Part shown: piece after piece, positions 1 through 64,000 of the stretch
Layout of the letters: each line of letters starts with the position of its first letter
Numbering within the stretch: the first letter of the stretch is position 1
Source of the DNA: Escherichia coli
Lineage (GTDB): Bacteria; Pseudomonadota; Gammaproteobacteria; Enterobacterales; Enterobacteriaceae
Length of the DNA: 64,000 bases
Assembly: GCF_011881725.1 (NCBI RefSeq)
Contig: NZ_JAATUR010000007.1
Coordinates: 1-64,000, forward strand
Reading direction: 5' to 3'
Program-made: the position numbers and the translations under genes
Notes under the pieces: generated by a model
Database searches by the model: none
What the model saw: only the letters and a program-made list of their open reading frames with translations
Told to the model about the DNA's origin: nothing

Positions 1-1
1 C

Positions 2-178
2 GATATAAAACCAAAATTAATGGCATTAAAAAAAGAAAGCTTATTAAGCACCAATTTCATGAAAAATCGAAGTGAGATTAGAGGTGAAGTCTTTGGTGAT
101 GTTGGTAGTATTGAGGCTGATTTGAGGGAAATCAGCACACTGATTCATCGGCGGAAGGCATTATTTATTTCCTTTTAA
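2..178 (+). CDS. 3' end of an unidentified gene, cut by the window edge
   Basis: A reading frame is open from the first bases and ends at a TAA, giving 58 codons of a C-terminus. The peptide is rich in charged residues and has a stretch resembling a helix (GSIEADLREISTLIHRR). I do not recognise the family. It lies inside the integrated element, so it is probably cargo. The start and most of the protein are outside the window. Confidence 0.5.
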   Translation, partial: DIKPKLMALKKESLLSTNFMKNRSEIRGEVFGDVGSIEADLREISTLIHRRKALFISF

Positions 179-684
179 CTTTAAAACGATAAAAACAAAT
201 GAGAGACTGAATAAATATCAGCCTCTCACATAGTTAATAAGTTTCAACTTTAATATCTGAGAAATCATTCTATCTGGGCCTTGTGGACATTAATCCTCCT
301 GGCAACATACGACTCAAAGTTTCAGCCTTGTATAGCCATCATAAATAGTACAGGATTGGGTGCTGCTCGCATGTGTCATTCTGGTATTAATACTGATCAT
401 CAGGGGTAACTTGTATGTAATTTAAAAACCATCATATCTCAAATCTCACAATGCTCATATTTTAACCATAAAAACTAACCGATTTACACCCGCCACACAC
501 CGTCATAACTTATTGTATTTAAATAGCTACAAGCCTCTAACCCACTAATTACACCATTAAATTTAAGCCATATCCTTACGCAGATTCAAGCTTGCCCCTG
601 CTGCCATTCACGTTTTAGGATTACCTCGCTAACACGACATGCTACTTTTTAAATCAGTGTAATAATTCAAACGAGGATAAAATT
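179..684. other. AT-rich intergenic stretch, no gene seen
   Basis: About 500 bases without a convincing reading frame. An imperfect inverted repeat at 200-228 (TGAGAGACTGA / TCAGCCTCTCA) could be a hairpin. Its T-rich flank lies on the minus strand, so it does not clearly terminate the gene on its left. A GAGG ribosome binding site at the right end serves the next gene. Confidence 0.5.
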
Positions 685-1815
685 ATGTTCGAGAAAATGA
701 AAAACAATGTAACCCGTATACCGGGGAATTTAACCAAACTTAATCAATACCAAAAAGACATTGATCACCTGTCTAAACTATTTTCTGAACAGCAATTACT
801 GGAACTAATGACGACTACCGAATCCGATCAAATATTGCAAATGAAGCCTGCTGTAGATATTCTTCATGTACTATCTCCATCAGCATCTACTGCTAAGCAT
901 ATCAATTTTTTTCAGCACGTCCCAGTGCTCGAACAATGGTTAAAAAAGGAGTGCACTGCCTTTAATTTACTGGCAGTACATTTCTATTCACAGCAATCCC
1001 GTAAAAATGTAATTCCGAAAGAAATCTGTATGCTACTGGATGCATTTATTAAAACTGAACTTTCATCTGCGGTTAATGGTAATAATAATGCCGAACTCCT
1101 TTCTTGTTTTCAAAACACGCTGGATAAAATGTGCAATACACTAACATTTATAGACCACACAGTTACGGAACAATCAGGTCAAGTAGCAATGCTTGATTTC
1201 AGCGCAAAAATGCATGAATATACTGTTGAAATCAGGACCTTTTTGAAGTCTGAATACTGGCTAAACAAACTACCTAAGGATATTAACATTCCATCCATTG
1301 ACCTATCCTGGCTTGTGTTTTGTTACTTTTGCTCTGAATATCTTTTTGTATTTATTCAAACAACGCTCAATACAATGAAGGCAGGAAAAATCATTCGTGA
1401 TAACTACCTTTATCATCCTAAAATGATTGCATTGATCATTTTATCTATGCTGCCTTATGAAGTCATTCATAACGATGGATCACTGAGTGAGTTTAAAACG
1501 CCTTTAACCAGCCCTGATGAGTTCATAATCAAATCTATTTGCATTAAAGGTAAGCAAAACACTACAGGGCATAAAAAAGATATAGAACAATTGCTTCGTA
1601 AGACATATATCTATATTGCATTACTCTTAAACCCTGAGTGGGCACCATCTTCCAAGGAGTTGATTTCCTTTTTATCAGGAAAGTCCACAGTGATAAGTGG
1701 TTCACTCAACTTCCAGTCAACCTCCAGTGGTCTGGGTGTTCAAACAAACAATATCACTCTTCTTAAGAATGAGGTTTACTTCGAAAAAATAGCGAACAAG
1801 ATCATGAAACTGTAG
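685..1815 (+). CDS. Hypothetical protein, 376 aa, element cargo
   Basis: I do not recognise this protein. It has no obvious signal peptide. A hydrophobic stretch lies around residues 210-230 (WLVFCYFCSEYLFVFI), which could be a membrane segment or the core of a helical domain. The rest looks mostly helical and rich in Lys, Asn and Ser. A GAGG ribosome binding site stands a few bases before the ATG. The AT-rich composition differs from the chromosomal genes right of 14 kb and suggests transfer. It sits next to the recombinase gene of the element, in the same direction but with its own start signal. Function unknown. Confidence 0.7.
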   Translation: MFEKMKNNVTRIPGNLTKLNQYQKDIDHLSKLFSEQQLLELMTTTESDQILQMKPAVDILHVLSPSASTAKHINFFQHVPVLEQWLKKECTAFNLLAVHFYSQQSRKNVIPKEICMLLDAFIKTELSSAVNGNNNAELLSCFQNTLDKMCNTLTFIDHTVTEQSGQVAMLDFSAKMHEYTVEIRTFLKSEYWLNKLPKDINIPSIDLSWLVFCYFCSEYLFVFIQTTLNTMKAGKIIRDNYLYHPKMIALIILSMLPYEVIHNDGSLSEFKTPLTSPDEFIIKSICIKGKQNTTGHKKDIEQLLRKTYIYIALLLNPEWAPSSKELISFLSGKSTVISGSLNFQSTSSGLGVQTNNITLLKNEVYFEKIANKIMKL

Positions 1816-1958
1816 TTTCTTAATATAATGGCGACATGGAATTGTGTTGCCATTATATCCGAATCTGCGTTTTTTCACCTGATGAACTGTGAAAGCTGTA
1901 ACTGGCAGACTATAACCTCACATCGTATTTTTCCAGTGTCATTTACAGGAGAAATACG

Positions 1959-3086
1959 ATGCCTATTCTGGATCTGCGTTTCAGCAACAAATCACTTCAC
2001 CAACTTCCACATCCCCTCACGGGTTGTCAGGAATACCGTGATATTCACTGCCAAAACCTGCGTGCTCTGGTGTATCCCAATCGGATCACGCTGGCCTTTC
2101 GTGCCACTATAAACAATCAGCGTATATATGAAACCCTGGGTCAGTTCCCTCAGCTCTGCGTTGAGGATGCCCGTCAGCATGTGATGAAACTGCTTGCTGA
2201 TAAAAATCGTCTTGCGGTTCAGTCCCGTCGATTCACTGTGGAACAGGCCATCAATGACCTGTGGCTACCGGATTTGCAGTTGTATAAAAAGAGTCCTCAG
2301 TCAGAGTTGTCAAAACTCAACCTCTACGTTCGCCCGTTCTGGGGCAAGCGGCAACTTCGCGACATCACGGCAGGAGAACTGGAACAATATGCTGCTGGCT
2401 TACGGGAAAAATTACGTCCGTCAACAGTAAACCGTATCCTCGCAATATTGTCCAAAATATGCTCTCTGGCAGTACGTGCTGGATGGATCACGCATTCCCC
2501 GATGACACATGTCCGCTATCTGAAAGAAAATAACATTCGCTATCGCACACTGTCAGCGACAGAAATCCCGCGCTTTATTAACGCGGCAACAGCGCTGCAA
2601 ACACCGGCAGCTGATTCTATATTGCTTGCTCTTTATACGGGGATGCGTATTGGTGAGGTATGTACCCTGAAATGGGAGTACTGGCACCCGGATATGCATC
2701 AACTCATACTGCCTGATACAAAGTCCGGACACCCTTTCACCTGCCCACTTGCACCTCCAGCCATTGCAGTTGTCCAGTGCCAGCAGGACCTGATGCTCAG
2801 CAAAACTTACATTTTTCCGCGACTAACCGACAATGCCCGCCCTCTGGCATATCCGCGTGCAACCTTTGCCCGTATTTGTCGGGATGCCAACATTGATAAC
2901 CTGCGGATGCATGACCTGCGCCGTACCTTTGCCACCCGGGTACTACAGGCGACCGGGGATATTGCAATCGCTTCCCATCTGCTAAATCACCATTCACTCA
3001 CGGCGACCCGTCGCTACGCTTTTCACAATGCAGCGACATCACACGCAGTGGTTTCTCAGGTCATAGAAAGTTATGACACAAAATGA
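1959..3086 (+). CDS. Tyrosine recombinase (XerC/phage integrase type)
   Basis: A 375-aa site-specific recombinase that should cut and rejoin DNA through a covalent tyrosine intermediate. The C-terminal catalytic domain shows Arg230 (LYTGMR), Lys255 (DTKSG), His318 and Arg321 (MHDLRR), a His at 344-345 and the nucleophile Tyr353 (TRRYA). The core-binding domain covers roughly residues 90-180. An AGGAGA site precedes the chosen ATG by about six bases. It differs strongly from the second recombinase at the leuZ edge. Pipolins of E. coli are known to carry XerC-like recombinases near the polymerase, so this may act in excision, integration or resolution of a circular form. Which recombinase does which job cannot be told from sequence. 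Confidence 0.9.
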   Translation: MPILDLRFSNKSLHQLPHPLTGCQEYRDIHCQNLRALVYPNRITLAFRATINNQRIYETLGQFPQLCVEDARQHVMKLLADKNRLAVQSRRFTVEQAINDLWLPDLQLYKKSPQSELSKLNLYVRPFWGKRQLRDITAGELEQYAAGLREKLRPSTVNRILAILSKICSLAVRAGWITHSPMTHVRYLKENNIRYRTLSATEIPRFINAATALQTPAADSILLALYTGMRIGEVCTLKWEYWHPDMHQLILPDTKSGHPFTCPLAPPAIAVVQCQQDLMLSKTYIFPRLTDNARPLAYPRATFARICRDANIDNLRMHDLRRTFATRVLQATGDIAIASHLLNHHSLTATRRYAFHNAATSHAVVSQVIESYDTK

Positions 3087-3153
3087 ACCTATGATCTGTG
3101 ATTCGTGATTGATGCAACACTCGTTTAAGGACGGTATTGTCATTGCATGCTTC

Positions 3154-3167
3154 TGCAGGGCCCTGCA
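3154..3167. promoter_or_regulatory. Perfect 14-bp palindrome, possible operator
   Basis: TGCAGGGCCCTGCA is a perfect palindrome in the 150-base gap between the recombinase and the excisionase-like gene. It could be a binding site for the excisionase-like protein encoded just downstream or for another regulator. This is inference; no T-run follows, so a terminator is unlikely. Confidence 0.35.
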
Positions 3168-3236
3168 TTAAGTCATCACAGAATGTGGATTGATATTAAA
3201 TCCGCGTGGCTTCTTATTCTCTGAAACCGGAGGTTT

Positions 3237-3437
3237 ATGTATTTAACCATTAAGCAGTTCGCAGAAAGATTTAATCTTTCTGCATCCACGGTTGCGTCAG
3301 ATATATCGCGCAACCCCGGAAAACTCCCGCCCTTCATCAGAATTGGGCGGGCTATACGATTCTCTCTTGATGATATTGTTGAGTGGGAAAATGCACATCG
3401 TCAAAACAAACTTAAAGGTGATATAAATGGTTACTAA
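3237..3437 (+). CDS. AlpA/excisionase-like DNA-binding protein
   Basis: A 66-aa protein made almost entirely of a winged helix-turn-helix of the AlpA/MerR-like excisionase type: LTIKQFAERFNLSASTVASDI, then a basic wing (FIRIGRAIRFSLDDIVEWE). Such small proteins bend DNA and set recombination direction, or activate integrase genes. The start is preceded by GGAGG. Its 3' end overlaps the next gene by about ten bases, so the two are probably translated together, and piPolB follows directly. In known pipolins an excisionase-like gene accompanies the polymerase and recombinase. Confidence 0.8.
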   Translation: MYLTIKQFAERFNLSASTVASDISRNPGKLPPFIRIGRAIRFSLDDIVEWENAHRQNKLKGDINGY

Positions 3438-4065
3438 GAACACAGCAAATAATGCTAATAATGCACTGAACATTCTTCCTGAAGCAGCAAACACAGCTGT
3501 AGACAACGATGAAAAATATCTGTCCTTTGCATTAGTTCTCGCTATCACGATTATGGACAACTTAGTAAAGCTCATCGGCACAGATGGCTTCGTACTTTAT
3601 ACCTACACCCTGCAGGACACGGCTACTGCTCGTGCTGTTTTTAATGAATTAGCCAGGCGTCTCAAAAATTTCAATCGTCAGGAGGAGGTCTACACCACCG
3701 ATTCCCTCACCTTTCGAATGAAATACATTTACGGTGTTACCCTGTTCGAACATGATAGTAAATCTATCCTTAACCTCTTTGATAAGAAGGGTTATCCGGT
3801 ATTGAGTGAATCAGGAGAACCCGGTTCTCTTGATGATATGTATCTTGACATTCAAGCCCGATTACATGGCGGCTACGCCTCAAAAAAGTTTCTTCATTTA
3901 CATGAACATTGTCTGTTATCTGCACACGTTACCCCGTCTGTGGAAAAGACGCAACGCGGTATCCTGATTAAAGTAGGCAGGAAACTCGTTTCCTTTATCC
4001 ATGTAGATGATGAATCACACAAAACCGATATTTTCAAATCTGTAGTAAATGTTATTAAATCTTGA
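3427..4065 (+). CDS. Hypothetical protein, 212 aa, upstream of the polymerase
   Basis: Not recognised. It starts inside the end of the excisionase-like gene and ends 46 bases before the polymerase start, so excisionase, this gene and the polymerase look like one operon. No signal peptide or membrane span is evident, although residues 28-42 are fairly hydrophobic. The C-terminal part (QRGILIKVGRKL) resembles a segment of the small protein encoded at 6761-7087 (HGILVNMGKRL), so the two proteins flanking the polymerase may be distant relatives. A role as a replication partner is possible but not shown. Confidence 0.75.
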   Translation: MVTKNTANNANNALNILPEAANTAVDNDEKYLSFALVLAITIMDNLVKLIGTDGFVLYTYTLQDTATARAVFNELARRLKNFNRQEEVYTTDSLTFRMKYIYGVTLFEHDSKSILNLFDKKGYPVLSESGEPGSLDDMYLDIQARLHGGYASKKFLHLHEHCLLSAHVTPSVEKTQRGILIKVGRKLVSFIHVDDESHKTDIFKSVVNVIKS

Positions 4066-4111
4066 TTCTTTATGCCGGGACACAGCTCCCGACATTTTTT
4101 CGGAGTTAACT

Positions 4112-6712
4112 ATGAGCAATAATTTGCAGGACATCCTCGCTGCCGCCTCGGGGTATCAGTCCGTGACTTCAGAGCCAGCGCTCAATCGTAAAAGACCTAA
4201 AACGCTTGATGATTATCCTGTGATACCACCTGCATCAAAAAAAGTATCTGTTATTTCAAGTGACCTGACACTCCATATCGGTTTTGATACCGAATATGTT
4301 TTCAACCCTGAAACACGACAGAATGATATTCTGTCATATCAGAGTTATGTTGTCTTACCCGATAATACAGGTATATCGAACATTATCTATCCACCTGACT
4401 CACAGAAAAAATCCCGGCTGTCTTTTAAGGAATTTCTCTGTCAAACGATTACACCGCTTCTTGAAACGGGTGTGATTACAAAATGGCCCGGTATTATTAA
4501 TATATATGCGCATTTCATTCGTGCGGATATCGCCTCCTTTGCCAATTTCTGGTCAGACTACAAAATTCTTTTGAAAGGAATACGCGGTACTGTCAGCAGC
4601 TTCAAAAATCGTTACGGTATCGATTTTGATGAACAGCAGGAACGTCGCGTAAAGACTGAACAGATAATGTTTGACAAACGAACTTCCCCTCCGCGTTGCA
4701 GTAACGTAGCTTTCATCGATACACTGCTTATCACTCCCGGGGGTATGGGTCTGGCTGAATGTGGTGAATTACTGGGTCTTCCCAAACTCACCATTCCTGC
4801 ACCTTATTCCATAACCAATATGCGTGAATATCTTCTGGGCGACAGAGCAGGGTTTGAAGCCTATGCTCTGCGGGATGCCGAGATTGCGGTTCGTTATGCT
4901 TTACAGGTTCGCAATTTTTGCGCCCGGGAGCTGATGATTGATCGTGTCCCCGCCACCATCGGGGCGATGGCAGTTTCACGGTTCACCAAAACACTTAAAG
5001 AAAACAATATGTCTCCTGAAGTCTGCCTTGGGACACACATTAAAACCCGTGAACTCTGGCTCACGGAGAAACAGGCATTCCGGACGATTAAAAACCCCGC
5101 CAGTGTTCCTTCAAGAGAGTTGTTTGAAACGTTCCCGATCAACTGTTACCACGGCGGACGCAATGAGTGTTTTATGATGGGGGTTACACCGTCTGATCAC
5201 TGGTATGACTACGATCTGGCTGGAGCGTATACCACCGGGCTATTAGATATCCTCACACCCGATTACGGGAACATCCGCCTCAGTAAAAATCCGGACGATT
5301 ACTGTGGGCATGTAATGGGATTTGCGCTTGTCACATTTCGGTTCCCGGAATCAGTTCCCTATCCCAGCCTGCCGGTTCGGACCGATCAATATGGGTTATT
5401 CTTTCCATTAAGTGGCGAATCATGGGCAACGGCACCTGAAATCGAACTTGCTCTGTCGCTCGGGGCAGAGATGACGATCCATAATGGGATCATCGTCCCC
5501 TGGATCTGTGACACCTCCCCACATAACAGCGAATCAACATCGGTGTTTCTTCCCTTTGTTCAACAGGTCCGTGAGAACCGTAATCGCCATATTAAAGGTT
5601 CTCTGGAGGAGAAATTCTGGAAAGAAATTGGCAACTCGCTTTATGGTAAACTTGCTCAGGGCCTTCGCGCCAAAACCGCCTTTGATACAGCCCGTGGATT
5701 AAACAGATCCCTCCCACCATCATCGGTTACTCAGCCATTCTTTGCTGCGCATGTGACGGGATTTATCCGGGCCGTTGTCGGGGAACTCATGAATGCTTTG
5801 CCTTCTGATTCATCGGTTGTCAGCGTCACAACCGATGGCTTTTTGACAAATTGCCCACTTGACAAGATAAACATGAGCGGTCCACTGTCTTCCCGCTTCC
5901 AGTCGCTGTGCGATATTGTTGATCCGGGTTCATCAATGTTGACATGTAAGCATGAGGTCAGCCAGCTTATCGCCATGAAAACCCGGGGGCAGTTAACCTA
6001 TAGAGCTATTCAGGGAAAACCGGTTGTTCATGCCAGGGCTGGCGTCAAACCTCCTGCCGATATTCCACGCAGTGACTATAACGACTATATGGTAGATCTT
6101 TACCTTAATCGTTTACCCGGTCAGACGTTATCCCGAAGTACGTTGATATCAACGCGTGAGATGTGGCTCTCGGAAAGCGATCTGGTATCCCGGGAACAGG
6201 ATATCCGTCTTAATCTGGAATTCGATTTCAAACGCCAGCCCGTACGGCCCGCCATGAATGAAGGGCATCTACTGATGTTTTCCCGCCCGTGGGATAATAT
6301 GGAAGAGGCTCTGCAGCAGCGCTCTCTTTTCGACGACTGGCGGCAAACGCATACACTGAAGACCCTGGCTGACTGGGATGACTGGTGTGATTTTCTCTAT
6401 TGCCGGACGGTGTTTTCTGATATGAAACTAAAAGTCGGAAGCAAACGTAGTGATGATATTTTAGTCAGACTATTTCTCCGGGCGCTGACTCAGTGCCAAT
6501 GGGGGCTGATGCTGAAAGATAAAAAAAGTTATTCCTGTAAAGAGGTTGCTGAATGGCTGACGTCAGAAGGCTATTCAGTAACGGTGACTGATGTAAAAAA
6601 TGCGGTAAGAGCAAAAATACCCCAAATGAAATTTAGTTCTGTAACACCGCGAATGAAGTCACTGATGGATATCATAGCCCGTAAATATCCGACATTCTGT
6701 CTTCCAGTCTGA
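4112..6712 (+). CDS. Primer-independent family-B DNA polymerase (piPolB), pipolin hallmark
   Basis: An 866-aa family-B DNA polymerase. The N-terminal proofreading exonuclease has ExoI Asp59/Glu61 (GFDTEY), ExoII near Asp139 (YAHFIRAD) and ExoIII Tyr251/Asp255 (YALRDAE). The polymerase domain has motif A Asp366/Asp368 (WYDYDLAGAY), motif B Lys504 to Gly512 (KEIGNSLYG), motif C Asp575 (TTDG) and a KTRG motif at 623-626. KTRG is the signature I associate with piPolB, in place of the lysine motif of protein-primed polymerases. Characterised piPolBs start DNA synthesis without a primer, and a role in element replication or damage tolerance has been proposed. The ATG at 4112 has a GGAG site six bases upstream. 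An in-frame ATG at 4049 overlaps the previous gene and is unlikely. All catalytic residues seem intact. Confidence 0.95.
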   Translation: MSNNLQDILAAASGYQSVTSEPALNRKRPKTLDDYPVIPPASKKVSVISSDLTLHIGFDTEYVFNPETRQNDILSYQSYVVLPDNTGISNIIYPPDSQKKSRLSFKEFLCQTITPLLETGVITKWPGIINIYAHFIRADIASFANFWSDYKILLKGIRGTVSSFKNRYGIDFDEQQERRVKTEQIMFDKRTSPPRCSNVAFIDTLLITPGGMGLAECGELLGLPKLTIPAPYSITNMREYLLGDRAGFEAYALRDAEIAVRYALQVRNFCARELMIDRVPATIGAMAVSRFTKTLKENNMSPEVCLGTHIKTRELWLTEKQAFRTIKNPASVPSRELFETFPINCYHGGRNECFMMGVTPSDHWYDYDLAGAYTTGLLDILTPDYGNIRLSKNPDDYCGHVMGFALVTFRFPESVPYPSLPVRTDQYGLFFPLSGESWATAPEIELALSLGAEMTIHNGIIVPWICDTSPHNSESTSVFLPFVQQVRENRNRHIKGSLEEKFWKEIGNSLYGKLAQGLRAKTAFDTARGLNRSLPPSSVTQPFFAAHVTGFIRAVVGELMNALPSDSSVVSVTTDGFLTNCPLDKINMSGPLSSRFQSLCDIVDPGSSMLTCKHEVSQLIAMKTRGQLTYRAIQGKPVVHARAGVKPPADIPRSDYNDYMVDLYLNRLPGQTLSRSTLISTREMWLSESDLVSREQDIRLNLEFDFKRQPVRPAMNEGHLLMFSRPWDNMEEALQQRSLFDDWRQTHTLKTLADWDDWCDFLYCRTVFSDMKLKVGSKRSDDILVRLFLRALTQCQWGLMLKDKKSYSCKEVAEWLTSEGYSVTVTDVKNAVRAKIPQMKFSSVTPRMKSLMDIIARKYPTFCLPV

Positions 6713-6726
6713 TAACCGTTAAATCT

Positions 6727-6755
6727 CCCCCAACTCCTTTAACAGAAGTTGGGGG
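6727..6755. terminator. Hairpin between convergent genes, probable terminator
   Basis: A nine-base perfect stem (CCCCCAACT / AGTTGGGGG) lies 15 bases after the polymerase stop and just before the end of the convergent small gene. T-runs are weak on both sides, so this is a moderate-quality bidirectional terminator. Confidence 0.6.
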
Positions 6756-6760
6756 CTTAA

Positions 6761-7087
6761 TCACAGGCAATCGGCATCAAAACAGTGAAATAACTGCCGC
6801 GCGTCAGGATGGCCATTTACATGATAGATCCGCATGGCATGACAGGTGATACTCTGGAGATTAGCCGCCAGCCTTTTCCCCATATTCACCAGTATGCCGT
6901 GTGGTATTTTACTGCTTGTACTGTTTACTGTCAGAGTAAAACAATTTGTTTCAACGCTGACCTCAATAAAATCATTTCCAAATAATGTACCGACAACCTG
7001 CCTGATTGTTTCTTCATAATCTGTCAGATCAATGACATCACGCCATCTCGCATTTACGAGTTGATACTTTCTGATATGTAAATACAT
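6761..7087 (-). CDS. Hypothetical protein, 108 aa, convergent with the polymerase
   Basis: Not recognised. The start has a good AAGGTGG ribosome binding site. Its middle (HGILVNMGKRL) resembles the C-terminal segment of the 212-aa protein upstream of the polymerase, with a similar pattern of alternating hydrophobic residues before it. I read no DNA-binding motif with confidence. It is transcribed away from the WYL regulator, so the gap to its right is a divergent promoter region. Confidence 0.6.
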   Translation of the reverse strand: MYLHIRKYQLVNARWRDVIDLTDYEETIRQVVGTLFGNDFIEVSVETNCFTLTVNSTSSKIPHGILVNMGKRLAANLQSITCHAMRIYHVNGHPDARQLFHCFDADCL

Positions 7088-7466
7088 AGAACCACCTTTA
7101 TGTTATTTCAACTAATATGATGTTCTCCGACATTATGAAAATATTAATCATCATTGTAATTGCTGATAACCTCTCTAACCTTCGGATCTTACGTTCCCCC
7201 CTGCCTCTCCGACTTGATGGCAAAAGTGCATGGCCAAATATGCAGCAAAAACATGTCATGTACAGGTCAGGATGATAATTATCACCCTGAACGTAAAAAT
7301 ACACATGGACAGGATGAGTCCACATGTTATTCGATGATTCCAGCAATGTTTTAATATATTGATAATTAATGAGTTAATTTTTTTCTCCGTCACAGTAAAA
7401 GTGGACTCATCCTGTCCGTTACTTTGCTGAAAATATCCTCTTCGCTGGCATTAATCGGATAAACGA
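7088..7466. promoter_or_regulatory. Divergent control region with repeated operator-like sites
   Basis: The gap between the divergent 108-aa gene and the WYL regulator holds three related sites. At 7267-7290 is a near-perfect palindrome centred on TGATAATTATCA with TCAGG/CCTGA arms. At 7307-7323 is GGACAGGATGAGTCCAC. At 7401-7417 is its exact reverse complement. All share the core CAGGATGA. The 17-base pair of sites could form a hairpin or, more likely, be a repeated operator for the WYL protein. No gene is convincing inside this stretch. Confidence 0.6.
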
Positions 7467-8369
7467 ATGGGTAAGCACGATAAACTTGGATATCGACTCG
7501 GATTGATATTAACTCGCCTGAACAATGGTGAGTCACTAGCCGTCCGGGAGTTATCTGAGGAATTTAACGTTTGCGAAAAAACTATCCGTCGTGATCTTAC
7601 TCAGCGCCTGTCCTATCTTAATCTGATTCGACAAAATGGTCGCTATCGCCTGTCTGACGGTGTTCTCGGTCAACGCAGCAATGCTGATTTACGTCATTTC
7701 ACGCGCATCCTGGGTATTGAAGGGCTGTTCCCTCGCTGGGATGACAGACTACTGAGTATTTTGTTAGGTAACACGAAAAACAACCCGTTTCTGATAAAAC
7801 AACGTCCATACGAAAACTGCGGATCATTCATGTCAATTCTGAATGTATTATCCGATGCCATCCTGTCACAGAAGAAAGTAAATTTTAATTACAAAGATAA
7901 AGAGTTTCGGGCTGTTGAGCCATACAGACTGGTTAATGACAACGGATTGTGGTATCTCGCTGCCGCCCATGACAGTACATTAAAAAGCTTTGTTATCTCA
8001 TCTGTCAAAGACGTTTGCATGAGTAATATCTCTTTCAGGATAATCCCCGAAATTAATGAAAAAATAGAAAAGACAGATGGTATCTGGTATAGCGAAGACC
8101 TTATCGAAGCTCTTATTTCAGTTTCCGCACATGTTGCTCCGTGGTTTACCCACCGTCATCTATTGCCAGGACAGGAAATAATTCATACTTCCCGGTCTGG
8201 CGATTTACTGGTGATATCACGTGTAACACACACAGATCAGATAATGCCTTTAATGAAATACTGGATACCGGATGTCGAAGTAATACAACCGGCCTCAATC
8301 CGTCAACAACTTGCTGAAGATATACAATCCGCACTGAAACGTTACACCCAGCCAAGTAACGCCCCGTAA
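7467..8369 (+). CDS. WYL-domain transcriptional regulator
   Basis: A 300-aa regulator with an N-terminal DeoR-like helix-turn-helix at about residues 24-45 ([19 protein letters not shown]) and a WYL domain around 135-185 with LWYLAAA at 161-167. The C-terminal 100 residues resemble the extension seen in WYL dimers. WYL proteins sense ligands, some of them nucleic acids or nucleotides, and often repress defence loci (the BrxR/CapW type) or prophage genes. Repeated CAGGATGA-core sites lie directly upstream, which fits autoregulation. It is followed after about 60 bases by a hydrolase gene in the same direction, a plausible regulator-effector pair. The ligand and targets are unknown. Confidence 0.85.
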
Positions 8370-8430
8370 TGACACGGATAATATAATTTTCATTGAGTGC
8401 TATTTTTGTAAGCTAAAAAATGGAGTTACC

Positions 8431-9249
8431 ATGAAAAAATGCCCGGTTCTTCTTGTTGTATCAGGGTTTCTGACCGAAAATGATATATCATGGTTTAACC
8501 GAATTAAAGCAGGGTGTGGCCTTGATGTCAGATACTATAAATGGGAATCGGCAAATCTACTATCCATATTAAGTTCTGACATAGCGAACAAGTGGGGGTT
8601 ATATACTCTCTTCCCCCTGAGAACATCTCCTTTATTGTCATCAATCTCCATTCCATTTAAAGCGCGTCAGGCCTGGTATAATGCAACGAAAGCAGCAGTT
8701 AATAACAGAGAAAAATTAGCACACGTAATAAACGAGATATACGTTAAAGAAAAGCGTAATGTGATCATAATGGGTCATTCTTTAGGGACTCGATTAATAA
8801 ACAATACATTACCCTATATTAAAAATGATAATATTCTCTTAACAATCTCTATGGCCGGAGCCACCCCAATAACAAGTTATACAGAGAACATAATGAAAAT
8901 GGCTTACGGTTCAAAAATGGGGCATTTAAATATCTACAGTGAACATGATAAAGTACTTAACACGATATACCCTCTCGTAGAGTCAGTAACGCCAATTGGG
9001 GTTCGGGAGGTGAGATTCAGACCTGCTCGGATAATCAACTGGAAGTGGAATATTGGTCACACTGAATATATTACTTCAAACAGGATTGATTCATTAACAC
9101 ACTGGTTAAATGTTACCTGTGCCGATTTAGCTGATCCAGCCCTAGAAATCACTGACGACGACATGAAATCATTTCATGATATTATTAATCTTGCAAATTC
9201 AACACATCATAAAAACACTGTCGCACCTAAATTAATATCATTTGAGTAG
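8431..9249 (+). CDS. Putative alpha/beta-hydrolase (DUF726-like serine hydrolase)
   Basis: A 272-aa protein with the serine-hydrolase nucleophile elbow GHSLG at 115-119 (Ser117), a likely acid Asp173 (YSEHDKVL) and a likely His210 (NIGHTEY), so a complete triad in the right order. The N-terminus (PVLLVVSGFLTEND) fits the first strand of the fold and the oxyanion region. No signal peptide, so probably cytoplasmic. The fold and the GHSLG setting recall DUF726-type lipases or esterases, though I cannot name a substrate. A GGAG site precedes the start. The gene follows the WYL regulator and ends at a strong terminator, so the two form one unit. An anti-phage effector acting on membrane lipid is a speculation. 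Confidence 0.75.
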   Translation: MKKCPVLLVVSGFLTENDISWFNRIKAGCGLDVRYYKWESANLLSILSSDIANKWGLYTLFPLRTSPLLSSISIPFKARQAWYNATKAAVNNREKLAHVINEIYVKEKRNVIIMGHSLGTRLINNTLPYIKNDNILLTISMAGATPITSYTENIMKMAYGSKMGHLNIYSEHDKVLNTIYPLVESVTPIGVREVRFRPARIINWKWNIGHTEYITSNRIDSLTHWLNVTCADLADPALEITDDDMKSFHDIINLANSTHHKNTVAPKLISFE

Positions 9250-9268
9250 TTAAAAAAGGTTGCATTAT

Positions 9269-9300
9269 AACGGGAGTATATATTTACTCCCGTTAATTTT
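9269..9300 (+). terminator. Rho-independent terminator after the hydrolase gene
   Basis: A ten-base perfect stem (AACGGGAGTA / TACTCCCGTT) followed by AATTTTCAT. It closes the WYL regulator-hydrolase unit. Confidence 0.75.
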
Positions 9301-9329
9301 CATATTTTATAGTATTGATATGGATTCGA

Positions 9330-9557
9330 TTAAAAATTTCGTCTAACTCGTTCCCTTATCAAACTTGCCAGCCTTACCCTTCCAGGTGAAATAGTTTCCG
9401 TTACAGTTTCAACTCTCAACAAATCACGCTGTCCGGTTCGGCGACTGACCGCGAAACGCTGACATATATCATTAACCGATACCGTATTACCGGTATACAG
9501 TTGAAGTAATATCCAGCACAGCCTTTCTGCTATCCTTTCACCGCGAGTTTTATACAT
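9330..9557 (-). CDS. Small DeoR-type helix-turn-helix protein or regulator fragment
   Basis: A 75-aa protein with a helix-turn-helix (VSVNDICQRFAVSRRTGQRDL) like the N-terminus of the WYL regulator 900 bases away, but with no WYL domain. A GAAGG sequence lies upstream of its ATG. It may be a stand-alone small regulator or the stump of a second WYL gene whose C-terminal part was lost. No downstream remnant of a WYL domain is visible, which slightly favours a genuine small protein. Confidence 0.55.
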   Translation of the reverse strand: MYKTRGERIAERLCWILLQLYTGNTVSVNDICQRFAVSRRTGQRDLLRVETVTETISPGRVRLASLIRERVRRNF

Positions 9558-9714
9558 CTGTAAAACCTTCAGTTATCGTCAACGATGACATAGCCCACCT
9601 CAAAACCCACATAACTAACTGTATTCATGAACATTTATTACCGGTGTAATACTGTCGTTGGGGTAATGGATTAACCGTTATCACCCTGCTACAGGAGAAT
9701 GCTCCATAGGGGGC

Positions 9715-9744
9715 AAAAACCACGAGGGATCTGAGATCCCCCGT
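9715..9744 (-). terminator. Terminator of the leftward unknown-gene operon
   Basis: Read on the minus strand, the stem GGGATC/GATCCC with CACG/CGTG flanks is followed by GGTTTTTG. It lies downstream of the 144-aa gene. The rest of the roughly 300-base gap at 9558-9858 shows no gene. Confidence 0.65.
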
Positions 9745-9858
9745 GTCTGCACTTGTTTATGCGAACAGCCAGGAAAAAGAGACATCATCTCCATGCTGTG
9801 ATGCACGCCACATGCAGTAGATTACAAAGCCGCCCGCTTTCTTCCTGTTCATAACGGG

Positions 9859-10293
9859 TCAACAACTTTCCACAGTTACCGTTACCCGGTAAATCCCCAT
9901 AGAGAGATACTCCATAAAATTACGCTCCCACAGGGACCAGAGTTCATTCCTCTCTGCTGCCAGTGAAATATCCCCAATCAGATAATGGAAGACATAATTC
10001 CCCGACCAGCAAAAATCAATTTCTTTTTCCAGCTCAGGGTAGACACGCCCCATATAACTAAATTCTGTGACATAATCAAAATACCATTCATTATTCTTAC
10101 GGACAAACCGTATTTCAACGGGATGAAAGCCCCCGGATTCTGCACTGTAGTCCGGATCACGGAAATTAATAACCACTGCCTCAGTTATTTTTTGTAAAAC
10201 CTGATTTGCCAGAAGAGTAGTAATATGCTGCTGAAATTCTTTAGTAACAGGCAGAGTTAATCCTGCCTGTTTTAAGGCATATTGGGTTTGCAT
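9859..10293 (-). CDS. DUF2787-like protein, 144 aa
   Basis: The segment FRDPDYSAESGGFHPVEIRF and the later aromatic-rich region (YVFHYLIGD) match what I remember of DUF2787, a small family of unknown function found on mobile elements and in marine and enteric gammaproteobacteria. No signal peptide or membrane segment. It is the last gene of a leftward group of three and is followed by a terminator. Function unknown; the link to DUF2787 is by motif memory only. Confidence 0.65.
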   Translation of the reverse strand: MQTQYALKQAGLTLPVTKEFQQHITTLLANQVLQKITEAVVINFRDPDYSAESGGFHPVEIRFVRKNNEWYFDYVTEFSYMGRVYPELEKEIDFCWSGNYVFHYLIGDISLAAERNELWSLWERNFMEYLSMGIYRVTVTVESC

Positions 10294-10365
10294 AATAAAT
10301 TTTCCTTTAGAAAGTAAATAGCGGTGTGTGGTGATTTCTGGTTGTATAATAGTGCAGGAAATAAA

Positions 10366-10899
10366 TTAATCCTCTGTAATCTTTTCCTGGCTACTGATCG
10401 TATTAAGTTTATTCAACCGCTCCCTCCAGTCCGGGTATAATACATGAGTAAATAACTTCTCTGGATGTGCCTCCAGCAGACATATATCCGGGGAGCGTAA
10501 AACAGCAGCCAGAAAACCTGCATTGTTGGCGCTTGCCCCTTTGAATAACGGCCTGAATACTCCGGATGAGAAGCCGGTAGCAGGTTGTGTTTCCAGAACG
10601 GTTGCAATCTTTGAAAGTGAGATCCAGTCCTTAGAGAACAACCCTCCACAGCCATTTGCCACCAGACGAAGATAAAGTTCATTGTCCACCTCTGATATCG
10701 CCAGTTGCCATGTCAGCATACCACTTGCCTTAGGACTGATTTTTTCTGCCTGGCCTGTTTCAATGAGCAACTGATAGTCTTTTACATCAGATAATGTTTG
10801 TTCATCTGCACTGAGATTTTCATGAATAACCTCTGCCTCATTTTTAATCTCCTTCGAAACTGACTCAACATTATTTTTAACTAATTTTGATTTACTCAT
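10366..10899 (-). CDS. Hypothetical protein, 177 aa
   Basis: Not recognised. The first 60 residues are charged and low in complexity (many Lys, Glu, Ser), probably disordered, followed by a compact domain with MLTWQLAISEVDNELYLRLVANGCGGLFSKD-like text of alternating polar and hydrophobic residues. It lies 25 bases after the 123-aa gene and 72 bases before the 144-aa gene, all leftward, so probably cotranscribed. Function unknown. Confidence 0.65.
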   Translation of the reverse strand: MSKSKLVKNNVESVSKEIKNEAEVIHENLSADEQTLSDVKDYQLLIETGQAEKISPKASGMLTWQLAISEVDNELYLRLVANGCGGLFSKDWISLSKIATVLETQPATGFSSGVFRPLFKGASANNAGFLAAVLRSPDICLLEAHPEKLFTHVLYPDWRERLNKLNTISSQEKITED

Positions 10900-10924
10900 T
10901 TTGCGTTCCTGGTTTTGCTTGTGT

Positions 10925-11296
10925 TTAATAGCGTGATTCGGCCATAGAAATTAATAAATCAATACCCTTCAGAGGGCAATCGGGGTGAAATAACAGATAA
11001 ATACCGTTCCCGTTATCTTCCGTAACAGAAAGCATCAGGTAATAGTCATCTGTCAGACGGACTACAAATTCTGGATTTGCAATTAACTGATGAATCACAT
11101 TTAATACCTGCGCTTTAATATCTTCAGGTACATCATCGGGCTCGACATATATTAATGTCACCCCGACTTCATCCCAGAAACTCATTGCAGAGTATTCATC
11201 TTCAAATGGGAGTACCAGCTCTGTTTTCAACAGACTCATTACTGACTCCGGAAGAGATAGTGATGGCAGACTTTGCCAGTTAGCGATAAACTTCAT
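10925..11296 (-). CDS. Hypothetical protein, 123 aa
   Basis: Not recognised. An acidic protein without signal peptide. Its C-terminal half (FVVRLTDDYYLMLSV, then GIYLLFHPDCPLKGIDLL) has the alternating strand-helix pattern of a small alpha/beta domain. It is the first gene of the leftward trio, just downstream of a terminator that separates it from the zinc-ribbon gene, so it may have its own promoter or depend on read-through. Function unknown. Confidence 0.65.
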   Translation of the reverse strand: MKFIANWQSLPSLSLPESVMSLLKTELVLPFEDEYSAMSFWDEVGVTLIYVEPDDVPEDIKAQVLNVIHQLIANPEFVVRLTDDYYLMLSVTEDNGNGIYLLFHPDCPLKGIDLLISMAESRY

Positions 11297-11313
11297 TAAT
11301 CAATCCTTATAAG

Positions 11314-11347
11314 TAAAAAACCCCGATACGTTTTAAGTATCGGGGTT
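11314..11347 (-). terminator. Rho-independent terminator after the zinc-ribbon gene
   Basis: Read on the minus strand, AACCCCGATAC, a short loop and GTATCGGGGTT are followed by TTTTT. Strong stem and T-run. Confidence 0.85.
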
Positions 11348-11390
11348 ACATAGACAGGCTCAAGAATCTGGAATTTCCTTCAGTGGTCAT

Positions 11391-11642
11391 CTATATTCTT
11401 TCATAATATCCACAATCCTTGCAGATCAGCACTGGCGCATTATTCCTTTCACGCTGTTCAAGGAATCTAAAGAGACGTTGTATCGCCCTGATGATTTCTT
11501 TAAGCAATTCTGGTAATTGCTCCGGGCTAATATAACCGGATGTCAATGTCAGAAACCGGTCATCGCGAGTCACCTTTGCTATATTTCCGGCAGTTTCTGT
11601 GACTGTATTCCGACAACCGCACTTAGGGCACTTTAACGGCAT
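11391..11642 (-). CDS. Small zinc-ribbon protein, 83 aa
   Basis: Two CxxC knuckles, CPKCGC near the N-terminus and CKDCGYY near the C-terminus, would bind one zinc ion. A helical middle (PELLKEIIRAIQRLFRFLEQR) separates them. The ATG at 11642 has GGAG seven bases upstream; an in-frame ATG two codons earlier lies too close to this site. It sits next to the integrase gene with both leftward. Zinc ribbons of this kind occur on many mobile elements; no specific function can be assigned. Confidence 0.7.
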   Translation of the reverse strand: MPLKCPKCGCRNTVTETAGNIAKVTRDDRFLTLTSGYISPEQLPELLKEIIRAIQRLFRFLEQRERNNAPVLICKDCGYYERI

Positions 11643-11673
11643 AATCATTCTCCACGTTTAAGAGATGCAAAAA

Positions 11674-12876
11674 TCACTGTTCTTTACTGGTAGCTACGGG
11701 GGGTAAAAGAAGGTCGGTAACACCCTGCCCGGTCTGACGCATTCGCTCTGGTGTCAGTTTTGCGTAGCGCTCCGTACTCTGAATACTGGCATGCGCAAGC
11801 TGGGCTTTAACGTCATACAGACTGTACTGTCCGCTGGAGACAAGTAATGATGCGACGGAATGGCGCGTAGTGTGGAAACAGACTTCACTTTTATCTATCC
11901 CGCACTCTGCCAGTATTTTTTCATAGGCCCACCGGGGTTCTGATATTGGTTTTCCATTATCTTTTACGGCAAACAGATAGGGGTTGCTGCCAGCCCGTGG
12001 GATCGAATCAATAATGGATAATGCAACATCACTGAGATACACAGTTCTGCTGCGACCATTCTTAGTATAAGGAATGAATAACGACCTGTTATCCCGATCA
12101 ATATGTTTGTGCATGACATTCAGCATTTCTGATTTGCGTGTACCGGTTAACAGCAGCATGGCTATCAGTCCCCCGGCTGCCTTATTGGGGTATCGTGCCG
12201 CAGCGTCGAGGATCCTTCTGATCTCATCGGCGTCAAAAAAGCGCGTCCGCTGATTATTCTCCTTCAGCAAAGGGATCTTATCGGCTTCATTCTTCTCTAA
12301 GACATCCTGTCGTAGCGCATAACGCCCCATAGTTTTCAGAATAGCCAGTGCCCTGTTACAGGTAGACGGTGCATACTGCTGGCCGTGAATACGACCCTCA
12401 AGCATGTCGAAAAGCACCTGCTGGATTTCCCGGGCCCTGAGATCGCAGTAACGTATCTTTCCCAGACGAGGTTCAATGTATTGCGTGAAACGCTGAACAT
12501 CCTTATCCCAGGACTTTTTATGGCGCTTGATGAACGGAACATAGGTCTGGTGAAAAAACTCACTAAGCGTTGGCATCGCACGATAATTATCGCGCTCTGC
12601 CTTGGGGTCATTTCCAAGTGCAATCGCCTCCTTATGACGGCGAGCTATCTGGCGAGCTGTCCCCACATCAATTTCAGGGAATCTGCCAATACTGATACTT
12701 TTTTTGGTACCGTGGAATGTGTAGCGCAGGAGGAAACGTTTGTTATCCGTTCGACCTGAGAGACATTTGAGGCCAATAACTTCGGTATCAGATACCTCTA
12801 GCTCTGTAGATCTGGTATCTGTGTTTGCCGGAAGGGCTTTGATGGATGAATTGGTGAATCGGAAGGATTTTTGCAT
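11674..12876 (-). CDS. Tyrosine recombinase/integrase at the tRNA-Leu edge
   Basis: A 400-aa integrase with catalytic Arg247 (LLTGTR), Lys272 (YTKNGR), His335 and Arg338 (HTTRHS), His362 (LAHAS) and nucleophile Tyr371 (STERYAK). The N-terminus has an arm-type DNA-binding region (KKSISIGRFPEIDVGTAR). The ATG at 12876 has GAGG six bases upstream; earlier in-frame ATGs lack such a site. It is the recombinase closest to the leuZ tRNA gene, the usual place for the integrase that uses that tRNA as attB. It is transcribed away from the junction, divergent from the UDG-like gene with about 80 bases between. Confidence 0.92.
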   Translation of the reverse strand: MQKSFRFTNSSIKALPANTDTRSTELEVSDTEVIGLKCLSGRTDNKRFLLRYTFHGTKKSISIGRFPEIDVGTARQIARRHKEAIALGNDPKAERDNYRAMPTLSEFFHQTYVPFIKRHKKSWDKDVQRFTQYIEPRLGKIRYCDLRAREIQQVLFDMLEGRIHGQQYAPSTCNRALAILKTMGRYALRQDVLEKNEADKIPLLKENNQRTRFFDADEIRRILDAAARYPNKAAGGLIAMLLLTGTRKSEMLNVMHKHIDRDNRSLFIPYTKNGRSRTVYLSDVALSIIDSIPRAGSNPYLFAVKDNGKPISEPRWAYEKILAECGIDKSEVCFHTTRHSVASLLVSSGQYSLYDVKAQLAHASIQSTERYAKLTPERMRQTGQGVTDLLLPPVATSKEQ

Positions 12877-12956
12877 ATTTATCCTCATGTATCTGATTGA
12901 TATCATGGAGATAATATATATCTGAAGGTGTTTTTATTACGGGGCAGGATTGAAGA

Positions 12957-13697
12957 ATGGAAAGGCTATTAGACGCGTACAAACGGATATTACAGGAAGT
13001 TGACGCCCAGTCATTTAACCTGAATGAAAATAAATACTCAGGCGTATTTTTACCCGTACCCTTTGAAGAATACTGGCACTCACCGGTAAAAATCATGCTG
13101 GTTGGACGTGAAACCGCTGGCTGGAATACGCTGAATGGTAAGAATACGATATCACGGGTGTTGGGACTTATACCTGACGTCACCATCGGGCAGGTGGTTG
13201 AAGAAGCTGTAGATCGTTACAGGAAACATCTTCCGGTACAAAATTATGGCACCGCCAACCTCAAATCACGTAGCCGCTTCACGCAATATCATTTCAGGCT
13301 GGCCCGGGAGCTTAATATTCTTCCCCAGGCAATCGTGTATGCCAATCTACTGGCGTGGGATTACGACGGACTGACCCCTCTCAATCGCCCTCAAAATGAA
13401 GTGCAGGAAGTCATATTAGCCTCGCTGAAGCTACTGGCGGTACAAATTAAACACCTTGAGCCTGATTTCATCATCTTTGCATCTGGAGCCCGGAGAACAG
13501 ACTACATCATAAAACAGGTGCTTACTGAGCTAAGCGGCTATGAGACTTCTTCAGTCATTCCGGGGAAGCTATGGGAGTTCAAAACAGGTAATGCAATCTG
13601 TTTCAGAATTGCCCATCCACGGGCTATGCGCGGACACCAGAAGTACAGAGATGAGGTGATTGCACGAATTAAGCAACTTTGTACTCAGGGTGGCTAG
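12957..13697 (+). CDS. Uracil-DNA glycosylase superfamily protein of pipolins
   Basis: A 246-aa protein with the layout of the UDG superfamily: motif 1 GRETAGW at 50-56 after a hydrophobic strand (VKIMLVG), a central strand (FIIFASGA) and the second motif with His220-Pro221 (RIAHPRAMRG). The canonical catalytic sequence of family 1 (GQDPYH) is absent, so activity on uracil is uncertain. UDG-like genes are a recurring component of E. coli pipolins, here at the element edge next to leuZ. It might remove uracil or protect element DNA during replication; this is inference. The start at 12957 follows a GGGGCAGG stretch. Confidence 0.8.
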   Translation: MERLLDAYKRILQEVDAQSFNLNENKYSGVFLPVPFEEYWHSPVKIMLVGRETAGWNTLNGKNTISRVLGLIPDVTIGQVVEEAVDRYRKHLPVQNYGTANLKSRSRFTQYHFRLARELNILPQAIVYANLLAWDYDGLTPLNRPQNEVQEVILASLKLLAVQIKHLEPDFIIFASGARRTDYIIKQVLTELSGYETSSVIPGKLWEFKTGNAICFRIAHPRAMRGHQKYRDEVIARIKQLCTQGG

Positions 13698-13872
13698 AGC
13701 ATTACAGCTTGCTCAGCAGGCCCCCCTTCCCGGAAGCGTACCGGAAAACAGGCAAAGCGGCCTGGTTCTCTATGCTGGAGGCGACACGTTCGATTCGTCA
13801 TTGCCAGGCTGGAGATTGCAGCTCATCGCACCCCGTGAGCACAGGATATGCACAGGACATGAATTTCAGGCA

Positions 13873-13897
13873 CAAAAAAACCACCCGGAGGTGGTTT
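13873..13897 (-). terminator. Terminator of the glyW-cysT-leuZ operon
   Basis: On the minus strand AAACCACC, loop TCCG, GGTGGTTTTTTTG, about 40 bases past the tRNA-Leu 3' end. It is a strong intrinsic terminator. The stretch 13698-13872 between the UDG-like gene and this hairpin holds nothing I can name and should contain the right flank of the element. Confidence 0.8.
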
Positions 13898-13938
13898 CAC
13901 GACACTGCTTATTGCTTTGATTATTCTGATGTTTCCCA

Positions 13939-13970
13939 TGGTACCCGGAGTGGGACTTGAACCCACACAG
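13939..13970. other. Probable attachment site (attR) in the 3' end of leuZ
   Basis: An element with an adjacent integrase abuts the 3' half of this tRNA gene, the classic attB for tyrosine integrases and the site where I remember E. coli pipolins being found. The matching direct repeat (attL) is not present in the window and should lie to the left of position 1. The exact core cannot be set from this side alone. Confidence 0.4.
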
Positions 13971-14025
13971 CGCGAACGCCGAGGGATTTTAAATCCCTTG
14001 TGTCTACCGATTCCACCATCCGGGC
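13939..14025 (-). tRNA. leuZ: tRNA-Leu (UAA)
   Basis: 87 bases with a long variable arm, anticodon UAA in the loop TTTAAAA, and encoded CCA. It is the last gene of the glyW-cysT-leuZ tRNA operon. The T-arm carries GTGGG/CCCAC, whereas the K-12 gene as I remember it has GCGGG/CCCGC. A paired change on the 3' side of the gene is what would be expected if the integrated element supplied its own 3' tRNA end. Confidence 0.95.
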
Positions 14026-14036
14026 TCGGGAAAAAT

Positions 14037-14110
14037 TGGAGGCGCGTTCCGGAGTCGAACCGGACTAGACGGATTTGCAATCCGCTACATAACCGCTTTG
14101 TTAACGCGCC
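14037..14110 (-). tRNA. cysT: tRNA-Cys (GCA)
   Basis: 74 bases, cloverleaf with acceptor GGCGCGT/ACGCGCC, anticodon GCA (ATTGCAAA) and encoded TCCA end. Middle gene of the tRNA operon, 11 bases before leuZ. Confidence 0.97.
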
Positions 14111-14164
14111 GAATTCTTCAGGCTTTTCAACCAGGCACCCGCTTAACGCCGATACCTCTTAAAC

Positions 14165-14240
<76 letters not shown>

Positions 14241-14391
14241 ATTCATCAAGTAATCAGCTAATCACTTGATTTTATTATCGTCTGGCAATCAGTGCCGCCG
14301 TTCGATGCGTTGCATTCTACTTACCTGACGCGTTGAGTCAACGATATTTTTCACCACTTTTGATCGTTTGCTGAAATTTGCGTCGAAACGA

Positions 14392-14940
14392 TCACTGATC
14401 AAGCAAATCCGCGCGTGCAGCGCTCAAATATTGCAACATTGACCAGAGCGTCAGCACCGCAGCCACAAAGAAAAGGGCAATACCGGCGTACTCAACCCAA
14501 ATATTCGGGCGCCACAGCAACCAGGCCAGCGCAACCATCTGGGCAGTCGTTTTAACTTTGCCAATCCAGGATACGGCCACACTGCTGCGTTTACCGAGTT
14601 CAGCCATCCATTCACGCAGAGCGGAAATGATAATTTCACGGGCGATCATCGTTGCCGCCGGTAAGGTCACCCACCAACTGTGATAATGCTCGGTTACCAG
14701 CACCATAGCGATGGCGACCAGCACTTTGTCTGCTACTGGATCAAGGAAGGCGCCAAAACGGGTACTCTGGTTCCAGCGACGCGCCAGAAAACCATCGAAC
14801 CAGTCAGTCACCGCCGCGACGCAGAAAATGAGCGCGGCAGCAAACGGCGACCAGGTAACAGGTAGATAAAAAACCAATACAAAGAATGGGATAAGGATGA
14901 CACGGAACAGTGTGAGCAACGTAGGGATATTAAATTGCAT
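14392..14940 (-). CDS. pgsA: CDP-diacylglycerol--glycerol-3-phosphate 3-phosphatidyltransferase
   Basis: A 182-aa inner-membrane enzyme that makes phosphatidylglycerol phosphate from CDP-diacylglycerol and glycerol 3-phosphate, the committed step to phosphatidylglycerol and cardiolipin. The CDP-alcohol phosphotransferase motif is complete: [10 protein letters not shown] followed by [11 protein letters not shown], with the metal-binding aspartates in place. Several hydrophobic spans flank it. It lies 56 bases after uvrC in the same direction and is followed by the tRNA operon, as in K-12. Confidence 0.97.
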
Positions 14941-14996
14941 AATGACTGGTAACTATCTGTTGTCAGTAAGATTACCCCTATGTTGCTACAGAGACA

Positions 14997-16829
14997 TCAA
15001 TGTTTCAACGACCAGAAGATCTTTTCTGCCAGACCTTGCGAAATACCCGGCACTTTTGCAATTTCTTCGACGCTGGCGTTACGTAAACCTTGCAAACCGC
15101 CCATATATTTCAACAACATTTGCCGACGTTTTGGCCCAACGCCTTCAATGGTTTCCAGGGTGCTGGTATTTTTGACCTTCGCCCTTTTTTTGCGGTGCCC
15201 GCCAATGGCGTGATCGTGTGATTCATCGCGAATATGCTGGATGACATGCAGCGCCGGTGAATCTGGCGGTAAGCTAAAGCCCTCACCTTCCGGCTCAAAG
15301 AACAACGTTTCCAGTCCAGCTTTACGGTCGGCCCCTTTCGCCACGCCAAGCAGCAGCGGATGATTTTTATCCCAGGGGACATCCAACTCTGCAAAGACAT
15401 TTTTCGCCTGCGCAAGTTGTCCTTTGCCGCCATCAATCAGGATCACGTCAGGGATCTTACTGTCATCGATGGCTTTACCATAACGCCGACGCAACACCTG
15501 ATTCATCGCTGCATAATCATCGCCCGGCGTAATGCCATTGATGTTATAGCGCCGATACTCCGCACGCAGTGGGCCATTAGCATCAAACACCACACACGAG
15601 GCGACAGTTTGTTCGCCCATCGTATGGCTGATATCGAAACATTCCATCCGCTTCACTTCCGGTAATTTCAACACGCTGGCAAGCGCTGTCAGCCGCTGGT
15701 GAACGGTTGATTGCTGCGAAAGTTTGGTGGTTAACGCTGTTGCTGCATTCGTCCGCGCGAGTTTCAGGTAACGCGCCCTGTCGCCACGCGGTTTGGTCTG
15801 AATGTTTATCTTGCGCCCCGCCAGTTCTGATAATGAATCGGCGAGCAGCGTTTTATCGCTAAGATTAAAGTCGAGCAGGATCTCACCCGGGAGAGTGCGC
15901 ATCTGGCTGCCCTGTAAATAGAACTGACCAACAAAGGTTTCCACAACTTCGCCCAGTTCCGTACCGCCCGGCACCTTCGGGAAATAGCTACGGCTACCGA
16001 GCACTTTGCCCTGACGAATAAACAAAACGTGGACACATGCCATACCCGCATCGAACGCCACGCCAATAACGTCAAGGTCATCGCCAGTATTGGAAACAAA
16101 CTGTTTTTCGGTGACGCGTCGCACCGCCTGAATTTGGTCGCGAATACGTGCCGCTTCTTCAAACTCCAGATTCTGGCTGGCTGTTTCCATGCGGCTAATA
16201 AGTTGCTTAAGCACCTGATCGTCTTTACCCGATAAAAACAGGCGCACATACTCAACCTGCTGGGTATACTCTTCTTCGCTAACCAACCCCGCTACGCACG
16301 GCCCCAGACAGCGCCCTATCTGATATTGCAGACATGGACGCGAGCGGTTGCGATAAACGCTATTTTCGCACTGACGAATGGGGAAAATCTTTTGCAGCAA
16401 TGCCAGAGTTTCACGCACCGCATAACCATTCGGGAACGGGCCGAAATACTCCCCCTTAGCGTGCTTCGCACCGCGATGCATCGCCAGTCGTGGATGTGTA
16501 TCGCCACTCAGAAAGATAAAGGGGTAAGATTTATCATCACGTAACAAAACGTTGTAACGCGGCTGATAGAGTTTGATGTAGTTGTGTTCCAGCAACAATG
16601 CTTCGGTTTCAGTATGAGTCACCGTGACATCAATTTGCTGGATCTGGGCGACAAGCGCTTCGGTTTTACGCGAAGCAAGGTTGCTGCGGAAATAGCTGGA
16701 AAGCCTTTTTTTCAGGTCTTTCGCTTTGCCGACATAGATAACCGTACCACCAGCATCGTACATGCGATACACGCCCGGCTGGCTGGTGACGGTTTTTAAA
16801 AACGCTTTTGCGTCAAACTGAACACTCAC
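14997..16829 (-). CDS. uvrC: Excinuclease ABC subunit C
   Basis: The 610-aa nuclease subunit of UvrABC that makes both incisions around bulky DNA lesions. It has an N-terminal GIY-YIG domain ([18 protein letters not shown] near residues 19-36) for the 3' cut, a UVR domain for UvrB contact ([22 protein letters not shown] region near residues 200-225), an RNase H-like C-terminal domain for the 5' cut, and a terminal helix-hairpin-helix pair ([21 protein letters not shown]). The start overlaps the end of uvrY by four bases, so the two are cotranscribed as in K-12. Confidence 0.98.
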
Positions 16830-17482
16830 TGACTTGTTAACGTCTCCGCATTACACAGACCATGGCGAATTGCCAGGTGAGTCAGCTCGACATCGCCATG
16901 AATGTTTAATTTACTGAACATACGATAGCGATAGCTGTTCACCGTTTTCGGGCTGAGATTAAGCTGTTCTGAGATCTCATTGACCTTCTGGCCTTTGGTA
17001 ATCATCAGCATAATCTGCAATTCACGTTCAGACAAACTGGCAAATGGGCTTTCTGTTTTTTCTGGTTCGATCTGGCTTAACGCCATTTGTTGCGCAATGT
17101 CAGAAGCAATGTAACGCTGCCCAGAATAGACAGAACGAATCGCACTCACGACTTCCTGCGGAGCCGCGCCTTTGCTGAGGTAGCCCGCAGCGCCGGCCTG
17201 CATGACTTTTGCTGGTAAAGGGTTTTCGGTGTGAACCGTAAGCATGATGATTTTGACATCTGCGGTTGAACGAGCGATTTTACGCGTCGCCTCAAGGCCG
17301 CCAATGCCAGGCATACTCATGTCCATTAGCACCACATCGACGGAGTTTGCACGGCACCACTTAACGGCATCTTCACCACAGGAAGCCTCACCAACGACTT
17401 TAATACCCTTTATATCTTCCAGAATGCGTCGTATCCCTGCGCGCACCAGTTCGTGGTCATCAACAAGTAGAACGTTGATCAA
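16826..17482 (-). CDS. uvrY: Response regulator of the BarA-UvrY system
   Basis: A 218-aa NarL/FixJ-type response regulator. The receiver domain has the acidic pocket (DDHE at the N-terminus), the phospho-acceptor Asp54 ([10 protein letters not shown]) and Lys near residue 104. The C-terminal LuxR-type helix-turn-helix ([15 protein letters not shown] through [14 protein letters not shown]) binds promoters of csrB and csrC, linking carbon-metabolite signals sensed by BarA to the CsrA system. It is the promoter-proximal gene of the uvrY-uvrC-pgsA unit. Confidence 0.98.
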
Positions 17483-17940
17483 AGGAATATCTCCAGAAAT
17501 AGGGATAACGCTACTGATAGTTAGTCGTCCGTATATTAACGGGTTTTATTGCAACTTTGAAACGTTAAAAATGGTGGGTATTCGATTTTTCTCTCATTTT
17601 TGGTCATTCGATTGTCCACTGTTATGGTCACCTCCGTCACCAAAAGGCTCTCGGTGCGTTGTAACCTGCCTGCTAGACTAAAATGTGACAAAAATTGACT
17701 TCATTCGGCATAAATGAAAAATCATCAAATGAATATGTAACATTAATTAACTCAATAAATACGCACAAAAAACATTCATGATATAAATATTTATTAACCA
17801 CTATATTAACGAATTTAATCTCAATGATGCATCAACGACCAAAAAACAACCACTGCTATTTTTAGCAAAGCTTATGGTATACTCCGCCGCCTTAACATTT
17901 TTTACTGCAAATTTTCATTGCAACATGACGAGGAAAATAA
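17483..17940. promoter_or_regulatory. Divergent promoter region of uvrY and yecF
   Basis: A 458-base AT-rich stretch without a gene. An extended -10 (TGGTATACT, TATACT at 17878-17883) stands before yecF with a weak -35. On the other side are the leftward promoters of uvrY, which I cannot place exactly. Confidence 0.5.
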
Positions 17941-18165
17941 ATGAGTACGCCTGATTTTTCTACTGCCGAGAATAATCAAGAACTGGCAAAAGAAGTCTCC
18001 TGCCTGAAAGCGATGCTGACGCTGATGCTGCAGGCGATGGGACAAGCTGACGCGGGCCGCGTGATGTTAAAGATGGAAAAACAGCTTGCGCTGATCGAAG
18101 ACGAAACCCAGGCTGCGGTATTTTCCAAAACGGTTAAGCAAATTAAACAGGCCTACCGTCAGTAA
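17941..18165 (+). CDS. yecF: DUF2594 family small protein YecF
   Basis: A 74-aa cytoplasmic protein, mostly helical ([22 protein letters not shown]). It matches YecF of E. coli in length and sequence as I remember it. A GAGG site precedes the ATG. Function is unknown. It is convergent with sdiA and ends at a strong terminator. Confidence 0.95.
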
Positions 18166-18170
18166 TATAA

Positions 18171-18204
18171 AACCGGCTGAAAACACACCTTTCAGCCGGT
18201 TTTT
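18171..18204 (+). terminator. Terminator after yecF
   Basis: Stem AACCGGCTGAAA / TTTCAGCCGGTT followed by TTTTAC. The symmetric ends let it act for sdiA as well. Confidence 0.9.
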
Positions 18205-18231
18205 ACATCTGCACGCAGAATGTAATAAAGG

Positions 18232-18954
18232 TCATATTAAGCCAGTCGCGGCAGCGTAACAGGCAACCTGGGTCTTATTCGGCGCGTTGATTTTTTTCTG
18301 CATGTTTTTCTGATGAAAATTGACCGTATTCTCAGAAATTGACAGGATCATCGCTATCTCTGCTGATGTCTTCCCTTCCGCCGTCCATTTCAGAATTTCT
18401 TTTTCTCGCTTGCTGAAATTCATCTCTGGCGTCATCACTATTTCATCATTTAAACGCATCAGAGCCATCAGACTTTCGCGCACCAGTAACTGCATTTTTA
18501 ATTGCAGTTCATCACTAAGAATGGGTATTTCGCGCGTGCTGTAACGGGAAAATGACAAAAAGCCCAGCGCCCGGTTCGGCAACATTAAATACTGAGTAAC
18601 ACCACGGCGTATGCCATGTGCGCGCGCAGCTTCCCATAACGGTAGTGCTTCGCTGAATAATTCATCATTCCACAATAAATGGCCCTGGCTGAAGTTCTCG
18701 GGGTTCAGCACCGGATCAATAGCGAGAAAGTTTTTTGCCTGATAATAACTGACCCACGACTCAGGATAATTGGTATAGAAAGCCACTTTGGGTCGCGTGA
18801 ACGGCACCGGGTGGCGAACACATAACGAATAGTAATCGTACTCCAGTTGCTGAGCCTGAAGCTCTATTTCATGGTAGACCTCTTCTACAGCCTCCATCCT
18901 CTGAAAACGCAACAGCATCGTGCGACGCCAGCTGAAAAAATCCGTATCCTGCAT
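18232..18954 (-). CDS. sdiA: LuxR-type quorum-sensing regulator SdiA
   Basis: A 240-aa solo LuxR receptor. Residues 1-170 form the autoinducer-binding domain, with conserved aromatic pocket residues (YYSLC, YPESWVSYY). Residues 180-240 are the LuxR helix-turn-helix (FSKREKEILKWTAEGKTSAEIA, then SENTVNFHQKNMQKK). The genus lacks an AHL synthase, so SdiA detects signals of other bacteria and affects ftsQAZ and other genes. It ends near yecF as in K-12, and the tcyN operon lies upstream in the same direction. Confidence 0.97.
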   Translation of the reverse strand: MQDTDFFSWRRTMLLRFQRMEAVEEVYHEIELQAQQLEYDYYSLCVRHPVPFTRPKVAFYTNYPESWVSYYQAKNFLAIDPVLNPENFSQGHLLWNDELFSEALPLWEAARAHGIRRGVTQYLMLPNRALGFLSFSRYSTREIPILSDELQLKMQLLVRESLMALMRLNDEIVMTPEMNFSKREKEILKWTAEGKTSAEIAMILSISENTVNFHQKNMQKKINAPNKTQVACYAAATGLI

Positions 18955-19183
18955 AGTAAACCGCTACGCCCCTGAGAGTAATTATCATTTATAGTGATGT
19001 TTCAAGCTATCACGTAAATAACATTTATATATAATTTATATTATTCAGGCAATTAATTACTTTTTCAAGGCATCACATTCTCTTATGTTATTAATGAGTT
19101 ATGCTGCTTTGTTAAGCAATTTATGCTGACATGAAATAGTATTCTGTCCCGACAAAAGAGCCGTCGGGGCAGATTTTTTCTTA

Positions 19184-19936
19184 TTATTGCAACAGAAATT
19201 TCTCGAGAAACTGTCGGGTGCGTGGCTGCTGAGGATCGGCAAACAACGCTTTTGCCGCTCCCTGCTCTACAATCCGCCCCTGGTCCATAAAGATAGCGCG
19301 GTCAGCAACGTCGCGGGCAAAGCTCATTTCGTGCGTAACAATGACCATTGTGCGCTTTTCCTGTGCCAGTTGGCGGATAGTATTCAGGACTTCGCCCACC
19401 AACTCCGGATCCAGCGCCGACGTTGGCTCGTCAAACAAAATCACCTCAGGACGCATTGCCAGCGCTCGGGCAATCGCCACGCGCTGCTGTTGACCACCAG
19501 ACAAACGGCGTGGATAACTGGTTTCTTTACCTGACAGCCCAACTTTCGCCAGCAGCTCGCGAGCACGCGCCGTGGCCTCTTCTTTTGGTTCGCCTTTGAC
19601 AATCACCGGCCCTTCTATAATGTTTTCCAGCACAGTGCGATGTGGAAACAAATTAAAGTTCTGGAAGACAAACCCAACGTGCTGACGCAACTGGCGAATC
19701 AGCGATTTTTGCTGGCTTAATGAACGTGCGGTATCAATAGTGATATCGCCGACGGTAATGGTCCCCGCTTCCGGTTGTTCCAGCAAGTTAATACTGCGTA
19801 GCAACGTGGTCTTACCGGAACCACTCGGACCGATAATCGCCACCACTTCTCCAGGCTTCACCTCCAGGTCTATACCGTGTAGCACCGTCTGACCGTGGAA
19901 TTTTTTCACCAGGTTTTTAACGTCAATGGCACTCAT
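19184..19936 (-). CDS. tcyN: Cystine ABC transporter ATP-binding protein
   Basis: A 250-aa ABC ATPase (also YecC) that powers uptake of L-cystine and diaminopimelate-type substrates. Walker A GPSGSGKTT is near residues 33-41, the signature LSGGQQQRVAIARA is near 145-158, Walker B is VILFDEPTSAL, and a His switch lies in VTHEMSFA. It overlaps the end of the permease gene tcyL by four bases, showing translational coupling. Confidence 0.97.
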   Translation of the reverse strand: MSAIDVKNLVKKFHGQTVLHGIDLEVKPGEVVAIIGPSGSGKTTLLRSINLLEQPEAGTITVGDITIDTARSLSQQKSLIRQLRQHVGFVFQNFNLFPHRTVLENIIEGPVIVKGEPKEEATARARELLAKVGLSGKETSYPRRLSGGQQQRVAIARALAMRPEVILFDEPTSALDPELVGEVLNTIRQLAQEKRTMVIVTHEMSFARDVADRAIFMDQGRIVEQGAAKALFADPQQPRTRQFLEKFLLQ

Positions 19937-20601
19937 TTTGGTTCTCTCTCCTGGCGATTAAGTTGATTCTCAAAATGGTTCTGCAGCGTCGATAACACTG
20001 TCGCCATGATCCAGTAGATGAGCGAGGCCGCCAGATACATGGTGAAGACTTCCAGAGTACGTGAAGTAATCAACTGCGCCTGACGGAACAACTCCGGCAC
20101 CTGGATCGTCGCGGCCAGCGAAGTATCCTTTACCAGGCTGATAAAGCTGTTCGACAGCGGCGGCAACGCCACGCGGGCCGCCTGCGGCAAAATCGCGCGA
20201 CGCATAGTTTGCCACGGCGTCATGCCGATACTGGCAGCTGCTTCCCACTGACCTTTATCTATAGACGAAATCGCTGCGCGTAGCGTTTCGGCAGCATAAG
20301 CAGCGGTGTTCAATGACAGGCCAATCATCGCTGACGGAATCGGATCTAATTCAATGCCAAACTGCGGCAAACCGTAGTAAATCATAAACAGCTGTGCGAT
20401 GAGTGGCGTACCACGGAAGATGGAGATATAAAAACGCGCCAGCCAGCGCACCGGCCAGACGGGCGACAGGCGCATCAGCGCGAGAATAAACCCCAGCAGT
20501 AAGCCAAAAAACATGCCACCGATACTGAGTTGCAGCGTATACCCTGCCCCTTTCAGCAGGAACGGCATGGAATCAATAACCAGTTGTATACTTTCTTGCA
20601 T
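19933..20601 (-). CDS. tcyL: Cystine ABC transporter permease
   Basis: A 222-aa inner-membrane permease (also YecS) of the polar amino-acid uptake family. It has several hydrophobic spans and the EAA loop (EAASIGMTPWQTMRRAILPQAARVALPPL region) that contacts the ATPase TcyN. It lies 14 bases after dcyD and overlaps tcyN, in the fliY(tcyJ)-dcyD-tcyL-tcyN order of K-12. Confidence 0.97.
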   Translation of the reverse strand: MQESIQLVIDSMPFLLKGAGYTLQLSIGGMFFGLLLGFILALMRLSPVWPVRWLARFYISIFRGTPLIAQLFMIYYGLPQFGIELDPIPSAMIGLSLNTAAYAAETLRAAISSIDKGQWEAAASIGMTPWQTMRRAILPQAARVALPPLSNSFISLVKDTSLAATIQVPELFRQAQLITSRTLEVFTMYLAASLIYWIMATVLSTLQNHFENQLNRQEREPK

Positions 20602-20615
20602 GAGCGTTTCCGGAG

Positions 20616-21656
<1,041 letters not shown>

Positions 21657-21663
21657 TTAAATA

Positions 21664-21695
21664 AAAAAGGCGCTAGTGAAAGCGCCCTTTTTTGT
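21664..21695 (-). terminator. Terminator between tcyJ and dcyD
   Basis: On the minus strand GGGCGC, loop TTTCACTA, GCGCC then TTTTTT. It should end most tcyJ transcripts, so the downstream genes may get less read-through. Confidence 0.8.
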
Positions 21696-21706
21696 CATTA
21701 TGTTGA

Positions 21707-22507
21707 TTATTTGGTCACATCAGCGCCAAACCATTTTTCGGAAAGGGCTTGTAAGGTTCCATCTTTTTGCATTTCTGCAATGGCATCGTTAACTGCTTTC
21801 AGCAAGTCTTCGTTACCTTTACGCAGCGCTACACCTGACTCCTGGCGGGAGAAGGCTTCTCCGGTTACTGCCAGCGTATCATTGGTTTTCTTCACCAGAT
21901 CCAGCGCCGCCAGACGGTCAACCAGGATGGCATCAATACGGCCTACGCGCAGATCCTGGTACTTGGTCGGGTCATCATCATAGGTGCGCACATCAACACC
22001 CTGAACATTCTGACGCAGCCACTCTTCATAGTTGGTGCCTAAACCGACACCAACTTTTTTATCTTTCAGGTCGTCTGCGGTTTTAATTGTGCCTTCATTA
22101 CCTTTTTTCACCAGCGCCTGAATACCGGAAATGGTGTATGGGGTAGAGAAATCGTATTTTTTCTTGCGTTCATCAGAAATGGTGACCTGGTTAATCACCA
22201 CATCAATACGTTTAGAATCCAGCGACGCCAGCATACCGTCCCATTTGGTCGGTTTTAATGACGCCTCAACACCAAGATGTTTTGCCAGCTGTTGGGCAAA
22301 CTCCACTTCAAAGCCGGTTAATTTGCCGTCATCACCCTGAAAACTGAAAGGCGGATAAGTCCCTTCCAGCCCTACCAGCAGCGTACCGCGCTCTTTGACT
22401 TTATTAAGCAGGCCTTCATCAGCAAAACTTTTAACGCTCATGCCCGCAACCAGCGCTACGGCCATCACACCCATCAATGCCTGACGCCCCAGATGTGCTA
22501 ATTTCAT
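21707..22507 (-). CDS. tcyJ: Cystine-binding periplasmic protein (FliY)
   Basis: A 266-aa substrate-binding protein of the TcyJLN transporter, long called FliY for its position beside fliZ. Its signal peptide is typical (basic N-terminus, ALMGVMAVALVAGMSV, cleavage after SFA-DE near residue 29). The SBP_bac_3 domain carries LLVGLEGTYPPFSF and the ligand arginine region. The ATG at 22507 starts directly at the signal peptide; the 19 codons of upstream open frame do not belong. The sequence is nearly identical to the K-12 protein as remembered. Confidence 0.97.
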   Translation of the reverse strand: MKLAHLGRQALMGVMAVALVAGMSVKSFADEGLLNKVKERGTLLVGLEGTYPPFSFQGDDGKLTGFEVEFAQQLAKHLGVEASLKPTKWDGMLASLDSKRIDVVINQVTISDERKKKYDFSTPYTISGIQALVKKGNEGTIKTADDLKDKKVGVGLGTNYEEWLRQNVQGVDVRTYDDDPTKYQDLRVGRIDAILVDRLAALDLVKKTNDTLAVTGEAFSRQESGVALRKGNEDLLKAVNDAIAEMQKDGTLQALSEKWFGADVTK

Positions 22508-22594
22508 ATTCACCCCGAATGTTGTTATGTCTGTTTGCAGTGTAGAGCCATTGTTTGTAAACACAAAAACAACTCTGCTACATCTTATTCTTAA

Positions 22595-23143
22595 TTAATA
22601 TATATCAGAAGCGGACTGGCAGGAGGATTTCTGCACAAATCCAGCACATGCTTGATGCTGATAGTGTTGATACTTCCGTAACGCGATGCGGTAATTATTA
22701 GTGCTGGTGGTAGGCAACCACGGGGTGAGGATTTCATCAAGGAAGCCATCCTGCAGCAGATCGTGGGAAATATTGTGTTCACGTAAATGATTCCCCAGAC
22801 GGCGTAGACGAACGACATATTCACGCACCGTACCAGGGCTCATTTCAGTTTGCTCAAACAGGAACTGCTTAAAGCCGATAATATCGAAAAAATCACTCTG
22901 CGTTTTGCAATGCAAATCACCGCAGAATCGGCACAATGCCACCCATGATTTTTGTTCCACTTGCCAGCTAATTTCATCAAGCAGTGTGTCGAGACGGGAA
23001 ATCTCGATTTTATTCACTATTTTGCCGTCGCGAACCAGCGTAATGCGATCAAGTAGTTTACGGCAAAATGCGCAATGGGTCTGACTGTGTTTAAAGTCTT
23101 TAAGATAGCGACTCAATGGCCGCCTTTTCTGGTGCTGCATCAT
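22595..23143 (-). CDS. fliZ: Flagellar regulator FliZ
   Basis: A 182-aa DNA-binding protein that antagonises sigma-S promoters and so favours motility over curli. It resembles the core-binding domain of tyrosine recombinases (MSPGTVREYVVRLRRLGNHLRE, then TTSTNNYRIALRKYQHYQ). The start MMQHQ is chosen to match the known length. Compared with K-12 FliZ from memory, roughly a tenth of the residues differ, more than for other genes here, mostly in the N-terminal half and the C-terminal tail. It is transcribed after fliA. Confidence 0.95.
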   Translation of the reverse strand: MMQHQKRRPLSRYLKDFKHSQTHCAFCRKLLDRITLVRDGKIVNKIEISRLDTLLDEISWQVEQKSWVALCRFCGDLHCKTQSDFFDIIGFKQFLFEQTEMSPGTVREYVVRLRRLGNHLREHNISHDLLQDGFLDEILTPWLPTTSTNNYRIALRKYQHYQHQACAGFVQKSSCQSASDIY

Positions 23144-23191
23144 TATTAAGAACTCCTGGTATTCAAAATTAATGTGCGGCATTTACCTAAG

Positions 23192-23911
23192 TTATAACTT
23201 ACCCAGTTTGGTGCGTAACCGTTTAATGGCCTGACTGTGTAACTGACTGACCCGCGATTCACCAACTTCCAGCACCGCGCCAATCTCTTTGAGATTAAGC
23301 TCTTCCTGGTAATAGAGCGTTAATACCAACTGTTCACGCTCCGGCAACATTTCGATGGCTTCCATCACCCGTTGACGCAGATTACTTTCCAGTAATTTTT
23401 GTAACGGATTTTCCCGCTGATGATCGTCACTTACCAGTTCAATACTATCGCCGTGCTCTTCGCGCCACTCATCGTAGGAAAAGAGTTGGCTGTTATTAGT
23501 ATCAAGTAACATTTGTCGATAATCGGCGATTTCGATCCCTAAACGTTCTGCCACTTCAGTTTCTGTAGCGTTACGGCCAAGTTCCTGCTCCAGTTGCCCT
23601 ATTGCCTGCGCCACTTCACGCGCATTGCGTCGCACGCTACGTGGCACCCAGTCACGGCTGCGAAGTTCATCAAGCATAGCGCCACGGATACGCTGCACTG
23701 CGTAAGTTGTAAATGCCGTTCCTTGCAGGGCGTCATAACGTTCAACGGCATTAAGTAATCCAATGCCGCCCGCCTGTAGCAGATCGTCAAGTTCTACACT
23801 CGAGGGCAGTCGGACCTGCAGGCGCAATGCTTCGTGACGCACCAGCGGGATATAACGCTGCCACAGCGAGTATTTATCCATTACACCTTCAGCGGTATAG
23901 AGTGATTTCAC
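23192..23911 (-). CDS. fliA: Flagellar sigma factor sigma-28
   Basis: A 239-aa sigma-70-family factor that directs RNA polymerase to class 3 flagellar promoters. It has region 2 (VELDDLLQAGGIGLLNAVERYD, then FTTYAVQRIRGAMLDELR) and region 4 (LNLKEIGAVLEVGESRVSQLHSQA). The start is taken as GTG at 23911, giving the 239 residues of K-12 FliA; an ATG three codons upstream is possible. A GCCGATTA sequence on the minus strand at 23937-23944 resembles a sigma-28 -10, but no good -35 accompanies it. Confidence 0.96.
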   Translation of the reverse strand: MKSLYTAEGVMDKYSLWQRYIPLVRHEALRLQVRLPSSVELDDLLQAGGIGLLNAVERYDALQGTAFTTYAVQRIRGAMLDELRSRDWVPRSVRRNAREVAQAIGQLEQELGRNATETEVAERLGIEIADYRQMLLDTNNSQLFSYDEWREEHGDSIELVSDDHQRENPLQKLLESNLRQRVMEAIEMLPEREQLVLTLYYQEELNLKEIGAVLEVGESRVSQLHSQAIKRLRTKLGKL

Positions 23912-24035
23912 GATAAACAACCCTGCGTTATATAAGTAATCGGCATAATTATCCGTTTCTGCAGGCTTTTTGATCGGACGATTAATGGGTGAAATAAGCG
24001 GTTATTTAGAGTGATCGGTAAATACTGAGCAAAAT

Positions 24036-24056
24036 AACCCCGCCGGACGCGGGGTT
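24036..24056 (-). terminator. Terminator downstream of fliC
   Basis: Perfect stem AACCCCG / CGGGGTT with loop CGTCCGG, followed on the minus strand by ATTTTG. It separates fliC from fliA. The 160-base fliC 3' UTR above it is where the FliX sRNA of K-12 is processed; whether that occurs here cannot be seen. Confidence 0.7.
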
Positions 24057-24085
24057 AAGAGATCTGACACCGTACGCTTCATCTT

Positions 24086-24190
24086 GCCGGATGCGGCGTG
24101 AACGCCTTATCCGGACTACACGAATGTGCAAATTTAATTAATTGCGATTCACTTTGTAGGCATGATAAGCGTAGCCTGGCGTTTGCTGTC
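24086..24190. repeat. REP/BIME element in the fliC 3' region
   Basis: A REP sequence (GCCGGATGCGGCGTGAACGC, then CTTATCCGG) and a second, inverted unit (GTAGGCATGATAAGCG and GCCTGGCG) form a BIME, the dispersed palindromic repeat of enteric chromosomes. Such elements stabilise 3' ends and bind gyrase or IHF. Confidence 0.8.
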
Positions 24191-24216
24191 ATTATCGGTT
24201 AGTCAGATTTTGGCGA

Positions 24217-25527
24217 TTAACCCTGCAGCAGAGACAGAACTTGCTGCGGCACCTGGTTAGCTTTAGACAGTACGGAGTTACCCGCCTGCTGGATGATCTG
24301 CGCTTTCGACATGTTGGACACTTCGGTCGCATAGTCGGCATCCTGAATACGGGACTGCGCTTCAGACAGGTTGGTGGTGGTGTTGTTCAGGTTGGTGACC
24401 GCAGAATCCAGACGGTTTTGTACAGCACCAAGGGAGGAGCGGAAAGTATCAACTTGCGAGATAGCTTTGTCTAAAAGTGCCAGTGGATCAGCAGAAGAAG
24501 CCCCTGAGAACTGTGCAGTCGGAGTTGCAGTAGATAATTCAACAACAACTTTGTTCCCTGTGGCTGTTGCTGCAGTGTCGTCATCAAGCGCTGTTGTAAC
24601 CGTTGTAGCGTAGTTTTTACCCTGGAATGTTACATATCCCGCAGCCGCGCCTTTAGAGTCAGCGGCAACTTTAATCAGTTGATCTTTCTGAGTAGCAGCA
24701 GTCGTTAGTCCATTATCGGTGTCTTTATATTCGACATCGGCTTTATTCAACGTGACTTTACCGTCTGTATGATCAATCGATGCGGAGTAGAAATCACTGC
24801 CGGATTGAACGACGAACTGTGCAGTGGCAGCCCCTTTCGCATCCAGTGTATTGTGTAACGTCAGGCTAGAAACATCGACTGTTTTACCTGTCGCAGTAGT
24901 CAGATCTTTCGCAACAGCAGTGAAATCAACACCAAAGGGTTCCGTTCCTTTATCACCCGTAATTTGAGTAATGGAACTGCTAACATTCAGCGACTGACCC
25001 GAAACGGAGAAACCATTCAATCCCAGCGTTGAAGAATCAATTTTCTGCAAATCGATAGAGATGGTCTGCCCATCATTCGCGCCAACCTGAATCGCCATAG
25101 AACCGTTTTTAGCCAGCACGTTCACGCCGTTGAACTGGGTCTGACCGGAAACACGGTCAATTTCATCCAGACGGGATTTGATTTCGTCCTGAATAGAAGA
25201 CAGGTCAGAATCAGAGTTAGTCCCGGTCGTCGCCTGAACGGTCAACTCACGCACACGCTGCAAGTTGTTGTTGATTTCGGACAGTGCGCCTTCTGCGGTC
25301 TGCGCCAGAGAAATACCGTCATTGGCGTTACGTGCGGCCTGAGTCAGCCCTTTAATGTTAGAGGTGAAGCGGTTAGCAATCGCCTGACCAGCGGCGTCAT
25401 CTTTTGCGCTGTTAATACGCAGACCAGAAGAGAGGCGCTCGATAGAGGTCGACAGCGCAGACTGGTTTTTGTTGATGTTATTCTGAGTGATCAGCGAGAG
25501 GCTGTTGGTGTTAATGACTTGTGCCAT
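24217..25527 (-). CDS. fliC: Flagellin (H antigen)
   Basis: A 436-aa filament subunit. Residues 1 to about 175 and the last 100 are the conserved D0/D1 coiled-coil parts (MAQVINTNSLSLITQNNINK at the start, QQAGNSVLSKANQVPQQVLS near the end). The middle, about residues 180-335, is the surface-exposed variable region that sets the H serotype. I cannot assign an H type. It is a shorter allele than the 498-aa K-12 flagellin. Exported by the flagellar type III system without a cleaved signal. A clear sigma-28 promoter lies upstream. Confidence 0.98.
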   Translation of the reverse strand: MAQVINTNSLSLITQNNINKNQSALSTSIERLSSGLRINSAKDDAAGQAIANRFTSNIKGLTQAARNANDGISLAQTAEGALSEINNNLQRVRELTVQATTGTNSDSDLSSIQDEIKSRLDEIDRVSGQTQFNGVNVLAKNGSMAIQVGANDGQTISIDLQKIDSSTLGLNGFSVSGQSLNVSSSITQITGDKGTEPFGVDFTAVAKDLTTATGKTVDVSSLTLHNTLDAKGAATAQFVVQSGSDFYSASIDHTDGKVTLNKADVEYKDTDNGLTTAATQKDQLIKVAADSKGAAAGYVTFQGKNYATTVTTALDDDTAATATGNKVVVELSTATPTAQFSGASSADPLALLDKAISQVDTFRSSLGAVQNRLDSAVTNLNNTTTNLSEAQSRIQDADYATEVSNMSKAQIIQQAGNSVLSKANQVPQQVLSLLQG

Positions 25528-25604
25528 AATTTTTATTCCTGTTTTTTAGCTCTACGGTTTAAGTATTGGGCTTCCACCCTTCGGCTTCGTCGCCGTCACC
25601 CCTG

Positions 25605-25631
25605 TTATCGTCTGGTCACTCACAACCTTTA
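25605..25631 (-). promoter_or_regulatory. Sigma-28 promoter of fliC
   Basis: On the minus strand TAAAGGTT, an 11-base spacer, then GACGATAA, a near-consensus FliA promoter (TAAAGTTT-N11-GCCGATAA), about 78 bases before the fliC start. Confidence 0.9.
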
Positions 25632-25704
25632 GAATTTTTTTCTAGCCGTCGAAATACTCCCCTTCCTCGTTGCTGTTCGTGTCATTAAGCCCAAAAATAA
25701 ATCG

Positions 25705-25731
25705 TAAACTTTGCCCCACTTCCGCCGATAA
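25705..25731 (+). promoter_or_regulatory. Sigma-28 promoter of fliDST
   Basis: TAAACTTT, an 11-base spacer, then GCCGATAA, a near-perfect FliA promoter with the consensus -10, about 43 bases before the fliD start. Confidence 0.92.
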
Positions 25732-25773
25732 CCCCGGTATTCGTTCTCCATGTCGCATGATTAAGGAAAATAT

Positions 25774-27189
25774 ATGGCTAGTATTTCAACGCTCGGGGTT
25801 GGGTCGGGGCTGGATCTCAGTAGTATCCTCGACAGTCTTGAGGCGGCAGAAAAATCCACCCTGACGCCGATATCAAAACAACAAAGCTCGTACACCGCGA
25901 AACTGAGCGCCTACGGGACGCTAAAAAGCGCGCTGGAGAGTTTTCAGACCGCCAACACAGCACTGAATAAAGCCGACTTATTTACCGCTACCTCAACCAC
26001 CAGCAGTTCTTCGGCTTTTAGCGCCACCACCACCGGCAGCGCGATTGCCGGAAAATACACCATTAGTGTCAGTCAACTGGCACAGGCACAGACACTCACT
26101 ACCCAAAAAAGCCAAAAAGACAACAAAGCCGCCATCGCCACCAGCGATAGCGTACTGACCATCCAGCAAGGCGGTGGAAAAGATCCCGTCACAATTGATA
26201 TCAGCGCGGCTAATTCGTCTCTCTCTGGTATACGCGATGCAATTAACAACGCCAAAGCCGGTGTCAGCGCCAGTATCATCAATGTAGGTAACGGCGAATA
26301 TCGTTTGTCTATTACCGCCAATGATACTGGTAGCGATAACGCCATGAAACTGAGCGTCAGCGGCGACAGCGCCCTGCAAAGTTTTATGGGTTACAACGGA
26401 ACTTCAGGTGATAGCAGCAATGGCATGATTGAAAGCGTCACCGCGCAGAACGCCAAACTTACGGTCAATAACGTTGAGATTGAAAACAGCAGCAACACCA
26501 TCAGTGACGCGCTGGAAGATATCACTCTCAACCTGAATGACGTCACCACCGGTAATCAAACGCTCACCATCAGCAAAGACACATCCAAAGCTGAAAATGC
26601 GGTTAAAGCGTGGGTGGATGCCTATAACACGTTACAGGATACGTTCAGCAGCTTAACAAAATACACCGCTGTCGATGCCGGGGCAGAAAGTCAGGACGCC
26701 AGTAACGGCGCGTTACTCGGTGACTCCACACTGCGCACCATCCAGACCCAGTTAAAAACGCTGCTTGCCAATACGCATAGTAGCTCGGGCTATAAAACAT
26801 TGTCGCAGATTGGTATTACGACTGATGCCAGTACCGGAAAGTTGGAAATAGCGACCGACAAACTGCAAACGGCACTGAAGAAAGATGCCGCTGGCGTGGG
26901 TGAAATGTTTATTGGTGACGGCAAAAGCACTGGAGTCACCACCAGCATTAGCAGCAACCTGAACAGTTGGCTCTCCTCCACCGGGATAATCCAGGTTGCA
27001 AAAGATAGCGTAAGCAAAACGCTGAACAATTTGACGGATAAGTACAACGCTGCCAGCGAACGTATCGATACATTAATGGCGCGCTACAAAGCCCAGTTCA
27101 CCCAACTGGATGTATTAATGAACTCGCTTAACTCCACCAGTAGCTATCTGACCCAGCAATTCGACACTTCAAATAGCAGCTCGAAATAA
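25774..27189 (+). CDS. fliD: Flagellar filament capping protein
   Basis: A 471-aa hook-associated protein 2 that forms the cap under which flagellin assembles. The N-terminus (MASISTLGVGSGLDLSSILD) and C-terminal coiled coil (LNNLTDKYNAASERIDTLMARY) are the conserved D0/D1 regions, with Ser/Thr-rich variable domains between. First gene of the fliDST operon, directly behind a sigma-28 promoter. Confidence 0.98.
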   Translation: MASISTLGVGSGLDLSSILDSLEAAEKSTLTPISKQQSSYTAKLSAYGTLKSALESFQTANTALNKADLFTATSTTSSSSAFSATTTGSAIAGKYTISVSQLAQAQTLTTQKSQKDNKAAIATSDSVLTIQQGGGKDPVTIDISAANSSLSGIRDAINNAKAGVSASIINVGNGEYRLSITANDTGSDNAMKLSVSGDSALQSFMGYNGTSGDSSNGMIESVTAQNAKLTVNNVEIENSSNTISDALEDITLNLNDVTTGNQTLTISKDTSKAENAVKAWVDAYNTLQDTFSSLTKYTAVDAGAESQDASNGALLGDSTLRTIQTQLKTLLANTHSSSGYKTLSQIGITTDASTGKLEIATDKLQTALKKDAAGVGEMFIGDGKSTGVTTSISSNLNSWLSSTGIIQVAKDSVSKTLNNLTDKYNAASERIDTLMARYKAQFTQLDVLMNSLNSTSSYLTQQFDTSNSSSK

Positions 27190-27204
27190 TCTTCAGGAGA
27201 GACC

Positions 27205-27615
27205 ATGTACAGCGCAAAAGGCACACAGGCCTATGCACAAATCGGCGTTGAGAGCGCCGTCATGAGCGCCAGTCAACAGCAACTGGTTACCATGCTATTT
27301 GACGGCGTATTGAGTGCGCTGGTAAGAGCACGCCTGTTTATGCAGGACAACAACCTGGAAGGCAAAGGCGTTTCTTTATCGAAAGCCATCAACATTATTG
27401 AGAATGGGCTGAAGGCGAGCCTCGAAGAAGAAAGCCAGGATGAATTAACCCAGAATTTAATTGCGCTCTATAGCTATATGGTCAGGCGTTTGCTGCAAGC
27501 GAATTTGCGTAACGATGTCTCCGCTGTAGAAGAAGTGGAAGCGTTAATGCGTAATATTGCCGATGCCTGGAAAGAGACTTTACTCTCCCCTTCTTTGATT
27601 CAGGATCCTGTCTGA
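27205..27615 (+). CDS. fliS: Flagellin-specific chaperone FliS
   Basis: A 136-aa helical chaperone that binds the C-terminal disordered part of flagellin, prevents early polymerisation and helps export. Typical N-terminus ([22 protein letters not shown]). The stop codon overlaps the fliT ATG, showing translational coupling. Confidence 0.98.
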
Positions 27616-27980
27616 TGAACCATGCACCGCACTTGTATTTTGCCTGGCAACAACTTGTCGAAAAAAGCCAGCTCATGTTACGCCTGGCGACAGAAGAACG
27701 ATGGGACGAACTCATCGCCAGCGAAATGGCGTATGTGAATGCGGTGCAGGAGATTGCACACCTGACTGAAGAGTTTGCCCCGTCCACCACGATGCAGGAG
27801 CAGCTCCGCCCGATGCTGCGCCTGATTCTCGACAACGAAAGCAAGGTAAAGCAGTTATTACAGATTCGAATGGATGAACTGGCGAAACTGGTCGGTCAAT
27901 CATCGATGCAAAAATCGGTGTTAAGTGCCTATGGCGATCAGGGCGGCTTTGTGCTGGCTCCGCAGGACAGCCTCTTTTGA
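27615..27980 (+). CDS. fliT: Flagellar export chaperone and FlhDC regulator FliT
   Basis: A 121-aa helical protein, chaperone of FliD and, when free, an inhibitor of FlhD4C2. The sequence ([20 protein letters not shown] at the start) matches the family and the length is as expected. Last gene of the fliDST operon. Confidence 0.97.
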
Positions 27981-28057
27981 ATCTTAACGAGATGATGGCT
28001 CGCGAATAATCTGTTTACGGCTACGCTTCTAATGTTCCCCTTGAATGGAGTCGAAGA

Positions 28058-29545
28058 ATGCGTAATCCCACGCTGTTGCAATGTTTTCACTGGTATTACC
28101 CGGAAGGCGGCAAGCTCTGGCCCGAGCTTGCCGAGCGCGCCGACGGTTTAAATGATATTGGTATCAATATAGTCTGGCTGCCGCCTGCCTATAAAGGCGC
28201 GTCGGGCGGGTATTCGGTCGGCTACGACTCCTATGATTTATTTGATTTAGGCGAGTTTGATCAGAAAGGCAGCATCCCTACTAAATATGGCGATAAAACA
28301 CAACTGCTGGCCGCCATTGATGCGCTGAAACGCAATGATATTGCGGTACTGCTGGACGTGGTCGTCAATCACAAAATGGGCGCAGATGAAAAAGAAGCTA
28401 TTCGCGTTCAGCGTGTTAATGCTGACGACCGTACGCAAATTGACGAAGAAATCATTGAGTGTGAAGGCTGGACGCGTTACACCTTCCCTGCCCGAGCCGG
28501 GAAATATTCGCAGTTTATCTGGGATTTCAAATGTTTTAGCGGTATCGACCATATCGAAAACCCTGATGAAGATGGTATTTTCAAGATTGTTAACGACTAC
28601 ACCGGCGAGGGCTGGAACGATCAGGTTGATGATGAATTAGGTAATTTCGATTATCTGATGGGCGAAAATATCGATTTTCGCAATCATGCCGTGACGGAAG
28701 AGATTAAATACTGGGCGCGCTGGGTGATGGAACAAACGCAATGCGACGGTTTTCGTCTCGATGCGGTTAAACACATTCCGGCCTGGTTTTATAAAGAGTG
28801 GATCGAACACGTACAGGAAGTTGCGCCAAAGCCGCTATTTATTGTGGCGGAATACTGGTCACACGAAGTCGATAAACTGCAAACGTATATTGATCAGGTG
28901 GAAGGCAAAACCATGCTGTTTGATGCGCCGCTGCAGATGAAATTCCATGAAGCATCACGCATGGGGCGCGACTACGATATGACACAGATTTTCACCGGTA
29001 CGCTGGTAGAAGCTGATCCTTTTCATGCCGTAACCCTGGTCGCCAACCACGATACCCAACCGTTGCAAGCCCTCGAAGCCCCGGTAGAACCGTGGTTTAA
29101 ACCGCTGGCGTATGCCTTAATTCTTTTGCGGGAAAATGGTGTTCCTTCGGTGTTCTATCCGGACCTTTATGGTGCACATTACGAAGATGTCGGCGGTGAC
29201 GGGCAAACCTATCCGATAGATATGCCGATAATTGAACAACTTGATGAGCTAATTCTCGCCCGTCAACGTTTCGCCCACGGTGTACAAACGTTATTTTTCG
29301 ACCATCCAAACTGTATTGCCTTTAGCCGCAGTGGCACAGATGAATATCCAGGCTGCGTGGTGGTGATGTCGAACGGCGATGATGGCGAAAAAACCATTAA
29401 TCTGGGTGATAATTACGGCAATAAATCCTGGCGTGATTTTCTGGGAAATCGGCAAGAAAGCGTAGTGACCGACGAAAATGGCGAAGCGACCTTCTTTTGC
29501 AACGGCGGCAGCGTCAGCGTGTGGGTTATCGAAGAGGTGATCTAA
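28058..29545 (+). CDS. amyA: Cytoplasmic alpha-amylase
   Basis: A 495-aa GH13 enzyme that hydrolyses alpha-1,4 links of maltodextrins and starch in the cytoplasm. GH13 motifs are present: [15 protein letters not shown] with the nucleophile Asp near residue 235, an acid Glu in VAEYW, and VANHDT. No signal peptide. It sits just after the fliDST operon as in K-12 and has its own terminator. Confidence 0.98.
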
Positions 29546-29598
29546 AACCGATTACTGACAATACACTCATCGTTATTGCAGGCCCGTGGCCATTGTCG

Positions 29599-29631
29599 GC
29601 CCGATAAGCGTGCGCATCGGGCTCTTTTTTT
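29599..29631 (+). terminator. Terminator after amyA
   Basis: Stem GCCCGAT / ATCGGGC with an inner GCG/CGC, followed by TCTTTTTTT. The arm sequence GATAAGCG recalls a partial REP unit. Confidence 0.8.
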
Positions 29632-29635
29632 GACA

Positions 29636-29662
29636 TAAAAATCCCCCAACTCCGGGGGGATT
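29636..29662 (-). terminator. Terminator after yedD
   Basis: On the minus strand ATCCCCCC, loop, GGGGGAT then TTTTTA. It faces the amyA terminator across a few bases. Confidence 0.8.
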
Positions 29663-29665
29663 TCA

Positions 29666-30079
29666 TTACGGCAGAGGCGTCGGTAACGGCGCTTTATCCA
29701 GCACGGCGGCACACTCTGCCGTCGGGCGATCCACACGTTCCATCGTCATACCATCATACTCAATGGTATTACCGTCACGCTCAATCTGGTACAGCTCACG
29801 TTTCACAGTAACGTTAGTGAGATCATCAGACATCAATGTCAGTTTACCCGGTAGTGCAATCACTCGCTGCCACTGACGGCAATCCAGTGTGTCGCCATCT
29901 TTAGTGACAATCAGGCTACCAATCGCTTCCGGGCTGACCAGCGCACGTTGCGGCCCTTTGGTCTGCCAGTACCCTGCCAGCCAGTCTGGCGCGGGGGTTT
30001 TTACAACATTATTATAGTTTTCGACTTCGGCACAGCCCGCCAGCAACATGAGTGCGCCTGCAATTGCGAGTTTTTTCAT
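29666..30079 (-). CDS. yedD: Lipoprotein YedD
   Basis: A 137-aa lipoprotein with signal peptide and lipobox LLAGC; Cys16 becomes the acylated N-terminus. The residue after Cys is Ala, compatible with outer-membrane sorting. An AGGA site lies six bases before the ATG at 30079, better placed than for the ATG one codon upstream. Function is not known; overproduced YedD is reported to respond to envelope stress systems. Confidence 0.93.
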   Translation of the reverse strand: MKKLAIAGALMLLAGCAEVENYNNVVKTPAPDWLAGYWQTKGPQRALVSPEAIGSLIVTKDGDTLDCRQWQRVIALPGKLTLMSDDLTNVTVKRELYQIERDGNTIEYDGMTMERVDRPTAECAAVLDKAPLPTPLP

Positions 30080-30264
30080 CATTCGTCCTGCATGAGAAGA
30101 AAAGTGGATTGTGGCATTAAAGCCCAGACGCCGCCAGCCTTTCCAGGCCCAAAGAGAAATTTGATCTAACTATTATTTTTGTGAATTATTGCCACGCAAA
30201 TAAATTCTTCTGATGTATGATTCGCGGCTCTTGTTTAAACCTTCTGAGTTCAGAGGCTACATAC

Positions 30265-31470
30265 ATGTCATGGCAGCAATTCAAACAAGCCTGGTTGATT
30301 AAATTCTGGGCGCCAATCCCTGCGGTCATCGCGGCGGGTATTCTCTCCACTTACTATTTTGGCATTACCGGCACCTTTTGGGCAGTTACGGGTGAATTTA
30401 CCCGCTGGGGCGGTCAGCTCCTGCAACTGTTTGGCGTCCATGCTGAAGAGTGGGGCTATTTTAAAATTATCCATCTGGAAGGATCGCCATTAACCCGCAT
30501 TGACGGGATGATGATTCTCGGTATGTTCGGCGGCTGTTTTGCCGCAGCACTATGGGCCAACAACGTCAAACTGCGCATGCCGCGTAGCCGTATCCGCATT
30601 ATGCAGGCCATCATTGGCGGCATTATCGCTGGTTTTGGTGCGCGTCTGGCGATGGGCTGTAACCTGGCTGCATTCTTCACCGGCATTCCTCAGTTCTCGC
30701 TGCACGCCTGGTTCTTTGCCATCGCCACCGCCATCGGCTCATGGTTTGGCGCGCGCTTTACTCTGCTGCCTGTCTTTCGTATCCCCGTGAAAATGCAGAA
30801 AGTCTCTGCCGCCTCACCGCTGACGCAAAAACCGGATCAGGCGCGGCGCCGTTTTCGTCTTGGGATGCTGGTCTTTTTCGGCATGCTGGGCTGGGCGCTG
30901 TTAACGGCGATGAACCAACCTAAACTGGGGCTGGCAATGCTGTTTGGCGTCGGCTTTGGCTTACTGATAGAACGTGCGCAAATCTGCTTTACTTCGGCGT
31001 TCCGCGATATGTGGATCACCGGACGGACCCACATGGCGAAAGCGATCATTATCGGTATGGCGGTAAGTGCCATAGGTATTTTCAGTTATGTACAGTTGGG
31101 CGTAGAACCTAAAATCATGTGGGCGGGTCCGAACGCGGTAATTGGCGGATTACTGTTTGGTTTTGGTATTGTGCTGGCAGGCGGCTGCGAAACGGGATGG
31201 ATGTATCGCGCGGTGGAAGGCCAGGTGCATTACTGGTGGGTCGGTCTGGGCAACGTTATCGGCTCAACGATCCTGGCGTATTACTGGGATGATTTCGCTC
31301 CGGCGCTGGCCACCGACTGGGACAAAATCAACCTGCTGAAAACCTTTGGCCCAATGGGCGGCCTGTTGGTGACATATTTGCTGTTGTTCGCTGCGCTGAT
31401 GCTGATTATCGGCTGGGAAAAACGCTTCTTCCGCCGTGCGGCACCGCAGACAGCTAAGGAGATCGCATGA
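30265..31470 (+). CDS. yedE: YeeE/YedE family inner-membrane transporter, putative selenium or sulfur uptake
   Basis: A 401-aa inner-membrane protein with about ten hydrophobic spans and the paired conserved cysteine segments of the family (ARLAMGCNLAAFF and LAGGCETGWMYRAVEG). The related TsuA imports thiosulfate; YedE is linked with selenium metabolism by comparative genomics. The start at 30265 (MSWQQFKQAW) is the K-12 start. The stop overlaps the yedF start by four bases, so the pair forms an operon with a TusA-like partner. Confidence 0.95.
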   Translation: MSWQQFKQAWLIKFWAPIPAVIAAGILSTYYFGITGTFWAVTGEFTRWGGQLLQLFGVHAEEWGYFKIIHLEGSPLTRIDGMMILGMFGGCFAAALWANNVKLRMPRSRIRIMQAIIGGIIAGFGARLAMGCNLAAFFTGIPQFSLHAWFFAIATAIGSWFGARFTLLPVFRIPVKMQKVSAASPLTQKPDQARRRFRLGMLVFFGMLGWALLTAMNQPKLGLAMLFGVGFGLLIERAQICFTSAFRDMWITGRTHMAKAIIIGMAVSAIGIFSYVQLGVEPKIMWAGPNAVIGGLLFGFGIVLAGGCETGWMYRAVEGQVHYWWVGLGNVIGSTILAYYWDDFAPALATDWDKINLLKTFGPMGGLLVTYLLLFAALMLIIGWEKRFFRRAAPQTAKEIA

Positions 31471-31700
31471 AAAATATCGTTCCTGATTACCGCCTTGATA
31501 TGGTGGGTGAACCCTGCCCTTACCCGGCTGTTGCTACCCTTGAGGCGATGCCGCAATTAAAAAAAGGCGAGATCCTCGAAGTGGTCAGCGATTGTCCACA
31601 GTCGATTAACAATATTCCACTGGATGCACGGAATCACGGCTATACGGTACTGGATATTCAGCAAGACGGGCCGACCATTCGTTATTTAATTCAAAAGTAA
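31467..31700 (+). CDS. yedF: TusA-like sulfurtransferase YedF
   Basis: A 77-aa TusA-family protein. The CPxP motif is present (GEPCPYPAVATLEAM), with the cysteine that can carry persulfide sulfur or selenium, and a second Cys in SDCPQSINN. Coupled to yedE by overlap. A hairpin (CTCCCGCTG / CAGCGGGAG, 31706-31730) follows but lacks a long T-run. Confidence 0.95.
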   Translation: MKNIVPDYRLDMVGEPCPYPAVATLEAMPQLKKGEILEVVSDCPQSINNIPLDARNHGYTVLDIQQDGPTIRYLIQK

Positions 31701-31902
31701 TCTTTTCTCCCGCTGTTTCAGGCAGCGGGAGTCACTTGCTACGGATACTCCGTTGTCTATTTTCCGTACGGTAGCCCCCCATAAAACTGGATTATCATTG
31801 ATGTCATAGAGACGCGGCATTAAGTGATCGGACCAGATTGATGGAATAACACCAATCATGCAAACTATCACGCCATACAACTAACAAGGGATTACTTCTC
31901 TG

Positions 31903-32307
31903 ATGGATCAGGTGACTATTTTTCAAAAGATGTTTGAGAAAGTGAGAACGGAGCTAAATTTTTCCTGGTTTTATGCTGAGTTAAAACGTCATCATATTGC
32001 ACATTATATATACTATCTTGCCACAGATAACATCAGGCTCGTCACACACGATGACAATGTTTTGTTAATAAGAGGAAGCAGAAGTCTATTAAAAGTCAGT
32101 GCTACCAAAGATCCTGAGCAAGTCAAAAAGGCTGCCCGAACTCACATTTCAAGACAGTCTACATTTCGGGAATATTGTACAACGCTTGCCAATGCTGGCG
32201 TTTTCCGGTGGGTTACTGACGTCAATGATAATAAACGTCGTTACTATTCTATCGATAATACACTTTTATATATTGAAGATGTCGAGAACAACAAACCACT
32301 CATTTAG
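31903..32307 (+). CDS. DUF1398 family protein (YbcV/YedM-like)
   Basis: A 134-aa protein of DUF1398. It carries the family stretch HIAHYIYYLATDNIRLVTHDD and AGVFRWVTDVND. In E. coli the family includes the prophage gene ybcV and yedM, the latter from this very region in K-12. No function is established. It starts after a short AAGGGATT site and seems complete. In K-12 yedK lies here between yedF and yedL; no yedK coding sequence is visible. Confidence 0.85.
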   Translation: MDQVTIFQKMFEKVRTELNFSWFYAELKRHHIAHYIYYLATDNIRLVTHDDNVLLIRGSRSLLKVSATKDPEQVKKAARTHISRQSTFREYCTTLANAGVFRWVTDVNDNKRRYYSIDNTLLYIEDVENNKPLI

Positions 32308-32472
32308 CTGTATTTGCCAGCTCAGGCCTGACAGTAACTGGTTATTTATGCGTCCGGACAATTGTGATTGGTCATTTTTTACAAACACAATTGAGCCATA
32401 AGAAACGTCTATTAGACAAAGATGTTTTCGCCTGCTGGTATGTTGTAATCAGATAACCAACACGAAACAATC

Positions 32473-32952
32473 ATGTTCACTGTCAAAATAGATGATCTCT
32501 CCCATCCCGCAGTACAAAAATTGGTGACTTACCATATTTCGGGTATGCGGGAACAATCTCCACCAGAAAGCATCCATGCTTTGGACGTAGAAAAACTACG
32601 TGATCCGGCAGTAACATTCTGGTCAGCATGGGAAGGAGATCAACTCGCAGGAATTGGCGCGCTGAAATTGCTGGATGATAAACATGGTGAGTTGAAATCA
32701 ATGCGTACTGCGCCAGACTTTTTACGTCGTGGAGTCGCAAAACTGATTTTACGGCATATTTTGCAGGCTGCACATGACAGACGCCTTCATCGCCTGAGTT
32801 TAGAAACAGGAACACATGATGGGTTTACGGCCTGCCATCAGCTTTATCTCAAACATGGCTTCATTGCCTGCGAGCCCTTTGCCAATTATAAACCGGACCC
32901 AAATAGCCGTTTTATGACGTTGAACTTATCTGAAAATCATCAATTGTCATGA
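32473..32952 (+). CDS. yedL: GNAT-family N-acetyltransferase YedL
   Basis: A 159-aa acetyltransferase of the GNAT fold. The acetyl-CoA loop is in SMRTAPDFLRRGVAKLILRH (R-x-x-G-x-A), and the C-terminal strand (LYLKHGFIACEPFANY) is typical. About 20% of residues differ from K-12 YedL as remembered, much more than for neighbouring flagellar proteins. Substrate unknown. Confidence 0.93.
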   Translation: MFTVKIDDLSHPAVQKLVTYHISGMREQSPPESIHALDVEKLRDPAVTFWSAWEGDQLAGIGALKLLDDKHGELKSMRTAPDFLRRGVAKLILRHILQAAHDRRLHRLSLETGTHDGFTACHQLYLKHGFIACEPFANYKPDPNSRFMTLNLSENHQLS

Positions 32953-33215
32953 CGGGTAAACCTATTAATTGCAGCAGGTAATTGCCGATGATGTGTTTGC
33001 ATTAGTCAACCGCCTCTTCTTGTCTCATAAGCCATTATTTTTTCTAATATGCTGCCGGAGTGCTTGGCCGCAGTTACCTCGACACGTCCAAAAATATGTT
33101 CAATTTGCTCTGATTCTTTTTCGTAGTCAGTGCGGGTTCTTTGCCATGGAGGGCCTGACGGCAGGCTGTTTTTTGTTTCTGTATCAGAAAAAAATAAGCA
33201 ACGTTTTTAAACTAT
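32953..33215. other. Intergenic stretch, no gene seen
   Basis: The gap between convergent yedL and yagU shows only short open frames without ribosome binding sites. Possibly a remnant of the genes that sit here in K-12, but I recognise none. Confidence 0.45.
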
Positions 33216-33242
33216 AAAATGGCGCTGTATTTGCGCCATTTT
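33216..33242 (-). terminator. Terminator downstream of yagU
   Basis: Perfect ten-base stem AAAATGGCGC / GCGCCATTTT, symmetric and able to work on both strands. Confidence 0.85.
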
Positions 33243-33255
33243 ATCATTCAATGCA

Positions 33256-33870
33256 TTATCTGTTCGAGCCTAAAGGGATCTCAGGGTCTGGCTCATGAGT
33301 AATTCTATTTCGTAAATCTCTGCGAATAATTTCAATGGACCAGAACCATACTAAATGCCCAAAAATTTCAGAAACATTCTCATACCACGGGAGATCAAAC
33401 AGAGGTGGCGTCAGTCCCATGAGAGGGAATGAAATCATATGAACAAAAATTTGTGCTAAAGCCCCAGCCAGTAAGCCCTGCCAGAGCTTAATTTTTGGAA
33501 ATACTTCAGCGACAACACAGTAACCAACAGCAAAAATAATCGAAAAGATTATGTGTGTTACCCCAACCCAGTTAAAAACATGCCCGGCGAAGGTATACAC
33601 AGCCGCATTTGGATCTGTTAGCCCAAGCCAGTCACGAAGGAAAATATAAGGTGGATTGAGAAAGTTACGAGAACAGTCAATTTGCCCCGCAGCCCTGATC
33701 AGTGATTCCGGCCCACATGCAGCATTAAAAATATCAACCGGACTACGTGGTGGTAATGGTACTTCTGCTCCCCATTTAACAAATGCGGAAACAACGCCAG
33801 CAATCAGTCCAATAAATGCGGCAAGACCATAACGTCTGCGACTCGGTGGAGTTTGTTCAAATATATTCAT
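33256..33870 (-). CDS. yagU: YagU family inner-membrane protein (DUF1440)
   Basis: A 204-aa integral membrane protein with about four hydrophobic spans, almost identical in length and sequence to E. coli YagU as I remember it. YagU is reported to contribute to acid resistance. In K-12 the gene lies far away beside the CP4-6 prophage and paoABC; here it sits between yedL and an integrase remnant, next to the fliE end of the flagellar cluster. It may have moved with the neighbouring phage fragment or be a second copy. Confidence 0.92.
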
Positions 33871-34167
33871 AATTACCCTGTTTGTTTCATTACGTAATAC
33901 ACCTCTTTAGGAGTATTCATAAAACTGGGCAAATGTAAAGAACTGTATTGTTTTGTATGATCGCATGCTGCTTTAATCACCACTTAATATAAACTCCATT
34001 ATTTCTCCACATTTTTATATTAGAAGTGGTAAAGAGAAATATGATGTTTCTCTCTGAGATAATTAATCATTCCTTTTGCCCACCCTAGTGGTGGGCTTTT
34101 TATGTAAAGCCTCTGGAGGTCAACAAAAACTGGCCACCATTTTAGATTTTTTTCTGGCGAATTACCG
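33871..34167. other. AT-rich intergenic stretch upstream of yagU
   Basis: No gene is seen. The leftward yagU promoter must lie here. A short hairpin CCCACC/GGTGGG near 34079-34098 followed by TTTTTATG could end transcripts coming from the left. Confidence 0.45.
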
Positions 34168-34740
34168 TTCAAGATGGTTAGGGATAGCAACATGTTCATG
34201 ACCATCACTCCTGTACCGGTGAGTTGGCTGCTGGCAACTCACCAGCCCCATCTGATAGCCTGTCTGGGTTGCCATTGTGGCGATGCTTTTTGCTCCGGTC
34301 GAACCGGAGCTGAAATGACACGGCCTGGTAAGCAGTATCAGGTTGAAGTGAAACTTCATGAGTATGGTCGAACTGAAATGCATCCGTGCACTTTTGTTTT
34401 CAATCCGCAAATCGTTACGCGTAATGGCCTTGCCGGGTACCACTATGCAGTTGGGTCGATTAATCAGTCATGGGAAGCTGCAATACGACGCGCCGGGATT
34501 CGCTACCGCAAAGCATATCAGTCAAGGATTTTATGCATGTTGGTCTTTGACCGCTGGAGCTCCCCCTAACTTCATCGCCAGGCAAATGGAAAACTCTGAT
34601 GCTCAGATGGTTTATCGCGTTTACGGATCATGGATGGCAGAAAACAATCAGAATCAGGTATCAATTTAAACCAGAAATTGAGTGAATTTGCCCCATCCAT
34701 GCCCCACGCTGTGGGATCGGATGTAATTAAACAAGCATAG
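34168..34740 (+). pseudogene. Degraded phage integrase, 3' remnant
   Basis: Three different reading frames together give the C-terminal half of a lambdoid (HK620-like) tyrosine recombinase. The first frame gives [35 protein letters not shown] and YRKAYQSR. A shifted frame from about 34510 gives YACWSLTAGAPPNFIARQ and DAQMVYRVYGSWMAENNQ with the tyrosine. Another shift near 34670 gives the tail NQKLSEFAPSMPHA ending at TAG 34740. The nucleophile Tyr survives but the HxxR box is broken at the first shift. K-12 carries the integrase fragment intG at this place, so the locus was a prophage site. Confidence 0.85.
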
Positions 34741-34757
34741 TCAACAGGTTACAAAAC

Positions 34758-35072
34758 CTACACCTGCATGGACATCATTTCCTGATACGCCGCCACCAGC
34801 TTATTACGCACCTGAATCCCCATTTGCATTGAAACTGACGCTTTTTGCATATCGGTCATCACATCGTTCAGCGCCACGCCGGGTTCACCGAGGGTGAATT
34901 TTTCTGCCTGTGTGCGGGCGGCGAATTGCGTCTCACTTATACGGTCGAGCGCGGCATGAAGCTGTCCGGCAAAACTGATGGTCGGTTGTGGCAGGGATTC
35001 CTGCGCACGGGCACTCATCGCCGTAGACTGTAACTGGCTGATAACCCCTTCAATCCCCTGTATGGCTGACAT
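34758..35072 (-). CDS. fliE: Flagellar MS ring-rod junction protein
   Basis: A 104-aa rod-basal protein that joins the MS ring to the proximal rod. The sequence ([19 protein letters not shown] at the start, [17 protein letters not shown] at the end) matches the family. The ATG at 35072 is the K-12 start. It is divergent from fliF with 214 bases of shared promoter region, which should hold the FlhDC-dependent class 2 promoters. Confidence 0.97.
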
Positions 35073-35286
35073 ATTCATCTCCTGGAACATTTCTGGTAGC
35101 AGAGATTAACAGCAAGTCAATAAGATAAAGGCGTTAAATAACGATAAAAAACCGGGTTAATTGGCGCATAGAAAAAAACAAAACCACAAATAATGAGGCC
35201 GTCAATTTTTCGAGTTTGCTGACCCGGGAGTGCGTCTTGTTTCACTTTGCCAATAACGCCGTCTTTCATCTGCCGCGAGGTGCGCG

Positions 35287-38608
<3,322 letters not shown>

Positions 38609-38612
<4 letters not shown>

Positions 38613-39982
38613 TGACCACTCGCCTGACACGTTGGTTAAACTCGCTGGATAATTTTGAAGCCAAAATGGCGCAACTGCCTGCGGTGCGTCGCTACGGACG
38701 ATTAACCCGCGCCACCGGGCTGGTGCTGGAAGCTACTGGCTTACAATTGCCGCTCGGCGCAACCTGTGTCATTGAACGTCAGAACGGTACTGACACGCAC
38801 GAAGTAGAAAGCGAAGTGGTTGGCTTTAACGGTCAACGGCTGTTTTTAATGCCGCTGGAAGAAGTGGAAGGTGTCCTCCCCGGCGCGCGCGTTTACGCCA
38901 AAAATATCGTCGGCTATGGGCTGCAAAGCGGCAAGCAGCTACCGCTCGGTCCGGCGCTGTTAGGTCGTGTTCTGGACGGCAGCGGTAAACCGCTCGATGG
39001 TCTGCCCTCCCCCGATACAACTGAAACGGGTGCGCTGATTACCCCGCCGTTTAACCCGTTGCAACGAACACCGATTGAACATGTGCTGGACACGGGCGTA
39101 CGCCCAATCAATGCCCTACTTACCGTTGGACGTGGACAGCGTATGGGGCTGTTTGCTGGTTCTGGTGTCGGTAAAAGTGTGCTGTTGGGGATGATGGCAC
39201 GTTACACCCGCGCCGATGTCATTGTCGTTGGTTTGATTGGTGAACGTGGGCGCGAAGTAAAAGATTTTATTGAGAATATTCTCGGTACTGAAGGTCGTGC
39301 GCGTTCAGTAGTGGTAGCCGCTCCGGCAGATGTTTCTCCGCTCCTGCGAATGCAAGGTGCCGCCTATGCCACGCGCATTGCCGAAGATTTTCGCGATCGT
39401 GGTCAGCATGTGCTGCTGATTATGGACTCCCTCACCCGCTACGCGATGGCCCAGCGTGAGATTGCGCTGGCAATTGGCGAACCGCCTGCCACCAAAGGTT
39501 ACCCACCGTCGGTATTCGCCAAATTACCGGCACTGGTAGAGCGTGCCGGAAACGGCATCAGCGGCGGCGGCTCGATTACCGCGTTTTATACCGTACTGAC
39601 CGAAGGTGATGACCAGCAGGATCCGATTGCCGACTCCGCGCGGGCGATCCTCGACGGCCACATTGTGCTGTCTCGCCGTCTGGCGGAAGCCGGGCACTAT
39701 CCGGCGATTGATATTGAAGCGTCGATCAGCCGTGCAATGACAGCGTTGATCAGCGAGCAACATTACGCGCGGGTGCGCACATTCAAACAGCTGTTGTCGA
39801 GTTTTCAGCGCAACCGCGATCTGGTCAGCGTCGGCGCGTATGCCAAAGGCAGCGACCCAATGCTCGATAAAGCCATCGCCTTATGGCCGCAGCTGGAGGG
39901 CTATTTGCAACAAGGTATTTTCGAACGCGCAGGTTGGGAAGATTCTCTCCAGGGGCTGGAGCACATTTTCCCGACGGTGTGA
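38609..39982 (+). CDS. fliI: Flagellum-specific export ATPase
   Basis: A 457-aa F1-beta-like ATPase of the flagellar type III export machine. Walker A GSGVGKSV lies near residue 185, with [10 protein letters not shown] and Walker [12 protein letters not shown] following. It assembles as a hexamer with FliH and FliJ below the export gate. Confidence 0.98.
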
Positions 39983-40003
39983 TTACGCAGGAGATAGCAG
40001 CAG

Positions 40004-40447
40004 ATGGCAGAACATAGCGCTCTGGCGACCCTGAAAGATCTGGCAGAAAAAGAAGTGGATAATGCGGCCCGCCTGCTGGGTGAAATGCGTCGCGGATGTC
40101 AGCAGGCGGAAGAACAACTCAAAATGCTGATCGATTATCAGAATGAATATCGCAGCAACCTGAACAGCGACATGAGTACAGGAATGACCAGTAATCGCTG
40201 GATCAACTATCAGCAGTTCATTCAGACACTGGAAAAAGCCATTACCCAGCACCGCCAGCAGCTTAATCAGTGGACGCAGAAAGTTGACATTGCCCTCACC
40301 AGCTGGCGAGAAAAGAAACAACGTTTACAAGCCTGGCAGACCCTCCAGGAACGGCAATCCACGGCGGCGCTGCTTGCAGAAAACCGCCTCGATCAGAAAA
40401 AGATGGACGAGTTCGCCCAGCGTGCCGCCATGAGGAAAGCAGAATGA
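40004..40447 (+). CDS. fliJ: Flagellar export protein FliJ
   Basis: A 147-aa coiled-coil protein, similar in fold to the ATP synthase gamma subunit, that links FliI to the FlhA gate and escorts chaperones. It is almost entirely helical ([20 protein letters not shown]). It overlaps fliK by four bases. Confidence 0.97.
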
Positions 40448-41571
40448 TTCGTTTAGCGCCATTGATTACCACTGACGTGGACACCACCACACTGTCCGGT
40501 GGTAGCGCCACTGACACGGCACAGGATTTTCTTGCGTTGTTGAGCGGGGCATTAGCAGGCGATATAACAATCGACAAAACTGCGCCCCAGCAGCTGGTAG
40601 CGACTGATAAATCAGTCACAAAAGGCGATCCTCTGGTCAGCAACATTCTGACCGACGCGCAACAACCTGATTCACTGATCCCTGTGGATGAATCACTACC
40701 AGTCATCAACGACGAACAATCCACATCAACACCGTTAAGCACCGCTCAGGCGTTTACGCTGGCTGCGGTGGCCGACAAAAATTCGGCAACAAACGAAAAA
40801 GCGGATGACCTTAATGAAGATGTCGCCGCCAGCCTGAGCGCCCTTTTTGCTATGTTGCCCGGTTTTGACAGTGCCCTCAAAGTGACCGATGCGCCTGCAA
40901 CAGCCTTACCGACGCAAAAGTCAACACTCTCAACGAAACTGACTACCGTGCCACTCGCGACAACACAACCTGACGACACCCCTGGCGCGCCAGTTCAGCC
41001 ATTAACACCGCTGGTCGCTGAAGCCCAGAGTAAAGCGGAGGTCATCAGCACGCCTTCCCCTGTGACTGCTGCCGCCAGCCCGCTAGTCACTCCGCAGCAG
41101 ACGCAGCCATTGCCTACCGTCGCAGCGCCTGTTTTGAGTGCACCGCTGGGCTCTCACGAATGGCAACAGTCATTAAGCCAACATATTTCATTGTTTACCC
41201 GTCAGGGACAGCAAAGTGCCGAGCTGCGTTTGCATCCACAGGATTTAGGCGAAGTACAAATATCTCTCAAGGTGGATGACAACCAGGCGCAAATTCAGAT
41301 GGTTTCACCGCATCAGCACGTTCGCGCCGCTCTGGAAGCGGCTTTGCCGATACTGCGCACACAACTGGCAGAAAGCGGAATTCAGTTGGGGCAGAGCAAT
41401 ATCAGCGGCGAGAGTTTTAGCGGTCAGCAGCAGGCCGCTTCCCAGCAACAGCAAAGTCCACGCACATCAGGCCATGAACGTCTGACAACCGAGGATGAGG
41501 AGGCACTACCGGTTCCCGCAACTCTCCAGAGAGTTTCATCCGGCAATAGCAGCGTCGATATTTTCGCCTAA
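40444..41571 (+). CDS. fliK: Flagellar hook-length control protein
   Basis: A 375-aa secreted ruler that sets hook length and triggers the switch of export specificity. It has a long Pro/Thr/Ser-rich N-terminal part and a compact C-terminal domain ([20 protein letters not shown] region) that contacts FlhB. Last gene of the fliFGHIJK run; a 104-base gap with no gene leads to fliL. Confidence 0.97.
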
Positions 41572-41675
41572 CGTCAGATGTAGCACCTTAATCCACGTCT
41601 TTTCTCCGCTTTGCCACACTTAAGACGCAGGATAATTAGCCGATAAGCAGTAGCGACACAGGAAGACCGCAACAC

Positions 41676-42140
41676 ATGACTGATTACGCGATAAGTAAGA
41701 AAAGCAGGCGATCGCTTTGGCTCCCGATTCTGGTATTCATCACTCTCGCGGCCTGCGCCAGCGCGGGTTACAGCTACTGGCATTCGCAACAAGTGACCGC
41801 TGGCGACAAAGCGCAACAACATGTCATGCCCTCACCTGTCTTTTATGCGCTGGATACCTTCACGGTGAATCTGGGTGATGCGGACCGTGTACTTTATATC
41901 GGTATTACTCTGCGGCTAAAAGATGAAGCCACCCGTTCGCGCCTGAGTGAGTATTTGCCGGAAGTCCGTAGTCGTTTGCTATTACTGTTTTCGCGTCAGG
42001 ATGCCGCCGTGCTGGCAACGGAAGAAGGCAAGCAAAAACTGATTGCTACGATTAAAGCCACACTTTCCACCCCGCTTGTTGCCGGGCAACCGAAACAGGA
42101 TGTCACCGACGTGCTGTATACCGCTTTTATTCTGCGATAA
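41676..42140 (+). CDS. fliL: Flagellar basal body-associated protein FliL
   Basis: A 154-aa inner-membrane protein with one N-terminal span ([19 protein letters not shown]) and a periplasmic domain that surrounds and supports the stator. First gene of fliLMNOPQR. The fliM start follows after four bases. Confidence 0.97.
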
Positions 42141-42144
42141 CGAC

Positions 42145-43149
42145 ATGGGCGATAGTATTCTTTCTCAAGCTGAAATTGATGCGCTGTTGAATGGCGACAG
42201 CGAAGTCAAAGACGAACCGACTTCCGGTGTGACCGGCGAAAGTGACATTCGTCCGTACGATCCCAACACGCAACGTCGGGTTGTTCGCGAACGGTTACAG
42301 GCGCTGGAAATCATCAATGAACGTTTTGCTCGCCATTTCCGTATGGGGCTGTTCAACCTTTTACGCCGTAGCCCGGACATTACCGTCGGGGCGATCCGTA
42401 TTCAGCCGTATCATGAATTTGCCCGCAACCTGCCGGTGCCGACAAATCTTAACCTTATCCACCTGAAACCGCTTCGCGGCACAGGGCTGGTGGTGTTTTC
42501 GCCGAGTCTGGTATTTATCGCCGTGGATAACCTGTTTGGCGGTGATGGTCGGTTCCCTACCAAAGTAGAAGGCCGCGAGTTTACCCATACCGAACAGCGC
42601 GTCATCAACCGTATGTTGAAGCTGGCGCTTGAAGGTTATAGCGATGCCTGGAAGGCGATTAATCCGCTGGAAGTAGAGTATGTGCGTTCGGAAATGCAGG
42701 TGAAATTTACCAATATCACCACCTCGCCGAACGATATTGTGGTTAACACGCCGTTCCATGTGGAGATTGGCAACCTGACCGGCGAATTTAATATCTGCCT
42801 GCCATTCAGCATGATCGAGCCGCTACGGGAATTGTTGGTTAACCCGCCGCTGGAAAACTCACGTAATGAAGATCAAAACTGGCGCGATAACCTGGTGCGT
42901 CAGGTGCAGCACTCACAGCTGGAACTGGTCGCCAACTTTGCCGATATCTCGCTGCGCCTGTCACAGATTTTAAAGCTGAAACCCGGCGACGTCCTGCCGA
43001 TAGAAAAACCCGAGCGCATTATCGCCCATGTTGATGGCGTCCCGGTGCTGACCAGCCAGTACGGCACCCTCAACGGCCAGTATGCGTTACGGATAGAACA
43101 TTTGATTAACCCGATTTTGAATTCTCTGAACGAGGAACAGCCCAAATGA
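42145..43149 (+). CDS. fliM: Flagellar motor switch protein FliM
   Basis: A 334-aa C-ring protein. The N-terminal helix (MGDSILSQAEIDALLNG) binds CheY-phosphate. The middle domain binds FliG (GGXG loop in FGGDGRFPT) and the C-terminal SpoA domain contacts FliN. The ATG at 42145 gives the K-12 length. It overlaps fliN by four bases. Confidence 0.98.
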   Translation: MGDSILSQAEIDALLNGDSEVKDEPTSGVTGESDIRPYDPNTQRRVVRERLQALEIINERFARHFRMGLFNLLRRSPDITVGAIRIQPYHEFARNLPVPTNLNLIHLKPLRGTGLVVFSPSLVFIAVDNLFGGDGRFPTKVEGREFTHTEQRVINRMLKLALEGYSDAWKAINPLEVEYVRSEMQVKFTNITTSPNDIVVNTPFHVEIGNLTGEFNICLPFSMIEPLRELLVNPPLENSRNEDQNWRDNLVRQVQHSQLELVANFADISLRLSQILKLKPGDVLPIEKPERIIAHVDGVPVLTSQYGTLNGQYALRIEHLINPILNSLNEEQPK

Positions 43150-43559
43150 GTGACTTGAATAATCCGGCCGATGACAACAACGGCGCTATGGACGATCTGT
43201 GGGCTGAAGCGTTAGGCGAACAAAAATCGGCAAGCGGCAAGAGCGCAGCTGAAGCGGTTTTCCAACAGCTTGGCGGCGGTGACGTCAGCGGAACATTGCA
43301 GGATATCGATCTTATTATGGATATCCCAGTCAAACTGACCGTTGAGCTGGGTCGTACAAGAATGACCATCAAAGAGCTGTTGCGCCTGACGCAGGGATCA
43401 GTGGTGGCGCTGGACGGTCTGGCGGGCGAACCGCTGGATATACTGATCAACGGCTATTTAATTGCTCAGGGTGAGGTGGTGGTGGTCGCCGATAAATATG
43501 GCGTGCGGATCACCGATATCATTACCCCGTCTGAGCGGATGCGCCGCCTGAGCCGTTAG
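43146..43559 (+). CDS. fliN: Flagellar motor switch protein FliN
   Basis: A 137-aa C-ring protein with the SpoA domain in the C-terminal half (IPVKLTVELGRTRMTIKELL, then LDILINGYLIAQGEVVVV). The N-terminal part is acidic and flexible. It forms the base of the C ring and docks FliH. Confidence 0.98.
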   Translation: MSDLNNPADDNNGAMDDLWAEALGEQKSASGKSAAEAVFQQLGGGDVSGTLQDIDLIMDIPVKLTVELGRTRMTIKELLRLTQGSVVALDGLAGEPLDILINGYLIAQGEVVVVADKYGVRITDIITPSERMRRLSR

Positions 43560-43561
43560 TG

Positions 43562-43927
43562 ATGAATAACCACGCCACTGTACAACCTTCCGCGCCGGTT
43601 TCTGCTGCGCCACTCCTTCAGGTGAGCGGCGCGCTGATTGTCATTATTGTGCTGATTCTTGCTGCGGCCTGGCTGGTAAAAAGGCTGGGATTTACACCCA
43701 AACGTAATGGTACGAATGGGCTGAAAGTCAGCGCAAGTGCCTCGTTGGGGGCGCGTGAACGGATCGTAGTGGTCGATGTGGAAGATGCGCGACTGGTGCT
43801 CGGTGTTACTGCTGGGCAAATCAATCTGCTGCATAAACTTCCCCCTTCTGCGCCAACGGAAGAGAGGCCTCAGGCCGATTTTCAGGCGGTAATGAAAAAT
43901 TTACTTAAGCAAAGCGGGAGAGCCTGA
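43562..43927 (+). CDS. fliO: Flagellar export gate assembly protein FliO
   Basis: A 121-aa protein with one transmembrane span ([19 protein letters not shown]) that helps FliP assemble. The ATG at 43562 is chosen over a GTG one codon earlier. Its stop overlaps the fliP ATG by one base. Confidence 0.96.
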
Positions 43928-44664
43928 TGCATCGTCTGTTGTCTGTCGCACCGGTCCTTCTCTGGCTGCTTACTCCCCTCGCCTTTGCTCAACTGCCTGG
44001 CATCACCAGCCAGCCGCTGCCTGGCGGTGGACAAAGCTGGTCGCTCCCGGTGCAGACGTTGGTGTTTATCACCTCGCTGACGTTTATTCCGGCAATTTTA
44101 CTGATGATGACCAGCTTCACCCGCATCATCATTGTTTTTGGTTTATTGCGTAACGCGCTGGGAACGCCCTCCGCGCCGCCCAACCAGGTATTGCTGGGGC
44201 TGGCGCTATTTTTGACCTTTTTTATTATGTCTCCGGTAATCGACAAAATTTATGTCGACGCATATCAGCCATTCAGTGAAGAGAAAATCTCAATGCAGGA
44301 GGCGCTGGAAAAAGGGGCGCAGCCGCTGCGTGAGTTTATGCTGCGTCAGACCCGCGAGGCGGATTTAGGATTGTTTGCCAGACTGGCAAATACCGGCCCC
44401 TTGCAGGGACCAGAAACCGTACCGATGCGCATTTTGCTGCCGGCCTACGTGACCAGCGAGCTGAAAACCGCATTCCAGATAGGCTTCACGATTTTTATTC
44501 CTTTTTTGATTATCGACCTGGTGATCGCCAGCGTGTTGATGGCGTTGGGGATGATGATGGTCACCCCAGCCACCATTGCTCTGCCGTTTAAACTGATGCT
44601 GTTTGTGCTGGTGGATGGCTGGCAATTGCTGGTCGGTTCGCTGGCGCAAAGCTTTTACAGCTAG
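43927..44664 (+). CDS. fliP: Flagellar export gate protein FliP
   Basis: A 245-aa core protein of the export gate (five copies with FliQ and FliR). It is one of the few flagellar proteins with a cleaved signal peptide ([18 protein letters not shown]). Conserved spans follow ([35 protein letters not shown]). Confidence 0.98.
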
Positions 44665-44673
44665 AGAGGCAAA

Positions 44674-44943
44674 ATGACACCTGAATCGGTCATGATGATG
44701 GGGACAGAAGCGATGAAAGTCGCGCTGGCACTGGCTGCCCCGCTGCTACTGGTGGCACTGGTCACTGGCCTTATCATCAGCATTTTGCAGGCTGCCACGC
44801 AGATTAACGAAATGACGCTGTCGTTTATTCCGAAAATCATCGCCGTATTTATCGCTATTATTATTGCCGGACCGTGGATGCTCAACCTGTTGCTGGATTA
44901 CGTTCGTACCTTGTTCACTAATCTGCCGTATATCATCGGGTAG
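44674..44943 (+). CDS. fliQ: Flagellar export gate protein FliQ
   Basis: An 89-aa protein with two membrane-directed helices ([20 protein letters not shown] and [16 protein letters not shown]), part of the FliPQR gate. An AGAGAGGC site precedes the start. Confidence 0.97.
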
Positions 44944-44951
44944 TCAGGGCT

Positions 44952-45737
44952 ATGTTGCAGGTGACAAGCGATCAATGGCTTTCCTGGTTAAGCCTGTATT
45001 TCTGGCCATTACTGCGCGTGCTGGCGCTCATTTCTACCGCACCCATTTTGAGCGAACGCAGCGTACCGAAACGGGTAAAGCTGGGGCTCGCAATGATGAT
45101 CACGTTTGCCGTTGCTCCAGCAATACCCGCCAACGATGTTCCCGTTTTTTCGTTCTATGCCCTATGGCTGGCGGTACAGCAAATCCTGATTGGCATTGCC
45201 CTTGGCTTTACCATGCAATTTGCCTTTGCCGCTGTGCGAACCGCTGGCGAAATTATCGGCTTGCAAATGGGGCTGTCATTTGCGACGTTTGTCGATCCTG
45301 CCAGCCATCTCAATATGCCCGTCTTAGCGCGCATTATGGATATGCTGGCGCTATTGCTGTTCCTGACATTTAACGGGCATTTATGGTTGATTTCGCTGCT
45401 GGTCGATACCTTTCACACCTTGCCTATTGGTGGCGAACCGTTGAACAGCAATGCATTTCTGGCACTCACCAAAGCCGGGAGTTTAATTTTCCTTAACGGT
45501 ATGATGCTGGCGTTACCGCTCATTACCCTGTTGTTGACGCTGAATCTGGCATTAGGGTTACTGAATCGTATGGCCCCGCAATTATCAATTTTTGTTATTG
45601 GCTTTCCATTAACATTGACTGTCGGCATTTCATTAATGGCGGCATTAATGCCGTTAATTGCTCCTTTTTGCGAACATTTATTTAGTGAAATTTTCAATTT
45701 ATTGGCAGATATTATCAGCGAACTTCCTGTAATATGA
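44952..45737 (+). CDS. fliR: Flagellar export gate protein FliR
   Basis: A 261-aa hydrophobic protein that completes the FliP5-Q4-R1 gate. Typical sequence ([39 protein letters not shown]). Last gene of the fliLMNOPQR unit. The following 289 bases lead to rcsA. Confidence 0.97.
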
Positions 45738-45762
45738 TTCCCTAATGTTTATCTTGTTATCC

Positions 45763-45776
45763 TAAGGATTATCCGA
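45763..45776 (+). promoter_or_regulatory. RcsAB box upstream of rcsA
   Basis: TAAGGATTATCCGA matches the RcsA-RcsB heterodimer site known before rcsA, through which RcsA activates its own gene. It lies about 250 bases before the start codon. Confidence 0.8.
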
Positions 45777-46026
45777 AAAATATTACCAGAGAACATCTTC
45801 CAGGATACTCCTGTGGCGAAATATTTGTTTTAACCTCACTCACATATCGCAACATTTACTTTACTTTAAGACAATTCCAGGCAAATTATACAACACTTTA
45901 CGGGATAGTAAGTCCGCCTGAAAAATCGCGAGAATGGCGCATTAGGTGACCCATGTTGTTCCGTTTAGTCATGATGAAATATTCAGGTAAGGGGAATTAT
46001 CGTTACGCATTGAGTGAGGGTATGCC

Positions 46027-46650
46027 ATGTCAACGATTATTATGGATTTATGTAGTTACACCCGACTAGGTTTAACCGGGTATTTGTTGAGCAGAGGGGT
46101 TAAAAAAAGAGAAATCAACGACACCAAAACCGTTGATGACCTTGCCATAGCTTGTGATTCACAGCGCCCTTCAGTGGTGTTTATTAATGAGGACTGTTTT
46201 ATCCACGATGCTTCTAACAGTCAACGTATCAAGTACATCATTAATCAACATCCCAATACGTTATTTATCGTTTTTATGGCAATTGCCAATGTTCATTTTG
46301 ATGAATATCTATTGGTCAGAAAAAATTTATTGATCAGTTCCAAATCGATTAAACCGGAATCTCTCGATGATATCCTTGGCGATATTCTGAAAAAAGAGAC
46401 AACGATGGCCAGTATTTTAAATATGCCAACGTTATCATTAAGCCGGACCGAATCGAGTATGTTGCGAATGTGGATGGCCGGCCAGGGAACGATTCAGATA
46501 TCCGATCAAATGAATATTAAAGCCAAGACCGTTTCATCGCACAAAGGCAATATTAAACGTAAGATCAAAACACATAATAAACAGGTTATCTACCATGTCG
46601 TCCGACTGACGGATAATGTGACAAATGGTATTTTTGTCAACATGCGCTAG
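46027..46650 (+). CDS. rcsA: Capsule and colanic acid regulator RcsA
   Basis: A 207-aa LuxR-type auxiliary regulator that pairs with RcsB to activate colanic acid (cps) genes and repress flhDC. The C-terminal helix-turn-helix is at about 137-195 ([16 protein letters not shown], then [15 protein letters not shown]). It is a Lon substrate and its transcription is helped by DsrA, encoded 600 bases away. Confidence 0.98.
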
Positions 46651-46656
46651 GGCATA

Positions 46657-46682
46657 CTGACTGGTGGTATACCACCAGTCAG
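46657..46682. terminator. Bidirectional terminator between rcsA and dsrB
   Basis: A 26-base perfect inverted repeat (CTGACTGGTGGT, two central bases, ACCACCAGTCAG) between two convergent genes. T-runs are weak. Confidence 0.65.
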
Positions 46683-46693
46683 GTTGACAGAAA

Positions 46694-46972
<279 letters not shown>

Positions 46973-47044
46973 CTATACTTAAGAGATGCCTGGCGGACTT
47001 AACGACTGGCGGCAACAACAGAGTAACGGTTGCGAGGAAAGATG

Positions 47045-47272
47045 ATGAAAACCGCAAAAGAGTACAGCGATACCGCAAAACGTGAGGTCAGCGTCGATGT
47101 CGATGCCCTGCTGGCGGCGATCAATGAAATTAGCGAAAGCGAAGTTCATCGCAGCCAGAACGACTCAGAACACGTTAGCGTCGATGGACGTGAATATCAT
47201 ACATGGCGTGAATTAGCAGATGCCTTCGAACTGGATATTCATGACTTCAGCGTCTCTGAAGTGAATCGCTGA
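47045..47272 (+). CDS. yodD: Stress-induced small protein YodD
   Basis: A 75-aa acidic, mostly helical protein (VDVDALLAAINEISESEVH), identical or nearly so to K-12 YodD as remembered. Expression is reported to rise with peroxide, cadmium and acid. The ATG at 47045 has a GAGG site upstream. It is convergent with the DsrA gene. Confidence 0.94.
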   Translation: MKTAKEYSDTAKREVSVDVDALLAAINEISESEVHRSQNDSEHVSVDGREYHTWRELADAFELDIHDFSVSEVNR

Positions 47273-47286
47273 ATGCATCAATAAAA

Positions 47287-47373
47287 AAATCCCGACCCTG
47301 AGGGGGTCGGGATCAAACTTGCTTAAGCAAGAAGCACTTAAAAAATTCGTTACACCAGGAAATCTGATGTGTT
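47287..47373 (-). ncRNA. dsrA: DsrA small regulatory RNA
   Basis: The minus strand reads AACACATCAGATTTCCTGGT at the 5' end, then the A/U-rich second part with TGCTTCTTGCTTAAGCAAG, and ends in the strong terminator CCCGACCCCCTCAGGGTCGGG with T-run. This is DsrA, an Hfq-dependent RNA that activates rpoS translation at low temperature and represses hns. The rpoS-pairing 5' part looks unchanged. Just before the terminator I read TTTGATCCC where I remember TTTCATCCC in K-12. Confidence 0.95.
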
Positions 47374-47552
47374 CATCACCTTATCCGCAATTTTTTTCGC
47401 TGACAAGAAAATATTCGTGTTATGAATGATTAACGCCACTAATGAATAGAAATGTGATGCGCGTCACCCCTTGGGGGCTCTGGCGTCAACGGGATCGCTC
47501 CCGAAAAAATCATCTTTGATAATTTGTGCTGTTTTGACAAACATTCTGGTAA

Positions 47553-50077
<2,525 letters not shown>

Positions 50078-50157
50078 CCTGACGACTCCCAACCTGCTTT
50101 TTTATGATTCTGGCATAACCTGGCGATAGCGTACCGCCAAACAACAATTTTTTTATA

Positions 50158-50251
50158 ACGTAGGCATGATAAGGTGCGCCAGCGTCGCATCAAGCATTCA
50201 GTGTTTACGTCAGCAAAACAGCCGGATGCGGCGTGAACGCCTTATCCGGCC
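50158..50251. repeat. REP/BIME element between dgcQ and yodC
   Basis: Two inverted units: GTAGGCATGATAAGG with GCGTCGCATC, and GCCGGATGCGGCGTGAACGC with CTTATCCGGC. The second is nearly the same as the unit after fliC. Typical enteric BIME. Confidence 0.8.
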
Positions 50252-50274
50252 TGCTTTTGATTAATTGCACACTT

Positions 50275-50457
50275 TCAAACTTCTTCCGACGAACAACTCC
50301 CCTCCCCCGGAACAAGCTCGGTTTCATGAAAGGCTTCCCGTTTGACACCGTAACCGTCATACCAACGGCACTCAACCATACCGCTGGAATATCCGGTGAC
50401 AATCATCCGCTGGCCGCCCTCTTTAGATGTGACTTCCTCACTAACCATAAAGCTCAT
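50275..50457 (-). CDS. yodC: Small protein YodC
   Basis: A 60-aa protein of the YodC/DUF2158 family (GGQRMIVTGYSSGMVECRWYDG), near identical to K-12 YodC. A GGAGG site precedes the ATG. Function unknown. Confidence 0.93.
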   Translation of the reverse strand: MSFMVSEEVTSKEGGQRMIVTGYSSGMVECRWYDGYGVKREAFHETELVPGEGSCSSEEV

Positions 50458-50535
50458 ACTCGCCTCCTTTTTTCGAGTGAAACTTGTTCACCTTAGTCGA
50501 GGATGGCGAATTTTGCATAATAGCCAATGTGAATT

Positions 50536-51453
50536 TTAATGTGCCTGGCCGCGCATTTTCGCTACCATTTTCACTCCCAGCACCACGATGCCACCAATGA
50601 TAAATCCAAGAATCAGATTTAAAACAGTCGGTAATATCATCGCCACCAGCGCGTTCTGCTGTCCGGCAAAATGTTCAATGGCATGATGCAGCGGCGCGAC
50701 GCCATGTACCACAATGCCGCCACCAACCAGGAACATCGCCAGCGTGCCGACAATCGATAACGCTTTCATCAGCCAGGGCGCGATAACCAACAGCCCCTTA
50801 CCCAACGCCTGCATTAGCGTACTGGACTTTTCTGCCAGCCAGTAGCCCAGGTCATCGATCTTGACGATAATCCCCACCAGGCCATACACGCCTATCGTGA
50901 CCACCAGAGCAATCCCTGAGAGCACCAGCACCTGATTAATTAGCGGCGCTTCCGCCACAATACCGAGCGTTATGGCGACAATTTCCGCAGACAAAATAAA
51001 ATCGGTGCGAATAGCCCCTTTAATTTTGTCCTTTTCAAACTTGAGCGGGTCTTGCGCCGCCAGTTTTTCCAGACGCTGCTGACTCTGCGCCGGGTCCTCT
51101 TTGTGCTTACGCGCCTCTAGCATATGTAGTACTTTCTCTACCCCTTCAAAGCAGAGAAACGCACCACCAATCATCAGCAGTGGCGTAATTGCCCACGGGA
51201 TAAATGCACTGATAATCAGCGCCAGCGGCACCAGAATCACTTTGTTGATTAGCGATCCTTTCGCCACGCCCCAAACCACAGGAAGTTCCCGGTTGGCACG
51301 CACGCCTGAAACTTGTTGCGCATTGAGCGACAAGTCATCCCCTAATACACCGGCGGTTTTCTTCGCCGCCAGCTTGCCCATCACGGAGATATCGTCCAGC
51401 AATGTGGCGATATCATCGAGCAACGTTAGTAAACTACTCCCGGCCAAAAGCAT
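50536..51453 (-). CDS. yedI: DUF808 inner-membrane protein YedI
   Basis: A 305-aa membrane protein of DUF808 with about five hydrophobic spans in the C-terminal two thirds and a cytoplasmic N-terminal part ([14 protein letters not shown]). Function unknown. Divergent from yedA. Confidence 0.95.
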
Positions 51454-51625
51454 TCCCTCTCATTTTTATCGTTGAAGGGCGTAAGTATGAAGCAAAAACA
51501 GCAGCTCTGATACATGCTTCACAGGTCAACATTTTTTTAACAATTAAGTGCAATTATATCTCTCGCCAGCAGAATGATTTTCACGTTTACTATGAACCAC
51601 CTTTTTATTTCCGCCGTGAGGGATT

Positions 51626-52546
51626 ATGCGTTTCCGCCAGTTGTTACCGCTTTTTGGCGCGCTGTTTGCGTTGTATATCATTTGGGGCTCGACCTATTTT
51701 GTCATTCGGATTGGCGTTGAAAGCTGGCCACCCTTAATGATGGCGGGGGTCCGATTTTTGGCAGCAGGTATTTTATTGATGGCATTTTTACTCCTGCGTG
51801 GGCATAAATTGCCACCACTACGTCCCCTGCTCAACGCCGCGCTTATTGGCCTGTTATTGCTGGCTGTCGGTAACGGTATGGTGACGGTTGCCGAACATCA
51901 AAACGTCCCTTCCGGCATTGCCGCCGTGGTGGTGGCAACGGTGCCGCTCTTTACTCTGTGCTTCAGTCGCCTGTTTGGCATTAAAACGCGCAAACTGGAA
52001 TGGGTGGGTATCGCCATTGGGCTTGCCGGGATCATCATGCTCAATAGTGGCGGTAATTTAAGCGGCAACCCGTGGGGCGCGATTATGATTTTAATCGGCT
52101 CGATTAGCTGGGCGTTTGGTTCGGTTTATGGCTCGCGCATAACCTTACCGGTGGGAATGATGGCAGGTGCCATTGAGATGCTGGCGGCAGGCGTAGTGTT
52201 ATTGATCGCGTCGATGATTGCGGGTGAAAAACTGACAGCAGTTCCTTCGCTTTCAGGTTTCCTGGCTGTTGGATATCTGACGCTTTTTGGCTCGATCATC
52301 GCCATCAACGCTTATATGTATTTAATCCGCAATGTCAGTCCGGCCCTCGCCACCAGTTACGCCTACGTTAACCCCGTAGTCGCAGTATTGCTGGGTACGG
52401 GACTGGGTGGCGAAACGCTGTCGAAGATTGAATGGCTGGCGCTGGGAGTGATTGTCTTCGCAGTGGTACTGGTCACGTTGGGGAAATATCTCTTTCCGGC
52501 TAAACCCGTTGTTGCGCCAGTTATTCATGATGCATCAAGCGAGTAA
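51626..52546 (+). CDS. yedA: EamA-family inner-membrane transporter YedA
   Basis: A 306-aa drug/metabolite transporter (DMT) with ten predicted spans in two EamA repeats (LFALYIIWGSTYFVIRIG at the start; YAYVNPVVAVLLGTGLGGE near the end). A GAGGG site lies upstream. Its end overlaps the vsr end by 12 bases. The natural substrate is unknown; homoserine or amino-acid export has been suggested for relatives. Confidence 0.95.
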   Translation: MRFRQLLPLFGALFALYIIWGSTYFVIRIGVESWPPLMMAGVRFLAAGILLMAFLLLRGHKLPPLRPLLNAALIGLLLLAVGNGMVTVAEHQNVPSGIAAVVVATVPLFTLCFSRLFGIKTRKLEWVGIAIGLAGIIMLNSGGNLSGNPWGAIMILIGSISWAFGSVYGSRITLPVGMMAGAIEMLAAGVVLLIASMIAGEKLTAVPSLSGFLAVGYLTLFGSIIAINAYMYLIRNVSPALATSYAYVNPVVAVLLGTGLGGETLSKIEWLALGVIVFAVVLVTLGKYLFPAKPVVAPVIHDASSE

Positions 52547-53005
52547 ATGAATCCCCAGAGTGTCGATCTGCGCGCTGGCGCCCTCGCCGCAGATCCACTC
52601 TTCCAGACGCTCGGCAAGCGCCGCGTCGGTTAATTTCTCCCGCCCGCGTAACGCACATTCCCAGACAATCAGTACACGCCAGCCGAGCTCCTGCAAACGG
52701 CTGATATCACGCCGATCGCGCTCGACATTTTTACCTATCTTCTCCAGCCAAAAATCTGTTCGCGTGGCGGGGACTTTAAACAGATAGCAATGGTGATGGT
52801 GCCAGAAGCAACCGTGGGCAAATATCACACAGCGAAATTCATCAAGGACAAAATCCGGACGTCCGGGAAGATTGGCCTCCTGAACACGAAACGCCAGTCC
52901 CTGCTCAGTTAACAGGCTGGCGAGACGTTTCTCGATTGCTGTATCGCGCGTGGCAATCGCGCGCATATTTTTGCTGCGTGTGGCCTTATCGTGAACGTCG
53001 GCCAT
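52535..53005 (-). CDS. vsr: Very short patch repair endonuclease
   Basis: A 156-aa nickase that cuts beside T in T:G mismatches in Dcm sites, repairing deaminated 5-methylcytosine. It shows the catalytic Asp in RPDFVLDEF and the zinc/metal region [10 protein letters not shown]. The start lies inside dcm (20-base overlap), an arrangement known from K-12 that ties its synthesis to dcm. Confidence 0.98.
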
Positions 53006-54404
53006 GTTGTGTTTCTCGCTGACGCAACGCCACCGCCTGTTTGATTTTTGGCTCAAGCAGTTTTGCCACCGCGGCAAAGACCGGTACTACCACCGAATTA
53101 CCGAACTGACGATAGGCCTGAGTGTCGGAAACCGGAATACGGAATTTCGCTTCTCCCGGCGCTTCAAAGCCCATCAGACGCGCACATTCGCGAGGTGTTA
53201 ATCTACGTGGGCGATGTTGCTGATTCTGCGGATCGTCAAAGTCTTTCTCACCTGTCGCCATATCCCAGCCGCGATCGATTAAGATTTCTGCGCCATCTTT
53301 ATAATAACGGGCAGAAAGCGTACGCGTGACACATTGCGGATTGTTCGGATAAACCATCCCATAACCAAAGCCGTTACCGCGTGCCTGATGCTTTTTCGCA
53401 TAGCGATAGAGATACTTCCACAACACCGGCGTCAGGATATATTTCGCTTCGACCATCGGATCCAGCAGCTGCGCCAGCGTCACGCGCTGCGCCGGGAAAC
53501 AATCGCTAATGTTACTAAGGGTGAAATCTTCTTTCAGATTAAGATCGCGACGGAAGCCAACCAGCACGATACGTTCTCGGTGCTGCGGTAGAAAATGTTT
53601 GCCGTCGATGATTTTCGGATCGTCCGGGCCGTTATCTTCTGCATCGGCAACGTCATAACCCAGTTCGTCCAGCGTCTGCATAATGATGCGGAACGTTTTC
53701 CCCTTGTCGTGGCTTTTCAGGTTTTTGACGTTTTCGAGCACAAAAATCGCCGGACGCCGAGCGTCGATAATGCGCACCACATCAAAGAACAGCGTGCCCT
53801 GGGTATCGCAGGCAAAACCATGCGCCCGCCCAAGCGAATTCTTTTTCGATACACCAGCCAATGAAAACGGCTGGCAAGGAAAACCGGCCAGTAAAACATC
53901 GTGTTCAGGAATGTGCTGACGGATATGTTCCGCCGCCGCTTCATCACTCACGCCCTCTTTATGGCTCAGAGTTATGTCGCGGATATCTTCATTAAAATGA
54001 TGCGTCGCCGGGTCGCAATAATGATTGGCTTTATAGGTACGCACCGCATGTTTATTCCATTCACTGGTAAAGACGCACTGTCCGCCAATCGATTCAAAAC
54101 CGCGACGGATGCCGCCAATTCCGGCAAAGAGATCGATAAAGCGAAAGGCATAACGCGGATGATGTGCCGGTGGCTTGGGTAGCAACGTTTGCAGGTGCGC
54201 GAACTCGTTATCACTTAAACGGTGCCATACCGAGTCATTCGCCAGCGCACGTTTTAAAATCGCCGCGCTCCAGTGGTTCTCACCCACGCCATTAAGTTGC
54301 GCCACCAGCGTTTTAACATCATAAATTTGCAGCAGTTTCTCCAGCATTGCCTGTGCGGCATTCCCGGTGCTGTATGAATCGGTTACTGAAATATTTTCCT
54401 GCAT
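52986..54404 (-). CDS. dcm: DNA-cytosine methyltransferase Dcm
   Basis: A 472-aa C5-methyltransferase acting on CCWGG. Motif [17 protein letters not shown], motif IV with catalytic Cys near 177 ([11 protein letters not shown]), motif VI ENV (FVLENVKNL) and motif X ([11 protein letters not shown]) are all present. Orphan enzyme without a matching restriction gene here, paired with vsr. Confidence 0.98.
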
Positions 54405-54470
54405 AAATTTAACCGGCCATATGAGATGGCCGACAGGTTAACATAATTACATCGGTTTAGGGCCACGCGC

Positions 54471-55166
54471 TCAGTTAGCTGGCGAAAACGTATCAATCAC
54501 GTTGTGATCGATACTTTCATTCTCCCCCGCCAGTTCGGCACTGAGTTTAGCCATAAACGTTACTAAAAATTGGGCGTTGTGCTGCGCCAGCTGTTTGCCT
54601 TTTGTCGTTTGCATAGTTTGCGGCAGCTTCAGCAACTTGGTCTGGAAATGATCAAGCGCATAGCGTTTATCATCGAGCGGGCGATGTTGAGCGAACGGAT
54701 CTTCGCCATCAAACAGCGCCACGCCCAACGCGCCTGAAACCGCAAACACACGCGCCAGGCCAATCGCGCCTAAGGCCTCCAGCCGGTCCGCATCCTGGAC
54801 GATTTTAGCTTCCATCGTTAAGGGCGTGATTTGCGCACTAAAACTGTGTGCGGCAATGGCATGACAAACGGCCTCGATTTTCTCCGCCGGAAATTGCACG
54901 AACTCTTCACACAGCAGGCGACGCGTCTCTTCTGCTGCCAGTATTGAAGATTGCTGCCGTTGGGGATGATTTTTCGCCAGGCTCACGATGTCATGAAAAT
55001 AACAGGCGGTTAAAATCACCAGCATATCAACGTCTTCATCTACCGCCAGTTTTTGTGCTGTTGCCCAGACGCGGCGAAAATGACACAGGTCATGGGCCGC
55101 ATCCTGGTGCTGATGATGACTTTTCAACCAGTTCTCGAACTGTGCCTGCCAGTGTGGTAAGTCCAT
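54471..55166 (-). CDS. yedJ: HD-domain hydrolase YedJ
   Basis: A 231-aa HD-superfamily phosphohydrolase. The metal site is formed by His in [13 protein letters not shown], His-Asp in [10 protein letters not shown], and a later Asp in [14 protein letters not shown]. The substrate is unknown. Same direction as dcm with a 66-base gap. Confidence 0.95.
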
Positions 55167-55205
55167 ATGCGCTCCGTTGCCAAAGAGTCACAACCTTAGC
55201 AGTTT

Positions 55206-55571
55206 TCATTCATAGCGTCTGCTACGCGCATGACGAGGTCGGGTATACCAGGCAATGCCGCCTAACAACGCCCCGACCAGGGCCATAAACAAAAATCCCA
55301 CTAATGCACCTAACCACTTTCCCGCGGTAGAGCCTAAATCACTTTCAAATCCCGACACAGGGGCCTCAGGGATGCGGCTCATTACCCAGATGTAACGTGC
55401 CATTGCCCAGACAAAATAGCCACACCATGTATAGAAAGCCCACAAGGCCAATTTACCGCCAGGGCTGCGAGAGAGTCTCTCTTCCATCTTTGTCGAACCG
55501 TATTCCATTTTGAGATAACCCGGAAAATTCAAACTTAGCATTAGTATGTGATAAAAATCACATTTTTCCAT
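55206..55571 (-). CDS. yedR: Inner-membrane protein YedR
   Basis: A 121-aa protein with two membrane segments (LWAFYTWCGYFVWAMARYIW and ALVGFLFMALVGALLGGIAW). The ATG at 55571 gives the known length; an earlier in-frame ATG would add six residues. Function unknown. Confidence 0.85.
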   Translation of the reverse strand: MEKCDFYHILMLSLNFPGYLKMEYGSTKMEERLSRSPGGKLALWAFYTWCGYFVWAMARYIWVMSRIPEAPVSGFESDLGSTAGKWLGALVGFLFMALVGALLGGIAWYTRPRHARSRRYE

Positions 55572-55733
55572 ATTGAATGCGCCAGTCAAGACTCACTCAT
55601 TTTTTGAGCAAATATATAAAACTTAACCAGTGAAATTATTTGCAAGAAAAACAAGTCAGGAGGCATTTGTTTTTCATTTAAGCACTATTGATTAATTCAT
55701 ATTTTGAATATATTGAAATCGAATTCAATTATA

Positions 55734-55825
55734 CCTTTTTTATTTTCTGTGTCATGATAACGACGATATTAGCCTTTTATCGTCTTGTTTATATTTTTTG
55801 GGCCGGCATGATGCCGGCTTTTTTT
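55734..55825 (+). ncRNA. rseX: RseX small regulatory RNA
   Basis: Between yedR and yedS, as in K-12. The sequence with TTTTCTGTGTCATGATAACG and ending in the terminator GCCGGCATGATGCCGGC plus T-run agrees with RseX as I remember it. RseX uses Hfq to repress ompA and ompC translation and so relieves sigma-E stress. A TATACC -10-like hexamer stands at its 5' end. The remaining 300 bases up to yedS are AT-rich and should hold the porin promoter. Confidence 0.75.
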
Positions 55826-56136
55826 ATGCATTCATTAATGTGCAGCAGATCACACTACGTCTTTAGCTCAGCAATCATTGATGCGCCCTATCTTTTCACA
55901 AAACCAATAACACATTGATATATATGCATAAATATCATGAATATTTATATCTAAAATTCATAGATTTGAATTATATTAAATAGAATAGAAACATCTTGAA
56001 ATCTTTTAAATACATTTGTTACATGTAATCTTTAAAATAAAATGAACTTCATAGAATAGTATCCAAATGTGCTTTTTTTTGGATAACGGCACTTATTGAT
56101 ATATTCATGAAGATTATAATCACAAGGGAATACATA

Positions 56137-57195
56137 ATGAAAAGAAAAGTTCTGGCAATGCTGGTCCCGGCGTTATTAGTTGCTGGCGCAGCAAATGCGG
56201 CTGAAATTTATAATAAGAATGGCAATAAAGTTGAGCTATACGGCAAGATGGTTGGTGAGCGCATCCTGACCGACCGCGAACATGGCGAAAAGAGTGACAA
56301 CTCACAAGATACCTCTTATGCACGTGTAGGTGTGAAAGGCGAAACTCAGATCAACTCTGAACTGACTGGTTACGGTCAGTTTGAACTTGACCTGGAAGCA
56401 TCAAACAGACACAACCCTGATCAGACCCGCCTGGCTTATGCTGGTTTAAGTTACAAAGATTTTGGCTCATTCGACTATGGTCGTAATGTCGGTGTCGCGT
56501 ACGATGCTGAAGCATTTACTGATATGTTTGTTGAGTGGGGTGGTGACTCATGGGCAGGCACTGACCTGTTTATGACCAACCGTACCAACGGTGTTGCAAC
56601 CTATCGTAACACTGATTTCTTCGGCGCGGTCGAAGGTCTGAATTTTGCTCTGCAATATCAGGGTAAAAATGAAGGTTCAGGTAACTACAAATCAAATGGC
56701 GATGGCCATGGTTTATCTGCAACTTACACTATTGACGGTTTCTCATTTGCTGGTGCTTATGCAAACTCTGACCGTACTGATTTCCAATCTGGGGACGGTA
56801 AAGGTGAAAGAGCTGAAGTTTGGGCGCTGTCAACAAAATATGACGCCAACAACGTCTATGCTGCTGTTATGTACGGTGAATCTCACAACATGAATTCCGA
56901 CGACGGTGATGTTGTGAACAAAACGCAGAACTTCGAAGCTGTACTGCAATACCAGTTCGACTTCGGTCTGCGTCCATCCATCGGTTATTCATACTCTAAA
57001 GCACTGGATGTAGCAGGTTATAAAGATTCTGATCGTCTGAACTACATTGAAATCGGTACTTGGTATTACTTCAATAAGAACATGAACGTATATACCGCTT
57101 ATCAGATCAACCTGCTTGATAAGAGTGATTATGTTCTCGCTCATGGACTGAATACCGACGATCAACTCGCAGTTGGTATCGTCTACCAGTTCTAA
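56137..57195 (+). CDS. yedS: Outer-membrane porin YedS, intact
   Basis: A 352-aa trimeric porin of the OmpC/OmpF family. The signal peptide is residues 1-21 (MKRKVLAMLVPALLVAGAANA), followed by AEIYNKNGNKVELYGK. A 16-strand barrel with the loop 3 segment (FVEWGGDSWAGTDLFMTNR) and a C-terminal Phe (GIVYQF) is complete. AAGGG precedes the ATG at 56137. In K-12 the gene is broken into pieces, while here it reads through. The long AT-rich upstream region suggests control by OmpR and H-NS, not visible in detail. Confidence 0.95.
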   Translation: MKRKVLAMLVPALLVAGAANAAEIYNKNGNKVELYGKMVGERILTDREHGEKSDNSQDTSYARVGVKGETQINSELTGYGQFELDLEASNRHNPDQTRLAYAGLSYKDFGSFDYGRNVGVAYDAEAFTDMFVEWGGDSWAGTDLFMTNRTNGVATYRNTDFFGAVEGLNFALQYQGKNEGSGNYKSNGDGHGLSATYTIDGFSFAGAYANSDRTDFQSGDGKGERAEVWALSTKYDANNVYAAVMYGESHNMNSDDGDVVNKTQNFEAVLQYQFDFGLRPSIGYSYSKALDVAGYKDSDRLNYIEIGTWYYFNKNMNVYTAYQINLLDKSDYVLAHGLNTDDQLAVGIVYQF

Positions 57196-57237
57196 TCAGC
57201 CAACTCGCCGCGGCGCGTTACTGTAAAACATAATACC

Positions 57238-57276
57238 AGCCTGAGTTTGTCCTTTTATCAAGCTCAGGCTTTTTTA
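57238..57276 (+). terminator. Terminator after yedS
   Basis: Stem AGCCTGAG / CTCAGGCT followed by TTTTTATA. The end of the convergent stress-protein gene lies ten bases further. Confidence 0.85.
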
Positions 57277-57284
57277 TATTCACA

Positions 57285-57689
57285 TCAAATCACCAACAGC
57301 GGCACGCTAAACTGCCGTAGTATGTCGATAAAACTCAATTCCTGTGTAGTTCCCAGCACAATAACATCAGCCAGTTGCTGTTCAGCAAGTTCCTTCATCC
57401 CTTCCGGAAGAGTGCCGAAATGAACATACGTATGAATAAATCCTTCAGGCAAAACCAGTTGTGCTGCCATATGAGCTAAACGTCCCAAAGCCCGACCACG
57501 TAGCGCTTCTTTAAAACGGCACATGTCAGAAACATACCCACGCTCGAGAACTCTTAAATATTCCGGTATAAAGCCAAGTAAGTGAACATGCCCAGAAGAA
57601 ACATTGGCGAAAAATTGCGCATGTAAAAAAGCTTGCTCTCTATCATCCCGAGAAAAGACATTCACCGGAATAACAATATTTCGGTACAT
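57285..57689 (-). CDS. Universal stress protein (UspA family)
   Basis: A 134-aa single-domain Usp protein. It starts with the strand YRNIVIPVNVF, contains HLLGFIPEYL, and ends with the nucleotide-type segment ADVIVLGTTQELSFIDILRQFSVPLLVI. The last motif lacks the full G-2x-G-9x-G(S/T) ATP signature of UspF/G, so ATP binding is uncertain. The ATG at 57689 precedes the domain directly. It is paired with a porin gene, like uspF beside ompN in K-12 as I remember, suggesting a duplicated or transferred porin-Usp pair. Confidence 0.75.
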   Translation of the reverse strand: MYRNIVIPVNVFSRDDREQAFLHAQFFANVSSGHVHLLGFIPEYLRVLERGYVSDMCRFKEALRGRALGRLAHMAAQLVLPEGFIHTYVHFGTLPEGMKELAEQQLADVIVLGTTQELSFIDILRQFSVPLLVI

Positions 57690-58382
57690 AGGTAATCCCT
57701 GAAAAAAAATCAATATTAATCAACTGCACTTGAATTATTAGTGCATATTTTTAATACTATATTTATGTCATTATCTTTGGAAAAATTATCGTTACTGCCC
57801 CACTTTAGTCTCCAACCCATCCCCACTGACAAATTGTGCAAAGAGTACATCTGATGACAAGTAATTAATCATATCTGTCATCAGTTAAACCTTAATCTGG
57901 ATCATTATTCTTTCGCGATAATCTCTCGTACCAGACAGTTTTACGATTATTTTTTGCTAATAATCTCACTCTGTTAACTTAAACTCTGATCGCATGGTCA
58001 GAGTAGATTCATTTCTTCAACATTTACCTGTCTTAAGCAGACCTCAGGCGAATAATCCTATTATCGACACATCTGGCACTGCTCTGAGCATCAGCTGAGC
58101 ACAAAAAATCACCACTGTTAAAAATCGTGCTATCCAGAGAGTCACATCGTGATTTCTGAAAAGTAGACTAAAATAAATTAACTTCAATCTCTCCCACTTT
58201 AGCAATAAGGAAATATTGGCATGAATAATATTCAACATAAGTGCAGAATAATCATCGTACATTCTCCACTCACATACCGCTTTAGGTATATTGACGCCAC
58301 TTTCCAATCTGGTTAAAAATAGCAACCAGCTCAGTCGCGAATATAGTGACTAACCTACATAAGTAACAACAAGGAATACACT
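57690..58382. other. AT-rich intergenic region between the Usp gene and hchA
   Basis: Nearly 700 bases with no convincing gene. The one longer open frame on the minus strand (58044-58325) lacks a ribosome binding site. The hchA promoter, known in K-12 to use sigma-70 or sigma-S under H-NS control, must lie at the right end. Confidence 0.5.
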
Positions 58383-59234
58383 ATGACTGTTCATAAAAGT
58401 AAGACTCCGCAAATTGATATGGCTGAAGATAATGCTTTCTTCCCGTCAGAATATTCGTTAGGCCAATATACCAGCCCGATTTCTGATCTTGATGGGGCAG
58501 ACTATCCAAAACCGTATAGCGGAAAGCAAAAAGTTCTGGTAATTGCGGCCGATGAACGCTACTTGCCAACCGATAATGGTAAGCTCTTCTCAACAGGAAA
58601 CCATCCGATTGAAACGCTGCTGCCGTTATATCATCTACATTCTGCTGGTTTCGAGTTCGAGGTTGCGACGCTTTCTGGCCTGATGACAAAATTTGAATAT
58701 TGGGCGATGCCGCATAAAGATGAAAAAGTGATGCCATTCTATGAGCAGCACAAATCTCTGTTCCGCAATCCGAAAAAATTGGCAGACGTTGTCGCCAGTC
58801 TCAACGCAGACAGCGAATACGCAGCAATCTTTGTTCCTGGAGGTCATGGTGCACTCATTGGTTTGCCAAAAAGCAAAGACGTGGCTGCCGCTCTGAAGTG
58901 GGCTATTGAAAATGACCGTTTTGTTATCTCCCTTTGCCACGGTCCGGCAGCCTTTCTGGCGCTACGCCACGGTGATAACCCATTAGATGGTTATTCAATT
59001 TGCGCATTCCCTGACGCGGCAGACAAGCAAACGCCAGAGATTGGCTATATGCCGGGTCATCTGACCTGGTACTTCGGTGAAGAACTGAAGAAAATGGGCA
59101 TGAACATCATCAATGATGATATTACCGGCCGGGTACACAAAGATCGTAAACTTTTAACCGGTGACAGTCCTTTCGCAGCAAATGCGTTAGGTAAACTGGC
59201 CGCACAGGAGATGCTGGCCGCATACGTAGGTTAA
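58383..59234 (+). CDS. hchA: Hsp31, protein/nucleotide deglycase and holding chaperone
   Basis: A 283-aa DJ-1/PfpI-superfamily protein. The nucleophile Cys near residue 185 is in SLCHGPAAF, preceded by the strand FVISLCH. The Glu/His helpers are in IFVPGGHGAL. It is reported to act as holdase chaperone, glyoxalase III and deglycase of methylglyoxal adducts. About 6% of residues differ from K-12 as remembered. In K-12 it precedes hprSR; here a glycosyltransferase gene follows. Confidence 0.97.
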   Translation: MTVHKSKTPQIDMAEDNAFFPSEYSLGQYTSPISDLDGADYPKPYSGKQKVLVIAADERYLPTDNGKLFSTGNHPIETLLPLYHLHSAGFEFEVATLSGLMTKFEYWAMPHKDEKVMPFYEQHKSLFRNPKKLADVVASLNADSEYAAIFVPGGHGALIGLPKSKDVAAALKWAIENDRFVISLCHGPAAFLALRHGDNPLDGYSICAFPDAADKQTPEIGYMPGHLTWYFGEELKKMGMNIINDDITGRVHKDRKLLTGDSPFAANALGKLAAQEMLAAYVG

Positions 59235-59500
59235 TCGGCTAACACTTATTGTGGAATAAAAAGTGGGGGTAACTCTCCCCCACTTAACAAACATGAAAAC
59301 GACCACCTCAATTACTGACTTTTTAACGCTTCTTTTACCTTCACTTTACGCCCCCCAGACAGAATGATAATTTACAATAATGATTAATACATAAATAATA
59401 AATATACAATATATTCCACGTTGTTATTTATCGATTTCAGAAATTAATCATTTCTGATAAACTTCAGCGTGTTTTAACCAGAATGGAAGCGAGGTTGGAA

Positions 59501-60565
59501 ATGTCATTTGTATCAATTTTTAGACGTATTGCATTTGCTTATTTTGATTATCGCTGTAAAGATACTGATATTGCAAAAAGTGAATTTGTAGTTATTCATA
59601 TCCCCGATCAAATTGGGGATGCAATGGCTGTTTACCCAATAATCAGGTCGCTTGAACTGCATAAAATAAAACACTTGTTAATTGTTACATCAACAATGAA
59701 TAAATCTGTTTTTGAGGCACTACATCTGGAACAGACAAAATTAACATTAGTCACTATGACAATGCAGGATCATGCCAGTTATAAAGAAATAAAAAAACTA
59801 ACGAAAAACATAAAGGAACAATACGGAACGCCTGATCTTTGCATTGAAGCAATGCGCAAGAAAAACCTGAAGACGATGTTGTTTATTAATCAGTTACGAG
59901 CCAGTACAAATTTACAGGTTGTAGGTTTAACGATGAAATGTTATTCCCCGATATGTAAATTGGCGTCGAAAATGGATCAGTCACTTCGTGCGCCAGTACC
60001 GCTGACATGGGCCTTCATGATGCGAGAAGTAGGATTTCCCTCGACCCCGCCATTATTTGAGTTACCCCTTAGCGAAATAGTAATAAATGAAGTACGTTAT
60101 GAGATGCATTCATTAGGCTCATATATTGCTCTTAATTTAGAAGGTAGTGTACAAGAGAGAACATTTTCATTAGCAATGGCACAAAAAATTATCGAGGCGA
60201 TTAAAAAACACTCAGACATGCCAATTGTCATTGTTCATGGTCCGAAAGGTTCGGAAACAGCCGTAGGACTAACCCGGCATTTTGACAATGTTTATCATTT
60301 GTCGTTATCACCTTCAATAATGCGGTCTGCAGCGATCATAAGAGATGCCTTCCTCGCAATAACGCCAGACACATCTATTTTACATATGGCAAGTGCTTAT
60401 AATGTTCCTGTCATCGCCGTATATGCTGATTATAAGACTCGCTGGCCTGCCATGGCAGATATTTCAGAGACGATTGTGGTAGGAAAAGCTATTGATCATC
60501 TAAATTTGGATGAATTCAGCAATACGCTGAAAAGAATTATCGCTAAAATTTCAATCACAGCGTAA
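59501..60565 (+). CDS. Glycosyltransferase family 9 (heptosyltransferase-like)
   Basis: A 354-aa protein of the GT9 fold. The N-terminal domain starts with FVVIHIPDQIGDAMAVYPIIRSL, the D-x-x-GD-x-hh-x-P acceptor-side motif of WaaC/WaaF-type enzymes. The C-terminal donor domain has ALNLEGS and FLAITPDTSILHMASAYNV, matching the D-T-x-x-x-H-x-A motif. It probably moves ADP-heptose or a similar sugar onto lipopolysaccharide or a protein. A GAGG site favours the ATG at 59501 over one six codons upstream. The gene is AT-rich, stands alone and is not part of the K-12 locus, so probably acquired. Confidence 0.8.
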   Translation: MSFVSIFRRIAFAYFDYRCKDTDIAKSEFVVIHIPDQIGDAMAVYPIIRSLELHKIKHLLIVTSTMNKSVFEALHLEQTKLTLVTMTMQDHASYKEIKKLTKNIKEQYGTPDLCIEAMRKKNLKTMLFINQLRASTNLQVVGLTMKCYSPICKLASKMDQSLRAPVPLTWAFMMREVGFPSTPPLFELPLSEIVINEVRYEMHSLGSYIALNLEGSVQERTFSLAMAQKIIEAIKKHSDMPIVIVHGPKGSETAVGLTRHFDNVYHLSLSPSIMRSAAIIRDAFLAITPDTSILHMASAYNVPVIAVYADYKTRWPAMADISETIVVGKAIDHLNLDEFSNTLKRIIAKISITA

Positions 60566-60610
60566 TGAAAGCTCTTAAAAAATTCAAACAATAAAGCACG
60601 TTTGCAGAAA

Positions 60611-60644
60611 AGCAAAAAGCCCGCTCGAAAGCAGGCTTTTTTGA
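60611..60644 (-). terminator. Terminator of the tRNA-Asn gene
   Basis: On the minus strand AAAAAAGCCTGC, loop TTTCGA, GCGGGCTTTTTGC. Strong hairpin with T-run just after the tRNA 3' end; it can also serve the glycosyltransferase gene from the other side. Confidence 0.85.
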
Positions 60645-60647
60645 ATT

Positions 60648-60723
60648 TGGCTCCTCTGACTGGACTCGAACCAGTGACATACGGATTAACAGTCCGCCGT
60701 TCTACCGACTGAACTACAGAGGA
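60648..60723 (-). tRNA. asnT: tRNA-Asn (GUU)
   Basis: 76 bases, acceptor TCCTCTG/CAGAGGA, anticodon GUU (CTGTTAA) and encoded GCCA end. Four identical tRNA-Asn genes exist in K-12; asnT is assigned because mtfA and serU are adjacent. The tRNA-Asn genes are common integration sites of the high-pathogenicity island; no island abuts the 3' end here. Confidence 0.93.
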
Positions 60724-60823
60724 ATCGTGAGAACGAGGCGAATATTACTGAGCTGCGCCGCGAGTGTCAACACTAAAATTCGCAAGTCATTTCAATCGGT
60801 TAATTAAGCAACAAAAATTATAT

Positions 60824-61621
60824 TTAATGAACATTTGGTACTGAATCCGCATCTCGCCCATTGGCATTTCTTAGCCTTTGTAATGGATCTTGCTTATAAA
60901 ATTGGCAGAACCGTTGCCACAGCGAGGGGAAGCGTGGAGCAAAAAGCTCCGGTGCACTAAAAAAGTATTCGGAAAGCACGGCAAAACATTCCGCAGGATC
61001 ACTGGCAGCATAAGCATCGATGCTGGAGGCATTTTCACCCACTAACTCAATTTCTTCCTGAATGTTGTCCATTGCCGCATGAAGATCGTGTTCCCAGCCA
61101 GCGACCTCACGTAAGGAAATAAAGGGAACCCCACTGGCGCGATCGCCATTTCGGGTATCCAGTTTATGTGCAACTTCGTGGATGATCAGATTAAAGCCCG
61201 AGGCATCGAAAGAATCTTGTATATCGAGCCAGTTCAGCACGATTGGGCCTTGCTGCCAGCTTTGTCCTGATTGAACGATGCGTTGATTATGCACCAGTCC
61301 TATATCGTCTTCCCATTCATCGTCTACCACAAATGGCGCAGGGTAAATTAGCACTTCATGAAAACCATCCAGCCATTCCAGTCCAAGCTCGAGGACAGGC
61401 AAACAGAAAAGTAAGGCGATGCGGCAACTATTCAATGTATCAAGTTCAAATCCTTGTAGCGGGACCAGTCTTTTTTGCTGCAAAAAACGTTCGGCAAGAG
61501 TGGCGAGTTTGCTTTGCTCCTGCTCTGTCAGACATGTCAAAAGAGGTATCGCCAGAGCGTCCTTCCATGGGAGCGTATCTTCATGATCTGTTTCTTGTAC
61601 TTTCCAGGGCCACTTAATCAT
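60824..61621 (-). CDS. mtfA: Mlc titration factor A, zinc peptidase
   Basis: A 265-aa protein related to the anthrax lethal-factor metallopeptidase fold. The zinc motif HEVAH is at 148-152 and a third ligand Glu lies in [13 protein letters not shown]. It binds the glucose repressor Mlc and so affects ptsG, and has aminopeptidase activity. The start at 61621 (MIKWPWKVQ) gives the K-12 length; the 13 upstream codons are not conserved. Its direction, opposite to shiA, is reversed compared with K-12. Confidence 0.96.
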
Positions 61622-61714
61622 CGTTTTGCTCGCAAACTCGTCACTTGAACAAAATTGCACGGACAGGGACTGTTAAAATGCCAAAATTCCTGGCATCATT
61701 GCAACCATCTGAAC

Positions 61715-61804
61715 GGAGAGATGCCGGAGCGGCTGAACGGACCGGTCTCGAAAACCGGAGTAGGGGCAACTCTACCGGGGGTTCAAATCCCCCTCTCTCC
61801 GCCA
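61715..61804 (+). tRNA. serU: tRNA-Ser (CGA)
   Basis: 90 bases with a long variable arm, acceptor GGAGAGA/TCTCTCC, anticodon CGA (TCTCGAAA) and encoded GCCA. Only this serine tRNA has CGA, and it reads UCG; suppressor forms of serU read amber codons. Confidence 0.96.
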
Positions 61805-62149
61805 ATCATTCAATCAATTAGCTCACCTGGTGTCAGTGACACAAATCCCATTAGGAAAATTCAAAAAACTCCATCAGAGAAAAATACCATCAGACGAATA
61901 TGGGTTCCCGCTTAGCGTTCACATTTTTCTGCACAACGCGGGTGGAAATGCAACTGAACCCATAATTATGTTTCGTTTCCAGCATATTACATTTCCCCCT
62001 TCCCTGCCCTTCATCCTCATTTCCTGACATAAAAACATTTGCAGATGCTTTCTGTCGCGGTAGTCTCATAAGGTTCGTTTATAGATCGACGGCAATGTGA
62101 GTTACCTTTTCCATACTAATTATAAAAAGACAGTACAAACAGGATCACT
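61805..62149. other. Intergenic stretch before shiA, no gene seen
   Basis: About 345 bases without a convincing gene. The shiA promoter must be in the right part, where a TTTATAGATC stretch at about 62079 resembles a -10 region. A junction of rearrangement relative to K-12 should lie here, since serU is directly joined to shiA. Confidence 0.45.
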
Positions 62150-63466
62150 ATGGACTCCACGCTCATCTCCACGCGTCCCGATGAAGGAACGCTTTCGTTA
62201 AGTCGCGCCCGACGCGCTGCGTTAGGCAGTTTCGCGGGTGCCGTCGTCGACTGGTATGATTTTTTACTCTATGGCATTACCGCCGCACTCGTGTTTAACC
62301 GCGAGTTTTTCCCGCAGGTGAGCCCGGCAATGGGTACGCTCGCCGCATTTGCCACCTTTGGTGTCGGTTTCCTTTTCCGTCCGCTCGGTGGTGTCATTTT
62401 CGGCCATTTCGGCGACCGACTGGGGCGTAAGCGCATGTTGATGCTTACCGTCTGGATGATGGGTATCGCCACAGCATTGATCGGAATTCTCCCTTCGTTC
62501 TCAACTATTGGCTGGTGGGCACCAATTTTACTGGTGATATTGCGTGCTATTCAGGGATTTGCTGTTGGGGGCGAATGGGGAGGCGCTGCGTTGCTCTCCG
62601 TTGAAAGCGCGCCAAAAAACAAAAAAGCCTTTTACAGTAGCGGCGTACAAGTTGGTTACGGTGTAGGGTTACTCCTTTCAACCGGACTGGTTTCACTGAT
62701 CAGTATGATGACAACGGACGAACAGTTTTTGAGCTGGGGTTGGCGCATTCCTTTCCTGTTTAGCATCGTACTGGTACTGGGTGCATTGTGGGTACGCAAT
62801 GGCATGGAAGAGTCCGCTGAATTTGAACAACAGCAGCATAATAAAACGGCAGTGCAAAAACGTATCCCGGTTATCGAAGCTCTGTTACGACATCCTGGTG
62901 CTTTCCTTAAGATTATTGCGCTGCGACTGTGCGAGTTGCTGACGATGTATATCGTTACCGCCTTTGCACTTAACTATTCGACCCAGAATATGGGGTTGCC
63001 GCGCGAATTGTTCCTCAACATTGGTTTGCTGGTGGGTGGAATAAGCTGCCTGACAATTCCCTGCTTCGCCTGGCTTGCGGACCGCTTTGGCCGCCGCAAG
63101 GTTTATATTACAGGAGCATTAATCGGGACATTAAGCGCATTTCCTTTCTTTATGGCGCTTGAAGCACAGTCCATTTTCTGGATAGTTTTCTTCTCCATTA
63201 TGCTGGCGAATATTGCGCATGATATGGTGGTTTGTGTGCAGCAACCGATGTTCACCGAGATGTTTGGTGCCAGTTATCGCTACAGCGGCGCTGGCGTCGG
63301 ATATCAGGTTGCCAGCGTGGTAGGCGGTGGGTTTACACCCTTTATTGCCGCCGCTCTCATTACTTATTTTGCTGGCGACTGGTCTAGCGTTGCCATTTAT
63401 TTGCTGGCTGGCTGCCTGATTTCCGCGATAACCGCTTTGTTGATGAAAAACAATCAACCCGCTTGA
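62150..63466 (+). CDS. shiA: Shikimate transporter
   Basis: A 438-aa MFS proton symporter of the metabolite:H+ family with twelve spans that imports shikimate and dehydroshikimate. The family motif FGHFGDRLGRKRML is between spans 2 and 3 and its repeat ADRFGRRKVY between 8 and 9. It matches E. coli ShiA in length and sequence. Confidence 0.97.
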   Translation: MDSTLISTRPDEGTLSLSRARRAALGSFAGAVVDWYDFLLYGITAALVFNREFFPQVSPAMGTLAAFATFGVGFLFRPLGGVIFGHFGDRLGRKRMLMLTVWMMGIATALIGILPSFSTIGWWAPILLVILRAIQGFAVGGEWGGAALLSVESAPKNKKAFYSSGVQVGYGVGLLLSTGLVSLISMMTTDEQFLSWGWRIPFLFSIVLVLGALWVRNGMEESAEFEQQQHNKTAVQKRIPVIEALLRHPGAFLKIIALRLCELLTMYIVTAFALNYSTQNMGLPRELFLNIGLLVGGISCLTIPCFAWLADRFGRRKVYITGALIGTLSAFPFFMALEAQSIFWIVFFSIMLANIAHDMVVCVQQPMFTEMFGASYRYSGAGVGYQVASVVGGGFTPFIAAALITYFAGDWSSVAIYLLAGCLISAITALLMKNNQPA

Positions 63467-63567
63467 TAGCCTGGCGAAGATCGTCAGATCTTCGCCTTAC
63501 ACTTTTGTTTCACATTCCTGTGACATACTATCGGAAGAGCGGTAATTGTATGGAACAGGAGAGACAT

Positions 63568-64000
63568 ATGAATAATAAGGGCTCCAGTCTGACCCCAACT
63601 CAGGCACTGGATGAACTTGAAGCGCTGTATGAGCAATCTGTAGTCGCTTTACGTAACGCCATCGGCAAATATATTCAAAGTGGCGAATTGCCTGATGAAA
63701 ACGCCCGAAAACACGGTCTTTTTGTCTATCCATCGCTGACCGTAACCTGGGACGGTAGCGCAACAAACCCACCCAAAACACGCGCGTTTGGTCGTTTTAC
63801 TCACGCTGGCAGCTACACCACCACCATCACCCGCCCTGCTCTCTTTCGCTCATATCTTAATGAGCAATTAACTCTGCTGTACCAGGATTATGGTGCACAT
63901 ATTTCCGTGCAACCTTCAGAACATGAAATTCCTTATCCCTATGTCATCGACGGCTCAGAGCTGACGCTTGATCGCTCAATGAGTGCTGGATTAACTCGCT
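63568..64000 (+). CDS. amn: AMP nucleosidase, 5' part
   Basis: The first 144 residues of Amn, cut by the window end; the full protein has 484. It cleaves AMP to adenine and ribose 5-phosphate and responds to phosphate starvation. The start (MNNKGSSLTPTQALDELEAL) and FGRFTHAGSYTTTITRP agree with E. coli, with about 5-6% changed residues. AGGAGAG precedes the ATG by a few bases. The catalytic phosphorylase domain is outside the window. Confidence 0.95.
   Translation, partial: MNNKGSSLTPTQALDELEALYEQSVVALRNAIGKYIQSGELPDENARKHGLFVYPSLTVTWDGSATNPPKTRAFGRFTHAGSYTTTITRPALFRSYLNEQLTLLYQDYGAHISVQPSEHEIPYPYVIDGSELTLDRSMSAGLTR

What the first reader, a model, noticed from the sequence alone, without database searches (positions are those of the whole stretch)
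1..13940. A pipolin: self-priming DNA polymerase element integrated at leuZ
A family-B polymerase with intact exonuclease and polymerase motifs and the KTRG signature sits with two tyrosine recombinases, an AlpA-like excisionase and a UDG-superfamily protein, all left of the tRNA-Leu gene. This combination is the published definition of E. coli pipolins. Such elements are rare compared with phages and plasmids, and how they move and replicate is still poorly understood.
Basis: partly seen in the sequence, partly recalled or inferred. Interest (0 to 1): 0.95.

Follow-up and report, generated by a model that had tools for sequence, protein, structure and literature searches.

The report
Pipolin array at tRNA-Leu sponge site
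A mobile DNA element that carries its own family-B DNA polymerase sits at the end of a tRNA-Leu gene in a bacterium that is likely an Escherichia other than E. coli; it is almost letter-for-letter identical to copies in E. coli, so it has probably moved between species recently, and its landing site contains a small regulatory RNA that the insertion would replace with the element's own version.

Summary
The finding is right: window 1-13994 is the right ~14 kb of a pipolin inserted at tRNA-Leu(UAA). The 866-aa polymerase groups with piPolBs (support 100/99), apart from phi29, Cp-1, PRD1 and Pol II. The left end is missing only because the contig starts at base 1; matching repeats lie on two other contigs of the same genome.

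Three things go beyond the finding. (1) The 14 kb differ from E. coli LST200A by 4 substitutions and 1 indel, while the flank drops to 87-95%: a recent transfer, likely between species. (2) Three att copies point to an array, likely yecA-attL-mza...Int-UDG-attM-truncated hhe...pipolin-attR-leuZ; no piPolB was found for the left element. E. coli 600055 has the same layout. (3) The ~131-bp att contains the whole 3'ETS-leuZ sponge RNA besides half the tRNA; the element-borne copy differs in its linker but keeps the RyhB-pairing stretch.

Pipolins and their tRNA-Leu site are known, so this is a new member of a known kind. Mobility, primer-free synthesis and sponge function are inferred, not shown.

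The parts
1..179 (+). 3' end of a ~410-aa hypothetical gene, cut by the contig start
   Evidence: Aligns with the end of a 410-aa CDS in LST200A
685..1815 (+). 376-aa hypothetical protein
   Evidence: ORF; no match in Pfam, PHROGs, PADLOC; 36% in the Buttiauxella-type pipolin
1959..3086 (+). XerC-like tyrosine recombinase, 375 aa
   Evidence: Phage_integrase E 2.7e-21
3237..3437 (+). AlpA/excisionase-like HTH protein, 66 aa
   Evidence: HTH_17 E 5.9e-9; 'excise' below cut-off
3427..4065 (+). 212-aa protein of unknown fold, between the HTH gene and piPolB in all 8 piPolB loci with that stretch
   Evidence: no confident fold
4112..6712 (+). piPolB, primer-independent-type family-B DNA polymerase, 866 aa
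   Evidence: Tree and motif alignment; identical DNA in E. coli
6761..7087 (-). 108-aa hypothetical protein
   Evidence: ORF, conserved in E. coli-type pipolins
7467..8369 (+). HTH-WYL regulator, 300 aa
   Evidence: WYL, WCX and HTH_DeoR
8431..9249 (+). DUF726 protein, likely alpha/beta hydrolase, 272 aa
   Evidence: DUF726 E 9.3e-7
9330..9557 (-). 75-aa HTH protein
   Evidence: HTH_11 E 2.3e-4, below cut-off
9859..10293 (-). DUF2787 protein, 144 aa
   Evidence: DUF2787 E 2.4e-39
10366..10899 (-). 177-aa hypothetical protein
   Evidence: phrog_28971
10925..11296 (-). 123-aa hypothetical protein
   Evidence: phrog_32947; 75% identical partial copy on C76
11391..11648 (-). 85-aa hypothetical protein
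   Evidence: ORF; 91% identical copy on C76
11674..12906 (-). Tyrosine integrase next to attR, 410 aa
   Evidence: Phage_integrase and Arm-DNA-bind_3; 99% identical copy on C76
12957..13697 (+). UDG-superfamily-like protein, 246 aa
   Evidence: Predicted fold; 97% identical copy on C76
13864..13994 (.). attR: ~131-bp repeat shared with C76 and C71
13874..13938 (-). Element-borne 3'ETS-leuZ sponge with terminator (65 nt; K-12 counterpart 67 nt)
   Evidence: By alignment to the annotated K-12 RNA; expression untested
13939..14025 (-). tRNA-Leu(UAA), leuZ; its 3' part (13939-13994) lies in att
   Evidence: ARAGORN and Rfam

Best explanation
This is a pipolin, a mobile element with its own primer-independent-type family-B DNA polymerase gene, inserted at the 3' end of tRNA-Leu (leuZ) of a likely non-E. 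coli Escherichia, and it has probably moved between that species and E. coli very recently. Shown by sequence: gene content, att repeats, near-identity to E. coli pipolins that stops at the tRNA, and a second set of integrase, UDG and att on another contig. Inferred: a tyrosine recombinase, most likely the 410-aa one beside attR, helped by the AlpA-like factor, recombines inside the anticodon-loop sequence; the element then supplies the 3' half of the tRNA, the whole 3'ETS-leuZ sponge and the terminator, and the host's own half-tRNA and sponge end up at the far end (attL). The excised circle would be copied by piPolB, which in this family is reported to start DNA without a primer. Because the elements end in the same att, a newcomer can land beside an older one; that would build arrays in which left-end defence cassettes (mza, hhe) differ while the Int-UDG-att end stays nearly uniform. 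The left neighbour here is likely a piPolB-less derivative that keeps integrase, att and mza.
For: piPolB clade 100/99. Five differences in 14,029 bases to LST200A against 86.8-94.8% per 500 bp at 14-24 kb and 90.9% over 85% of 25-45 kb for the best E. coli. Three att copies in the genome; C71 carries yecA, attL and mzaABCDE; C76 carries hhe 3' part, attM, UDG and integrase. E. coli 600055 (complete assembly) has attR, full pipolin with a piPolB 100% identical to this one, attM, a mini-element with integrase and mza, attL, yecA. Same core gene order in Citrobacter, Buttiauxella and an Enterobacter MAG.
Against: The left end and the order of C71, C76 and C88 are inferred from a draft; contig ends share no 15-mer. 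No circle, no transfer and no enzyme activity is shown. In E. coli ET450 both piPolBs are annotated as frameshifted, so some copies are decaying.
Confidence: 0.9

Rival explanations
1. The element came in by homologous recombination of a chromosomal block from E. coli, not by site-specific integration.
For: Homologous exchange is common within Escherichia (general knowledge), and leuZ flanks are conserved.
Against: Identity drops right after the tRNA on one side and right after att on the other (C71, 79.7-94.4% outside, 96.2-99.8% inside); no E. coli-like flank is carried along.
Confidence: 0.05
2. There is one pipolin only; C76 is a displaced or rearranged piece, and the mza stretch is simply the left end of the same pipolin.
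For: In E. coli OkiPb01701 mza is the left end of a single pipolin; the contigs are not joined.
Against: C76 holds a second integrase, UDG and att flanked by an hhe left end, and 600055 and ET450 show such arrays in complete assemblies.
Confidence: 0.1
3. att contains the sponge RNA only because the integrase needs that DNA; the sponge has no role for the element and its swap is neutral.
For: att must match for recombination. Predicted RyhB pairing is similar for native and element-borne copies (-31.4 and -29.2). Elements without piPolB use the same att (2 of 10 genomes tested have piPolB). The 25-base pairing block as a whole is not more conserved than the terminator over 47 haplotypes.
Against: The 12-base core is kept in 40 of 42 tRNA-linked rows, while 3 of 21 displaced rows have weaker predicted pairing than any tRNA-linked row. 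Rows are related and partly duplicated, so this is weak.
Confidence: 0.6

Closest known systems
E. coli pipolins (PMC7385651; abstract, sections 3, 9-11 and passages seen)
   Same: piPolB, tyrosine recombinases, excisionase-like protein beside one of them, UDG, att repeats, Leu-tRNA site; 5 differences in 14 kb to the LST200A element
   Different: Host likely not E. coli; neighbour is a second, apparently piPolB-less element, whereas the paper's three-att cases are put down to a prophage
Pipolin and mini-element pair in E. coli 600055
   Same: Same order: leuZ, full pipolin, att, integrase-mza element, att, yecA; piPolB protein identical
   Different: There the full pipolin's left end is SIR2/nuclease, here a truncated hhe; attM type differs
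Buttiauxella / Enterobacter-MAG-type pipolins (L010, L012)
   Same: Core gene order; integrase 99% and UDG 94-97% identical
   Different: piPolB 71%, 212-aa protein 31% identical
3'ETS-leuZ sponge RNA of E. coli (passages in PMC8166272 and PMC6191717; annotated in NC_000913.3)
   Same: Same place after leuZ, terminator, RyhB-pairing stretch
   Different: The tRNA-linked copy comes with the element and has a linker 2 nt shorter
Plasmid-borne piPolB relatives (Staphylococcus, Fusobacterium, Helicobacter, Pseudosulfitobacter)
   Same: Polymerase in the same branch
   Different: On plasmids, 22-31% identical

Membership tests
pipolin | gene for a piPolB-type family-B polymerase | tested here: met
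   Tree and motifs; 99.9% DNA identity to named pipolin strains
pipolin | att-like direct repeats around the element | tested here: met
   Three copies on C88, C76, C71; not on one contig, so enclosure itself is inferred
pipolin | insertion at tRNA-Leu in E. coli-type elements | tested here: met
   attR overlaps tRNA-Leu
pipolin | tyrosine recombinase, with an excisionase-like protein near one of two | tested here: met
   NCBIfam 'excise' below cut-off
pipolin | uracil-DNA glycosylase (frequent, not universal) | tested here: met
   Fold only; activity unknown
pipolin | DNA synthesis without a primer | not testable with these tools
   Needs a biochemical assay
pipolin | excision and integration | not testable with these tools
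   No reads or experiment; near-identity across likely different species is indirect evidence
protein-primed phage polymerase (phi29 group) | falls within the phi29/PRD1/Cp-1 group | tested here: not met
   Separate branches, 100/99 and 97/94
left neighbour as a full pipolin | its own piPolB | tested here: not met
   One piPolB in the assembly; none on C76 or C71; the gap between them is unread
3'ETS-leuZ sponge | position after leuZ, terminator and RyhB-pairing stretch | tested here: met
   (pairing predicted)
3'ETS-leuZ sponge | expressed RNA that titrates RyhB and RybB | not testable with these tools
   No expression data

The most novel reading that the evidence does not exclude
Pipolins and their leuZ neighbours use a regulatory RNA sponge as their landing site: every insertion swaps the host's 3'ETS-leuZ and half of its tRNA-Leu for an element-encoded version, so the element next to leuZ owns the sponge that tunes RyhB and RybB, and piPolB-less siblings that keep only integrase, att and a defence system ride in the same array as satellites of the full pipolin.
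Probability: 0.3. Interest if true: 0.75.

Novelty: new member of a known kind. Interest (0 to 1): 0.55.

Why it matters
In the pipolin papers I could read in part (2020, 2022), movement of pipolins is inferred and the att mechanism 'still needs to be confirmed in vivo' (PMC9710591 section 3); later papers not held may have changed that. A copy with 5 differences in 14 kb, in a chromosome some 8-9% diverged from E. coli and ending at the tRNA on one side and at att on the other, is strong natural evidence for recent site-specific transfer. The array shows how one tRNA site can collect several defence cassettes. The overlap of att with an sRNA sponge gives a cheap test: does insertion change iron and envelope regulation through RyhB and RybB?

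Tried and rejected
Protein-primed phage polymerase: rejected by the tree and by no hit in 50,697 phage records.

A second piPolB hidden in the draft: searched with the protein and with DNA of the window, of LST200A, of the Enterobacter MAG and of OkiPb01701; tblastn on C76 and C71 also gave none. A collapsed identical copy is unlikely, because C76 and C88 are 94% identical in the shared part and C88 is not broken there. The gap between C71 and C76 is unread.

The 376-aa protein: nothing in Pfam, PHROGs or PADLOC; in NCBIfam one match far below cut-off.

Host species: could not be named. Of 12 genomes held for its genus only this one has piPolB. Records very near the window may be left out of the named collections.

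Special conservation of the pairing bases: over 47 haplotypes the 25-base block averages 0.874, against 0.901 for the terminator and 0.835 for the linker; only its 12-base 3' part is at 0.91-1.00, and the 5' part comes in two classes. So I claim that pairing is kept, not that it is under special selection. In one search the values for L083 and L086 failed on a text search; one search recomputed all rows without shuffles.

Literature: a link between pipolins, or insertion at leuZ, and the sponge was not seen in the listings of searches, nor by term search in two pipolin papers. The library lacks many journals. I recall, and did not read, the 2017 paper that defined piPolB and a 2024 paper on pipolins as defence islands.
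Full report
CHECK. The window is the first 64,000 bases of contig C88 of a 110-contig, 4.31-Mb draft. The missing left end is a contig break.

POLYMERASE. In a 12-row tree the window protein groups with the Citrobacter, Buttiauxella and Enterobacter-MAG proteins and with plasmid polymerases of Staphylococcus, Fusobacterium, Helicobacter and Pseudosulfitobacter (8 rows, 100/99); phi29, Cp-1 and PRD1 form their own group (97/94). The tool warns of long branches and of one partial row. Seven of the 8 rows have TTDG and one VTDG where the other four rows have DTDS; KTRG is exact in 6 of the 8 (Fusobacterium KTRV, Helicobacter RTRL) (motif names recalled). tblastn finds 47 of 72,556 plasmid records and 0 of 50,697 phage records. 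Of 5426 complete E. coli genomes 292 match the gene, 279 over at least 80% of it; strains named as pipolin carriers in PMC7385651 are among them. The protein has no match in Pfam or NCBIfam and no meaningful one in PDB sequences; two PHROGs of DNA polymerases match weakly.

RECENT TRANSFER. Against E. coli LST200A the window differs at 5 places in 14,029 bases, 4 substitutions and 1 indel (a sixth listed difference is the end of the alignment). Per 500 bp identity is 99.8-100% up to 14.0 kb and 86.8-94.8% at 14.0-24.0 kb. For 25-45 kb the best E. coli reaches 90.9% over 85%. On the other side C71 is 79.7-94.4% in the chromosome and 96.2-99.8% in the element against E. coli 600055. So the element is E. 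coli-like and the chromosome is not; the host is likely another Escherichia species. piPolB of 97-99% identity also occurs in Citrobacter, Intestinirhabdus and Franconibacter records.

ARRAY. The genome has three att copies. C71: yecA, attL, then mzaABCDE by PADLOC names. C76: the end of an IS1-like sequence (recognised from memory) joined to the last third of hhe, then attM, UDG, 410-aa integrase, 85-aa and 123-aa genes. C88: the window. The simplest order is yecA-attL-mza...-Int-UDG-attM-hhe fragment...-pipolin-attR-leuZ. This is inferred; contig ends share no 15-mer. The rest of LST200A's hhe and its restriction genes were not found, nor the other cargo of OkiPb01701, nor a second piPolB. 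The right end on C76 is 93.7-99.6% identical per 250 bp to the Buttiauxella and Enterobacter-MAG types. E. coli 600055, a complete assembly, shows attR, a full pipolin whose piPolB is 100% identical to this one, attM, a mini-element with UDG remnant, integrase and mza, and attL. ET450 holds two pipolins side by side, both piPolBs annotated as frameshifted. In E. coli L2_E1649 a single element between two att copies has no piPolB. G421, which contig positions equate with Intestinirhabdus alba, has two piPolBs (99% and 73% to the window's) and three att copies. The Int-UDG end is found in 533 of 5426 E. coli genomes (356 over at least 80%), at 559 places, against 292 (279) for piPolB; the two sets were not intersected.

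MOSAIC. Against Buttiauxella L010, alignable 500-bp pieces of the window are 69-78% identical between 1.5 and 9 kb, and 94.6-98.2% from 11.5 kb to the tRNA. Proteins: piPolB 71%, 212-aa protein 31%, integrase 99%, UDG 94%. The integration end is shared by lineages whose polymerase part diverged long ago; exchange within arrays would explain it (inference).

SITE. K-12 carries the annotated RNA 3'ETS-leuZ directly after leuZ. att runs from the anticodon loop through the 3' half of the tRNA, the 3'ETS and its terminator. The element-borne copy at leuZ differs from the native one in the linker, but the stretch AATCAAAGCAATAAGCAGTGTCGTG is the same in all 17 sites. T-stem differences between att types are paired (GCGGG/CCCGC, GTGGG/CCCAC, ACGAG/CTCGT). 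The host's RyhB equals K-12 RyhB over the 94 aligned bases; predicted pairing is -31.4 (native copy, now at attL), -32.7 (attM) and -29.2 kcal/mol (attR). In 63 rows from Enterobacteriaceae, related and partly duplicated (window and L053, L013 and L045 are the same sites), the 12-base core is AAGCAGTGTCGT in 40 of 42 tRNA-linked and 17 of 21 displaced copies. In one search, 117 of 119 genomes match the site, and by my reading of its list 15, this genome included, show a further copy ending near the anticodon loop; 2 of 10 such genomes tested have piPolB, so other elements use the same att. That 3'ETS-leuZ is a sponge for RyhB and RybB comes from passages of PMC8166272 and PMC6191717. Sponge replacement by pipolins is my inference.

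UDG. The model (51 sequences, pLDDT 90) matches family-4 UDG, UdgX, SMUG1 and TDG folds. Conserved blocks such as GRETAGWNT are, from memory, unlike the usual UDG motifs, so activity is open. The gene is intact here and on C76 and annotated as broken in LST200A, ET450 and the 600055 mini-element.

VERDICT. A genuine pipolin, almost identical to known E. coli ones, hence a new member of a known kind. The likely cross-species transfer, the array with an apparently piPolB-less neighbour and the sponge-containing att are what is worth following.

Noticed in passing
G000 contig C71 (L018:55-9297): A complete mzaABCDE set by PADLOC models lies just inside attL, including MzaA with ankyrin repeats and sigma-70 regions.
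   Followed up: partly
G000 contig C76 (L017:1-1895): An IS1-like end is joined directly to the C-terminal third of hhe; the rest of the gene was not found in the assembly, which suggests an IS-associated deletion.
   Followed up: partly
L085, L086, L083: Displaced sponge copies at the far end of leuZ elements in other genera have weaker predicted RyhB pairing than any tRNA-linked copy, as if released from selection.
   Followed up: partly
L095:2877-3792: Intestinirhabdus alba has another UDG gene (71% at DNA level) beside an att copy and DUF262 genes, pointing to a further element.
   Followed up: partly
window 3427-4065: The 212-aa gene between the HTH gene and piPolB is kept across pipolins but evolves fast (31% where piPolB is 71%); its role is unknown.
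   Followed up: partly
L039:338-4274: A Helicobacter plasmid has a small HTH gene and a 174-aa gene before its piPolB-like gene, the same layout as here, without detectable similarity of the middle gene.
   Followed up: partly
L016: A 100% identical piPolB fragment on a 3.9-kb contig of a MAG labelled Erysipelotrichia, probably mis-binned enterobacterial DNA.
   Followed up: no
window 60648-60723 and 61715-61804: tRNA-Asn and tRNA-Ser genes near the right end of the window, possible further insertion sites.
   Followed up: no
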